49,863 nucleotides of DNA from Deltaproteobacteria bacterium. GTDB taxonomy: Bacteria > Desulfobacterota > DSM-4660 > Desulfatiglandales > HGW-15. The notes beneath the pieces were generated by a model. It worked only from the letters and a program-made list of their open reading frames with translations. It had not been told where the DNA came from and did no database searches. The position numbers and the translations under genes were made by a program. Each line of letters starts with the position of its first letter. Within the stretch, counting starts at the first letter, position 1. The stretch lies in the NCBI GenBank assembly GCA_019310525.1, contig JAFDEE010000006.1, forward strand, positions 1 through 49,863. The letters run 5' to 3'. Positions 1 through 49,863 of the stretch are shown here, one piece after another.

Positions 1-80
1 ATGCCATGCCCTTAACCTTAGAGGTAATGATATCTTATCGGACACTACCATGTACTCCTTTGATATTTCTAAATAAAAGG

Positions 81-114
81 ATCTCATCAAAATTTTGAAA
101 CGCTCAGTTTAGGT
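81..114 (+). repeat. 34-bp exact copy of the end of the 110-bp element
   Basis: Every base matches 22895-22928. The left half of the element is not present, although GGACACTACC at 41-50 resembles the junction found in the carA-carB spacer. It is probably a truncated or decayed copy. Confidence 0.7.
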
Positions 115-244
115 CATATGTTTCCTGAATCTTGCAAGCGTCGAGTTTGCCGAAGATGCAAGGCATCGCCGCACCCCGTGCCGTGATCACTCTGATCCGG
201 CGCCGGAGAGATGGCTGGCCACGGGCTCAAGGAGTAGACTGGTC

Positions 245-366
245 GAGACCTTTGAAAAACGTTCAATTTTGTTCAAGGTCAAGGAAGGCGAAAATTTCAA
301 CCGCAGGAATACATTTAGTATTTTGAGGATTGAAATTTGAGCCTGACGCCGCAATTGAAAGGTCTC
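245..366 (+). repeat. Short inverted-repeat element upstream of selD
   Basis: The ends GAGACCTTTGAA (245-256) and TTGAAAGGTCTC (355-366) are inverted copies with one mismatch. The core at 271-350 (GTTCAAGGTCAAGGAAGGCG and the following bases) recurs at 4371 on the plus strand and at 22710-22784 on the minus strand, although the outer ends differ between copies. It has no coding capacity, so it is MITE-like or a REP-type hairpin. It lies 40 bp upstream of the selD start and could influence transcript folding. Confidence 0.6.
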
Positions 367-405
367 TGGTCCTTACCCGTAACTTTTTAAGTGGAGTCGG
401 AACCC

Positions 406-1455
406 ATGGAAGACAAGTTGCCTCCTCGCCTTACACGTACCGTGACCGGGGCGGGATGAGCCTCTAAACTCCCTCCAGGGGACCTGGACAAGGCACTCTG
501 TGGCTTGGAATTTCCAGCCGACGAGAACCTCATCGTGGGCCTGGACCGGGCGGACGACGCGGGGGTTTACAGGGTCACCGATGATATCGCAATCATCCAG
601 ACCGTCGATTTTTTCACCCCTGTGGTTGATGATCCATACTGGTTCGGGCAAATCGCCGCTGCAAACGCGTTAAGCGACGTTTACGCCATGGGGGGAGTTC
701 CCAAGACCGCCATGAATCTCGTGGCCTTCCCCCGCCGTGAGATGGATCTTTCCGTGCTGAGAAAAATCATCCAGGGGGGCTTAGACAAAATGAAAGAGGC
801 CGGCGTCGTCCTTGTGGGCGGCCACAGCGTGGAGGACAAAGAACTCAAGTACGGCCTTTCCGTCACGGGCTTCATCCATCCGGACCGGGTATTGACCAAG
901 AAGGACATCCGGCCTGGAGACCGCCTGATCCTGACAAAGCCCCTCGGGACGGGAATCATCAATACTGCTATCAAGGGAGGCATGGCCTCGCCCGAACTCA
1001 TTGAAAAGGTGACCCGGCTGATGGCCACCCTGAACCGCAGGGCGGCGGAAATCATGGGAGGTTTTCCGGTCCATGCCTGCACCGATATCACGGGGTTCGG
1101 ACTCCTGGGGCACCTAGCCGAGATGGTCGTGGATTCGGAGGCGGGGATCACCATCCACTCCCGGGACATCCCGGTCATCCCCGAGGCCCTGGATTTGGCC
1201 GCAATAGGCCTCGTTCCGGGAGGGACACACCGTAACCGGGAATTTCGATCCACTATGGTCGACCTTGATCCCCAGGTGGGACCTGTCATGCAGGACATCC
1301 TCTACGACCCCCAGACATCGGGGGGGCTGTTGATCTGCGTGGACGGTGCCTCAGCCGACGCTCTCCTGGACGCGCTCGTTACCGGGGGGGTTGAAGATGC
1401 CGCCGTAGTGGGTGAAGTCCTTCCCTCGCCCGTGGAGCGAATAGTAGTCACATAG
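406..1455 (+). CDS. selD: Selenide, water dikinase SelD (selenoprotein, in-frame UGA)
   Basis: SelD makes selenophosphate from selenide and ATP, the selenium donor for selenocysteine and selenouridine. The frame starts at ATG 406, with GGAG nine bases upstream, and reads GAGUAS across TGA 457-459 before joining the long open frame that has an ATG at 505. The TGA sits at the active-site Cys/Sec position of SelD, so it is read as selenocysteine (residue 18) and the product is 349 residues. Family signatures follow: a DDAGVY metal/ATP segment, DFFTPVVDDP, AMGGVP, GGHSVED, LTKPLGTG, TDITGFGLLGH and DPQTSGGLL. yedF, another selenium-linked gene, follows 107 bp downstream on the same strand. An ordinary gene caller would start at 505 and lose the catalytic glycine-rich N-terminus. 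Confidence 0.93.
457..488 (+). promoter_or_regulatory. UGA selenocysteine codon with candidate bacterial SECIS hairpin
   Basis: The TGA is at 457-459. After a 14-base gap, TCCAGG (474-479) pairs with CCTGGA (483-488) around a GGA loop, giving a 6-bp apical stem. Bacterial SECIS elements are coding-region hairpins just downstream of the UGA that bind SelB, so position and size fit. The pairing is seen in the sequence; SelB binding is inferred. Confidence 0.6.
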
Positions 1456-1562
1456 GACCTGAATCCCGCAGTGAGCGGAGCCATGGAAGGCGGAACGAAC
1501 GGGGTGAAGAGAATATGCCGAACTCTGCATGAAGCAGCAAACTCTATTTGGGGTAAAATGAA

Positions 1563-2165
1563 ATGAAGAAAGAAATCGACTGCCGTGGGCTGGCCTGCCC
1601 GGCCCCGGTGCTGGAGACAAAGAAGGCGATTGAAGAGGACAAGCCCAGCCTCATACGGGTGACCGTAGACAATGAAGCAGCGAGGCAAAACGTGACCCGG
1701 TTCCTGGAAACTCAAAAGTACCAGGTCTCCGTGGAAAAGGACGATGCTGGTTTCCACGTCACCGGGATCAAGGAGGAGAAGGCATCAACGGAGGAGGCAA
1801 CCTCTGCGGATCGTCTTGAAGCGGCCGGAAAGAAAATACTGATCATGGTGGCCACAGACCGAATGGGTCATGGGGACGACGGGCTGGGCAAGAAACTGCT
1901 GATCAATTTTCTGACCACCCTGGAAGAAATGGGCAAAGACCTGTGGCGCCTGGTCTTTGTAAACAACGGGGTCAAGCTCACTATCGACGGATCGGAAGCC
2001 CTTCCGGTCTTAAAGAGACTGGAGGAGAATGGGATCACCATCCTGGTGTGCGGGACCTGCCTCGATCACTTCGATCTTCTGGACAGGAAAAAGGTGGGAG
2101 AGACCACCAACATGCTGGATATTGTCACGGCCATGCAACTGGCCGACAAAGTGATCAATATCTGA
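1563..2165 (+). CDS. yedF: YedF-type selenium metabolism protein (TusA-like + DsrE-like)
   Basis: A 200-residue cytoplasmic protein in two parts. Residues 1-70 are a TusA/SirA-like domain with the CPxP motif (DCRGLACPAPVLETKKAI), whose Cys in related proteins carries a persulfide. The second part, from about residue 95, is DsrE-like, with ILIMVATDRMGHGDDGLGKK at its start and a Cys pair (VCGTCLDHF) near the end. This architecture is the YedF family that co-occurs with selD in many bacteria, and here selD lies directly upstream, so a role in selenium delivery is likely. The exact reaction is not established. ATG 1563 is preferred because the ATG at 1558 meets a stop after one codon. Confidence 0.88.
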   Translation: MKKEIDCRGLACPAPVLETKKAIEEDKPSLIRVTVDNEAARQNVTRFLETQKYQVSVEKDDAGFHVTGIKEEKASTEEATSADRLEAAGKKILIMVATDRMGHGDDGLGKKLLINFLTTLEEMGKDLWRLVFVNNGVKLTIDGSEALPVLKRLEENGITILVCGTCLDHFDLLDRKKVGETTNMLDIVTAMQLADKVINI

Positions 2166-2201
2166 TATTTCGCCCTGAGGAAAGGGCGGCAAGCCCCCCT
2201 A

Positions 2202-2714
2202 CTATTGAATGGAGGCAATCTGGTCCAATTCCGTGGCCCCGATCGTCTTTTCAATGTTCAGGAGGATCTTAACGCCGCCTTCCATCTTGGCCATGCCGAG
2301 GATATATTCCGTGTCCAGCTTCGTCCCGAAGGTGGGGGTGGCCTCGATGTCTTCCTCTTTGATGTTGAGAACCTCAGAGACGGAATCCACAACGATACCG
2401 ATAACCATCTGGCCGGATTCCTGTTCGATCTCCACCACAATGATACAGGTCCGTTCGGTGTATTCCGTCTCCTCCATCCCGAAGCGAAGCCGCAAGTCGA
2501 TCACTGGGATGACCTTCCCCCGTAAGTTAACGACACCCTTCACAAAATCCGGAGTCCGGGGAACGGGGGTAATGGGCATCATGCCTATGATCTCCTTGAT
2601 TTTCAGGATCCCGATCCCGTATTCCTCGCCGTCGAGAGAAAAGGTGAGGTATTTCCCCTCCTTTTGACCCATGACATTGATCGCTTGGCCCATCTTTTCC
2701 GCCAGTTCAGCCAT
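2202..2714 (-). CDS. cheW: Chemotaxis coupling protein CheW
   Basis: A single CheW domain of 170 residues that would couple chemoreceptors to the CheA kinase at the membrane. Typical segments are KYLTFSLDGEEYGIGILKIKEI, PRTPDFVKGVVNLRGKVIPVIDLR and VDSVSEVLNI. The start has a good GGGAGG eight bases upstream. No cheA, receptor or other chemotaxis gene is nearby, so it is an orphan copy, or serves a cluster elsewhere, or a non-flagellar array. The preceding gene ends at 2165 on the other strand, so the pair is convergent. Confidence 0.93.
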   Translation of the reverse strand: MAELAEKMGQAINVMGQKEGKYLTFSLDGEEYGIGILKIKEIIGMMPITPVPRTPDFVKGVVNLRGKVIPVIDLRLRFGMEETEYTERTCIIVVEIEQESGQMVIGIVVDSVSEVLNIKEEDIEATPTFGTKLDTEYILGMAKMEGGVKILLNIEKTIGATELDQIASIQ

Positions 2715-3047
2715 TTCCTGAACCTCCCTGTTTCCGGGTCGTTCTGAACCTCAATGGGGTCCTGTTCTCATCCATCGGCACCTCAGGGCATTTCCTTGAA
2801 TACTTTTCAGTGAAAACGACACAACGAAGATCCGAAATAAGCCGCTTCGTGAAGATCCTTTTACCCCTCCTCGGACAGACGTTCACGCATAATTTGGGTT
2901 TAAAGGTCTCCAAAGCAGGCGGGATGAATCATGCGGGGACTTTGACGAAATGGTGAGCGATGCCATGGTGGGATGGAGGAAGGATGAAAGTCTCTTGACT
3001 GTCACGGGTAGGGAAAGTGATGCGGCCGGTTCATTTCCGCCCCATCA
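2715..3047. other. Intergenic region upstream of cheW with a solo repeat end
   Basis: This 333-bp gap has no credible gene. Positions 2841-2902 closely match 4684-4743, and the 20-mer ending near 2903 (CACGCATAATTTGGGTTTAA) is the exact inverse of 4458-4477. It is therefore a solo end of the element that is complete at 4458-4746. The cheW promoter presumably lies within or beside it, but no clear -35/-10 pair is visible. Confidence 0.5.
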
Positions 3048-3590
3048 TCAGGCAGGTGCCCACGGCCCGTCATCCCCGTTTTTCCATCCATCCAGAGCAT
3101 CTTTCAGGGCCTTTCTTTTCTCCTCCGTGAAAGTCTTCCACCCAGGATCAGCCTTCAGATTGGGGAGAACAGCGGAGCCTGAAATTCCCTTGTTCTCAAG
3201 CTTTTTCATCAAACTGGCCATCTGCTTTTTCTTTTCTTCTTCCAGTTGGCTGGTATAATCCCACAATTTCTTCCTGAGCGGACCTGTCTCAAGGCCAAGG
3301 ACATCTTCCATGGCTTGAAAAACGGCTTCCTCGTTTTTTCCGGGCTCCAATCGATTCAGGACTTCTTCCGTCAAAAGTCGCCGGGCGAGATCTTCGTCCT
3401 GCTTCCAAAGATCAGAGGCTTCCCTCTTCATGCGATGAATGTCCAGGGCTCCGTCGATGTATCTCTGAACAAGGCCCTTTACCTTACCTTTAATTTCCTG
3501 CTCCCGAAAACCTTTCTTCTCCTCCTCGCTCACGCTGATTCCCTGGAGCTTTTCCATGATGATGTCCATCGTACTCCGTATCTCACCCAT
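3048..3590 (-). CDS. Hypothetical helical protein
   Basis: I do not recognise the family. The 180-residue product is highly charged, rich in Glu and Lys, and predicted almost wholly helical, with a coiled-coil-like stretch near EEEKKKQMASLMKKLENK. It has no signal peptide and no cysteine clusters. ATG 3590 (MGEIRSTMD) is chosen over an upstream start at 3623 because GGAGGTG lies nine bases before it. It is followed on the same strand by nothing obviously related, and a lipoprotein gene lies 85 bp upstream. The N-terminal region could form an amphipathic bundle; a cytoplasmic structural or regulatory role is possible but not shown. Confidence 0.6.
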   Translation of the reverse strand: MGEIRSTMDIIMEKLQGISVSEEEKKGFREQEIKGKVKGLVQRYIDGALDIHRMKREASDLWKQDEDLARRLLTEEVLNRLEPGKNEEAVFQAMEDVLGLETGPLRKKLWDYTSQLEEEKKKQMASLMKKLENKGISGSAVLPNLKADPGWKTFTEEKRKALKDALDGWKNGDDGPWAPA

Positions 3591-3675
3591 GAAGGCACAC
3601 CTCCACCCTTTCTTACCTTTCAATCAGTCGGGAACATACCCCCAGCCTGCTTTCGTTCCCGGTAAAGCCGGGGTC

Positions 3676-4311
3676 TCATCCTTTCTCCTCTCCGGATGAA
3701 ACAGACGGACATTTCTGATGCGTGGGATGCCCGTTGGAATCCCTTTCCACTGAGAGGATTCTGAAAGTACCAAGAACCTTTTGAAAGGTAGTAACGTCCG
3801 TTTCCGAAAACTTGTCCTCTTCTGCATTGTACCGGATACTGTAATACCATTCATCGTTGAGGAATCCATAGTAGAGGGTCCTGAAACGATGTCCTTTCCT
3901 GGTCCGATAAGTGAACTCGATTTTAAACCCATTGTAACCGTTCACTTCCGCAGGGCTGATTTCAAGTACATTCAGGTCCAGCACATCCTCATCGGATGCG
4001 ATTTCTTCCCGAACCACCTCAGCCGCCTCAAGCGGGACCATCCCTGGATCAAACCCGCGCTTGGCATGTTTGAAGGGTTTTTCAACAGGCCGTTGCTGGA
4101 TCAGGATATACTGAGAAAAGGGGTCTTCTCGGGTAAACATGACAAACTTGGAGACATTGATCCTTATCCAGTGATCAGGAGCGGCATAGGAAAAACGTAG
4201 CGGGACCTTCGACCCGGATCCGCCCCCATGGGGAGAGGAAGCACATGCAGTGAGGGCAGCAAGTGCGAGGATGAAAAGGCTTTTCATGAGTCTATCCATA
4301 CTCGTTTTCAT
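3676..4311 (-). CDS. Hypothetical lipoprotein
   Basis: A 211-residue protein with a typical lipoprotein signal: a charged N-terminus, the hydrophobic run LFILALAALTAC and lipobox LTAC with Cys 23, so it should be lipid-anchored on the outer face. The mature part has the pattern of a small beta-rich domain (RFSYAAPDHWIRI, GFKIEFTYRTRKGHRFRTLYYGF, WYYSIRYNA), which resembles proteins that read 'stress-induced' or PsbP-like folds, but I cannot name the family. The last 25 residues are polar and probably disordered. Internal ATGs at 4299 and 4287 are alternative starts. The helical-protein gene follows on the same strand. Confidence 0.68.
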   Translation of the reverse strand: MKTSMDRLMKSLFILALAALTACASSPHGGGSGSKVPLRFSYAAPDHWIRINVSKFVMFTREDPFSQYILIQQRPVEKPFKHAKRGFDPGMVPLEAAEVVREEIASDEDVLDLNVLEISPAEVNGYNGFKIEFTYRTRKGHRFRTLYYGFLNDEWYYSIRYNAEEDKFSETDVTTFQKVLGTFRILSVERDSNGHPTHQKCPSVSSGEEKG

Positions 4312-4342
4312 TTCAGTCCACCTTGCTGGAATTATTTGTATT

Positions 4343-4878
4343 TAGTGTCCATCCATAAATAGGCAATTTGGTTCAAGGTCAAGGAAGGCGAAGATTTTAA
4401 CCATCCCGCTCAGAATACCAAGCGGCAGAGGCACCATACATTGAAGTATTTCGAAGATTAAACCCAAATTATGCGTGAAAAATGAAATAGATTTTTATTA
4501 CAATATGTTAAAGCATTCTGAGAGCACCCGATGGGTGAAGGGTAAAAGGATGTTCCCTCCGCTACGTTCCCGCCAAACAGCCGGCGGGCAGGCGCTACGC
4601 CGTCCATGGCTCCGCTCACTGCCGATTTTGGCCCTTCCGCTCTCCCTGCCTGCGGCAGGCAGGCTGCTCCAGAGCCAAAATAGGCCGCTCCGGGAAAATC
4701 CTTTTACCCTTCCTTGGACAAGCGTCCCACATAATTTGGATTAAATTTTGTCCACACTTCATTTGGACTTCCCACCCTTCGGATGGGTCCCCGGTTTGAG
4801 CCTGACGCAGCCTGGTCACGCCGTAGCCGTAGCGAAGGCGGAAGATTGGGGAAAAGGGCCATTTATGGATGGGCACTA
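4343..4878 (+). repeat. MITE-like element, 536 bp, with terminal inverted repeats
   Basis: The left end TAGTGTCCATCCATAAAT (4343-4360) and right end at 4861-4878 are inverted copies with one mismatch. A second element with the same ends, in opposite orientation and only 207 bp long, is at 22613-22819. Shared interior blocks lie next to each end: GGTCAAGGAAGGCGAAGATT near the left and GATTGGGGAAAAGGGCCATT near the right. The extra length here is mainly the nested pair at 4458-4746. It encodes no transposase, so it would depend on an enzyme elsewhere. Confidence 0.72.
4458..4746 (+). repeat. Nested inverted-repeat element inside the larger element
   Basis: TTAAACCCAAATTATGCGTG at 4458-4477 is inverted at about 4729-4746 (CACATAATTTGGATTAAA). 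The block 4684-4743 recurs at 2841-2902. The shorter relative at 22613-22819 lacks this interior. Presence here and absence there is what an insertion into a pre-existing copy would leave. About 45 extra bases to the right mean the target duplication cannot be read cleanly. Confidence 0.5.
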
Positions 4879-5540
4879 TTTACATAACCATCGAAGGAAA
4901 CCCTCGCCCTTTCCGTGAGTCCATATATTACTGCATCATACCCTTTATGGAATCCAGAGGGCAACCCCCGAAAAACGTCCCATCGGGACTGAAGACCTTC
5001 CGGCTGCTGATATCGGGCGGACCTTCTCGATAACCCTTGTCGGATCCTCCCGGGAGATCCTGACCTTTTTGGGTTGTGCCAAGGTCCCCTGCCCTAACTC
5101 TCTCTAACATTCTGCAAGAATCATGCAACCTTTAAAAAACGATGCGATTCCGGCCTTTAGAGGAATCTTTATGTCCCTCGAGTGAATGGAAAAGTGCTCA
5201 AATGGGTACCTGGATTATACATATTCCCGTCAACGAACTATATCCGACATACCTCAGCAGATGGTGTTTCTCCATTCATCGCAACACCCGGGAGAAAACG
5301 TTCCCCTGAAACACGGATTGCCACCCCGCCTCCCGTCCCCGGCGGTTTTCCCTTAAAGATATTGACTAAAATCGGATCTTGGCTAGAATGAAATGTAGGC
5401 AAAAATGCTGTGTAGATGAGAAACCCTGAAGATCAACAGAGTGGGCATTACACTGGGCCCATAGGAAAAATGAAGTATACTATGGCCTTATGACAGGAAA
5501 AAAGACCTTTACCGGATTAAAGGAAAGGGGTAGGACCGGT

Positions 5541-5762
5541 ATGAAAAAATTGTTTGCATTGCTGGTGTTGAGCATGTTTCTCTTTGGATGCGGTGCAGCA
5601 GCCAGGGAATCCGAATTCTGGCAACATGACACCCTTTACAAGAACTGGGATCACACCAAGTTCAGCCTCTGGGGATACAAACACCCTACCAAGGAGACTT
5701 ACAAGAAATCCCTCGAACAGGGATGGTGGGGAATTGAGATTCCTTACATTCCGGCTGAGTAA
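5541..5762 (+). CDS. Small hypothetical lipoprotein
   Basis: A 73-residue product when started at ATG 5541, which directly begins a lipoprotein signal (MKKLFALLVLSMFLFGC, lipobox LFGC, Cys 17). An upstream in-frame ATG at 5490 would add 17 residues before the signal and is less likely. The mature 56 residues are rich in Trp, Tyr and Lys (YKNWDHTKFSLWGYKHPT, GWWGIEIPYIPAE). Function is unknown; I have the impression of a small conserved envelope protein of this bacterial group but cannot name it. A strong terminator-like hairpin lies downstream at 5989. Confidence 0.7.
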   Translation: MKKLFALLVLSMFLFGCGAAARESEFWQHDTLYKNWDHTKFSLWGYKHPTKETYKKSLEQGWWGIEIPYIPAE

Positions 5763-5988
5763 TTCCTTCCTCATTCAAGAGGCGGCCTGAGAAAAGGAGA
5801 GAAAATTATATACCCTGGCCTGAATGGATTCCAGGGGGCGGAGAAAGGATACGTTTCCCGACGTCCCTCAGGGTAGGATTGCTCGGGACGATCCATTACA
5901 ACGGCTCAACCGCAGGCACCTCTCATATCCACCGACAGAAGCGCCTCGTGCATGGAGGATGTTGCGAGGCCGTTGAAAATATGCGATT

Positions 5989-6025
5989 TTGTTCACGGGC
6001 AAGTCTATGGCTTGCCCGTGAACAA
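5989..6025 (+). terminator. Strong 15-bp hairpin followed by six T
   Basis: TTGTTCACGGGCAAG (5989-6003) pairs perfectly with 6011-6025 around a 7-base loop, and T residues follow at 6027-6032. It fits a rho-independent terminator for plus-strand transcription, and it also sits just past the end of the minus-strand serine hydrolase gene. Confidence 0.75.
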
Positions 6026-6054
6026 ATTTTTTCATTTTATGGCCGGGCCCCCTC

Positions 6055-7212
6055 CTAGTTCTGCCCCAATGCTTCCATGACCGCATTATGAATGACCGGC
6101 CGGAACTCCCTTATCTTCTCATTCTTACGGGAAGGGTGGATGCGGTTCGTGAGAAAAACGACGATGACATCCTTTTCAAGGTCCATCCATACGGATGTCC
6201 CGGTAAATCCCAGGTGCCCGACGCTCTTCTTGGAAAAAAGGCCCCCTGCGCTCGAATGCTCTGTTGAGGGCGTATCCCACCCCAGGGCCCAGGTATTCCC
6301 CTTTACCGTCTCCTGTCTCTCGAAAAAGAGTCTGACCGTCTCCGGCTCGAAGAAATCCTTCCGAACACCCAGATAATGCCCGCGCAGCATATCGAGTAAA
6401 ACGTAGACTTCCTCCGCGGTTCCGAACAACCCCGCGTGCCCGGAATACCCCCCTAAGGCGTAAGCGTTCTCATCGTGCACTTCCCCGCGAAGGATCTTCC
6501 TGCGCCAGGGGCACTCCTCCGTTGGAGCTATATCCTCCAATCCGACCCCCTCAGGCGCCTGCGGGAATCCGCCGAGGAACGTCCTCCGCAATCCCAAGGG
6601 ACCGTAGAAATGCCTTTCCAAAAAAGTGGGGAGGGCCTCTCCGGCAGCCTCCTCGACGACCCATTCGAGAAGCATGAAGCCCGGGTCGCTGTAAACGGCC
6701 CTGGTCCCTGGGGGATATTCCAGGGGCAGCCCTAGTATTTGCTCCCTTAACAGTCTTTTCCTGACATCGGGAAGGAAATGTACCAGGTGAAGGTAGAAGG
6801 GTCTCCACGCCGGTAGACCAGAGCAATGGCTGAGGAGTTGGCGCGGAGTAATAGATCCCTTTTCTCCGAGACCGCCAAAGGACAGGATTCCACCGAGGGG
6901 CCGATCCAGGTCGAGTTGTCTCCTGTCTACCAGGCTCATCATGGCCAGGGCCGTGGCAAGGGGCTTGGTAAGAGAAGCCAGGTCAAAGATCGTGTCCCTT
7001 TTCATGGGAAGTTTCCGGGGCCGGGTGGATTGATACCCGGCGGCCTCGAAAAACACTATTTTCCCTTTCCAGGCCGCCAGGAGCACGGCTCCCGGATAGA
7101 TACCCGCACCCGCACCTTCCGAAATGAGCTTTTTCAGCCTCACGCTCTCAGGATTTTCAAGAACCCTCACCTTCCACCCCCATTGTGCAGGACGATCCAG
7201 GCCAACTCCCAT
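6055..7212 (-). CDS. Serine hydrolase, class C beta-lactamase-like
   Basis: A 385-residue member of the beta-lactamase/esterase fold family. Catalytic motifs are in order: SLTK at 80-83 (nucleophile Ser 80), Y-S-D at 174-176 and H-L-G at 333-335 in the place of the KTG box. The block VHDENAYALGGYSGHAGLF is typical of the esterase or peptidase-like members rather than true lactamases. No signal peptide is visible, so it may be cytoplasmic. The substrate cannot be deduced. Its ATG follows the stop codon of the upstream PIN gene with no gap (TAA then ATG), suggesting translational coupling. An internal GTG at residue 16 is an alternative start. Confidence 0.85.
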   Translation of the reverse strand: MGVGLDRPAQWGWKVRVLENPESVRLKKLISEGAGAGIYPGAVLLAAWKGKIVFFEAAGYQSTRPRKLPMKRDTIFDLASLTKPLATALAMMSLVDRRQLDLDRPLGGILSFGGLGEKGSITPRQLLSHCSGLPAWRPFYLHLVHFLPDVRKRLLREQILGLPLEYPPGTRAVYSDPGFMLLEWVVEEAAGEALPTFLERHFYGPLGLRRTFLGGFPQAPEGVGLEDIAPTEECPWRRKILRGEVHDENAYALGGYSGHAGLFGTAEEVYVLLDMLRGHYLGVRKDFFEPETVRLFFERQETVKGNTWALGWDTPSTEHSSAGGLFSKKSVGHLGFTGTSVWMDLEKDVIVVFLTNRIHPSRKNEKIREFRPVIHNAVMEALGQN

Positions 7213-7599
7213 TTACACGGCAAGGACGGATTCCTCATATTGGGCTACGACAGCATCTGCGGTCACAAGGAGCAGGCCTTCTGTGCGGGCCTGAGCAAGA
7301 AGCATGCGATCAAAAGGGTCTTTGTGAAGTGGCGGCAACGACTCAACCCGTAAGGCATGTTCGGCGGTTACAGGCAGCTCGGTGTACCCGTGGGCAACAA
7401 GCCCTTTTCTGAAACGGTAGGCATCAACCTTGAAATCCTTCCGGCCAAGGCCCAATTTTATGATGATTTCCCAGATGCTTACTGCGCTGAAAAACAGTGT
7501 GTTTTCAGGTGAGGTCAAAATTGTACGCACTGATTCGGTAAGCTTTTCGGGCACTCCTGCTGCCAACAGGAGGATGTGCGTGTCAAGCAGCAGTTTCAC
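7213..7599 (-). CDS. PIN-domain toxin (VapC-like ribonuclease)
   Basis: A 128-residue PIN domain, a Mg-dependent RNase fold. The acidic residues expected at the metal site are visible: Asp 6 (LLLDTH), Glu 44 (SIWEI), Asp 97 (KDPFDRML) and Asp 115 (LVTAD). This is the subtype with LDTHxLLW-like N-termini, usually paired with a Phd/YefM antitoxin, and the antitoxin gene overlaps its start by 4 bp. The target RNA is not deducible. The serine hydrolase gene begins immediately after its stop. Confidence 0.9.
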   Translation of the reverse strand: MKLLLDTHILLLAAGVPEKLTESVRTILTSPENTLFFSAVSIWEIIIKLGLGRKDFKVDAYRFRKGLVAHGYTELPVTAEHALRVESLPPLHKDPFDRMLLAQARTEGLLLVTADAVVAQYEESVLAV

Positions 7600-7847
7600 G
7601 ACTCTTTTCCCCCCTCAAAAAACACCCTGATCTCTGATCCTCCCATGGTGTCGAAATCATCAGGGACTGAAATACTACCTGACATAAATCCAAGTTTCCC
7701 ATTCCCCTGCTTTTCTTCGTCGGCCAGAGGCACGACCTTGACCAGCGGTTTTCCCGCCTTGGCAATAACAAATGCCTTTCCTCGTGCAGCCTCATCGACG
7801 AGCCGGGACAGATGAGTTTTCGCCTCGTGAATATTGATAGTCTCCAT
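7596..7847 (-). CDS. Phd/YefM-type antitoxin
   Basis: An 83-residue protein with the N-terminal DNA-binding Phd fold (METINIHEAKTHLSRLVDEAARGKAFVIAKAGKPLVKVVPL) and a polar C-terminal tail that would wrap the toxin. It overlaps the PIN toxin gene by 4 bp, the usual antitoxin-first arrangement. ATG 7847 begins the fold; a TTG nine bases upstream sits closer to a GAGGGGG and is an alternative. Such antitoxins usually repress their own promoter, and a perfect 13-bp palindrome lies 37 bp upstream. Confidence 0.9.
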   Translation of the reverse strand: METINIHEAKTHLSRLVDEAARGKAFVIAKAGKPLVKVVPLADEEKQGNGKLGFMSGSISVPDDFDTMGGSEIRVFFEGGKES

Positions 7848-7883
7848 ATATAACAAATACCCCCTCAGCTGAATTTAGTCCAA

Positions 7884-7896
7884 TAAACTTAGTTTA
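7884..7896 (-). promoter_or_regulatory. Palindrome upstream of the toxin-antitoxin operon
   Basis: TAAACTTAGTTTA is a perfect palindrome around a central T. A TTGACA on the minus strand lies a short distance further upstream (around 7912-7917), so the palindrome is near the expected -10 region. A Phd-type antitoxin binding there would repress its own operon. The palindrome is seen; binding is inferred. Confidence 0.5.
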
Positions 7897-8087
7897 ACCA
7901 AAAACCATCACTTCCTGTCAACCTTAAAATCGCGATGAGGAGGTTAAACCCGTACTGCAGTTGAGGTATACAATAAATATTTCACTACACCTAAAACTCA
8001 TAAGAGCGGCCTTGACAATGGAGTCCACAGCATACTAACTAATCCCAGTTTCTTATTCCAATCCTGGCAACAAAAGTGAGGGAGACC

Positions 8088-8717
8088 ATGCCGACACATA
8101 CATTGATCGCCGGTCACGGCCGATTCAAAGAGCATTTCAGCAAAAACCGGGACTTCTTTCTGGCCCTTGCCCAGAAAGGACAATCTCCCAAGGTTTTATG
8201 GGTCGGGTGTTCCGATTCCCGGGTGGTTCCGGAACAGATCATGGGGGCGGATCCCGGAGAATTGTTCATCATCAGGAACATCGCCAATATCGTTCCTCCT
8301 GTGGGCAAGGGGGCTGATTCCGTTGGAGCGGCCATCGAGTATGCCGTTCTTCACCTCCAGGTGCCCCACATCGTGATCTGCGGGCATACGGAGTGCGGAG
8401 GGATCAAGGCCCTCGGAGAGGCCCTCGACATGGAGCACGAGCCCCATATTACACGCTGGCTTGAAAACGCCCGCCCCGCCCGGGAACGGGTGGAGGCAAG
8501 TGCCGGTTCCGAAATCGATCCCTACCTGGAAACCATCAAGGCCAACGTGCTGCTTCAAATGGAACACCTCATGACTTACCCCTGCGTCCGGGAAGCGGTG
8601 GAGGCCGGCCGCCTGACGATCCACGGGTGGCTCTATGATCTTCATAATGGAGATCTCTTCAGCTATAATGACAGCGAAAAAGGATGGACTCCTCTTTCCC
8701 TTCCCGGGCAAGAATGA
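8088..8717 (+). CDS. Beta-class carbonic anhydrase
   Basis: A 209-residue cytoplasmic enzyme that interconverts CO2 and bicarbonate. The zinc ligands and partner are clear: Cys 41 and Asp 43 in CSDSRV, and His 100 and Cys 103 in GHTECGG. Further family segments are GELFIIRNIAN, SVGAAIEYAV and a C-terminal IHGWLYDLHNG. ATG 8088 with GAGGGAG just upstream is preferred over an in-frame GTG at 8076. No cyanase or bicarbonate transporter gene is adjacent, so the context does not narrow its role beyond CO2/bicarbonate supply, for example to carboxylases or to carbamoyl phosphate synthesis. Confidence 0.95.
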   Translation: MPTHTLIAGHGRFKEHFSKNRDFFLALAQKGQSPKVLWVGCSDSRVVPEQIMGADPGELFIIRNIANIVPPVGKGADSVGAAIEYAVLHLQVPHIVICGHTECGGIKALGEALDMEHEPHITRWLENARPARERVEASAGSEIDPYLETIKANVLLQMEHLMTYPCVREAVEAGRLTIHGWLYDLHNGDLFSYNDSEKGWTPLSLPGQE

Positions 8718-8935
8718 GGCGGGGAACCCCCGCCCCGGGGGTCTTCAGAGATTCATTCCTCTCCGGTGTGGGTTGACCTCTCCGTTCTTTCCCGCCGGGT
8801 CCGGCACACCTTCAATCTGAATCCCTTCTTCCCTTCCCCTAAAAGGATTTGAACGGGCCCCCCGATCGGGGCCCATGTAAATTCTCCTCGGTAGGCCGCA
8901 AGACAGACCCCCACCACGAAATTTCTGCGGGGGTC
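8718..8935 (+). terminator. Three GC-rich hairpins after the carbonic anhydrase gene
   Basis: GGCGGGG (8718-8724) pairs with CCCCGCC (8728-8734). GGGCCCC (8855-8861) pairs with GGGGCCC (8868-8874). GACCCCC (8906-8912) pairs with GGGGGTC (8929-8935). None has a strong T tract, so they may terminate poorly or protect the transcript end. They separate the carbonic anhydrase gene from the TetR operon. Confidence 0.45.
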
Positions 8936-9016
8936 GCTTAAATCCTGATCTTAGGGAAATCGGACAAGAGCTCCACCGAGAGCCCCTATTGAGCCGGTTT
9001 CGGGGGAAAATTATCC

Positions 9017-9059
9017 TTGACAATTTCGGACGGCTTAACTATAAAACGAACGTTCGTTT
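9017..9059 (+). promoter_or_regulatory. Sigma-70 promoter with TetR-type operator
   Basis: TTGACA (9017-9022), a 17-base spacer and TATAAA (9040-9045) make a near-perfect promoter. The 16-bp perfect palindrome AAACGAACGTTCGTTT (9044-9059) overlaps the -10 box and the expected transcription start near 9052. It lies 29 bp before the start codon of a TetR regulator, so self-repression of the whole downstream operon is likely. Confidence 0.8.
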
Positions 9060-9087
9060 GACTATCAGCCGATTTCGGTATCATGAC

Positions 9088-9675
9088 ATGTCCAAGCCCA
9101 AGAACCCGGAAAAGCGCAAGGAGATTCGAAGGGTCGTAGCCCGCCTTTTCGCCGTGAAGGGTTACCATGGCACTTCCATGCGGGAGATCGGACGGACTCT
9201 CGGCATGAACCAGTCCTCCCTCTACCATTACTTTTCGAGCAAGGAAGAGATCCTCTTTCTCATCATGAACGAGGCCATGGATGAGGCCCTCGCAGTCCTG
9301 AGGGATATTTGTTCTTCTAACCTCTCCCCGGAAGAGAAGCTCGACCGTGTCCTGGCTTTTTATACCCGCTATTATGCGGGGGACCAGGACAGCCTTTCCC
9401 TGCTGGTAAACGAGATGAATTCCCTGGGCAGGGAATACCGGCAGGTTCTGGTGGAAAAGGAGAGGGAGTATGTAAAGCTCATCCGGTCCATTTTGGAAGA
9501 ATTGATGCGGACCCGGAAGATGAAGGACATCGATCCCACTATCGCCACTTTCGCCTTTTTCGGCATGGTCCATTATACGATCAAGTGGTACCGAAAGGAT
9601 GGCCCCATCGGGCCTGACCGCTTGGCCGACCACTTTGTAAAGATCTTTACGAAAGGAATCCTGTACCCGCCATGA
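9088..9675 (+). CDS. TetR/AcrR family transcriptional regulator
   Basis: A 195-residue one-component repressor. The N-terminal helix-turn-helix is clear (RVVARLFAVKGYHGTSMREIGRTLGMNQSSLYHYFSSKEEIL). The C-terminal part (about residues 60-195) is helical and would bind a small ligand, as in fatty-acid or acyl-CoA responsive members such as FadR/PsrA-like regulators. ATG 9088 (MSKPKNPEK) is chosen because the promoter and operator lie at 9017-9059, which would be inside the coding region of the longer frame starting at 8989. Its stop overlaps the next start (ATGA), so regulator and electron-transfer genes form one operon. An acyl-CoA effector is inferred from context. Confidence 0.9.
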   Translation: MSKPKNPEKRKEIRRVVARLFAVKGYHGTSMREIGRTLGMNQSSLYHYFSSKEEILFLIMNEAMDEALAVLRDICSSNLSPEEKLDRVLAFYTRYYAGDQDSLSLLVNEMNSLGREYRQVLVEKEREYVKLIRSILEELMRTRKMKDIDPTIATFAFFGMVHYTIKWYRKDGPIGPDRLADHFVKIFTKGILYPP

Positions 9676-11654
9676 CACCTTTCCGGCCTACCTACTGGAA
9701 CATCCACCCCGTCTGGGCCTTCTACCTCCTGGCAGGAGTCGCCTTGGCGATCTTCGGGGCGGGTCTTGCCTCTCGAATCAGCCTTTGGCTAAGGGGGACC
9801 AGGTCCCGGGTTCCCTCTTTCCCGAAGGAAGCTCTTAAAAAGCTTCTTCTCGACGCTTTGCTGGGACGGAGGATATTCAGGGGAGACGCCGCTGCGGGGA
9901 CTATGCACCTCCTCATCTCCTGGGGTTTCCTCGGCCTCTTCCTGGGGACACTCCTCCTCTCGGCGGACTACTGGTTCGAAGGCTTTCTCCAGGGCCGTGT
10001 ATACCTTTGCTATGCCGTCTTCATGGAAATTTTCGGCCTGATGTTCACGGCAGGTATTCTCTGGGCCCTGGCACGCCGCTACCTTCAGCGGGTTCCCCGC
10101 CTCGAACGGCGCCTTGAAGACCTGATCATCCCCCTCTGGCTCATCGCGGTCTCCCTGTCGGGGTTCCTGCTCGAATCAAGCCGCCTCGCGGCCCAGGACC
10201 CTGCCTGGGCGACTTGGTCCTTTTTCGGGTATATCTTCGCCCCGCTCTGGCATGACGGCCAAAGGGCGCTTCACGCCTATCTATTCCTGTGGTGGGGGCA
10301 TGCTGTACTGAGCTTGGGACTGATCGCCTATATCCCCTATTCCAAGTTGTTTCACCTCCTTTCGGCCCCCGCAGCTATATACCTGAGCAACAGGCCGGTT
10401 CATATCCTTCCGGCCGAAGTGCTACAGGAGGGACATCGGCCTTACTCGCTGGACAGCCGGATATTCCTGGATGCCTGCACCCGGTGCGGTCGCTGCACCG
10501 AGGTCTGCCCCGCCGCCTTGGCCGGCGAGCCGTTTTCACCCAGGGATTTCATCCTCTGGGCCCGGCAAAATATCTCGGCCGATCGTCCCCTGCCAATAGG
10601 AGAAGCAGGCCTTAAAACCGACTTCACCGAGGAAAGAATCTGGCACTGCACCACTTGCAGGGCCTGTTTGGAGGTCTGCCCGATCTATGTACCCACGCCC
10701 GATACCCTCCTTGAGGCCAGGAGCTGGTCCGTGGAGAATGGAGGCGGCATGCCGCCGCTCCTCGGCCGCTCCCTCAAGACCCTCTACAAGTACAACAACC
10801 CCTGGGAGGCGACCAAGAAGAAGAGAGCCGCCTGGGCCGGAGATAGGAATATACCTGATATCAGCAAGGGTGAAGAAGTCCCTTTGTGCTACTTCGTGGG
10901 GTGCACGACCGCAATGGATTCCCGGGCCCGTTCCCTTGCTTGCTCCCTCGCGGACGTCCTGGCCCACGCGGACATCTCCTTCGGCACCCTGGGCAAGAAG
11001 GAACCCTGCTGCGGGGACATCGCCCGCCGGGCCGGTGAAGCGGGCCTTTTCGAGATGAAGATGGAGGATTGCATGGAGCTGTTCATGCGATGGGGGGTCA
11101 CAGACATCGTTACTTCCTCCCCCCACTGCTTTCATACCATGAAAAACGACTATGCCGCCTTCAAGGTCCGCCCCGGGGACGGGGAGACGGCCTTCCGCGT
11201 CCGGCATTACTCCCAGCTACTCGATGAAATCCTCCAAAAGGGGGCGCTAGCCTTCACCCGATCCCTCGATTTGCGGGTCACCTTTCACGATCCCTGTTAC
11301 CTGGGGCGATACAACCGTGTGTTCGATGCTCCCAGGAAGGTGATCCAGGCGATTCCAGGCGTCAAACTCCTGGAAATGCCCCACACCATGGAAAACAGTC
11401 TCTGCTGCGGGGGCGGAGGCGGGCGAATGTGGCAGGAAGAACTGGACGGGAATCCCAAGATGTCCGAAATCCGGATCCAGGAAGCCGCAGAGACCGGGGC
11501 CGAGGTCCTGGTGACGGCATGCCCCCTTTGCCTGATCATGCTGGAAGACGCCCGCAAAACCGCGGGACTCGAGGACCGGCTCAGGGTGATGGACCTCAAT
11601 GAACTGGTGGTACTGGCCCTCGGGCTTAAAAATGCAACGGAAGGGGTCAAGTGA
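9672..11654 (+). CDS. Membrane-bound FeS oxidoreductase (ETF:quinone-type, HdrD-like)
   Basis: A 660-residue fusion. Residues 1-230 have about five or six membrane helices resembling the NarI/HdrE cytochrome b subunit, with His 79, 194, 201 and 210 as possible haem ligands. Two [4Fe-4S] motifs follow (CTRCGRCTEVCP at 269-280, CTTCRACLEVCP at 326-337). Two CCG domains follow with their cysteine sets (CC at 446-447 and CCG at 578-580), as in HdrD and GlpC-like proteins. Such DUF224-type proteins encoded with etfBA are proposed to pass electrons from ETF to menaquinone in syntrophic and sulfate-reducing bacteria. etfB, etfA and an acyl-CoA dehydrogenase follow, which supports that role. The ATGA overlap with tetR indicates coupling. 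Confidence 0.9.
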   Translation: MTPFRPTYWNIHPVWAFYLLAGVALAIFGAGLASRISLWLRGTRSRVPSFPKEALKKLLLDALLGRRIFRGDAAAGTMHLLISWGFLGLFLGTLLLSADYWFEGFLQGRVYLCYAVFMEIFGLMFTAGILWALARRYLQRVPRLERRLEDLIIPLWLIAVSLSGFLLESSRLAAQDPAWATWSFFGYIFAPLWHDGQRALHAYLFLWWGHAVLSLGLIAYIPYSKLFHLLSAPAAIYLSNRPVHILPAEVLQEGHRPYSLDSRIFLDACTRCGRCTEVCPAALAGEPFSPRDFILWARQNISADRPLPIGEAGLKTDFTEERIWHCTTCRACLEVCPIYVPTPDTLLEARSWSVENGGGMPPLLGRSLKTLYKYNNPWEATKKKRAAWAGDRNIPDISKGEEVPLCYFVGCTTAMDSRARSLACSLADVLAHADISFGTLGKKEPCCGDIARRAGEAGLFEMKMEDCMELFMRWGVTDIVTSSPHCFHTMKNDYAAFKVRPGDGETAFRVRHYSQLLDEILQKGALAFTRSLDLRVTFHDPCYLGRYNRVFDAPRKVIQAIPGVKLLEMPHTMENSLCCGGGGGRMWQEELDGNPKMSEIRIQEAAETGAEVLVTACPLCLIMLEDARKTAGLEDRLRVMDLNELVVLALGLKNATEGVK

Positions 11655-11745
11655 AAATCATTTTGCCTTACCTCAGCTGCGCCCGCTACGTTTTTCTGCA
11701 CACTGTTAAGCATAAAAAATTACCAGAGACCGGGAGGAAAGAAGC

Positions 11746-12537
11746 ATGGAGATCATCGTTTGCATCAAGCAGGTCCCCGAGGTGATCGACGCCGAACTGG
11801 AAATCGACCGGGACGGGACGGACATCGACAGGGAGGATCTGGAATTCGACATCAACGAATGGGACAACTACGCGGTGGAGGAGGCCGTTCGGATCAAGGA
11901 GCGCCACGGCGGAAAAGTCACGGTGGTGACCCTGGGTGACGAAGAGAGCGAAGACGTCCTCCGCCAGGCCCTTGCAATGGGGGCGGATGAGGCCATACGG
12001 ATCGACTGGGACGGATTCGAAGGTTCTGACGCAGCCGGGATCGCCAGGGGACTATACCGTGCCCTCAAGGGTGTGCCCTTCGACCTCATCCTTACCGGGG
12101 TCCAGGCGTCTGATGACGGCTGGGGCCAGGTCGGTCTCACCTTGGCGGAATATTTCGGCCTCCCATACGCCTCCCTGGTGGTGGGGATAGAGGTGGAGGA
12201 GGGAACCGTGATCGCCACCCGTGAATTGGAGGCGGGAATCCAGGAGAAGGTTCTTCTTCCTCTTCCCGCCCTCATGACCATTCAGAGCGGGATCAATATT
12301 CCCCGCTACGTCTCCATCACCGGGATCCGCAGCGTGCGGAATGTGGAGATCCGGGAAGTTGATGCGGGCGATCTGGGTCTCGGGGAAGAAGAGATCGGCG
12401 CCGGAGCCTCGGCCCTTGAATCCATCGCCCTCTCCCTGCCGGAGGCAGGTGATGGTGCGGAGATCCTAAAGGGGAGTCTTGAAGAGGTCTGCGAAAAGGT
12501 CGCTTGGATCATTCGTGAGAAAGGAGGGACGGCATAA
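11746..12537 (+). CDS. etfB: Electron transfer flavoprotein, beta subunit
   Basis: A 263-residue ETF small subunit. Family signatures include IIVCIKQVPEV at the N-terminus, DEYAVEEA-like DNYAVEEAVRIKE, KVTVVTLGDEESEDVLRQALAMGADEAIRI, and LTGVQASDDGWGQVG. It pairs with the alpha subunit to hold FAD and AMP (or a second FAD in bifurcating forms). The gene ends at TAA directly before the etfA ATG, so translation is coupled. It lies 91 bp after the membrane oxidoreductase gene with GGGAGGAAAG as its ribosome binding site. Because the acceptor gene beside it is a membrane oxidoreductase rather than a bifurcating enzyme, a simple shuttle role is more likely. Confidence 0.95.
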   Translation: MEIIVCIKQVPEVIDAELEIDRDGTDIDREDLEFDINEWDNYAVEEAVRIKERHGGKVTVVTLGDEESEDVLRQALAMGADEAIRIDWDGFEGSDAAGIARGLYRALKGVPFDLILTGVQASDDGWGQVGLTLAEYFGLPYASLVVGIEVEEGTVIATRELEAGIQEKVLLPLPALMTIQSGINIPRYVSITGIRSVRNVEIREVDAGDLGLGEEEIGAGASALESIALSLPEAGDGAEILKGSLEEVCEKVAWIIREKGGTA

Positions 12538-13506
12538 ATGGAAGAGATCCTGGTGCTCGCCGAACACAGGCAGGGGCAAGTCAGGGATATCACTTTCGAG
12601 ATCCTGACGCTTGCAAATCGACTAGGCATTGAGAGGGAGGCAACGGTCTCGGTCCTCTTATCCTGCGGAGGAGAGGCATACCCGGGTGAAAAGGAACTGG
12701 CAGCCTCCTGCGACGACCTCCTGGTCATAGGTGATGAAGGGCTTGCCCATTACAACGCCGACCACTACCTCGCTGTCCTTGAAAGGGTCTTGGCGGAAAG
12801 ACGCCCCAGGTTCATCCTGATGGGACACACATCCATGGGGATGGACCTAGCCCCTTCCCTGGCCGCCCGGCTTTCCATCCCCCTCGTCACCGACTGCCTG
12901 GAGGTGGAGGCGACCTCCGGAGGGCTTCAGATCCTCCGCCAGATGTATGGGGGCAAGATCCAGGCCCGTATCTCCTTGAAACCCTCCGAACAATATCTCC
13001 TGACCATCCGGCCGGGGTGCTTTGAGTGTCGGCGCGGTCAAGGAAAATCGGCCCATCTCAAGGTGCTCGACTCCCATGACTGGACCGGCCTGAGGGGCCG
13101 CCGATTTCTGGAATACCTTGAAACCGGGCCGGCGGATGTGGATATTGCGGAAGCAGACATTCTGGTCTCTGTAGGACGCGGCATCGGGAAACCCGAAAAC
13201 ATTCCCCTGGCACAGGAATTCGCGGACGCCATCGGCGCCACCCTCTCCTGCTCCCGCCCCGTGGCCGACGAGGGATGGCTCCCTAAAAGCCGCCAGGTCG
13301 GGACATCGGGAAAGACCGTGAGGCCCAAAGTTTACATCGCCTTAGGGATCAGTGGGGCCTACCAGCATCAGGCGGGCATGAAAAATTCCGGCACCATCAT
13401 CGCCGTGAACAAGGACCCCCAGGCTCCCATCTTCGGCTTCGCCCATTACGGCATCATCGGGGATGTCATGAAGGTACTGCCCATCCTTAAGGAGAAATTC
13501 GCCTGA
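12538..13506 (+). CDS. etfA: Electron transfer flavoprotein, alpha subunit
   Basis: A 322-residue ETF large subunit. The C-terminal FAD domain is unmistakable: VGRGIGKPENIPLAQEFADAI, SRPVADEGWLPKSRQVGTSGKTV, YIALGISGAYQHQAGM and IIAVNKDPQAPIF. The N-terminal half is the alpha/beta domain that contacts EtfB. No extra ferredoxin domain is present. It starts at the base after the etfB stop. With etfB it would accept electrons from the acyl-CoA dehydrogenase encoded 57 bp downstream and pass them to the upstream membrane oxidoreductase. Confidence 0.95.
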   Translation: MEEILVLAEHRQGQVRDITFEILTLANRLGIEREATVSVLLSCGGEAYPGEKELAASCDDLLVIGDEGLAHYNADHYLAVLERVLAERRPRFILMGHTSMGMDLAPSLAARLSIPLVTDCLEVEATSGGLQILRQMYGGKIQARISLKPSEQYLLTIRPGCFECRRGQGKSAHLKVLDSHDWTGLRGRRFLEYLETGPADVDIAEADILVSVGRGIGKPENIPLAQEFADAIGATLSCSRPVADEGWLPKSRQVGTSGKTVRPKVYIALGISGAYQHQAGMKNSGTIIAVNKDPQAPIFGFAHYGIIGDVMKVLPILKEKFA

Positions 13507-13563
13507 GGGGCGGCCCGACCCATCACCCCCCGGAAATCCGCCAGCAAAGCAAGGAGAAGAAGG

Positions 13564-14712
13564 ATGGACTTTTCACTCAGCAAGGAACAACGGGATATCG
13601 TCAGGGCTGCGAAAAAATTCGCCCGGGCAGAGTTCCCGGACAGGGCCCTGGAGTTTGACAGGGAAGAGACCTTTGACCTGGATCTCTGGCGAAAGGCCTG
13701 CGAGCTGGGTTTCGTCGGGGTGTTCATCGGAGAGGCATACGGCGGAGCCGGGTTGGGATTTTTTGAGCATTCCCTCATCTCCGAAGAGTTCTGGGCCGTG
13801 GATCCCGGCATCGGGCAGGCTATTCTCTCCACCACCTTCGGCTCAGAACTGCTCCTTCTCTATGGAACGGAAGAGCAAAAACAGTCCATCCTTCCCCGCC
13901 TGGTATCGGGCAAGGCCGTCATGGGAACGGCCATCACCGAGCCCAACGCGGGCTCGGACGTTGCAGGCGCCATGACCTCGGCCGCCAAGGATGGGCAGGA
14001 ATGGGTCATCAACGGGAGCAAGATGTTCACAACAAACGGCACCATTGCCGATTTCATTCTCCTCTTTTGCAGGACGGATCCCGACAACCCCTCCCGCCAC
14101 GGCCGCCACAGCTTCATCCTGGTGCCCACAGACACCGCAGGCTTCAAGGCCAAGAAGATCCGAGGGAAAATGGGTATTCGGGCATCGGACACGGCCGAGC
14201 TCTCCCTGACGGATGTCCGCGTCCCCCTGGATAATCTCGTGGGGAAAGAGGGCGAAGGATTCCGGCAGCTCATGGCCTTTTTCAACCGCACCCGTCCCCA
14301 CGTGAGCGCCCAGGCCGTGGGCCTGGCCCGGGCCGCCCTGGAAGAGGCCCTTCGCCACACAAAGGAACGGCGTCAATTCGGACGCCCCCTTGCCTCTTTC
14401 CAGGTGACCCAGTTCAAGCTCGCGGAAATGGCGACCTGGATCCGTGCGGCGCGAAACCTTTACTACGAGGCCGCATGGAGCGTGGATCAGGGCAAGGTGG
14501 ATCATGCCCTGATTGCCATGGCCAAGTGGTTTTCAGCGGAGACCGCCGTGCGTTGCGTTGACGAAGCCCTCCAACTCCACGGGGGATATGGATATATCGA
14601 CGAGTACAGGATCAACCGTCTTTACCGGGCCGCCAAAATACTGGAGATCTATGAAGGCACCAAGGAGATGGAAAAGACCATCATTTCACGCTCCCTTATC
14701 GGATCGATATAA
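13564..14712 (+). CDS. Acyl-CoA dehydrogenase
   Basis: A 382-residue flavoenzyme of beta-oxidation that oxidises an acyl-CoA to the trans-2-enoyl-CoA. The length and order match short- and medium-chain members: helical N-terminus (DFSLSKEQRDIVRAAKKFA), FAD segment AITEPNAGSDVAG, MGIRASDTAELSLTDVRVP, ERRQFGRPLASFQ, DEALQLHGGYGYIDEY and YEGTKEM, in which the Glu of YEG is at the usual catalytic-base position. Chain-length or aromatic substrate preference cannot be read. It closes the operon headed by tetR, and a hairpin follows 5 bases after its stop. Confidence 0.95.
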   Translation: MDFSLSKEQRDIVRAAKKFARAEFPDRALEFDREETFDLDLWRKACELGFVGVFIGEAYGGAGLGFFEHSLISEEFWAVDPGIGQAILSTTFGSELLLLYGTEEQKQSILPRLVSGKAVMGTAITEPNAGSDVAGAMTSAAKDGQEWVINGSKMFTTNGTIADFILLFCRTDPDNPSRHGRHSFILVPTDTAGFKAKKIRGKMGIRASDTAELSLTDVRVPLDNLVGKEGEGFRQLMAFFNRTRPHVSAQAVGLARAALEEALRHTKERRQFGRPLASFQVTQFKLAEMATWIRAARNLYYEAAWSVDQGKVDHALIAMAKWFSAETAVRCVDEALQLHGGYGYIDEYRINRLYRAAKILEIYEGTKEMEKTIISRSLIGSI

Positions 14713-14713
14713 A

Positions 14714-14745
14714 CCCCTATCGGCTGAAGCCGATAGCTTTAGGGG
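14714..14745 (+). terminator. Hairpin after the acyl-CoA dehydrogenase gene, part of a repeat
   Basis: CTATCGGC (14717-14724) pairs with GCCGATAG (14729-14736) around TGAA, with an outer CCCCT/AGGGG pairing. It has no clean T tract. The same block, continuing into CAAGTGAAAATCATTT, occurs inverted near 42975-43045, and its last part also at 11648, so it is a mobile or REP-like hairpin that may serve as transcript end. Confidence 0.5.
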
Positions 14746-14883
14746 CCAAGTGAAAATCATTTTCACTCACTCGCCCCCTGGACCCTTTGAATCCTTGAAC
14801 CCTATTTTTGAAAACGATCGAACTGATGTGTTAGTCTGAAAGCGTAAGTTTCTCTCATTCCCCGAATGGGACAAAAAATGAGT

Positions 14884-14912
14884 TTGACACCTCTTCATGT
14901 ATTTTTTATAAT
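14884..14912 (+). promoter_or_regulatory. Perfect consensus sigma-70 promoter
   Basis: TTGACA (14884-14889), exactly 17 bases, then TATAAT (14907-14912), all twelve bases matching consensus. Transcription would start near 14919, leaving a U-rich leader of about 93 bases before the ATG at 15012, which has GGGAGGAAA upstream. This implies strong, housekeeping-type expression of the fused gene. Confidence 0.85.
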
Positions 14913-15011
14913 TTTTGAAATTTTATGGACGATTTTTTCAGTTTTTTGTTTTATTTTTGAGGAAAACACCATAAAAATCACCTTATCATCGTCTTACCCA
15001 GGGAGGAAACC

Positions 15012-17678
15012 ATGACAGGGGATGCCGAACTCACAAAAACGCCGCTCAACACCTGGCACAAGGCCAACGGCGGTCAAATGATCGACTTCGGGGGATGGGA
15101 GATGCCGGTCCAGTATAAAACCGGCATCATTGAAGAACACCTGGCCGTCCGCAAGGCAGGCGGCCTTTTCGACGTGAGCCACATGGGCCGTTTCCGGATC
15201 AAGGGCAAGGACAGGATCGCCTTTCTCCAGCACGTCCTGAGCAACAATGCCGAGGCCCTCGAGCCGTGGCAGGCCCAGTACACCCTGGTGCCCAATCAGG
15301 AGGGGGGTGCCATCGACGATGCCTACCTTTACCGGTTCGGGGAAGAAGACTACCTGCTCGTGGTCAATGCGGCCAATCGCGGGAAGGTCTGGGACCACTT
15401 TCAAGAGCAGGCCCGGGATTTTGGTGATGTCCGCCTCGAGGACCATACCCATGCCCTCGGCATGATCGCCTTCCAGGGTCCCGGGACCAAGGCCGTCCTT
15501 GAAAAAGCCATGGAGGGAGGCCGACTGCCGGAACCCATGCGGAACAGGCTCTCGGAAGGGATCATCGCCGGGACTCCCGTACCCATAGCACGGACGGGTT
15601 ACACGGGAGAACCCCTTTGCTTTGAGCTCTTTCCACCAGCCGACAAGACCGAGGCCGTGTGGTCGGCCCTTTATGAAGCGGGCAGGGACATGGGGATCCT
15701 GCCCATCGGGCTCGGGGCCCGGGACACCTTGAGACTGGAGGCCGGCATGCCCCTTTACGGCCACGAACTGGGGCTTGATCCGGAAGGCAAAGAAATCCCT
15801 ATTTTCGCCATTACCTTGGCCCCCATGGCAGTGAGTTTCAACCCCCGGAAGGGGTCCTTCGTGGGCCGGGAGGCCCTTGAGCGCCAATTCCAGGCCCTTG
15901 AAAAGATCCGGAACGGCCTTTTGAGCAGTCCTCCAGAGGCCCTTCCCCGCCGCATTCATCCCGTTGCGATCCAGGACAAGGGAATCGCCCGCCAGGGGGA
16001 TGAGGTTCTCCTGAGGGGGGAGAAAGTCGGAGTGGTGACCAGCGGTACGATGATTCCCTACTGGATCTTTGAAGGTGAGGGGGCCACCATGACCCTCACG
16101 GGGAAATCGGCCCGGAGGGCCATCGCCTTGGCCTTGGTGGATTCCACCCTCCAGCCCGATACGGACCTCGAGATCTCAGTGCGCAGGCGAAGGCTAAAGG
16201 GAAAAATCGTTCGCTGGCACGGCCGCTCCGAAGCCCCTCCATACTTCCGTTCGATCCCTGTGGATTTCGAAAAACCCAAACCAGGCGAACTCCTCGGGCA
16301 GGGCATGGAGAAGGCTGAAATCCTTCTTAAGAAAGGCATTGAAAATCACATCTGGAGGCAGACCCGGTGCATCAACCTGATCCCGTCTGAGCAGACCCCC
16401 TCTCCCCTGGTTCGGCTCCTGTCCGTGTCCGACCCAGTGGGCCGGTACGCCGAGCACAGGGAACTACTCGCCGCCTTCGAACAGGAGGTATTCTATTACC
16501 AGGGCACTGATTTCATCGCCTGGGTCGAGGAACGCCTGAAGGCGGAAATGGCCGACTACCTGGGTTGTCCCCTGGTCGAAGTGCGGCCGGTGAGTGGGCA
16601 GATGGCCAACATGACGGTCTTCAGCGCCTTCGTGGATTTCAAGAACCGCACAAACCGAAAGCGGGAGGCTGAACGAATCCGCCTGGCCATGAACAACCAC
16701 ATCGGCAAGGGCGGGCACCTGAGTTCACAGCCCATGGGGGCCTTAAGGGACTATATCGCCCGGGACCCCCTCACTGATCAATACGCCGTGATCAACTTCC
16801 CCGTCATGGAAGACAATCCTTACCGGATCGATGTCGAGGCCACCGGGAAGCTCCTTGAACAGGTGAATCCCGAGGTGATCATCTTCGGCAAAAGCATGGT
16901 GCTTCATCCCGAGCCGATTGCGGAGATCCGCAAACTCGTGGAAGGCCACAGGCCCCGCCCCCTGATCATGTACGATATGGCCCATGTCCTGGGGTTAGTG
17001 GGGCCCCATTTCCAGGAGCCTTTCAGGGAAGGGGCTGACATCGTCACCGGCTCCACCCACAAGACCTTCTTCGGGACCCAGAGGGGAGTGGTCGGAGGGG
17101 ATTTCGAAGAAAATACCCCCGGCTTCGAGCTATGGGAAGCCATCGAACGGCGCGCTTTTCCAGGCATGGTGAGCAACCACCACCTCGGAAGTCTCCTTGG
17201 GCTCCTTCTCGCAACCATTGAGATGAACACCTTCAAGGACGAGTATCAGGCCCAGGTGATCCGAAACGCCAAGGCCTTCGCAAGGGGACTGAAGGAGGCG
17301 GGGCTTCAGGTGGAGGGGGATCCGGAGTGCGGCTATACCGAGACTCACCAGGTCATCCTCAACGTAGGTTACGGGAAAGGGCCAGGGGTTGCCCGCATCC
17401 TGGAAATGAACAACATCATCGTGAACTATCAGGCCACCCCCTTTGACGAGTCCTTTACCGCCAGCTCCGCGCTCCGCATGGGGGTCTCCGAGATGACCCG
17501 CTTCGGCATGAAGGAAAAAGATTTCGAGGCCCTGGCCCACCTCCTGGCCGAAGCCGTTCGGGGTAAGAACGTGAAGGAGGAGATTGTCAAGCTTCGTAGC
17601 CGTTTCCTGGAATTGGGCTATTGTCTCGATGACGGTCTACTGGCCCCCTTGAAGAAACAGCTCATAGATACCTTTTAG
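15012..17678 (+). CDS. GcvT-SHMT fusion: aminomethyltransferase + serine hydroxymethyltransferase
   Basis: An 888-residue protein joining two one-carbon enzymes. Residues 1-415 form a complete glycine-cleavage T protein: MIDFGGWEMPVQY, DVSHMGR, the folate-site Asp in GGAIDDAYL, ARTGYTGEPLCFE, GLGARDTLRLEAGMPLYGHEL and VGVVTSGT. Residues 425-888 form a divergent PLP-dependent SHMT: NLIPSE (455-460), GRYAEH, SGQMANM, DMAHVLGL (655-662) and the Schiff-base Lys 684 in TGSTHKTFFG. T protein makes methylene-tetrahydrofolate and ammonia from the aminomethylated H protein; SHMT uses methylene-tetrahydrofolate and glycine to make serine. Fusion would couple glycine cleavage or its reverse to serine. 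No gcvH or gcvP lies nearby. The gene stands alone with its own promoter and a terminator-like hairpin. Confidence 0.9.
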   Translation: MTGDAELTKTPLNTWHKANGGQMIDFGGWEMPVQYKTGIIEEHLAVRKAGGLFDVSHMGRFRIKGKDRIAFLQHVLSNNAEALEPWQAQYTLVPNQEGGAIDDAYLYRFGEEDYLLVVNAANRGKVWDHFQEQARDFGDVRLEDHTHALGMIAFQGPGTKAVLEKAMEGGRLPEPMRNRLSEGIIAGTPVPIARTGYTGEPLCFELFPPADKTEAVWSALYEAGRDMGILPIGLGARDTLRLEAGMPLYGHELGLDPEGKEIPIFAITLAPMAVSFNPRKGSFVGREALERQFQALEKIRNGLLSSPPEALPRRIHPVAIQDKGIARQGDEVLLRGEKVGVVTSGTMIPYWIFEGEGATMTLTGKSARRAIALALVDSTLQPDTDLEISVRRRRLKGKIVRWHGRSEAPPYFRSIPVDFEKPKPGELLGQGMEKAEILLKKGIENHIWRQTRCINLIPSEQTPSPLVRLLSVSDPVGRYAEHRELLAAFEQEVFYYQGTDFIAWVEERLKAEMADYLGCPLVEVRPVSGQMANMTVFSAFVDFKNRTNRKREAERIRLAMNNHIGKGGHLSSQPMGALRDYIARDPLTDQYAVINFPVMEDNPYRIDVEATGKLLEQVNPEVIIFGKSMVLHPEPIAEIRKLVEGHRPRPLIMYDMAHVLGLVGPHFQEPFREGADIVTGSTHKTFFGTQRGVVGGDFEENTPGFELWEAIERRAFPGMVSNHHLGSLLGLLLATIEMNTFKDEYQAQVIRNAKAFARGLKEAGLQVEGDPECGYTETHQVILNVGYGKGPGVARILEMNNIIVNYQATPFDESFTASSALRMGVSEMTRFGMKEKDFEALAHLLAEAVRGKNVKEEIVKLRSRFLELGYCLDDGLLAPLKKQLIDTF

Positions 17679-17684
17679 TCCTTC

Positions 17685-17722
17685 GGCGCCGTTTCCAGGG
17701 ACACCGTTCCGGAAACGGCGCC
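17685..17722 (+). terminator. Hairpin between convergent genes
   Basis: GGCGCCGTTTCC (17685-17696) pairs perfectly with GGAAACGGCGCC (17711-17722). It lies between the stop codons of the plus-strand fusion gene and the minus-strand purF, and could end transcripts from both sides. No strong T run follows on either side. Confidence 0.65.
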
Positions 17723-17741
17723 TCCATGTTTCCAGACCCTT

Positions 17742-19226
17742 TCATTTACATTCCAGCCAGGTCTTGGAAAAGGTCTCGTCTATGGACACGGGGTAGTTTC
17801 CGTCGAAACAGGCCAGACAAAGGTCATCCCTGGGAATGCGGGTGGCCCGGACGAGATTTTCAAGGCTCAGGTAACCAAGGCTGTCCAATCCAATGTAGTC
17901 CCGGATCTCTTCCACCGATTTCTGTGCCGCGATCAATTCCCCTTTGCTGGAAAAATCGATCCCGTAATGGCAGGGAAAACGGTGGGGAGGGCAGCTTACA
18001 AGCATGTGGACTTCCCGAGCTCCGATGCCTTTCAGTGTCCGCATACGGGTCCTGGCCGTCGTGCCCCGGATGATGGAATCTTCGATGATGATCACCCGGC
18101 GGCCCCTGAGGAGTTCCTTTACCGGGTTCAATTTGACCTTCACCCCAAAGTCCCGCATGCTCTGGGAGGGCTGGATAAAGGTCCTTCCCACATAGTGGTT
18201 ACGGATCATCCCCATTTCCAGCGGAATTCCTGAGGCCTGAGCGTATCCGATAGCGGCATAATTGCCGGAATCGGGGAACGGCATCACCAGGTCCGCGTCA
18301 ATCGGGTATTCCTTGGCCAGGAGTTCCCCCTGCTTTTTCCGAAAGAGGTAGACGTTTTCGCCGTACACGTTGCTGTCAGGCCTGGCAAAATAGATGAGTT
18401 CGAAGATGCACTGGGCCCTGCGGGCCTGGTTCCGGGGTCGGATGCTTCGCAATCCTTCCTCGTTGATTACGATGACTTCGCCGGGCTCCACATCCCGGAC
18501 ATAGACGGCCTCTACGAGATCAAGGGCGCAGGTCTCGGAGGTGACGACAAAACCCTTGTCGTTGATCTTTCCAAGGCACAAGGGGCGGAATCCATTCGGG
18601 TCCCTGACCGCCACCAGGGCGTCCTCGCTCATGAGGATCAGGGAATAGGCTCCTTTTACCTGCTCCATGGTCCCGACCATGGCCTGCTCCAGTCCCTTCT
18701 TCATTCCCCGGGCCACCAGGTGCAGAACGACCTCGCTGTCCATGCTCGTCTGGAAGATGGAGCCCTGGCTCTCCATTTTCGTCCTGAGGCTTCGGGCGTT
18801 CACCAGGTTGCCGTTATGTGCTATGGCCAGGGTCTTCCCCGCATGTTGGACCCTGAAGGGCTGTGCGTTGACGAGAAGTGAAGAACCCGTCGTGGAATAC
18901 CTCACATGGCCCAAGGCCATGTGGCCCTTCAGTCGATCCAGGATCTCCTGGGTGAAGATCTCAGGTACCAGGCCCATGGCCTTGTACTCGGCCACGTGAC
19001 TTCCGTCCGATGCCACGATTCCGGCACTCTCCTGGCCTCTGTGCTGTAAGGCATAGAGCCCGAAATAGGTCAACCGCGCGGCCTCCGGGTGTCCGTAAAC
19101 CGCGAAAATACCGCATTCCTCCCTGGGCCGTTCCGGCAAGGGGACCCGTGCATTGTTTTCGGGCACATGCATGGTTCGACTCATCTTCTGGAAAAGTGAA
19201 CTGATACGGGGATCCCGGAACTCCAC
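17742..19226 (-). CDS. purF: Amidophosphoribosyltransferase PurF
   Basis: A 494-residue enzyme for the first step of purine synthesis: PRPP plus glutamine to phosphoribosylamine. The class II glutaminase nucleophile is Cys 38 in EECGIFAVYGH, after a longer-than-usual propeptide that is probably cleaved. Typical segments are ALQHRGQESAGI and the PRPP loop VIIIEDSIIRGTT. Cysteines in CIFELIYFARPDS, HRFPCHYGI and DLCLACFDG match the [4Fe-4S] ligands of the Bacillus-type enzyme. The assigned start at 19226 is GTG; ATGs at 19184 and 19172 would also retain the catalytic Cys. It is last in the minus-strand block after carB, 20 bp away, so co-transcribed. Confidence 0.95.
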   Translation of the reverse strand: MEFRDPRISSLFQKMSRTMHVPENNARVPLPERPREECGIFAVYGHPEAARLTYFGLYALQHRGQESAGIVASDGSHVAEYKAMGLVPEIFTQEILDRLKGHMALGHVRYSTTGSSLLVNAQPFRVQHAGKTLAIAHNGNLVNARSLRTKMESQGSIFQTSMDSEVVLHLVARGMKKGLEQAMVGTMEQVKGAYSLILMSEDALVAVRDPNGFRPLCLGKINDKGFVVTSETCALDLVEAVYVRDVEPGEVIVINEEGLRSIRPRNQARRAQCIFELIYFARPDSNVYGENVYLFRKKQGELLAKEYPIDADLVMPFPDSGNYAAIGYAQASGIPLEMGMIRNHYVGRTFIQPSQSMRDFGVKVKLNPVKELLRGRRVIIIEDSIIRGTTARTRMRTLKGIGAREVHMLVSCPPHRFPCHYGIDFSSKGELIAAQKSVEEIRDYIGLDSLGYLSLENLVRATRIPRDDLCLACFDGNYPVSIDETFSKTWLECK

Positions 19227-19246
19227 TCCAATCCCTGGGACACGCC

Positions 19247-22200
19247 TTACTCCCTGAAATGCTGAATCAGGCTGTCCATTTCGTGGTATTCCTGCAAGGT
19301 CTTCACCTTCAGGTCCCCTTCCAGCATGGACTTGATGCCCAGGGCGGTGGCCCTGGCACCCGCCAGGGTTGTGGTGTAGGGGATTTCCAGGATCAGGGCC
19401 GTGCGGCGGATCTCGTAGGATTCGGAGACGGCCCGCTTACTGCTCGTGGTATTGATCACGAGATCGATCTCGCCGTTTTTCATGAGGTCTAGGATATGGG
19501 GGCGTCCTTCCCTGACCTTTTTTACCGCCTCGTTGGGGATGCCCTGGCGGGAAAGAAACTCGGACGTCCCTCGGGTGGCCACAATTCTAAATCCCAGCTT
19601 GTGGAATATCTTGGCCGTATTCAGTACAGCAGTCTTGTCCTCGTCCCGGACGCTGATGAACACCGTCCCCGACGTCGGCAGTCTTTGGCCCGCAGCCAAC
19701 TGACTCTTTGCGTAGGCCAGCCCAAAGGATTGATCGATCCCCATGACCTCCCCGGTGGATTTCATTTCGGGTCCTAAAAGGGTATCCACTCCCGGGAATC
19801 GGTCAAAGGGGAAGACCGATTCTTTCACACAAGTATGGGTCATGGTCACTTCCCTGCGCAACCCCAGATCCTTAAGCTTAAGGCCCATCATCACCTTGGT
19901 CGCAAGCTTGGCCAGGGGGATTCCGGTGGCCTTGCTCACAAAGGGAACGGTCCTCGAAGCCCTCGGGTTGACCTCCAGGATATAGATCTCGTTGTCTTTC
20001 ACCGCGTATTGGATATTCATCAATCCCACGACACGGAGTTCCCGGGCGAGGGCCTTGGTCTGGGACCTGATCTGTTCCAGGATATTAGGCTTGAGGGAGA
20101 TGGGAGGCAAGACACAGGCACTGTCGCCGCTGTGTATTCCCGCCTCCTCGATATGCTCCATGATTCCGCCGATCACGGTTTCATCGCCGTCGGAGATGGC
20201 GTCCACGTCGATCTCCACGGCACGCTCCAGGAACCGGTCGATGAGCACGGGCTTTCCCGGTGAAACCTCCACCGCGCTCAAGATGTACCGTTCCATGTCA
20301 GCCTGATCGTAAATGATCTCCATGGCCCTCCCACCCAGGACAAAGGAAGGCCTCACAACCACGGGGTACCCGACCTCCGCCGTAACCCTCAGGGCCTCCT
20401 CAGGGCTGTATGCGATGTCGTTTCTAGGTTGACGCAGGTTGAGTTTTTTAAGCAGTTTCTGGAACCGCTCCCGGTCCTCGGCCCGGTCGATGCTGTCCGG
20501 ACTGGTCCCGAGGATACGCACCCCGGCCTCGGCCAACGGAACGGCGATGTTGAGGGGAGTCTGCCCTCCGAACTGGACGATCACCCCCTCGGGATTTTCC
20601 TGCTCGATTATGTTAAGCACATCTTCCCGGGTCAGGGGCTCGAAGTAGAGTTTGTCGGAGGTGTCGTAGTCTGTGCTCACGGTCTCCGGGTTGCTGTTGA
20701 CCATGATGCTCTCGATTCCGAGTTCCCTGAGGGCGAAGGATGCCTGGACGCAACAATAGTCGAACTCGATCCCCTGGCCGATCCGGTTGGGACCGCCACC
20801 TAGGATGACAACCTTTCTTTTCCGCGTGGAGCGGATCTCGTTTTCCTCCTCATAGGTGGAGTAATAGTAGGGCGTGTACGCCTCGAATTCCGCCGCGCAG
20901 GTATCCACAAGCTTGTAGACAGGGGTGACCCCCTTTCCGGTTCGCCACTCCCGGATTTCCTGTTCCGTCCTCTCGAAAAGGGTCGCCAACTGAAGGTCCG
21001 AGAAACCGAGTTCCTTGACTTCCTTCAGCAACTCCGGATCCCAGTCTCTTGGGGAAACGCCCCGGCGGGCTTGATCCCGGAGCTTTTTTTCCATCTCGTG
21101 GATCTCCCGGATGTGGAAGAGGAACCATGGATCGATGTGGGTCAGGTCCCGGATTCTTTCGATGGGCATCCCTTTTTCAAACGCTCGCAAAATGTAAAAA
21201 ATCCGCTCGGAGTTGGGTTCAATGAGTTTCTTTTCGATTTCCTGGATATCCGGGTCCGGCTCCCTTCCCGGGGGAGAATCGGCTCCCAGCCCGATCCGGC
21301 CGATCTCCAGGGACCGGACGGCCTTTTGGAGGGCCTCCTTGAAGGTCCTGCCGATGGCCATGGTCTCCCCCACCGAACGCATGGAGGTGGTCAGGCTGTC
21401 CCTTGCTCCCGGGAATTTCTCGAAGGTCCACCTGGGGATCTTGACCACGCAATAGTCGATAGTGGGCTCGAAGGAAGCCAGTGTCTCCCGGGTGATATCG
21501 TTCGCGATCTCATCGAGGGTATAGCCCACGGCGAGCTTGGACGCGATCTTGGCGATGGGGAACCCCGTCGCCTTGGATGCCAGGGCCGAACTGCGGGAGA
21601 CCCTCGGATTCATCTCGATGACGACCATCTCGCCCGTCCGGGGATGGACCGCGAACTGGATGTTGGATCCCCCGGTCTCCACCCCGATCTCCCTGATGAT
21701 GGCGATGGCCGCATCCCTCATCTCCTGGTATTCCCTGTCCGTCAGGGTCTGGGCCGGAGCCACGGTGATGCTGTCCCCGGTGTGTATGCCCATGGGATCG
21801 AAGTTTTCAATGGAGCAGATGATCACCACGTTGTCCATGAAATCCCTCATGACCTCCAGCTCATACTCCTTCCATCCAATGAGGGATTCCTCGATGATGA
21901 TCTCTGAGATCATACTCGCCTCAAGACCCGCCTTGGCGAGCTCTTCCATTTCCTCCCGGTTGTAAGCCACACCGCTCCCCGTCCCGCCCAGGGTGAAGCT
22001 GGCCCGGATGATCAGAGGATAGCCGATCCTTTCCGCCACTTCCCGTGCCTGGTCCATGTTACGGGCGATCCCGTTTCGAGAAATCCGAAGGCCGATCCGC
22101 TCCATGGCATCCCGGAACTGCTCCCTGTCCTCAGCCTTCAGGATGATGGGAATAGAAGCCCCGATGACTTCCACTCCCATCTCGTCGAGAAGCCCTGTCT

Positions 22201-22510
22201 CGGCCACCATGACGGCGGTGTTCAGACCGGTCTGTCCGCCCAGGGTCGGCAGTATGGCATGGGGTCTCTCACGCTTGATCACCTTCGCCAGTACCTCGGG
22301 GGTGATCGGCTCCACGTAGGTCCGGTCCGCCATTTCCGGGTCCGTCATGATAGTGGCGGGGTTGCTGTTGATGAGTACCACCTCATAACCCTCTTCCTTG
22401 AGGGCCTTGCAGGCCTGGGTTCCGGAATAATCGAACTCGCAGGCCTGTCCGATGATGATGGGGCCGGATCCGATGATCAGAATCTTTTCAATGTCCGTTC
22501 TCTTGGGCAT
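19247..22510 (-). CDS. carB: Carbamoyl phosphate synthase, large subunit
   Basis: A 1087-residue CarB, full length, with two homologous ATP-grasp halves followed by the allosteric MGS-like domain. The first half starts [29 protein letters not shown] and contains [15 protein letters not shown]-like sequence; the second starts [25 protein letters not shown] and contains [16 protein letters not shown]. It makes carbamoyl phosphate from bicarbonate, ATP and ammonia channelled from CarA, for arginine and pyrimidines. ATG 22510 (MPKRTDIEK) is the family start; an upstream in-frame start at 22546 adds 12 unrelated residues. carA lies upstream but is separated by 423 bp filled with repeat elements; purF follows 20 bp downstream. 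Confidence 0.96.
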
Positions 22511-22612
22511 ATTCTCAACAAAAAACCACGAGGGTGAAAGAACCACGGCGTGTGGGGTTCCTCTCGGCCACGTGCCGGGTTATTTTATGTTTTTCTCTCT
22601 TCTCTTTTTACC

Positions 22613-22819
22613 TGGTGTCCATCCATAAATGGCCCTTTTCCCCAATCTATGCGCCTGCCTGTGCCGGACCTATCTGCCATTCCAAGGGACAGGCAGGCAC
22701 GGCAGACAGGTCAGGCTCAGATTTTAATCCTCGAAATACTTCAATGTATTCCTGTGGTAAAAATCTTCGCCTTCCTTGACCTTAATAAACAAAATTGCCT
22801 GCTTTATGGATGGACACTA
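22613..22819 (-). repeat. MITE-like element, 207 bp, in the carA-carB spacer
   Basis: Inverted ends TGGTGTCCATCCATAAAT (22613-22630) and TTTATGGATGGACACTA (22803-22819) match the ends of the 4343-4878 element. The interior 22710-22784 is the inverse of the blocks at 271-350 and 4371 onward. It appears to be the short, uninterrupted form of that element. Confidence 0.72.
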
Positions 22820-22928
22820 CCTAAATTGAGCGATTTCCGAGTTTTCTGGAGACCTGCCTGAGGCGGACAAGTGCAAGGCGCACGAGATTAAACTATCTCA
22901 TCAAAATTTTGAAACGCTCAGTTTAGGT
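22819..22928 (-). repeat. Second MITE-like element, 110 bp
   Basis: The ends ACCTAAATTGAGCG (22819-22832) and CGCTCAGTTTAGGT (22915-22928) are inverted with one mismatch. The right 34 bases (22895-22928) are identical to 81-114. It abuts the 207-bp element with a one- or two-base overlap, so one may have inserted at the end of the other, or both form a composite. Confidence 0.65.
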
Positions 22929-22933
22929 TTTAC

Positions 22934-24091
22934 TCAACTCTTTTTCCGATGGTGCTTCTCCATCATCGCGGTGAACCGGTCAAAGAGATAGGAGGCGTCA
23001 TGGGGACCCGGTGAGGCCTCTGGATGGTACTGGACCGAGAAGAGGGGAATCTTCTTGTGCACGAGCCCTTCCAGGGTGTTGTCGTTGAGATTGACATGGC
23101 TCAGCTCGATGTCCGGATTCTCCAGAGACTTCATGTCCACGCAAAACCCGTGGTTCTGGGAAGTGATTTCCACCTTTCCCGTGGAAAGGTCCTTGACGGG
23201 TTGATTCGCCCCCCTGTGGCCGAATTTCAGCTTGAAGGTCCTGCCCCCGAGAGCCAATCCGAGCAGTTGATGCCCGAGACAGATACCAAAAACCGGCCGC
23301 CGGCCGATCTCCTCCCGGATAGTCCTCACGGCATAAGTCACGGCCGCCGGATCTCCCGGGCCGTTGCTCAGGAAAAGACCATGGGGTTCGAGGGAATCGA
23401 TGGTTTCCGGCCCGGTACGTGCCGGGACCACCAGGACCGTGCATCCCTTTTTCTCGAGGGACCTTAGGATATTGAACTTCACACCGAAATCCATGGCCAC
23501 AACCCGCCATTTCCCGGGTTCATCCGGCCACTGGAACCGATCAAGCCCTCCTTCCAGAAAAACCTGTCGGCCGTCCTTCCAGAGAAAGGGCTCCCGGCAG
23601 GTGACCTCCGTTACAAGATCGCTTCCCACCATGTCAGGGGCCTGCCTGGCCTTCTCCACGAGACTGTCCGGATCTGTATCCAGGGTGGACAGGGCCGCCT
23701 TCATGGCACCGGCCAATCGGATGTGCCGTGTCAGGGCGCGGGTATCAATTCCCTCCACGCCCGGAATGCCGCCTTCCATCAGGTAGTCCGCCAGGCTCCT
23801 CCGCGAACGCCAGTTGCTGGGGTACTCCTGGTATTCCTTCACCAAAAGGGCCCTCACCTGGATCCTCTCGGACTCAATGTCTTCTTCGTTTACCCCATAG
23901 TTCCCTATCAGGGGGTAAGTCATGGTCACCATCTGGCCGCAATAGGAAGGATCCGTTAGGATCTCCTGGTATCCGGACATACTGGTGTTGAAGACCACCT
24001 CCCCGACGCTCTCACCATGTCCAGTAAAAGAACGACCCTGGAACACGGTACCGTCTTCAAGGGCCAATAATGCTTTTGGTTTTTCTTTCAT
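22934..24091 (-). CDS. carA: Carbamoyl phosphate synthase, small subunit
   Basis: A 385-residue CarA that hydrolyses glutamine and feeds ammonia to CarB. The class I amidotransferase triad is visible: Cys 271 in GICLGHQ, and His 356 and Glu 358 in YHPEAS. The N-terminal half has the CarA-specific LEDGTVFQG and FNTSMSGYQEILTDPSY. It lies downstream of gltD on the same strand after a 526-bp gap, and upstream of carB. The ribosome binding site is weak, but the N-terminus begins exactly where the family does. Confidence 0.96.
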   Translation of the reverse strand: MKEKPKALLALEDGTVFQGRSFTGHGESVGEVVFNTSMSGYQEILTDPSYCGQMVTMTYPLIGNYGVNEEDIESERIQVRALLVKEYQEYPSNWRSRRSLADYLMEGGIPGVEGIDTRALTRHIRLAGAMKAALSTLDTDPDSLVEKARQAPDMVGSDLVTEVTCREPFLWKDGRQVFLEGGLDRFQWPDEPGKWRVVAMDFGVKFNILRSLEKKGCTVLVVPARTGPETIDSLEPHGLFLSNGPGDPAAVTYAVRTIREEIGRRPVFGICLGHQLLGLALGGRTFKLKFGHRGANQPVKDLSTGKVEITSQNHGFCVDMKSLENPDIELSHVNLNDNTLEGLVHKKIPLFSVQYHPEASPGPHDASYLFDRFTAMMEKHHRKKS

Positions 24092-24617
24092 TTGTCGGTG
24101 TAAACGATCATTCCAGCTCGAAACGGTTTAAGGGCAATAAGGCTCAAGAGGCCCCTCCTTCACGGCCCCCAAAGATTACATGAACACCGCAGCAGGTGCA
24201 ACCGGAATCGAGGGTCTCGTCGCCTGAGGGGAGCAGGCCTTGCCGGAAATCCGCCTCTTTACCCCTTCCACTCCCCATCCCTCCAGGGCGACTTCCATTC
24301 TAAGGTGCCGGTGAAAGCCTGTCCCGGTAGCTGGAAATAGGAAAGGTTATTCAGATTGGGTTCCACAAAACCCGATCGGCTCTGGACCATATTCCCTTTT
24401 GAAGGACAAATCAACCCCGGGGGAAGGAAAAATTCTTCAACCAGGGTCGAACTGCCGGGTGACAGTCTCGTGGAAGGCCACAAGCAGTCAAGGGATGGAG
24501 ATGTCTGAAACCGTAAACCCGCAGCTCCGCAGCGGGAGTTAGCACCCGACGGGTGCGGAAAATTGGAAACCCGGCCACCGCCCAAAATACATTTGTGGAT
24601 GGGCCCCGGGCTGGATA
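24092..24617. other. gltD-carA intergenic region
   Basis: I see no gene in these 526 bp; an open frame on the minus strand (24259-24621) has no family resemblance. A GCACCC/GGGTGC hairpin at 24542-24556 and nearby GC-rich inversions may end the glt transcript. AATACATTTGTGGATGGGC near 24588 resembles the end of the MITE-like elements, possibly a decayed copy. The carA promoter should be here but is not obvious. Confidence 0.45.
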
Positions 24618-26054
24618 TCATCCTCCAATATCCTTCAGGTAGGCCCGGATGCCTCCGGCAGCCTTGCGGCCATCCGCAATGGCCCGAACCACCAGGGATT
24701 GCCCAAGGGTCATATCCCCCGCCGCGAAGATGCCGGGGACGTTCGTCATGTTCCGGGGGCCGACCTTCACATTCCCGCGCTGGTCTCGCTCGATTCCTAA
24801 GCCATCGAACATGGAGTTCTCTTCAGGGCCCGTAAAACCCATGGCCAGGAGCACCAGATCCGCCTCCAGGTCGAATTCGGTGCCGGGTTTCTCCATCGGC
24901 CCCTTCAGGGCCCCTTCCGGGTCCCTGTCCCACTCCACTTCCACACAGCGCAGGCCCGTGACCCGGCCCTCCGAGCCGAGGAAAGACTTGGTCATGACGG
25001 ACCACCAGACCTCTCCGCCTTCCTTGTGGGCATGGCTTTCCCGGAGCATGTAAGGCCAGCGGGGCCAAGGAGTATGTTCCGATCTCCGGAGGGGGGGCTT
25101 GGGAAGAATTTCGAGCTGGACCACTCTCTCGGCCCCCTGGCGAATGGCGGTCCCGAGGCAGTCCGAACCGGTATCTCCTCCTCCGATTATTACCACCCGC
25201 TTCCCTGCGGCCCATATCTCCCCGGACGCATCGAAGGTTTCGCCCCCCATTCTCCTGTTCTGCTGTACCAGGTAGTCCATGGCGAAATGGATACCCTGAA
25301 GGTCCCGGCCCGGTACCGGGAGATCCCGGGGCCGCCTCGCCCCGCATGCCAGGCAAAGGGCATCGAAGCGGCTCTTCAGGTACCGGTAGGAGATGTCCTC
25401 CCCGACCCGCACCCCCGTCTCGAACACCACCCCCTCCTGCTCCATCATCCGGATCCGGCGCTCCACGACCCATTTCTCCAGCTTGAAATCCGGGATGCCG
25501 TATCGGAGGATTCCTCCGGGCCTTGGGGCCTCGTCGAAGACCACGACCGGGTATCCGGCCCTGTTCAGGGTATCGGCCGCCGCCAGCCCCGCAGGCCCGG
25601 CGCCCACCACCGCCACCCGGCTTCCGTGACGGCGCGGGGGAGGGGACGGCCTCAAATAATCACTCTCGAAACCCTTCTCGATCACGGCCAGCTCGATCTG
25701 GCGGATAGTGACGGGATCGTCGTTGATCCCGGCAACGCAGGCCGCCTCGCACAATGCCGGGCAGACCCTCCCGGTAAACTCCGGGAAGTTATTGGTCGAG
25801 AGAAGCAGATCCAGGGCCCGGCGCCACTTTCCCCTGTACATGAAATCATTGAACTCGGGGATCAAGTTGGAGAGCGGACATCCGGTGGCGTGGCAAAAGG
25901 GCGTCCCGCAGTCCATGCAGCGGGCGGCTTGAACCTGGATTTCCCTGTGGGAGAGTTGACATTCAACGGCCCTGAAATCACGGATCCTCTCCTCCCTTGG
26001 ACGGTATCCCGGCTCCTTTCTTGTGTATTCCAAGAATCCGGTGGGCTTACCCAT
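24618..26054 (-). CDS. gltD: Glutamate synthase, small subunit
   Basis: A 478-residue flavoprotein that passes electrons from NADPH to GltB. The N-terminal cysteine region for [4Fe-4S] clusters is present ([21 protein letters not shown], then [10 protein letters not shown]). The FAD Rossmann motif is [17 protein letters not shown] and the NADPH motif [13 protein letters not shown]. The C-terminal [26 protein letters not shown] closes the FAD site. It overlaps the end of gltB by 8 bp, so the two are translationally coupled, as expected for a stable complex. Confidence 0.96.
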
Positions 26055-29000
26055 GCTGCACCTCTTCCCTTTCCGTGGACTCGTCTTCTTTCGTCATCAT
26101 CCCCAGGACCCGGCGGTATTCCATGGGAAACACCTTGACGAAAAAGGGAAGGTGTGCATCCCAGTCCCCTAGGATCCCCGCGGCCTTCTTACTCCCGGTA
26201 TACTCCAGATGCCGCCGGATCATTCCCTGGAGTTCCTGGATATCTTCCGGTTCAGTCACCAGTTCCAGGTCCACCATATCCAGGTTGCATCGCCCGTCGA
26301 ACCTCCTCTCGGGATCATAGACATAAGCGATTCCCCCACTCATGCCCGCGGCGAAATTGATCCCCGTCTCTCCCAGGACGACGACCCTCCCCCCGGTCAT
26401 GTACTCGCATCCATGATCCCCGACCCCTTCCACGACGGCATAGGCCCCGCTGTTGCGGATGGCGAACCTTTCTCCAACCATACCATGGATATAGGCCTCT
26501 CCGGAGGTTGCCCCGTAGAGCAGAACGTTGCCGGCGATAATGTTCTTCGAGGGATCGAAGGTCACCCCCGGGTAAGGCTTGAGGATGATCTTGCCGCCGG
26601 ACAGACCCTTCCCGACGTAATCGTTGGCTTCGCCCTCCAGGACCAAGGTCAACCCGCGGGCCGCGAAGGCCCCGAAACTCTGCCCCGCCGCCCCGGTGAA
26701 TCGGCAAAGGATCGTATCCTCCGGGAGCCCCCGATGGCCGTATCGCTTCGCGATTTCTCCCGAAAGCATGGCGCCTGTCGAGCGGTGTACGTTACGGATG
26801 GGCCGGTGGATCACTACCTTTTTTCCGGAATTCAGCGCCTCCCTTGCCTCTTCGATCAGTTCCCTGTCCAGCACGTCCTGGATGGGATGTTCTTGGGGTT
26901 GCACGCAACGGTAGGCCGATCCTTCCGGTGCCTCGGGGCGTGTAAGGATCCTTGAGAAATCCAGCCCCCTGGCCTTCCAAAATCGAACCGCTTCGCGCAT
27001 CTCCAGGAGATCGGATCGGCCTATCAAGTCATCCATTCGGCGGAATCCCAGACGTGCCATGTACTCCCTTACTTCTTCCGCGACGAAGGTGAAGTAGTTC
27101 TGGAGGTATTCCGGCTTGCCCGCAAAACGCCGTCGGAGCCTGGGATCCTGGGTGGCGATACCCACGGGGCAGGTGTTCAGGTTGCATTTGCGCATCATCA
27201 CGCACCCCAGGACCACCAGGGCCACCGTGGCGAAGCCGTACTCTTCCGCGCCCAGCAAAGCGGCGATCACGACGTCCCGGCCCGTCTTCATCTGTCCGTC
27301 CACCTGGACCCGAATCCGATTTCTCAGGCCGTTCAGGACCAGAGTCTGCTGGGTCTCTGAGAGTCCCAGTTCCCAGGGTATCCCTGCATGGCGGATGGAT
27401 GAGAGGGGTGAGGCACCCGTTCCTCCGTCGTAGCCGCTGATAAGGACCATGTCCGCGTGGGCCTTGGCCACCCCCGCGGCAACGGTCCCTACCCCGATCT
27501 CGGAGACGAGCTTTACGGACACCCGCGCTGCGGGATTGACGTTCTTGAGGTCGAAGATCAATTGCGAGAGGTCCTCGATGGAATAGATGTCATGGTGAGG
27601 TGGGGGAGAAATCAGGGTGACCCCCGGTGTGGAATGGCGCACCCGGGCGATCTCCTCGTTCACCTTGTGGCCGGGTAACTGGCCCCCTTCTCCGGGCTTT
27701 GCCCCTTGGGCGATCTTAATCTGGAGTTCCCGGGCGTTGACCAGGTATTCCGCCGTCACCCCGAAGCGGCCGCTGGCCACTTGCTTGATCGCGCTGCATC
27801 GGCTGTCCCCGCCCGGCAAAGGCCGGTAACGCTCCGGGTCCTCTCCACCTTCCCCGCTGTTGCTCATGGCCCCAAGGCGGTTCATGGCGACGGCGATGGT
27901 CTCGTGGGCCTCGCGGCTGATGGATCCGAAAGACATGGCGCCTGTAACGAACCGTTTCACGATCTCCGAGGCGGGCTCCACCTCTTCGAGGGGAATGGGA
28001 GTACTTTCCTTGAACCGCAGGAGGCCTCGGAGGGTGGAATGCCGCTCGTTCTGCTCGTTGATCAGTTCCGCGTATTCCTTGTAAAGGGCGAAGTCGTTTT
28101 TCCTCGTGGCCCACTGGAGCTTGGTGACGGCCTCAGGGCCGAAAAGATGCCGCTCGCCGTCCTTCCGGAAACGGTAAAAGCCGCCGCTCCGAAGGATCCG
28201 AGGGGCATCGGGCCGAGGATCGTAAGCCTCTTTGTATCGGAGGTTGGCCTCCCTGACGATCTCTTCGAGCCCGATCCCTCCGATCCTTGACTGGGTCCCC
28301 CGGAAGTATTTTTCCACGAGGTCACTGTTCAGTCCCACCGCCTCAAAGACCTGCGCACTTCGGTAACTCCTCAGAGTCGAAATCCCCATCTTGGACATGA
28401 TCTTCAGGAGTCCTTTCACTAGGGCCTTGATATAGTTCTCGATAGCGGCGGCCACGCCCAGATTCCTCTTCAGTTCCCTCTGGATCGCCATTGCCGCGAC
28501 GGTCTCGAAGGCCAGGTAAGGATTGACGGCGGTAGCGCCGTATCCCAGGAGCAGGGCCAGGTGCATGACCTCCCGCGGTTCCCCGGATTCCAGGATGAGA
28601 CCCGCCCTGGTCCGGATTCCCTTTCGAACAAGATGCTGGTTCACGGCTGAGACCGCCAGCAGCGCGGGGATGGGGGCCTGGCCCTCGGGAAGGTTGCGGT
28701 CGCTCAGGATAACCAGGGGGTGCCCATGGCTTATGGAATTCTCGGCCTGCAGAACGAGTCTTTCCAGCGCGGTCTCCAGCTTGACGGCTCCGCCCCCCGC
28801 CTCGAAGCCCAGGGGCAGGGTCTTCGCCCGGAAACCGTCCAGGTCCAGTTCCCGGATCCTTTTGAGGTCCTCATTGGTCAATACTGGATGGAGCAGTTTG
28901 ATGAGCCGGCTGTTCTTGGGGATCTCCGAGAGGATATTTCCAGGGTTCCCGATGAAGGTCATGGTGCTCATCACCAGTTCTTCCCGGACCGGATCGATGG

Positions 29001-30597
29001 GCGGGTTGGTCACCTGGGCGAATAACTGCTTGAAGTAGTTGTAAAGAAGTTGGTTTCTCTCCGAGAGGACCGCCAGGGGGGCGTCGGCGCCCATGGAACC
29101 GACCGGTTCCTGCCCTTGGGATGCCATGGGGGCCAGGATCATGTCCAGATCCTCCCTGGAATACCCGAAAAGCTTCTGCCGGAACAGGAGCCTGTCCATG
29201 TCTGGTTCAATGGAGGCCACGTCACCGTAAAATCCCCTAAGGGAAATCCTGTTCTCCTCCACCCACCTGCGGTAAGGCTTGGCCCTGGCGCAAAGGGTCT
29301 TGATCTCTCCGTTCTTGATAATCCGGCCCTTTTGAAGATCAACCAGTATCATCTGACCCGGCCGGAGCGCTCCCTTCTCGGCGATCTCCTCGGGGGGAAA
29401 CTCCAGTACTCCCGCCTCTGAAGCGAAGACCACAAATCCCTGTTTGTCGATGGTGTACCGGGCCGGCCGGAGACCGTTCCGGTCCAGCATGCCCCCCACC
29501 TGGACACCGTTTGAAAAGGCGATGGCCGCGGGGCCGTCCCAGGGTTCCATAAGGCCCGCGTGATACTCGAAAAATCCCCTTTGGTCCGGCCCTATGGGAT
29601 ACTTGACCCCCCAGGCCTCGGGGACGAGCATAAGCATGGAGTGGGGCAAGGTCCGGCCGCCATGGATCAGGAGTTCCAGGATGTTGTCCAGGCATGCGGA
29701 GTCGCTGCCCCGCTCATCAATGACAGGAAGGAGCTTCTTGATGTCATGCCCCAGGCGCTCGGATTTCAGGGAGGCCTCCCGCGATCGGATATGGTTCAGG
29801 TTTCCCCGAAGCGTGTTGATCTCGCCGTTGTGGGCGAGATAACGGAAGGGCTGGGCCAGTTCCCAGGATGGAAAGGTATTGGTGCTGTATCTCTGGTGGA
29901 TGACGGCAAGGGCGCTCTCCGTCCTGGGATCCGCCAGGTCCAGGTAATATCTCCCCAACTGGGTGCCTGTGAAGAGCCCCTTATAGGTCACCACCCTTGA
30001 GGAAAGGGACGGGACGTAAAAACCCTCTCCCTCCCCTAACGCTCCTTCTACCCCTCGCTCCACGACCCGCCGCAGGATATAGAGTCTTCGTTCCAGTTCA
30101 TCCCCCGCAAATCCCCTCCCGTCGATGAAACACTGGCGGATCACCGGCTGTTCACGTTTGGCCTGCCCCTCGATGGCTCCATCGTCCACGGGAACATCCC
30201 TCCAGCCGAGGAAGGAGAGACCCTCCGCGGAGGTGGCCTGCTCGAGGATCGCCTCGCATTTCCGTCTCTGCTCCTCCCCCCGGGGCAGAAAGATCATCCC
30301 CAGGCCGTATCCGCCTGGCGCAGGAAGGCGGATCCCAAGCTTACCGCACTCCTCCCTCAACAGGCGATCGGGGACCTGGAAGAGGATTCCCGCTCCGTCA
30401 CCGGTTTTCTGGTCGCCTCCTATGGCCCCCCGGTGCTCGAGGTTCCTCAGGACTTCCACTCCCTTCTGGATCAGGGTGTGGCTCTTGTCTCCATGGACGT
30501 TTGCAAGAAATCCGACACCGCAACTGTCATGCTCCTGCCCTGGGTCATAGAGCCCCAGGGCAGGAGGAAATCGCCCGAATTTATTGTTCTTCTTCAT
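26047..30597 (-). CDS. gltB: Glutamate synthase, large subunit
   Basis: A 1516-residue, full-length GltB that makes two glutamates from glutamine and 2-oxoglutarate. The class II glutaminase nucleophile is Cys 26 (DSCGVGF) after a short propeptide. The central and FMN/synthase domains follow ([45 protein letters not shown]). The [3Fe-4S] cysteines are in [15 protein letters not shown], and the C-terminal part is the glycine-rich beta-helix domain ([10 protein letters not shown] onward). ATG 30597 is preferred to the upstream 30639, which adds 14 unrelated residues. It heads the glt unit after a likely terminator at 30752. Confidence 0.96.
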
Positions 30598-30909
30598 GGG
30601 TCGTTCTTTCCCGATGGGAGGTCGGTTGTGGGAATCCACCGTCTCCCCGAATGTGCGTGGAACCCGGGATCACTCCCGTTACGGGAACACCTATCGTCGA
30701 ACCGGCGCACATCTCCGCAAAAAAAGGATTATCCTGGGTCCCTGGATCAATAAAAAAGGCGCCTTTCCCTCCCGAAAGAGAGAGAACAGACGCCGTTGTC
30801 CAATGACAAGATGTAGAAATAGAACCCCTTTGTTCCTTTCAGGCTTTCAGATTAACCCATCTGATCGACTTGTCAAGTCCTTTTTCAGTAATGGGGCCCC
30901 GCCCTCGGG
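30598..30909. other. Intergenic region upstream of gltB
   Basis: This 312-bp gap holds a minus-strand terminator at 30752-30794 and, by position, the gltB promoter, for which no strong consensus is visible. No open frame looks coding. Confidence 0.5.
30752..30794 (-). terminator. Likely terminator after the glnA unit
   Basis: On the minus strand an imperfect stem closed by GGCG/CGCC ends in a run of six T (plus-strand A at 30752-30757). It would end the glnA transcript before gltB, meaning the nitrogen block is at least two transcription units. Confidence 0.5.
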
Positions 30910-32142
30910 TCAGAACATGTAAATCTGATGGCTGTCCGGGTTTTTCCCGAAAAAAGTCAGGTCGTCGATCTTTTCCAGCTTCGCTCCCCTGCAAATGGCG
31001 TACAGGGCCCGCTCCACTCCGATCCCGCCGCCCATGCAGTCCGGGAAGGTGTAGCACCCCTCTGGATCCTTGTGGGACGCCATCAACAGGAAGGGGGCAT
31101 ACCCTCCCAGCTCGTCGATGTTCTTTACGTTTCCATCAACGATCTGGGGCCGGGCAGGAATGACCTCGTTGTCCACCAGCCTCTCCACGATGGGTTCGTA
31201 GAGCCACTCCCGGATCGCCCCCGATAAGATCTCGAGGGCCGGGGTCTGCCGCTTGGTGTCCCGGATGATCGCTTTGGCGCAAATATCATAGTTGTAGATC
31301 ATATCCGAGGTCACCTTCGAGAGGGGCAACTTGCCGTTCGGAGTTATATAGGGGTAGACAAGGTCGTAGTTTTCGCGGAGGATCCCGGTGATCCAGAAGA
31401 AAGTCTCCGGGATCTCCTGCCCGACGGCTATCTCGTATCCCCTTCCGTGGGCCTTCTTGGCCTCGTCGCACTTGAACCGGGGGAAGGGTTGCCTGGGCAC
31501 TTCCAGGGCCACACCCAGGGTCTTCAGGTCCTCCTCGTTCTTCTCCAGGATCCGGGTCGTGGCGTGGACGATCAACCGCTCGAAAAAATCCAGGGCCTTC
31601 TCCATGTCCTCAGCGAGGATCTTTCGGACCTTCTCCGGCTCATTGAGGTAGGTTTCATAATCAATATCACGGTTCCTTCGCAGCTCGATATCCATCTGGC
31701 TGAAATCGACCAGATACTTTCCCCTTTGGACGCGGTCCGGGCTCTCGATCTCCAGCCGGATGTTGGGTGAGTCCACAAAGACCCCCTTGATCCCGGGATT
31801 GTGAAGGGCCAGAAATTTTGCATAGATCATGCTGTGGGTAAGCAGATAGGTCTGGCCCTTGTACTGGATCGAGGGGACGTGCTCCACGTCGTGGGCCAAG
31901 GGATCGGTCACAGGGCTCATCTGGAGGCGCTCGATATTGACCAGGCCTTCATCGGCAAGGAACTGCTGCATGGCGTTTACGAAGGTGGTACGCAGGCGCA
32001 GCGCAGCAAAAAGCTCATCGCTCATCCATTTCTCGTAGTAGTACTTTTCGAGGTATTCCTGGAGGCTCGACCCCGTCTGCTGGAGGGCCGCCTGGAAACC
32101 CAGAAGGCTCTGGCCGATGGCAATCATTCTTTCGTCTTTCAT
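30910..32142 (-). CDS. AspRS/AsnRS-like protein without anticodon domain; candidate asparagine synthetase
   Basis: A 410-residue class II aminoacyl-tRNA synthetase core. A motif 1-like segment is at about 47-80 (LRLRTTFVNAMQQFLADEG); motif 2 is around 128-153 (NIRLE, then DFSQMDIEL); motif 3 is GGGIGVERAL (371-380) with its ATP-binding Arg 378. Only about 45 residues precede motif 1, so the N-terminal anticodon-binding OB domain of AspRS/AsnRS is absent. Similar stripped enzymes are asparagine synthetases: AsnA of bacteria and the AsnRS-related archaeal form (AS-AR), which amidate aspartate with ammonia. Its place between glnA and gltB supports an ammonia-using role. Aminoacylation of another target is the alternative. 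It lies 99 bp downstream of glnA. Confidence 0.75.
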   Translation of the reverse strand: MKDERMIAIGQSLLGFQAALQQTGSSLQEYLEKYYYEKWMSDELFAALRLRTTFVNAMQQFLADEGLVNIERLQMSPVTDPLAHDVEHVPSIQYKGQTYLLTHSMIYAKFLALHNPGIKGVFVDSPNIRLEIESPDRVQRGKYLVDFSQMDIELRRNRDIDYETYLNEPEKVRKILAEDMEKALDFFERLIVHATTRILEKNEEDLKTLGVALEVPRQPFPRFKCDEAKKAHGRGYEIAVGQEIPETFFWITGILRENYDLVYPYITPNGKLPLSKVTSDMIYNYDICAKAIIRDTKRQTPALEILSGAIREWLYEPIVERLVDNEVIPARPQIVDGNVKNIDELGGYAPFLLMASHKDPEGCYTFPDCMGGGIGVERALYAICRGAKLEKIDDLTFFGKNPDSHQIYMF

Positions 32143-32241
32143 TCTCTCTCTTCTTCTCCTTTTATATTTATAAATTTCCAGCAGGACTCCCTCATTTCAC
32201 CTCATCCTGAGAGAGAGGAAGAAGCTGTTTTGAGCTTTCCC

Positions 32242-33570
32242 TTACAGCCTGGGGAGGTATCGGTCGATTTCGAAACGGCTCACGTGGGTCCGGTATGTAT
32301 CCCACTCTAGCTTCTTGTTCTCGATGAACTTGTTGAAGATGTGATCCCCAAGGACCTCCTGCACCAGTTCACTCTCTTCGGTCTCGATGATGGCGGCATA
32401 GAGATTGCCGGGAAGGTCCGTTATCCCGTGGGCCTTCCTCTCAGCCGGGTTCATCTCGAAAATATCCTCCTCGATGGGATCCGGCAACTCCATTCTCTTC
32501 TCAATGCCGTCCATACCCGCACCCAGCATAACGGCAAAGGCGAGATAGGGATTGCAGGCAGGGTCGGGAGACCTGAACTCGATCCTCGTGGCGGTTTCCT
32601 TGCCCGGCTTGTACATGGGGACCCGGATCATGGCGGAACGGTTTCTCCGCGCCCAGGAAACGTACACCGGCGCCTCATATCCCGGGACCAGGCGCTTGTA
32701 AGAGTTGACCCACTGATTGGTGACGGAGGCGATCGCGGGGGCATGGTGCATCAGGCCGGCGATATAGTGCTTGGCGATGTCGGAAAGATGGTAAACGTCA
32801 TCTTCATCGTAGAAGGCATTCTTTCCGCCTTTGAAAAGGGATTGATGGACATGCATGCCGCTCCCGTTCCGGCCCGCAACGGGTTTGGGCATAAAGGTGG
32901 CGTAAAATCCGTGCTGGCGGGCGACTTCCTTGACCGCCACCCGGTAGGTCATGGTTTTGTCCGCCATGCGCAGTCCCTCGTCGTAGCGAAGATCGATCTC
33001 ATGTTGGCTGGGAGCGACCTCGTGGTGGCTGTATTCCACTTGTATATCCATGTCCTGGAGATAAAAGATGGTCTCTCTCCTCAGGTCGCTTCCCAGGTCA
33101 AGGGGCCGGGAATCGAAGTATCCCCCCTCATCCAGACCTTCCGTTCCCCTATCATCCTTGAAGTAGAAGTATTCCAGTTCGGGGCCCACGTAAAAAGTAT
33201 ATCCCCGTTCCGCGACTTTCCTGAGAAGCCTCTTGAAAACATAACGGGGATCCCCCTCGTAAGGGGTCCCGTCCGGTTTCAGGATGTCACAGAACATGCG
33301 GGCTACGGGCCTCTCCGAGGGACGCCATGGCACCAGTTGAAAAGTGGTCGGATCAGGCATGGCGATCATGTCGCTCTCCTGGATCCTCGCAAACCCCTCG
33401 ATGGACGAGCCGTCGAATCCCATACCCTCGCTCAGCCCTTCCTCCAGTTCCGAGGGCGTGACCGAAAAGCTTTTCAGGAACCCCAGCACATCCGTAAACC
33501 AAAACTGGATAAAGCTCACATTTTTTTCCTTGACGACCCTCAGGACGTCATCGGCCGTGCGGCAATTCAT
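32242..33570 (-). CDS. glnA: Glutamine synthetase type I
   Basis: A 442-residue GSI that makes glutamine from glutamate, ammonia and ATP. Family segments: SFIQFWFTDVLG, GFDGSSIEGF, the metal and substrate site NGSGMHVHQSL, NRSAMIRVP and the C-terminal region. Its length and the sequence around NLYAAIIETEESELV resemble the alpha subtype, which usually lacks adenylylation, rather than the 470-residue beta subtype. The gene is divergent from birA, whose operator lies in the shared 230-bp spacer. An upstream GG-N10-GC-like pattern was examined as a sigma-54 site, but its spacing is wrong. Confidence 0.96.
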   Translation of the reverse strand: MNCRTADDVLRVVKEKNVSFIQFWFTDVLGFLKSFSVTPSELEEGLSEGMGFDGSSIEGFARIQESDMIAMPDPTTFQLVPWRPSERPVARMFCDILKPDGTPYEGDPRYVFKRLLRKVAERGYTFYVGPELEYFYFKDDRGTEGLDEGGYFDSRPLDLGSDLRRETIFYLQDMDIQVEYSHHEVAPSQHEIDLRYDEGLRMADKTMTYRVAVKEVARQHGFYATFMPKPVAGRNGSGMHVHQSLFKGGKNAFYDEDDVYHLSDIAKHYIAGLMHHAPAIASVTNQWVNSYKRLVPGYEAPVYVSWARRNRSAMIRVPMYKPGKETATRIEFRSPDPACNPYLAFAVMLGAGMDGIEKRMELPDPIEEDIFEMNPAERKAHGITDLPGNLYAAIIETEESELVQEVLGDHIFNKFIENKKLEWDTYRTHVSRFEIDRYLPRL

Positions 33571-33706
33571 TTTATCCCCCTATTGCTTCCGTTCTTTTAT
33601 GATTTGTCTTTCTCCCGGTTGCGATCCCGAACGAATGAAAAACCGCAGGGTTCCGCCACCGGACCCCTATGGGTTCGGCACGGAAAACGAGCCCCGGGAG
33701 ACTCAA

Positions 33707-33760
33707 TTGTAAACCATAAAAATTTTTTTGGTTGACAAAAAAAGATCCCCATGTTATCCA
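33707..33760 (+). promoter_or_regulatory. BirA operator overlapping the birA promoter
   Basis: TTGTAAACC (33707-33715), 14 bases, then GGTTGACAA (33730-33738) matches the known biotin operator TTGTAAACC-N14-16-GGTTTACAA with one mismatch. The right arm contains the TTGACA -35 box (33732-33737); TATCCA lies 17 bases on (33755-33760) as -10. BirA with biotinyl-AMP would therefore shut off its own operon. A GGAGG precedes the ATG at 33801. Confidence 0.88.
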
Positions 33761-33800
33761 CCCCGAATCGAGCGATTACCTTACCGGAGGTACTGCGGCC

Positions 33801-34826
33801 ATGTCAATCAGGGAAATCTTGCTGGATTCCCTGAAATGCCAGAAAGGACGATGGGTGTCCGGCGAAGCTCTCAGTTCACGGCTCTCCGTGAGCCGAGCGG
33901 CCATATGGAAACACATCCGCGGGCTCCGGGAGGAAGGATACGAAATCCTGTCTTCTCCTAAAAAGGGTTACCTCCTTGAAAAGATCCCCGACCGCCCTTT
34001 TCCCAGGGAGATTCTCGAAGGGCTCAATACCCGCCGGTTCGGGAAGGAGAAAATCCACCACTTCGAGGTCACGGATTCGACCAACCGGGTCTCAAAGGAT
34101 CTTGCTGCCGCCGGGGCCCCGGAAGGCACCCTCGTGGTGGCTGAGGCCCAGGGGAAAGGTCGAGGCAGACTGGGCAGGAAATGGTATTCTCCGGAGGGGG
34201 AAGGGATCTATGCCTCGCTGATCCTGAGGCCCAGGATCCCTCCAAGCGAGGCTCCCCGAATCACCTTCCTCGCGGCCGTGGCCGTGGCGGAGGCCGTCAT
34301 GGAGGCCTCATCACTTGACGTCAAGATCAAGTGGCCGAACGATCTTCTCGTCAATGGCAGGAAATTGGCGGGCATTCTCACGGAGATCGCGACCGAGATG
34401 GACGCAGTCGAATACCTGGTTCTCGGCCTCGGTCTTAACGTCAACACCCGGTCATTCCCCGCCAGCCTGAAAACCCGGGCCACTTCACTACTCCGGGAGA
34501 CCGGCGCGGAATTCTCGAGGACTTCCTTGATCCAGGGCTTCCTTCGCTGGTGTGAGAAGTATTACGGGATCTTCCAGGAGAGCGGTTTCGATCCAATCCT
34601 GCACCGCTGGAAACAACTCTCCCTTTTGATGGGAAAGAGGGTCAGGGTGGAGACGGTCGGTGGAATACTTGCCGGAACGGCCACCGATGTAGACCCGAGC
34701 GGGTGCCTGATCTTGGTCGATGATCGGGGCGAAGAACACCGCATCTTCTCTGGAGACATCCTGAGCGGAAGACCTTCAACCACGCGAAGATCCCGCAACT
34801 TGACTGAAAAAGGAGACAAGCAATGA
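33801..34826 (+). CDS. birA: Biotin protein ligase / biotin operon repressor
   Basis: A 341-residue bifunctional BirA. Residues 1-60 form a winged helix (SGEALSSRLSVSRAAIWKHIRGLREEGYEI) that binds the operator. The catalytic domain has the biotinyl-AMP loop GRGRLGRKW (120-128), KWPNDLLVNGRKLAGILTE and the C-terminal SH3-like domain. It attaches biotin to carboxylase carrier proteins and represses biotin uptake when biotin is plentiful. ATG 33801 is chosen because GGAGGT lies nine bases upstream; the longer frame from 33732 would start inside the promoter. The next gene overlaps by 4 bp. Confidence 0.95.
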   Translation: MSIREILLDSLKCQKGRWVSGEALSSRLSVSRAAIWKHIRGLREEGYEILSSPKKGYLLEKIPDRPFPREILEGLNTRRFGKEKIHHFEVTDSTNRVSKDLAAAGAPEGTLVVAEAQGKGRGRLGRKWYSPEGEGIYASLILRPRIPPSEAPRITFLAAVAVAEAVMEASSLDVKIKWPNDLLVNGRKLAGILTEIATEMDAVEYLVLGLGLNVNTRSFPASLKTRATSLLRETGAEFSRTSLIQGFLRWCEKYYGIFQESGFDPILHRWKQLSLLMGKRVRVETVGGILAGTATDVDPSGCLILVDDRGEEHRIFSGDILSGRPSTTRRSRNLTEKGDKQ

Positions 34827-35374
34827 AAAGTACCGGCATTTCCTTGAGGGGAATGATCTACGCCTCTCTTCTCGGGGCGATCACGGCTGTGGGGGCTTAC
34901 GTCATCATACCTCTTCCCCCCGTCCCCATCACCCTTCAAACCCTTTTCACAGCCCTATCCGGGGCCCTCCTGGGAGGTGGCCTCGGGGCCTTGGCCCAGG
35001 CCGTATACGTCCTGCTGGGGATCATCGGTCTGCCTGTCTTCGCGGGAGGCAAGGCGGGACTCGGTGTTCTCCTCGGCCCTACGGGTGGATACCTCATAGG
35101 GTTCATGGCCGGGGCGTATCTTATCGGAAAACTCATCGATATCAAGAAGGAGCCCGGCTTTGCATGGATCGTTTTTTCCATGATCCTGGGTTACGCCGCG
35201 ATCTATCTGCTGGGAATCCTTCAACTGATGCTCGTGGCCAAGTTCACACTCGTTAAGGCCCTTTCAGTGGGACTTCTCCCTTTCCTGATCGGAGACGCAT
35301 TGAAGATCCTGGCCGCAACCCTCGTGACCTTGAAGTTAAGGGACAGGATCAGGGGGAGGATCGGGCGGTTATGA
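34823..35374 (+). CDS. bioY: Biotin transporter S component BioY
   Basis: A 183-residue membrane protein with six likely helices. BioY features: ALLGAITAVGAYVIIPLPPVPITLQTLF, LLGGGLGALAQAVYVLLGIIGLPVFAGG, and GYLIGFMAGAYLIG. It binds biotin and joins the energy-coupling proteins encoded next. The ATGA overlaps with birA and with the ATPase gene show tight coupling. The combination with birA as regulator makes biotin, not another vitamin, the likely cargo. Confidence 0.95.
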   Translation: MKSTGISLRGMIYASLLGAITAVGAYVIIPLPPVPITLQTLFTALSGALLGGGLGALAQAVYVLLGIIGLPVFAGGKAGLGVLLGPTGGYLIGFMAGAYLIGKLIDIKKEPGFAWIVFSMILGYAAIYLLGILQLMLVAKFTLVKALSVGLLPFLIGDALKILAATLVTLKLRDRIRGRIGRL

Positions 35375-36219
35375 TCACGATCAAAGACCTGGTTTTTGCT
35401 TACGACAAGGGGAAAGAGCCGGTCCTTCGGGGGATTGATCTCCAAATCGAGGAGGGATCCTACGTGGCTCTGGTGGGTCCCAACGGCTGTGGCAAGACCA
35501 CCCTGTTGAGGCACCTCAACGGGTTGCTCCTTCCCACCCGGGGAACCGTGCTGGTGGACGGACTGGACACCAGGGACCCGAAGTCCCTTGAAAAAATCAG
35601 GCAAAGGGTAGGGATGATCTTCCAAAACCCGGACAACCAGATCGTCGGAATGACCGTGGAGGAAGACGTCGCCTTCGGCCCCGGGAACCTGGGCCTGGAT
35701 CCCGGAGAGATCCGCAGGAGGGTACGACGATCCCTTGAGACGGTGGGAATGGTTGCATATGCCCAGAGCCCTCCCCATGCCCTCTCAGGCGGGGAAAAAC
35801 AACTGGTGGCCATTGCCGGGGTCCTGGCCATGGACCCCCGCCACATCGCCCTTGACGAACCCACCTCCTTTCTGGACCCGGGAGGGCGAAAGCGGGTTCT
35901 CGGCGCAATCCAGGCCCTTAATGAGCGAGGCATCACTGTGATCCACGTTTCCCACGACATGAACGAGATCACGGGCGCAGACCGGGTCCTTGTCATGGAC
36001 CGGGGCCGAATCGTCCTGGACGGGGCCCCGAGAGAGGTCTTCTCCAGGCTGGAACAGCTCCGGGACCTGGGCCTGGACGTGCCGGTCGTAACGGATCTTT
36101 TCTGGAGACTACGCCGGATAGGTGTCGATGTCCCTCCAGGGGTTCTGAGCGTGAAAGACGCCTGCTGGGCTCTGTCGGCCCTGATCCCGCACCCCGGAGA
36201 GGGACAAAAGGGAAGCTGA
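35371..36219 (+). CDS. ECF transporter ATPase (BioM/EcfA-like)
   Basis: A 282-residue ATP-binding subunit. Walker A GPNGCGKTTL, Q-loop FQNPDNQ, signature LSGGEKQ, Walker B HIALDEPT and switch His in HVSHD are all present. The FQNPDNQIVGMTVEEDVAFGPGNLGL segment is typical of ECF-type ATPases. Only one ATPase gene is present, so it would act as a homodimer, as in BioMNY systems. It overlaps bioY by 4 bp and the T-component gene by 1 bp. Confidence 0.94.
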   Translation: MITIKDLVFAYDKGKEPVLRGIDLQIEEGSYVALVGPNGCGKTTLLRHLNGLLLPTRGTVLVDGLDTRDPKSLEKIRQRVGMIFQNPDNQIVGMTVEEDVAFGPGNLGLDPGEIRRRVRRSLETVGMVAYAQSPPHALSGGEKQLVAIAGVLAMDPRHIALDEPTSFLDPGGRKRVLGAIQALNERGITVIHVSHDMNEITGADRVLVMDRGRIVLDGAPREVFSRLEQLRDLGLDVPVVTDLFWRLRRIGVDVPPGVLSVKDACWALSALIPHPGEGQKGS

Positions 36220-37028
36220 TGTACGCCCTTGGTCAATTCATTCCTTCAAACTCCCTGATTCACGGCCTGGATCCTCGAACCAAGACCCTCAGCGTGATCC
36301 TCCTGAGCCTCGTGATCCTCAATTCCCAGCCGGCGGCGGCAGCCGTCTTCACCCTGTTCCTTCTCTCCCTCATCCCCTTGTCCCGAATCCCGGCCGGCGC
36401 GTTTCTCCGGGCATTGAAGCCAGCCCTGCCCTTTCTACTGCTCCTCTTCGGGATCCATCTCCTGTTCACCGGGGGCGCTCCCATTCCACCTTTTCCGGAC
36501 TGGCGGATCACCGTCACATACGAAGGCCTCCTCAAAGGAACTCTCGTGATCTGGCGGTTCGCCCTGCTCCTCATGAGTGCATCGTTCTTGACCTTCACCA
36601 CTTCCCCTTCCGAACTGGTCTGCGGCCTCGAATGGTTACTGCGCCCCCTGAATATTCTGGGAATCTCGTCCCGGGACGTCGCACTCATGGTCTCCCTGGC
36701 CCTTCGGTTCGTCCCGACCCTCCTTGAAGAGATCCGGATGATCCGCGAGGCCCAGATGGCCCGCGGCGCCGCCTTCGGCACCGGGGGTCTCAAGAAAAGG
36801 GCCCGAAGCATCCTGTTCCTCTTGACACCCCTTCTGAACAACTCGATTCGGAGGGCGGACGATCTGGCCATGGCCATGGAAAGCAGGGGTTACGGCCGGG
36901 GGGCCCGGACCTCCATGAGGGAACTCAAATTGAGGTATAAGGACTTCCTGGCCTTGGCGGCGGTAATCCTCTGCTCCGGACTCCCCTTTCTCCTAAAGGA
37001 CCTCCTTCCCTCCTTCCCGGCTTGCTGA
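36219..37028 (+). CDS. ECF transporter transmembrane T component (BioN/EcfT-like)
   Basis: A 269-residue membrane coupling protein with about five or six helices. EcfT features: SLIHGLDPRTKTLSVILL at the N-terminus and two coupling-helix motifs with Ala-Arg-Gly (MARGAAFG, ESRGYGRGARTS). It links the ATPase dimer to BioY. Last gene of the birA operon; the reading frame ends 76 bp before the region where the next protein begins. Confidence 0.93.
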   Translation: MYALGQFIPSNSLIHGLDPRTKTLSVILLSLVILNSQPAAAAVFTLFLLSLIPLSRIPAGAFLRALKPALPFLLLLFGIHLLFTGGAPIPPFPDWRITVTYEGLLKGTLVIWRFALLLMSASFLTFTTSPSELVCGLEWLLRPLNILGISSRDVALMVSLALRFVPTLLEEIRMIREAQMARGAAFGTGGLKKRARSILFLLTPLLNNSIRRADDLAMAMESRGYGRGARTSMRELKLRYKDFLALAAVILCSGLPFLLKDLLPSFPAC

Positions 37029-37104
37029 AGCGGTACACCTCGACTATACTTTTTTCCCTAAAAACGGTATTCGCCGATTACAGATCACAGGAGGGGGTGA
37101 AACC

Positions 37105-40100
37105 ATCTCAAAACATTACTGTACGACTGCGATTTCCCCTCACGGGAAAGGGAACCCCGGGAAGTTTCTTGCGGGTCGGCTTGTCTTCGGATTCCTGGCC
37201 TGGATTTTTTTCTCCCTTTCCTATCCTTCCTGCCTTTTGGGGAAGGAACCCCCGGAAGCGGACCTCCTGGACCGGGCCCTCGGGACCCTGGGCATGAGCA
37301 AAAAGGATGTCTACATGCGGCCCGATCTCTCAGGGAGCGATTTCGTCTTCGGGTTATTCTCCAGGTGGATGAAAGACCCCCTTTCCGCCCCTGCCGAGGC
37401 CCAAGGTTCGGCCCGGGAAATTCTCCGGGCCGCGGACCGACCCAGCCGATTCCTGGCCTCCCTTGCGGCACCCGCTGATCTTGCGCCTGCCATGCCCCGG
37501 CCTCCAACAGTGCTCATCCGCTATCCCCTTCCACTCCACCTCCCGGATCCCCTGGACCGGGCTGTCCGCATTCTCCTGGATGCCCTTGGACGGGCCCACG
37601 AATGGCTGACTCCCCTGACGGAGAATCTCCACCCCGGCGAGGCCGCGCTCCTCGAGAAATACCTTTATCCCTCCGGTGTCCCCGGGATGGTTGAGGACCA
37701 GGACTCCGAAGACCTTTTCCGAATCGAAGAGGCGCGACAAGCCTTGGCGGCCGCCGAGAAGACCGATCGGAAAGCGATTCTCCGTGCCGGCCTGGTTCTC
37801 GCCGAGGCCCTGGAAAGGGCTGCGGATCTGCTTCAAAGGGAAGGGGCTCTATTGGCGGATTTTCCATCCCTTTCCTTCATGACCCCGATCGGCAGGGTGG
37901 TGATCGGCGGCACGGGGCCGGATATCCACGAGGGAGAGGCGGCCCTGGTCCTGGACCTGGGAGGAGACGACCTTTACCGGGGCCCGGTTGCCTCGGGCCG
38001 TGACGGAAAATGCTCGCTGGTCCTGGACCTGCGGGGAAATGATTCCTACATAGGCGGTGACCTTTCCCAGGGGGCGGGACTGCGGGGAATCGGCATCCTC
38101 TGGGATATGGGCGGAGACGATCTTTACAGCGCGGGACGGTGCTCCCAGGGAGCAGGCATTTTCGGAATCGGGCTGCTGCTTGACGGCGGCGGTTCGGATA
38201 CCTACCTCGGAGAAAGTTTCACCCAGGCCGCATCCCTCTGGGGATGGGGAGGGCTTGCCGACCTCGGAGGAGAAGACGTCTACCTGTGCCGTAAGGCCGG
38301 ACAGGCCTACGCCGAGGTTCTCGGCGTCTCCTGCCTGGCAGATCTTTCCGGAAACGACCGCTACCTGGCAGGCAGAAAAACACCCGACCGAAGGGAACCC
38401 GGCATGAACCAAAGCATGGCCCAGGGATTCGCCGTTGGGATGCGGAACCTCACCGGGGGAGGATTCGCCCTCCTGGCCGACGCCACGGGAAACGACCACT
38501 ACCAATGCCAGTATTTCGGTCAGGGGGCCTCTTACTGGATGGGTGTGGGGGTGCTCTACGATGAACGGGGCAAGGACACCTATGTTGCAAGGCGATATGC
38601 CCAAGGGGCCGGGATTCATTATTCCCTTGGCATGCTCCTGGACGCGGATGGAGACGATCACACCGTCTCCTGGGCGGTCTCCCAGGGCTGCGGCCACGAC
38701 TGCGGGGTGGGCCTCCTCATAAATGAGAGCGGGCAGGACACCTATTTTTCGGACTGGCTGTGCCTCGGGGCCTCTGAGGCCAACGGAATCGGCCTGTTCG
38801 TGGATAACGGGGGCGACGACGGATACGACAACAAGAGCGGAATGGGAGTGGGACATCTCACGAAATCAAGGCGGTCGGGAGGGCTTGGAATCTTCCTGGA
38901 CGCCGGGGGCAAGGACAGGTACTCGTCCCCGGGCGGGAACGGCCGAACCTGGGGCTCTACCCCATGGGGCGTAGGAATCGACGGCGAGCAAAGGGTCTCC
39001 TCCAGTCCCCACCTGGCTCTCCCCGAGTCCCCGCCGAAAAAGCCCGAACCTGCGCGACTTGAAAAGGAGGAGGAGAAAGCGCGGCTGCTGAAACAGATGG
39101 ACAGGGCGCAACAGGCCCCCCTTCCCGAAAAGGTGCAGAGGCTGCTGGCTGTGGCATCACATTGGGGCCATGAAAGAGAACTCCCGGTAGAGGCAAAGGA
39201 AGAACTACTCGAACTCCCGGGCCGGGAATCCTCCCCGGTCATGGTGAATCTACTGGATACACCCGACGTATTGAGTCTCCTTTTCATGGACCGCTTTTTC
39301 ATGGTGCACGCCTTCCAGTCCCTTTCTTTTTTGAGAAAGAAACTGGAATCCGCCGGCCCCTTGCTTGCCTCCAGGATCCTTTTCCAGCTCGGAAGGCTCA
39401 GGGATTCCAAAGACGTTGCGAGCTGTTTGTCTTTCTTGGACCATCCTTCCTGGAAGGTGAGGGCGCAAGCCATACGGGCCCTGGGTCAGACCCTGGAGAA
39501 AAAACGCCTGAGAGACTTGCTCCCCATGCGGGAGGCCTTTATCAAGGCCCGGACCTGTAAGTCTCCGAAACCCATTGACACCTATCTCCTTAAGAAGGGA
39601 AATCCCGCCAAGGCCCTTTCCGTCTTGGCACGGGCCGTGCCCCTGGATTACCGCACTTACAAGCGCTTCGAAAAGGGGCCGGTCACGGGAGAGGGGAAAA
39701 AATATTACAGGGATTGTGCCGGCCTCCTCTTCCGTCATTCAGAAAGAGTGATCTCCACCCTTGAAAGCTGGATAGAGAGTATAGAGAATTCCGACCCGAT
39801 CGGGAAGCGCATCGCCCATTACCTAGGTGACCCGGACCCCGCCATTAGAAAGGCGGCGGTTTACGCCCTGGGACAAATGGAGTACTCCCCCGCCCTTCCC
39901 GGGATCATCCATACCTTGTATGACACCGACAGGTGGGTGCGGGATGCGGCTGTCCTCTCACTTGCACGCTTCGGAGACAGTGCAGTCGATCTCCTCGCAT
40001 CCGCTCTGAAAAAGTCATCTAGACCTTCTTCCCGGATCCTTTTACTCAGGGCCCTAGGAAGGATCAAAGGCCCCAGGGTGGAAGAAGCCATCCGACCCTA

Positions 40101-40170
40101 TCTCGAGGATCCCCACCCAGGGGTGAGACGGGCCGCTGAAAGCGCCTTGGATAAGCAGGGACGTCAATGA
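37105..40170 (+). CDS. Exported repeat protein: twelve GxDxY repeats plus HEAT-like repeats
   Basis: I do not recognise the protein. Counting from the TTG at 37237 (977 residues), residues 1-215 are a helical and Pro-rich N-terminus. Residues 240-562 hold twelve copies of a glycine-rich unit (GGDDLY, RGNDSY, GGSDTY and so on) with near 26-residue spacing and an SQGAGxxGxG tail, suggesting a beta-solenoid. A charged linker (600-625) is followed by helical repeats, clearest at 855-975 (PDPAIRKAAVYALGQ, RWVRDAAVLSLARFG, PGVRRAAESAL), of HEAT type. The frame stays open upstream and encodes a signal-like segment (RLVFGFLAWIFFSLSYPSC). No ATG, GTG or TTG lies there; ATC 37105 follows AGGAGGGGG at proper spacing, so start is provisional. 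Other readings: a frameshift near the N-terminus. Confidence 0.7.
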   Translation: MSKHYCTTAISPHGKGNPGKFLAGRLVFGFLAWIFFSLSYPSCLLGKEPPEADLLDRALGTLGMSKKDVYMRPDLSGSDFVFGLFSRWMKDPLSAPAEAQGSAREILRAADRPSRFLASLAAPADLAPAMPRPPTVLIRYPLPLHLPDPLDRAVRILLDALGRAHEWLTPLTENLHPGEAALLEKYLYPSGVPGMVEDQDSEDLFRIEEARQALAAAEKTDRKAILRAGLVLAEALERAADLLQREGALLADFPSLSFMTPIGRVVIGGTGPDIHEGEAALVLDLGGDDLYRGPVASGRDGKCSLVLDLRGNDSYIGGDLSQGAGLRGIGILWDMGGDDLYSAGRCSQGAGIFGIGLLLDGGGSDTYLGESFTQAASLWGWGGLADLGGEDVYLCRKAGQAYAEVLGVSCLADLSGNDRYLAGRKTPDRREPGMNQSMAQGFAVGMRNLTGGGFALLADATGNDHYQCQYFGQGASYWMGVGVLYDERGKDTYVARRYAQGAGIHYSLGMLLDADGDDHTVSWAVSQGCGHDCGVGLLINESGQDTYFSDWLCLGASEANGIGLFVDNGGDDGYDNKSGMGVGHLTKSRRSGGLGIFLDAGGKDRYSSPGGNGRTWGSTPWGVGIDGEQRVSSSPHLALPESPPKKPEPARLEKEEEKARLLKQMDRAQQAPLPEKVQRLLAVASHWGHERELPVEAKEELLELPGRESSPVMVNLLDTPDVLSLLFMDRFFMVHAFQSLSFLRKKLESAGPLLASRILFQLGRLRDSKDVASCLSFLDHPSWKVRAQAIRALGQTLEKKRLRDLLPMREAFIKARTCKSPKPIDTYLLKKGNPAKALSVLARAVPLDYRTYKRFEKGPVTGEGKKYYRDCAGLLFRHSERVISTLESWIESIENSDPIGKRIAHYLGDPDPAIRKAAVYALGQMEYSPALPGIIHTLYDTDRWVRDAAVLSLARFGDSAVDLLASALKKSSRPSSRILLLRALGRIKGPRVEEAIRPYLEDPHPGVRRAAESALDKQGRQ

Positions 40171-40434
40171 AATTTAGATATTCGAAATATGAAATTAGGA
40201 ATGTCCCGCTTTATCCAAACGTGAACCGGTTCAAGGGCGTTTTATCGGAAATCCGGATCCTGCCGGAGATCGTCAGGCTCCGGGTAGTCGTCGGGGAGAC
40301 CCCGCTCCGGGTTGAGATGCCCCATCAGACCTTTGATTGGGGCTCCGGAAAGGGCAGGATGTCTTCTTAATCATCAAATTGAGGAGAGTAAAGGTGATTA
40401 TGAATAAGGACGACCCCTTTTCGCTTTTCACGGT
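40171..40434. other. Intergenic region, convergent genes
   Basis: The repeat-protein gene and the minus-strand peptidase gene converge here. I see no gene and no strong terminator; a short frame at 40167-40370 has no recognisable features. Confidence 0.4.
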
Positions 40435-41511
40435 TCAGCAGGTCTCCTTCAAGATATTTCGAATGATTTCAACGCTCTTCATCATGTCTCCAACAGTAAT
40501 ATGCTCCTCTTTTGTGTGTTCCGACCGCACCCCTATCCCCATAACCACCGTTTCTGTTCCCTTTTCATTATAAATAGCGGCATCGGTCCCGGCGCATATG
40601 ACTTTGGTATTAGGGGCAAGACCTGCACTGACAATCGCCCTTTTGGCAATTGCTACCGATTCAGCGTCTTCCGGAACCTGGTAGCATTTCACCAGGAGTT
40701 CCATAGTGATCTCCGCCTTTGCTCCGATAGACTCCGCTGCATTTTGAAATATCCGGCCTATCAATTCACTCCTCCCAAGGCATTTCTCATGCGTTTGACT
40801 GCGACACTCAACCTTTACTTCCGTTTTTTCCGGCACCGCATTGAGGACCTCCCCGCCCCGGATGACCCCAACGTTCACTGTTGTCTCATCATCCACCCAT
40901 CCTTCTTTTATCATGGATATCGCATATGACGCAGCCTTGATGGAAGATATGCCTTTTTCCGGCTCCATTCCCGCATGGGCCGATCTACCGGTGATATCCA
41001 CTTTGATACTCATGTAAGACGGGCCGCCGATGATAATGTCCTCTAAGCTGTCTGAATCCATCACGAACCCAAAATCCGATTTAAGAAGGGAGGTGTCGAT
41101 ATTCTTGGCCCCTTTGAACCCGATCTCTTCTTCTCTTGACACCGCGATCTCTATTGGAGGGTGACGGTCGACTGTCTTTATCGCCTCTACGAGTTCTGCA
41201 ATACCTGCCTTGTCATCCGCACCAAGTATAGTATTTCCTCGAGATCTTATGATTTGACCTTCAAGTACGGGTTCAATGCCGATACCAGGTTTGACCGTAT
41301 CCGCATGAACCCCGAAAAGCACAGATCTATCGGAACTTGAATTCCTGGCAGGCACCTTAGCTATCAAGTTTCCGTAATCATCTATAAAGCATTCGGCTCC
41401 CAATTCCTTTGAAAATAAGCCTTTGAGATAACCGATGAAATCCTTCTCATTGCCGGATTCGCTGCTGATCCGAACCATCCTGAAAAAAGTCTCTATTAAC
41501 TCTTGTTCCAT
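40435..41511 (-). CDS. M20-family metallopeptidase, PepT-like
   Basis: A 358-residue zinc exopeptidase of the M20/M25/M40 type. Metal ligands are visible: His 69 and Asp 71 (VHADTV), Asp 99 or 100 (LGADD), Glu 127-128 (REEEIGF) and Asp 152 or 154 (VMDSDS), with a late His in EHTKEEH. Residues 170-280 form the inserted dimerisation domain (SYMSIKVDITGRSAHAG). The sequence is nearest the PepT-like branch, so dipeptide, tripeptide or acyl-amino acid hydrolysis is plausible. It is the last gene of the minus-strand island, 133 bp after the metalloenzyme pair, and is probably co-expressed with it. Confidence 0.88.
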   Translation of the reverse strand: MEQELIETFFRMVRISSESGNEKDFIGYLKGLFSKELGAECFIDDYGNLIAKVPARNSSSDRSVLFGVHADTVKPGIGIEPVLEGQIIRSRGNTILGADDKAGIAELVEAIKTVDRHPPIEIAVSREEEIGFKGAKNIDTSLLKSDFGFVMDSDSLEDIIIGGPSYMSIKVDITGRSAHAGMEPEKGISSIKAASYAISMIKEGWVDDETTVNVGVIRGGEVLNAVPEKTEVKVECRSQTHEKCLGRSELIGRIFQNAAESIGAKAEITMELLVKCYQVPEDAESVAIAKRAIVSAGLAPNTKVICAGTDAAIYNEKGTETVVMGIGVRSEHTKEEHITVGDMMKSVEIIRNILKETC

Positions 41512-41644
41512 GAATCTTTCCTCACCATATTTCCCGGCTCATCAAAAACCGCCGCCGTCTTGAGTATCAAATCTTTTTCCCCTTCCGGCACCAAGCCCAC
41601 CTACGGGTCCCTTTATGGACCCCTAAGCAACGGTGAAACCCCCT

Positions 41645-42691
41645 TTAGTGTCCACAAGCCTTTGCCAGGTCCCGCAGTTCCGGGTGAACCACCTCACCTT
41701 CCCTGGTTATGGACTGGCCATCGCAGGTCACGGAACACGCCAGGCTGATCCCATCTATATGGGATGCAGCCTCTCTCGGCTCTCCTCCCGAATACATGGG
41801 GCCCTGATAACCGAAACCCCATTCTGTACATCCCCACACCCTTTCATCTTCCGTAGTAGCATACCCAAGTTTCGCCCTTGGGTTGAAACCATAGCAGACA
41901 TGAGCGGCCAGATACATATCGGGATCATCCAATTTTTCGAACCATTTCTTTACGATCTCGGCTTCTTTACCCCCTCTGATCTCCTGGATTCTTCCATTTT
42001 CAACTTCGTAAACAACAGGTTCTGATACAACCCCTATGTCTGCTTCACCGCCGCCCGAAATAGCCCCGTCAAAAACAATGGTTCCATTAATAGTATCCTC
42101 CTTCGGTGCCCAGCCGATCTGGCCTATGAGAAAATGCCCCCCTGGTGTATCCGCTATGTGTTCATTTGCAAAAGGACGATCGGGATGGTTTTCAAAAGTG
42201 ACGTTCGTTCCCGCCGCATTTACGATCTTCATTTCCTTTGCTCGCTTCGTTATCTCAACAACCTTTTCCTGGAATGCAATTTGGGCCTGGATATCCACTT
42301 CTCCTATACAGCGGATCAATTGATCAGTAGACAAACCTCCTAGCATAAGGTTTCGTGTACGCCCATTCGTTACCGCCCGTGTCCAAGGGGTCCCATATAG
42401 AAGCCACTGGTTGTTCAGTTCGATCCAGGCGTCTGTCGCAGGGCAAGCAGCGAAAAGGGGTTCCGGCAGATAAGGGTCACAGGCCTTGCCGTAGCCCCTG
42501 GGAGTAGTGTGCCAGGCCACCATTACCTTTGCTCCCAGGGCCTCGCCCGCCTTGGCCATCTCTTCCGCCACTCTGAAGTCGCTGATGGAATCGATGGTAA
42601 TTAAAAGGCTTTCCCCCTCTTTGATTCGGATTATCTCCTTAACGGTTTTATAGGCCGCTTTAAACAATTCGAGGTCTTTGCTGGTAGGCAT
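41645..42691 (-). CDS. NicX/M29-like metalloenzyme (paralog 1)
   Basis: A 348-residue protein related to the aminopeptidase T (M29) fold and to 2,5-dihydroxypyridine 5,6-dioxygenase NicX. The NicX Fe(II) ligands, as I recall them His 265, His 318 and Asp 320, have counterparts His 264 (AAHVCYGFNP), His 311 and Asp 313 (SHIDGIS), and the length fits NicX (about 350) better than M29 enzymes (about 400). Typical segments: LLITIDSISDFRVAEEMAKAGEALGAKV and GQIGWAPKEDTINGTIVFDG. The paralog 358 bp upstream keeps the same ligands. The substrate is unknown: a ring-opening dioxygenase or an amide/peptide hydrolase are both possible. Confidence 0.78.
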   Translation of the reverse strand: MPTSKDLELFKAAYKTVKEIIRIKEGESLLITIDSISDFRVAEEMAKAGEALGAKVMVAWHTTPRGYGKACDPYLPEPLFAACPATDAWIELNNQWLLYGTPWTRAVTNGRTRNLMLGGLSTDQLIRCIGEVDIQAQIAFQEKVVEITKRAKEMKIVNAAGTNVTFENHPDRPFANEHIADTPGGHFLIGQIGWAPKEDTINGTIVFDGAISGGGEADIGVVSEPVVYEVENGRIQEIRGGKEAEIVKKWFEKLDDPDMYLAAHVCYGFNPRAKLGYATTEDERVWGCTEWGFGYQGPMYSGGEPREAASHIDGISLACSVTCDGQSITREGEVVHPELRDLAKACGH

Positions 42692-43049
42692 AACTTATCG
42701 CCTCCTGTTCCCGGGCCTCTGGGAGGCCTTTCGGCTTGCCGATTATTGTCCCATTCGGGAAATGAGAGAAACCTGCGTCTTCAGGCGAAGACTTCAATTC
42801 GTTCATTTCTTTGAGTAGGGTTCAAGGATCCAAGGGTTCAAGTGGCCGAGTGATTATTGAAGAACCGAAATAAGCCGACCTCAATGCATTTCACTTGACT
42901 CCTCAGCCCCTCACATAAAACGGGGTTCAAGGAGTCGAGGGGTCCAGGGGTCAAGTGAGAAAAAGGATTTGAGATGAAATGATTTTCACTTGGACCCTTG
43001 AACCCTGAACCCTTGGCCCCTAAAGCTATAGGTTTCAGCCGATAGTAGT
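42692..43049. repeat. Repeat-rich spacer between the NicX-like paralogs
   Basis: No gene. The sequence is a patchwork of short repeats of the form GGGTTCAAGG, AAGTGAAAATCAT and GGCCCCTAAAGCTATAGG. The block at about 42975-43045 is the inverse of 14713-14770, including the hairpin bases. It interrupts what is otherwise a compact operon. Confidence 0.55.
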
Positions 43050-44093
43050 TTACTTTCCCAAGGGCTTGGCCAACTCGGCAAGTTTAGGGTCGATCACCTT
43101 TCCTTCATCCAAAATCTGGCGGCCGTCCAGCCACACTGATGAGTTAAGGCAGATGCCATCACAATGGGTTACCGCCTCACCCGCGTTTCCCTCGAAAAAC
43201 GGCCCCTGGTAGCCGAAGCCCCACTCGGTACTGCCCCAGATCCGCTCATCCTCGGTGCAGAGGCCCGAAAGCCGCGCGCCTGGATTGAAACCGTAACAGA
43301 CATGGGCCATATTGTACATGTTGTCATCATTTAAGTTCTTCAGCCAATCGGCCAGGAATTTCGCTTCCTCACCGCCTACAATGTCCACGATACGTCCCTT
43401 TTCCACAACCAATTTGATGGGCGTTTTGAGGATACCCAGGTCGGCAGGTCCGCCACCGGAAAAAGAACCATCAAAAACGATCTCGCCGTTGATGGTCTCT
43501 TCCAAAGGCGCCCATCCGATCTGGCCCAACAGGAAGTGCGGGCCGGGCGTTGAGGCATGGCATTCATTGGTGACCGCTCGACCTGCGTTTGTAAAGGACA
43601 CGTCGGTGCCGGCCGGAGTGGTGATGCGCATCTCTTTTGCGGCATGGGTCATTTCCACCACTGCGGTCATAAACTCACGCAAAGCCTTGAGATCAATAGC
43701 CCCGATGCAGCGATTGATCATGTCCACGTCGAGCCCTCCCAGGAACAAATAGCGGGTTTTCGTGCCTTCCCGCATGGCCTCCTCCCAGGCGGAATTGTAA
43801 AGAAGCCACTGGTTGTTGAGTTCCACCCAGGCATCGGCCCTGAGGATAGCCCCATAAAGGGAGTCCGGAAGGTAGGGGTCTCCCACCTTGCCATAGCCGG
43901 GTGGGGTGGAGTGGTATGCGATCATGGTCTTGGCGCCGGCACATTCTCCGGCCCGGGCCATGCCCTCGGCAATACTAAAATCAGCTTTGGAGTCGATGGT
44001 TATGAGTAAGGTCTCGCCGGGCTTGACCTCCAAGATATTAAAGATTGTCTTATGACAGGACACGGCCAGCTCAAGCTCTTGACTGCCAATCAT
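43050..44093 (-). CDS. NicX/M29-like metalloenzyme (paralog 2)
   Basis: A 347-residue protein clearly homologous to the product encoded at 41645-42691. Conserved blocks: LLITIDSKADFSIAEGMARAGE, TPPGYGKVGDPYLPDSL, DAWVELNNQWLLYN and GQIGWAPLEETINGEIVFDG. Candidate metal ligands are again His 264 (MAHVCYGFNP), His 310 and Asp 312 (THCDGIC). It immediately follows livM, 68 bp away, so it belongs to the transporter operon. The two copies differ around residues 105-120 and 165-185, which could reflect different substrates or a heteromeric enzyme. Confidence 0.78.
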   Translation of the reverse strand: MIGSQELELAVSCHKTIFNILEVKPGETLLITIDSKADFSIAEGMARAGECAGAKTMIAYHSTPPGYGKVGDPYLPDSLYGAILRADAWVELNNQWLLYNSAWEEAMREGTKTRYLFLGGLDVDMINRCIGAIDLKALREFMTAVVEMTHAAKEMRITTPAGTDVSFTNAGRAVTNECHASTPGPHFLLGQIGWAPLEETINGEIVFDGSFSGGGPADLGILKTPIKLVVEKGRIVDIVGGEEAKFLADWLKNLNDDNMYNMAHVCYGFNPGARLSGLCTEDERIWGSTEWGFGYQGPFFEGNAGEAVTHCDGICLNSSVWLDGRQILDEGKVIDPKLAELAKPLGK

Positions 44094-44161
44094 TATCTCT
44101 CTCCTTTTCTATGACTCATTCAGCTTGTTCATTCAAAAGGTCGGGAAGGCGTCGGCCCCTC

Positions 44162-45112
44162 TCAACCGGCGGTTACAGGGCCCCTTCTGAATCCTTGTGT
44201 CAATCTTTTTGCGTATCGTTCCACGCTGGGGCCGACTCCCTCGGGAAGAAAGACCAGAACCAAAACGAATATCAGTCCGAAGAGTATCCTTTGATAGCGC
44301 TCCACCCCGGAGAAGATATCCGGGAGCAGAATCACGATGAGGGTTCCCAGCAGGGGGCCGTAACACAGGCTTCTCCCCCCCAGAAGGGGAATGAAATAGA
44401 TATAAATCGTGGTGAATACCTCAATGTCCACCGAGGATATGAATCCTGTAAAATTGACGTAGAGGGCACCACCGAAACCGGAGAGCAGTCCCATGATTCC
44501 ATAAGCCAGCACCTTGTATTTCATGGTGTTGATACCGACAGTCTGGGCCAGATCGTCGTTCTCGGCAATAAGGGTCAGGATTTGTCCCGTTCTGGTGGTC
44601 ATCAGCCAAAATAGAAATCCCACGATAAGCAAGGTACAAACAACAAGGACCACATAATATGTATTTGGGTCCACTAAGGCCTGAATGCCGTCGAAGTAAA
44701 GTCCGTTGCGTCCGCCTGTGATGGGTTTAAGGGCGTCGATCACCTTGGGAAACAGAATGGCCAAAAGAAAAGAAGCCATCCCCACATAAAACCCCTTGGC
44801 CCGGCACGTGCTCAGGAAAATCCCCACCCCCACCACGCAGGACATCAACGATCCCATGACCATTGAGAGCAAAATCGGCCAATGGTATATCTCGGTCAGA
44901 ACGATGGTTCCGTATGCACCCAGCGACATGGTCACCGAATAGCCAAAAAAGGGCTGGCCGGCCTTGTAAAGCAAGAACCAGGCCACATATCCCTGAATCA
45001 TAAAGAGAAGAACGTGACCAGAAATCTCCTGCAAATAGCCGCCCCACAGCACGAAAAGACTTGGAACCGCCAATACAACCAGGGTCATAATGTGTTTATA
45101 GTGCTCTTTCAC
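44162..45112 (-). CDS. ABC transporter permease, LivM type
   Basis: A 316-residue polytopic permease of the branched-chain amino acid (HAAT) family, with eight to nine likely helices. LivM signatures: RTGQILTLIAENDDLAQTVGINTMKYKVLAYGIMGLLSGFGGALYVNF, and GGRSLCYGPLLGTLIVILLPD. GTG 45112 (VKEHYKHIM) is preferred, because AGAGGT lies ten bases upstream; the longer frame from 45139 overlaps livH by 44 bp. It pairs with the LivH-type permease. Confidence 0.9.
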   Translation of the reverse strand: MKEHYKHIMTLVVLAVPSLFVLWGGYLQEISGHVLLFMIQGYVAWFLLYKAGQPFFGYSVTMSLGAYGTIVLTEIYHWPILLSMVMGSLMSCVVGVGIFLSTCRAKGFYVGMASFLLAILFPKVIDALKPITGGRNGLYFDGIQALVDPNTYYVVLVVCTLLIVGFLFWLMTTRTGQILTLIAENDDLAQTVGINTMKYKVLAYGIMGLLSGFGGALYVNFTGFISSVDIEVFTTIYIYFIPLLGGRSLCYGPLLGTLIVILLPDIFSGVERYQRILFGLIFVLVLVFLPEGVGPSVERYAKRLTQGFRRGPVTAG

Positions 45113-45962
45113 TGCCCAAAATACCTCTCGGGGACACAATCAGCACAGTGATGACAATGGCATAGAGGAGTACACTTTGCCAGTTGCCGTCCAGGAAGTA
45201 CCCACTGAAACTCAATACCAGGCCCATCAGCAAGGCGCTCAACATGCCGCCCCAGACATTCCCGATACCTCCCACAACAGCGATGATGAAACCAAGAAAA
45301 CCCAACTCCCACCCGCTTAACACGTTCAGGTTGTAAAGGGAGCCCCAGAAAATGGCCCCGATACAGGCCAGGGAGCAACCGATGCCATGAGCCACGGCAT
45401 AAACCCTGTCGGTGTTGACACCCACCAGCTTGGCCAACTTCAGGTTACGGGAGGTGGCTTGCCAGGACTGGCCGGGTTTTGTGTGAATCTCCAAAAGGCG
45501 GATGGCGGTAAGGGTACTTAGGGCGAAAACCAGGGCCAACAGCTTTATCACTTCTACTGTCACTCCGCCGACCGTGAAGCTGCCCAGGTAGGGCAATGCA
45601 ATGGAGATACTGGGGCGGGGAAATATGGCCCTGGTCAGGCCCTCAAAAACAAACCCGAGGGAGATGGTGATGACGAAGAAAAGGATTGCGTCTCCTCCCC
45701 TGTTGCTGATGGGAGTCAGAAGAATCTTCTGCAGGAAATAGCCAATGGGGAAGCAGACCCCTACACCCAGGATCAAGGCCAGTCCCAGATTGTAAGATAA
45801 AAAATACCAGGTCACAAAACCCCCGAATACGCCGATCAGGCCGATGGCAAAATTGGGAATGCCTGTTATGCCGTAAACCACGGCTACTCCCAATACGGGT
45901 AAAGAGAGAATGCCGCCCATTATGATGCCGTTTATTATGCCCGTAAGAATCATGGCTCTCAC
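45096..45962 (-). CDS. ABC transporter permease, LivH type
   Basis: A 288-residue polytopic permease. LivH features: GIINGIIMGGILSLPVLGVAVVYGITGIPNFAIG, ATSRNLKLAKLVGVNTDRVYAVAHGIGCSLACIGAIFWG (the helix-loop where LivH usually has RACAEDxxMAxLxGI), and LGFIIAVVGGIGNVWGGMLSALLMG. The loop lacks the common acidic residues, so the cargo may not be leucine, isoleucine or valine. It follows the livF-type gene by 7 bp and overlaps livM. Confidence 0.9.
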   Translation of the reverse strand: MRAMILTGIINGIIMGGILSLPVLGVAVVYGITGIPNFAIGLIGVFGGFVTWYFLSYNLGLALILGVGVCFPIGYFLQKILLTPISNRGGDAILFFVITISLGFVFEGLTRAIFPRPSISIALPYLGSFTVGGVTVEVIKLLALVFALSTLTAIRLLEIHTKPGQSWQATSRNLKLAKLVGVNTDRVYAVAHGIGCSLACIGAIFWGSLYNLNVLSGWELGFLGFIIAVVGGIGNVWGGMLSALLMGLVLSFSGYFLDGNWQSVLLYAIVITVLIVSPRGILGSERAL

Positions 45963-45969
45963 CTTGAAA

Positions 45970-46680
45970 TCACTGTCCCATGTACAGGTCTTGCAGCGTT
46001 CTGTCGTCCAGGTTGGATGATTTTTCTATGAACTTGATCTCTCCGCCTTCCAATCCGATGATCCGATCGGCGATTCGCAATATCTTGATGTTTTGCTCAG
46101 CCAGAAAAAGCGCTTTACCGGTCTCATTCCTGATCTGGCTGAGATTACTGAAAAGCCGGGTGACCAGCTTGGGAGCCAGGCCGATGGAGGGTTCGTCGAT
46201 GAGCAGCAGATTCGCATCGGAAACGATACCGATTCCCACGGCCAGCATCTTCTGCTGCCCTCCACTCAATGTATGGGCGCTTTGGGTACCCCTATCCTTT
46301 AGGACCGGGAAAAGAGAATGCACATACTCGATCAACCGGTTGACTCTTTGGGAGCTGACAAGCACGCCACCGACTTCCAGGTTTTTTCTTACCTGCATCA
46401 TGGGAAAGATGTATCTTTCTTGGGGCACCAGCATGAGTCCCATTCGTCGGCGTTCCCTCACGGACAAGCCGTCGATGCGCCTCCCCAAAAAGGAGATCAT
46501 CCCTTCCTTGTTTCTCAAGGTGCCGGCTATGGTCTCCAGCAAAGTGGTCTTGCCGGATCCGTTCGGGCCCACAATCCCAATGATTTCATGCTCAAAAACC
46601 TCAAAACTGATATTCTTCAAGGCCGTGATCTGGCCGTAGTTGGTTATCAGTCCTGACACTTTGAGTATAGGATCGGACAA
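45970..46680 (-). CDS. ABC transporter ATPase, LivF type
   Basis: A 236-residue ATPase. Walker A GPNGSGKTTLL, signature LSGGQQKMLAVG, Walker B LLLIDEPSIGL and the switch region AEQNIKILRIADR are all intact. The GIxxVPQERYIFPMMQVRKNLEVG block is characteristic of LivF. It starts 3 bp after the LivG-type gene stop, so the two ATPases are coupled and form a heterodimer. Confidence 0.93.
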   Translation of the reverse strand: MSDPILKVSGLITNYGQITALKNISFEVFEHEIIGIVGPNGSGKTTLLETIAGTLRNKEGMISFLGRRIDGLSVRERRRMGLMLVPQERYIFPMMQVRKNLEVGGVLVSSQRVNRLIEYVHSLFPVLKDRGTQSAHTLSGGQQKMLAVGIGIVSDANLLLIDEPSIGLAPKLVTRLFSNLSQIRNETGKALFLAEQNIKILRIADRIIGLEGGEIKFIEKSSNLDDRTLQDLYMGQ

Positions 46681-46683
46681 AAG

Positions 46684-47397
46684 CTATTCCTCCTCCGTTT
46701 CCAAGTAGCAGGCCAGCACGGCTGGATTGGTTCTGATCTCCTCGGGCGTGCCTTCGGCAATGGGGCATCCTTGATCCAGCACAAATATCTTGTCAGAGGT
46801 CCGCATAATGGGTTTCATCTCGTGACCAATCTGGAAGATGGTATACCCTCGATCGCGCAGGTCGAGGACGATATCGCAGACATGATCGGTTTCGGCGGAA
46901 AGAAGTCCCCCGATCAACTCATCCAGCAAGATCAACTTGGGGCTGGTAGCCAAGGCCCTCCCCAGATCCACCAGTTTGCTGTCAAGAGGCGGAAGATTGG
47001 AAACCAAGGTGTCAGCCTTGTCATCCAATCCCAACAACTCCAACACCTCATGGGTGCGTATCGTTCTCTCTCTTTTGCTGATGGGGTCCTTTAGAAAGCC
47101 TGATCTTATATTTTCGAAAACGGTCAGATTGGGAAAGTTATTTCTGAGTTGGTAGGTTTTGGCTATCCCCGCCCGACAGATTTGATGGGGTCGCAGTCTG
47201 GTGATATCTTTGCCCAGAAACTTGACAACTCCGGCATCAGCCCGCAACACACCGGTTATGACATTGAACAGGGTCGTCTTTCCGGCTCCGTTGGGCCCGA
47301 TGAGGCTGCATATAGACCCCTCCTCCACATGAATGCTTACATCGTCCAGCGCTTTGAGTCCGCCGAACGAAATCTCCACATTCGTTACATCCAACAT
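46684..47397 (-). CDS. ABC transporter ATPase, LivG type, with altered signature
   Basis: A 237-residue ATPase. Walker A GPNGAGKTTLF and the LivG-like TRLRPHQICRAGIAKTYQLRNNFPNLTVFENI are normal. The ABC signature region, usually LPYGxQRRLEIARAL in LivG, reads LPPLDSKLVDLGRAL, and Walker B reads LILLDELIGGL with Leu where Pro is usual. The catalytic Glu and switch His (IGHEMK) remain. This may be an asymmetric ABC dimer in which one site is slow, or a subfamily trait. It is first of the transporter core genes, after the binding-protein gene. Confidence 0.9.
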   Translation of the reverse strand: MLDVTNVEISFGGLKALDDVSIHVEEGSICSLIGPNGAGKTTLFNVITGVLRADAGVVKFLGKDITRLRPHQICRAGIAKTYQLRNNFPNLTVFENIRSGFLKDPISKRERTIRTHEVLELLGLDDKADTLVSNLPPLDSKLVDLGRALATSPKLILLDELIGGLLSAETDHVCDIVLDLRDRGYTIFQIGHEMKPIMRTSDKIFVLDQGCPIAEGTPEEIRTNPAVLACYLETEEE

Positions 47398-47472
47398 GGG
47401 TCCAACGCCTATTCTGCTCTCCGGCTGAAAGGAAATTTACATTGAATTATCCGGCCCGGGAAACCATCCCCA

Positions 47473-47502
47473 ATGCCGGCCCCTTTTTCAGGGGGCCGGC
47501 AT
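47473..47502 (-). terminator. Hairpin between binding-protein and ATPase genes
   Basis: ATGCCGGCCCC (47473-47483) pairs with GGGGCCGGCAT (47492-47502), an 11-bp stem. On the minus strand it follows the substrate-binding-protein gene and precedes the LivG-type gene, with no T tract. Such hairpins often protect the upstream mRNA so that the binding protein is made in excess over the membrane parts. Confidence 0.6.
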
Positions 47503-47516
47503 GTAGGATAGCAACC

Positions 47517-48830
47517 TTACTTGCCCATGGGGTAAGTCTTCCCCTGCATGAGGCGTTCTTTCCCTTTGATCTGGGCCATCACCTCCTTGATATTCATCTT
47601 CGGGGTGGAAAAAATTTTGATCAGCACGGGATGAAGGCCAAAGCCGGGGTCCAGTTCACCAGCACCAGGTTCGAATTTAACGATACCTGCCCTTGCACCC
47701 ATATTGCTGCCAAAAGGTCCCAGAGGGCCCATAGGACTGATGCAGACGTTCTGGAAGGAAGTTTTAAGCATGGTTTCCATGACCTTTTCACGGTCTTTGG
47801 TGCCTGCGGCCTCAAAGGCTCTGATGGCCCAATACACCGCCTGATAGTAGTTGTTTGTGTATGCCTCCGGGTAGGCGTCTTTGCCGTACTCGGCCTTCCA
47901 CTTCCTCACGAACTCCTTCCACGCTGGACTACCAGGATCATGATCGGCCAGGGTGTAAATGTTCTTGGCGCCTTTCACACCTGTAATCTTGGCACCTCCC
48001 ATGTTGGAATACGTGGTGCCATAGAGGAAGTACTTCGGCTTGGCTCCGGCGGCAGCCAACTGCTTGGCGGCGCTGAACCAGCCGGCCCCGGAATAGGGAC
48101 AGAACAAGGCGTCAGGTTTGGCGTCCTTTATGATCTGAACCTCTGTGGAGTAATCCGTCTTGTCCAATGGAGTATACAGTACGGGCACGATCTCAAAAGG
48201 CCTTCCGTTCTTCTCCCAGTAATCCTTGAGACCGAGACTGTTGCTGTATCCCCAGTCGTAGTCCCCGCCCAGGAAGGCTACTCTTTTTGCGCCCATCTCA
48301 TGAAAAAATTTACCTGCAAGCTGTCCGGCGAAAAAACTCGCGTAACCGTAATAAGCGACCCACTTGCTCACCGGTACGTTCCCGGGGGGCATGTACTTGG
48401 TTACGCTCAGGTGTCCGCCTACGAAGTAGGGAAGCTTGTACTTGGAAGCGTCCTTGCAGGGCACCCTGATGGTGGTTTCCAGGGCGGCCCCGGCAGCCAC
48501 ATCGGGTTTCCAGATCTGAACCTCTCTCTTAAGTTTTCGTGAAAAAACCGAGGGTTTGGTTTCGATGTCAATGACCTTATACTCGACTTTTGAAAACCCC
48601 TTAATCCCTGCTGCATTGATCTCCTTTACCGCCAGCCGCATGGCTCGATCATAAGCCGGTCCGATGTTTCCAGCCGCCCCTGACTGGGACACTGTTCCCA
48701 GCAGCCGTATGACCTTGTCGTCGGCCTTTACTGTCGCTGTTGAAAACAAAAAGACCAACAGCAGCAAGCCAGCCAAGGTTACGGTGATCGCTTTCACCTC
48801 TTGTTTTCGGAAGAAACCAGGATAATGCAT
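47517..48830 (-). CDS. ABC transporter substrate-binding protein, LivK/AmiC type
   Basis: A 437-residue periplasmic binding protein of the type 1 fold. A signal peptide covers about residues 1-36 (VTLAGLLLLVFLFSTATVKA, cleaved before DD). Family segments: IRLLGTVSQSGAAGNIGPAYDRAMRLAVKEINAAG, KRVAFLGGDYDWGYS, and PDALFCPYSGAGWFSAAKQL. It captures the island's substrate; the nearby enzymes suggest an amino-acid-like or cyclic nitrogen compound, but binding-site residues do not let me name it. A strong GGAGGGGG precedes the ATG. A 19-bp palindrome and an Lrp-type regulator gene lie upstream. Confidence 0.92.
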   Translation of the reverse strand: MHYPGFFRKQEVKAITVTLAGLLLLVFLFSTATVKADDKVIRLLGTVSQSGAAGNIGPAYDRAMRLAVKEINAAGIKGFSKVEYKVIDIETKPSVFSRKLKREVQIWKPDVAAGAALETTIRVPCKDASKYKLPYFVGGHLSVTKYMPPGNVPVSKWVAYYGYASFFAGQLAGKFFHEMGAKRVAFLGGDYDWGYSNSLGLKDYWEKNGRPFEIVPVLYTPLDKTDYSTEVQIIKDAKPDALFCPYSGAGWFSAAKQLAAAGAKPKYFLYGTTYSNMGGAKITGVKGAKNIYTLADHDPGSPAWKEFVRKWKAEYGKDAYPEAYTNNYYQAVYWAIRAFEAAGTKDREKVMETMLKTSFQNVCISPMGPLGPFGSNMGARAGIVKFEPGAGELDPGFGLHPVLIKIFSTPKMNIKEVMAQIKGKERLMQGKTYPMGK

Positions 48831-49104
48831 TTCCCCCCCTCCTTTCTTGTGTGTGACAGGTTATGGTCGGCCTGCCAAAAAAGGTTGTGCTTCTTTGTTC
48901 CTAAAACTTCCAAAACCAGAGGGGGTGGTAGGCGAATGTTTGAAGGCGTGTTGCCCCCTCAACAGAGTCTGTTGAGTTTGATGAATGGAACGACCGACTG
49001 AATCAATTACCGCTATGAAACGCCACGTTCGGGTCTTTGCCCTCCACAAGGAGCCCGAACTGCGGAAGGTTATGCAAGGTCAAACCGGATGCCAGATACC
49101 CGGA
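48831..49104. other. Regulatory spacer between Lrp-type gene and importer genes
   Basis: It contains a perfect 19-bp palindrome at 48958-48976 and an inverted pair GTTCGGG (49027-49033) / CCCGAAC (49054-49060) just after the regulator gene, possibly its terminator. No gene is present. The importer promoter is presumably between 48850 and 48950 but has no strong consensus. Confidence 0.5.
48958..48976 (-). promoter_or_regulatory. 19-bp palindrome, candidate Lrp-type operator
   Basis: CTCAACAGAGTCTGTTGAG is perfectly palindromic except for its centre base. It lies 128 bp before the start codon of the binding-protein gene and downstream of a co-oriented Lrp/AsnC-type regulator gene. Such regulators bind imperfect palindromes of about this size. 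Binding is inferred. Confidence 0.55.
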
Positions 49105-49548
49105 TCAGAGCACATACCGAAGCTGCCAGTGGACTCCTCTTTCGCAAAAAAAGGTCTCAACCGCCAAAAGACCGTCCACTTTCGGGAGTTCCTCAAATAT
49201 GAATCTCTCATGTGAGAACTCTTGGTTAAAGAACATGACGGCCATGATATCATAGCGCCCGCTGACACCACTCGCCATGACCACACCTTTCATGTTCCCG
49301 ATCTGCTCAAGAACCTGGCCCACCTTGCTCGGTTCAACCTTGAAGGCCATGAACGCCGAATAATGCCCTGATACTGCCTTAGGGTCCACAAGCCCAATTA
49401 TCTGCAGTATGCCGGCCTTGATAAGCTTATTGACCCGATTCCGCACGGTATTAGTGGTCATTCCCAGATCCTTGGCGATCTCAGCGTAAGGTTTGCGCCC
49501 GTTCCACAGGTGACGGACGATCGCCAGATTGATTTCATCCATATCCAT
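49105..49548 (-). CDS. Lrp/AsnC family transcriptional regulator
   Basis: A 147-residue regulator. The N-terminal helix-turn-helix is MDEINLAIVRHLWNGRKPYAEIAKDLGMTTNTVRNRVNKLIKAGIL-like (residues 3-48), and the C-terminal RAM domain (AFMAFKVEPSKVGQVLEQIGNMKGVVMASGVSGRYDIMAVMFF) would bind a small molecule. ATG 49548 matches the family start; the longer frame from 49641 would run through the promoter. It is the first gene of the minus-strand island, so the amino-acid-like ligand it senses may be the imported compound or its product. Confidence 0.92.
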   Translation of the reverse strand: MDMDEINLAIVRHLWNGRKPYAEIAKDLGMTTNTVRNRVNKLIKAGILQIIGLVDPKAVSGHYSAFMAFKVEPSKVGQVLEQIGNMKGVVMASGVSGRYDIMAVMFFNQEFSHERFIFEELPKVDGLLAVETFFCERGVHWQLRYVL

Positions 49549-49588
49549 AGCCCTTGGAGTTCTCAATTTCTGATTACTTTTAATTAAA

Positions 49589-49617
49589 ATTTTCATAGAT
49601 CGTTTTGCATTTGTCAA
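49589..49617 (-). promoter_or_regulatory. Promoter of the Lrp-type gene
   Basis: On the minus strand TTGACA (49617-49612) is followed by 17 bases and GAAAAT (49594-49589). Transcription would begin near 49582, about 34 bases before the ATG. The region is strongly AT-rich, unlike the rest of the island. Confidence 0.6.
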
Positions 49618-49863
49618 CAAAAAAATATTTTCTTTTAGCAAATACCAAAAAAGTTGAAAAACAAAACAATCTTCTCAAGATGCCTCTCCATGGAATCAAT
49701 CACTGTATCCCCCGGAAAGATGCACCGTTGAGAATCGCTGTAGTGTCGGTATGAACCTGATTTATGGAAGGGTTGTCCGGGGGCGTTTGGGTTGACAGGT
49801 TCAAAAACAAAGGCCCTTCATCCCAGATCTTGAAATCCCTTGAAGGCTATCGTGGTCTTACTT
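49618..49863. other. Window end, no gene recognised
   Basis: AT-rich to mixed sequence with no convincing open frame, RNA gene or repeat match to the rest of the window. Any gene here would extend beyond the window. Confidence 0.4.

Follow-up and report, generated by a model that had tools for sequence, protein, structure and literature searches.

The window, that is the whole stretch of 49,863 nucleotides that was analysed, contains a gene joining the T protein of the glycine cleavage system (GcvT) to a serine hydroxymethyltransferase (SHMT), both of which are textbook enzymes (Table 1). The first-pass annotation had described two one-carbon enzymes in one 888-residue chain, and this is borne out by the Pfam domains GCV_T (residues 12-254, 260 bits against a cut-off of 25.6), GCV_T_C (residues 313-347, 31.8 bits against 25.9) and SHMT (PF00464, residues 441-844, 116 bits against 27), all of which lie in the same uninterrupted open reading frame. 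The T half passes the NCBIfam GcvT models NF001567 (317 against 300) and TIGR00528 (252 against 236). The SHMT half stays under the NCBI GlyA cut-off (NF000586, 244 against 335) and far under the cut-off for fluorothreonine transaldolase (TIGR04506, 137 against 650). No dedicated model for the GcvT-SHMT fusion was found in the NCBIfam search. Upstream, an acyl-CoA dehydrogenase gene (13564-14712) ends 300 bp before the fusion gene starts, and purF (17742-19226, minus strand) converges on the fusion gene from the far side. The promoter-like site is a consensus match only and the single match, against 1.2 expected at a looser threshold. No Rfam match to a glycine riboswitch was detected within positions 7000-20000 of the window.

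Table 1. Coordinates of the fusion gene, its parts and its upstream signals in the window
Feature	Position	Strand	Basis
GcvT-SHMT fusion gene	15012..17678	+	888 aa, ATG start, uninterrupted ORF, profile matches, in-frame relatives
T half (aminomethyltransferase), residues 1-402	15012..16217	+	above cut-offs of both NCBIfam GcvT models
Linker region, residues 411-447, 37 residues	16242..16352	+	length compared across 72 fusions
SHMT half, residues 441-888, archaeal-type PLP fold-type I	16332..17675	+	profile, structure and sequence matches, tree
Asp102, equivalent of folate-site Asp97 of E. coli GcvT	15315..15317	+	invariant in 72 fusions
Lys684, PLP lysine	17061..17063	+	aligned with E. coli SHMT Lys229 (K229), invariant in 72 fusions
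Altered loop after Glu481, HRELLAAFEQEVF replacing GYPGKR	16455..16493	+	7 residues longer than in other SHMTs
Insertion DFKNRTNRKREAERI, about residues 542-556	16635..16679	+	mostly missing from aligned stand-alone SHMTs
Promoter-like TTGACA-17-TATAAT, upstream of fusion gene	14884..14912	+	sigma-70-like, 12/12 consensus match
Likely ribosome-binding site GGGAGG	15001..15006	+	read directly in sequence

The key catalytic residues of both halves are retained. D102 and D103 match D97 and D98 of E. coli GcvT and are invariant in an alignment of 72 fusions, as are N119, Y197 and R237 of the T half, so that the folate-site Asp is kept as first proposed. The PLP lysine and the motifs NLIPSE (residues 455-460) and DMAH (residues 655-658), all named in the first-pass annotation, were likewise confirmed. 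D655, H658, E481, Y479, Y496, the substrate arginine R822 and the GGHL motif of the SHMT half are invariant across the same 72 fusions. The divergence ascribed to this half is also real. The usual EGYPGKRYYGG region reads E481-HRELLAAFEQEVF-YYQG, and SGQ stands in place of SGS, with Q530 found in 72/72 fusions. Two further folate/PLP-site positions differ from both E. coli and M. jannaschii (Lys346 to Tyr and Asn347 to Gln). The linker is 36-40 residues long in 67 of the 72 fusions and 37-39 in 64. A Desulfamplus fusion (L071:4492-7383) carries a linker of 116 residues made largely of TQNQ-type repeats.

Integrity, distribution and history of the fusion

The GcvT-SHMT fusion is genuine and occurs in many anaerobic bacteria. 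A missed stop or assembly join at the linker, or the absence of the fusion from close relatives, would have spoken against the first-pass annotation, and neither was found. Of 109 related loci, found in Desulfobacterota, Clostridia, Planctomycetota, Gammaproteobacteria and other groups, 102 read through both halves in a single frame. A search for relatives with the SHMT half, covering 118 genomes, recovered fusion-type SHMTs at 59-68% identity in 39 of them (including the genome of the window), most of the matches lying within open frames that span some 884-927 codons. Among the best 80 of 575 relatives in a GTDB scan using one genome per species, the listed loci belong to Thermodesulfobacteriota, Bacillota, Planctomycetota, Pseudomonadota and others, with the Bacillota represented by Lachnospiraceae, Oscillospiraceae, Sporomusa ovata and Clostridium thailandense. 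An even sample of 395 genomes from the phylum contains 39 that encode a fusion-type SHMT, which is unfused in one of them (G158), and a further 14 that encode a stand-alone archaeal-type SHMT only.

The genome of the window is an assembly of 158 contigs, which could favour an assembly or annotation artefact. Such an artefact or a missed stop is nevertheless ruled out with near certainty by the one-frame loci, which include one in a single-contig genome (G052, locus L021). The fusion also occurs in the named species Sporomusa ovata, Clostridium thailandense and Desulforhopalus singaporensis, in Oscillibacter and in an NZ_AP record of Vescimonas. The remaining seven loci comprise four cut by contig ends (L017, L028, L100 and L123) and three splits. 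The halves are separate adjacent genes in L080 and L101, both planctomycete. In L091, an in-frame stop falls at the T/SHMT linker (around position 1012) in one MAG, and represents either an error or a natural split. Two of the one-frame loci have a stop inside the SHMT half itself (L019 of G058, a TAA, and L119).

Phylogenetic trees indicate a single origin of the GcvT-SHMT fusion, followed by splits and losses. The careful tree unites the fusion SHMTs in a single clade (100/100). A long branch separates this clade from M. jannaschii SHMT and the bacterial stand-alone SHMTs of archaeal type, with which it groups apart from the distant GlyA at 100/100 support. An SHMT-like protein 33% identical (L038) formed a long branch in a first tree and was omitted from the careful tree. 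The split planctomycete genes fall within the fusion clade of the careful SHMT tree (98/99) and at the edge of the fusion clade in the T tree. Given their position inside the SHMT clade, they look like later splits. T-only proteins of two genomes (G053 and G085) nest in the fusion T clade of a quick tree and keep the linker motif RS(D/E)xPPYARP, and so appear to have lost the SHMT half. Lineages that split the fusion or lost the SHMT half suggest that being fused is not essential to function. Mean identity across fusions is 53% for the T half and 64% for the SHMT half. The distances in the two halves are correlated (Mantel r 0.88, against 0.20 for the best of 2000 shuffles), which suggests that the halves travel together, also across phyla. 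The unfused SHMT of G158 (L160:6859-8298) stands alone, has a shorter loop after the catalytic Glu and falls at the base of the tree without a firm position. It is a candidate for the pre-fusion form.

A second fusion joins the same enzymes in the opposite order. Chains of 1079 residues (L141 of G104, 7123-10359) and 1091 residues (L142 of G110, 7600-10872) share the order SHMT-x-GcvT, where x is a short degenerate GcvT-like piece preceding a full GcvT. Both genes adjoin gcvPA-gcvPB, and L141 also adjoins gcvH. The GcvT-like middle piece occurs in 6 of the 395 genomes of the phylum. In the trees, the SHMT of these chains sits on the side of the canonical forms and their T domain falls outside the fusion T clade, and the placements indicate an origin separate from that of GcvT-SHMT. 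Two separate joinings of this pairing, one in each order, point to a functional benefit.

Genomic context and role of the SHMT half

The first-pass annotation had raised the question of separate genes for the same functions. The genome of the window is 97% complete and the fusion is the only GcvT found in it. A gcvH-gcvPA-gcvPB-lipB-lipA cluster lacking gcvT lies on another contig (C98). Two canonical-type SHMTs and a formate-THF ligase are also encoded. Directly upstream of the cluster on C98, a second GcvPA/GcvPB-like pair is followed by an ATP-NAD-kinase-like ORF (L055, 630-4796), and a GDC-P paralogue likewise adjoins gcvPA in locus L145. The third SHMT of the genome (L002, contig C66, 1492-2757) reads ELNAATNLP where others read LIASEN, with the usual Ser-Glu changed, and is possibly a different aldol enzyme.

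Across genomes, the fusion is tied to glycine cleavage. gcvP was found in 36 of 39 fusion genomes compared to 23 of 79 others (Fisher p = 4e-11, ignoring kinship). The fusion adjoins gcvH, gcvPA, gcvPB or lpd in 36/79 loci, and in 18 of the 37 loci having at least 3.5 kb on both sides. In relatives, it often stands beside, or divergent from, gcvH-gcvPA-gcvPB-lpd-lipB. Among 23 loci searched besides the window, a glycine riboswitch was found in clostridial loci only, and lies directly upstream of the fusion in nine of these. As the clostridial operons continue in the order fusion-gcvH-gcvPA-gcvPB-lplA/lpd behind the riboswitch, the fusion takes the place of gcvT. The order in Vescimonas fastidiosa is fusion-gcvH-gcvPA-gcvPB-lpdA-5-formyl-THF cyclo-ligase, and the RefSeq record names the 881-residue fusion "GcvT" alone. 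Only one fusion genome (G036) has a second plain GcvT, of 432 residues, the other extra GcvT matches being flavoprotein-sized ORFs as judged by size only. The gammaproteobacterial fusions L081, L084 and L120 adjoin transketolase-like and MalY/PatB-like PLP genes rather than gcv genes, the neighbours being named from sequence appearance and not from profiles.

In eleven fusion genomes, no PF00464 match other than the fusion was found, which is the strongest genomic argument for a working SHMT half. Four of these genomes are at least 95% complete (G103 at 99%, G091 and G035 at 97% each, and G013 at 95%); they are MAGs, so that glyA may be missing from any single assembly. The contig of G013 stops short of the T half, and the SHMT half alone is seen there. 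As cells need SHMT activity, the SHMT half very probably works as an SHMT in the sole-copy genomes. Most fusion genomes, including that of the window, also carry one or two canonical SHMTs, and there the SHMT half would not be needed for SHMT activity as such. Beyond what was first described, the SHMT half is of the archaeal type, and the fusion is widespread, sits in glycine-cleavage operons and is the sole SHMT of some genomes.

Proposed function and relation to known systems

We consider it likely that the fusion is a bifunctional T-protein/SHMT coupling glycine cleavage and serine synthesis, in either direction, through methylene-THF. The T half would convert the aminomethyl group on lipoyl-H-protein and tetrahydrofolate into methylene-THF and ammonia, and the SHMT half would combine methylene-THF with glycine to give serine, or run in reverse. 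With the H, P and L proteins, the net reaction would interconvert 2 glycine with serine, CO2 and NH3. Together with formate-THF ligase and the folate enzymes, the system could run from formate and CO2 to glycine and serine. Joining the halves would have methylene-THF made and used at one place and in a fixed ratio.

The divergent sequence of the SHMT half, including the exchange of Asn347 for Gln, could alternatively reflect another aldol-type activity, such as a threonine aldolase or transaldolase or the formation of alpha-methylserine, leaving the T half alone to serve glycine cleavage. The sequence matches include the L-threonine transaldolase 7k34 and fluorothreonine transaldolase, and canonical SHMTs coexist in many genomes. 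The closest solved relative is nonetheless an SHMT (M. jannaschii), Glu481, Tyr496 and the GGHL folate loop are kept, and several near-complete MAGs have no other SHMT, making a different activity improbable.

If the fusion is a bifunctional T-protein/SHMT, the joining may act at the level of the reaction or of expression. In true channelling, methylene-THF or its polyglutamate would move from one active site to the other while staying on the protein. For two distant fusion members, AlphaFold models reached pTM values of 0.89 and 0.84, and because a two-domain chain with unfixed domains is expected to score much lower, a fixed domain packing is predicted. Such packing is consistent with channelling, as are the near-constant linker length, the altered loop beside the SHMT folate site with the extra insertion of the fusion family, and the convergent reverse-order fusion. 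However, SHMT works as a dimer or tetramer whereas the models are monomeric, and both the long Desulfamplus linker and the existence of split forms argue against it. Channelling is plausible, with the chances lying somewhat against it. A device for co-expression and a fixed ratio only, in which independent halves are fused to balance supply and use, comes closer to an even chance. The secondary splits show that the halves can work apart, as do T-only descendants retaining the linker motif (L155 and L152). Against a purely expression-related role, many phyla have retained the fused form, its transfer has been that of one unit, and a fixed packing is predicted. We tentatively suggest a channelling enzyme whose T-protein part passes methylene-THF directly to a dedicated archaeal-type SHMT, so that glycine cleavage or synthesis and serine formation become one committed step. 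Such an enzyme would operate in many anaerobes, gut Clostridia among them, and the joining would have evolved at least twice, in opposite orders.

Both the reductive glycine pathway and the fermentation of amino acids in the gut depend centrally on glycine, serine and formate metabolism. Scoring genomes by gene name can mislead here, since a protein labelled "GcvT", as it is in Vescimonas, conceals an SHMT, and the conversion of glycine to serine would seem to be missing from genomes that lack a separate glyA. A one-chain T-protein/SHMT would also be a ready part for the engineering of formate assimilation. Finally, folate channelling could be tested cleanly on this natural example, for which the split, lost and reverse-order relatives would serve as ready controls.

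The component enzymes are known, and it is their joined layout, widespread as it is, that seems to be new. The open-access literature searched yielded no description of the GcvT-SHMT layout, though such absence is weak evidence. Regarding the reductive glycine pathway in sulfate reducers, the main text of PMC12827605 contains no word beginning with "fus", and the text of PMC7547702 contains neither "fused" nor "fusion". The domain pair is probably listed in the architecture tables of UniProt and InterPro.

Compared with GcvT of B. subtilis (1yx2), T. maritima (1woo-1wos) and E. coli (3a8i), the whole T half aligns at a TM of about 0.9 and shares the folate Asp with its surrounding motif as well as the gcv operon position. 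The fusion adds the C-terminal SHMT and has a longer loop before the C-terminal barrel. The nearest relatives of the SHMT half by tree, sequence and fold are archaeal-type SHMTs, with 36% identity to that of M. jannaschii (4bhd, 4uqv) and 43-45% to bacterial stand-alone forms. The fusion differs from these in the loop after Glu481, longer by 7 residues and without GYPGKR, in an additional insertion of 12-15 residues and in having Tyr-Gln for Lys-Asn at the folate site. For M. jannaschii SHMT, the reported carrier is tetrahydromethanopterin. The carrier used by the SHMT half of the fusion is probably folate instead, as the T half and the folate enzymes point in this direction. Canonical GlyA has in common with the fusion the PLP lysine, the Asp-His pair and equivalents of Glu57, Tyr65 and Arg363, but the SHMT half is only about 26% identical to it, forms a separate clade and scores below the GlyA cut-off. 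The SHMT-x-GcvT chains combine the same two predicted activities next to gcv genes, but in the opposite order, with a canonical-type SHMT, a middle piece and a separate origin. Flavoprotein-GcvT fusions (dimethylglycine oxidase, sarcosine oxidase alpha and TMAO demethylase) similarly connect a GcvT fold to a catalytic partner, which lets THF take up a one-carbon unit. Their partner is an oxidase making methylene-THF, whereas the partner in the GcvT-SHMT fusion would be a PLP-dependent SHMT using it.
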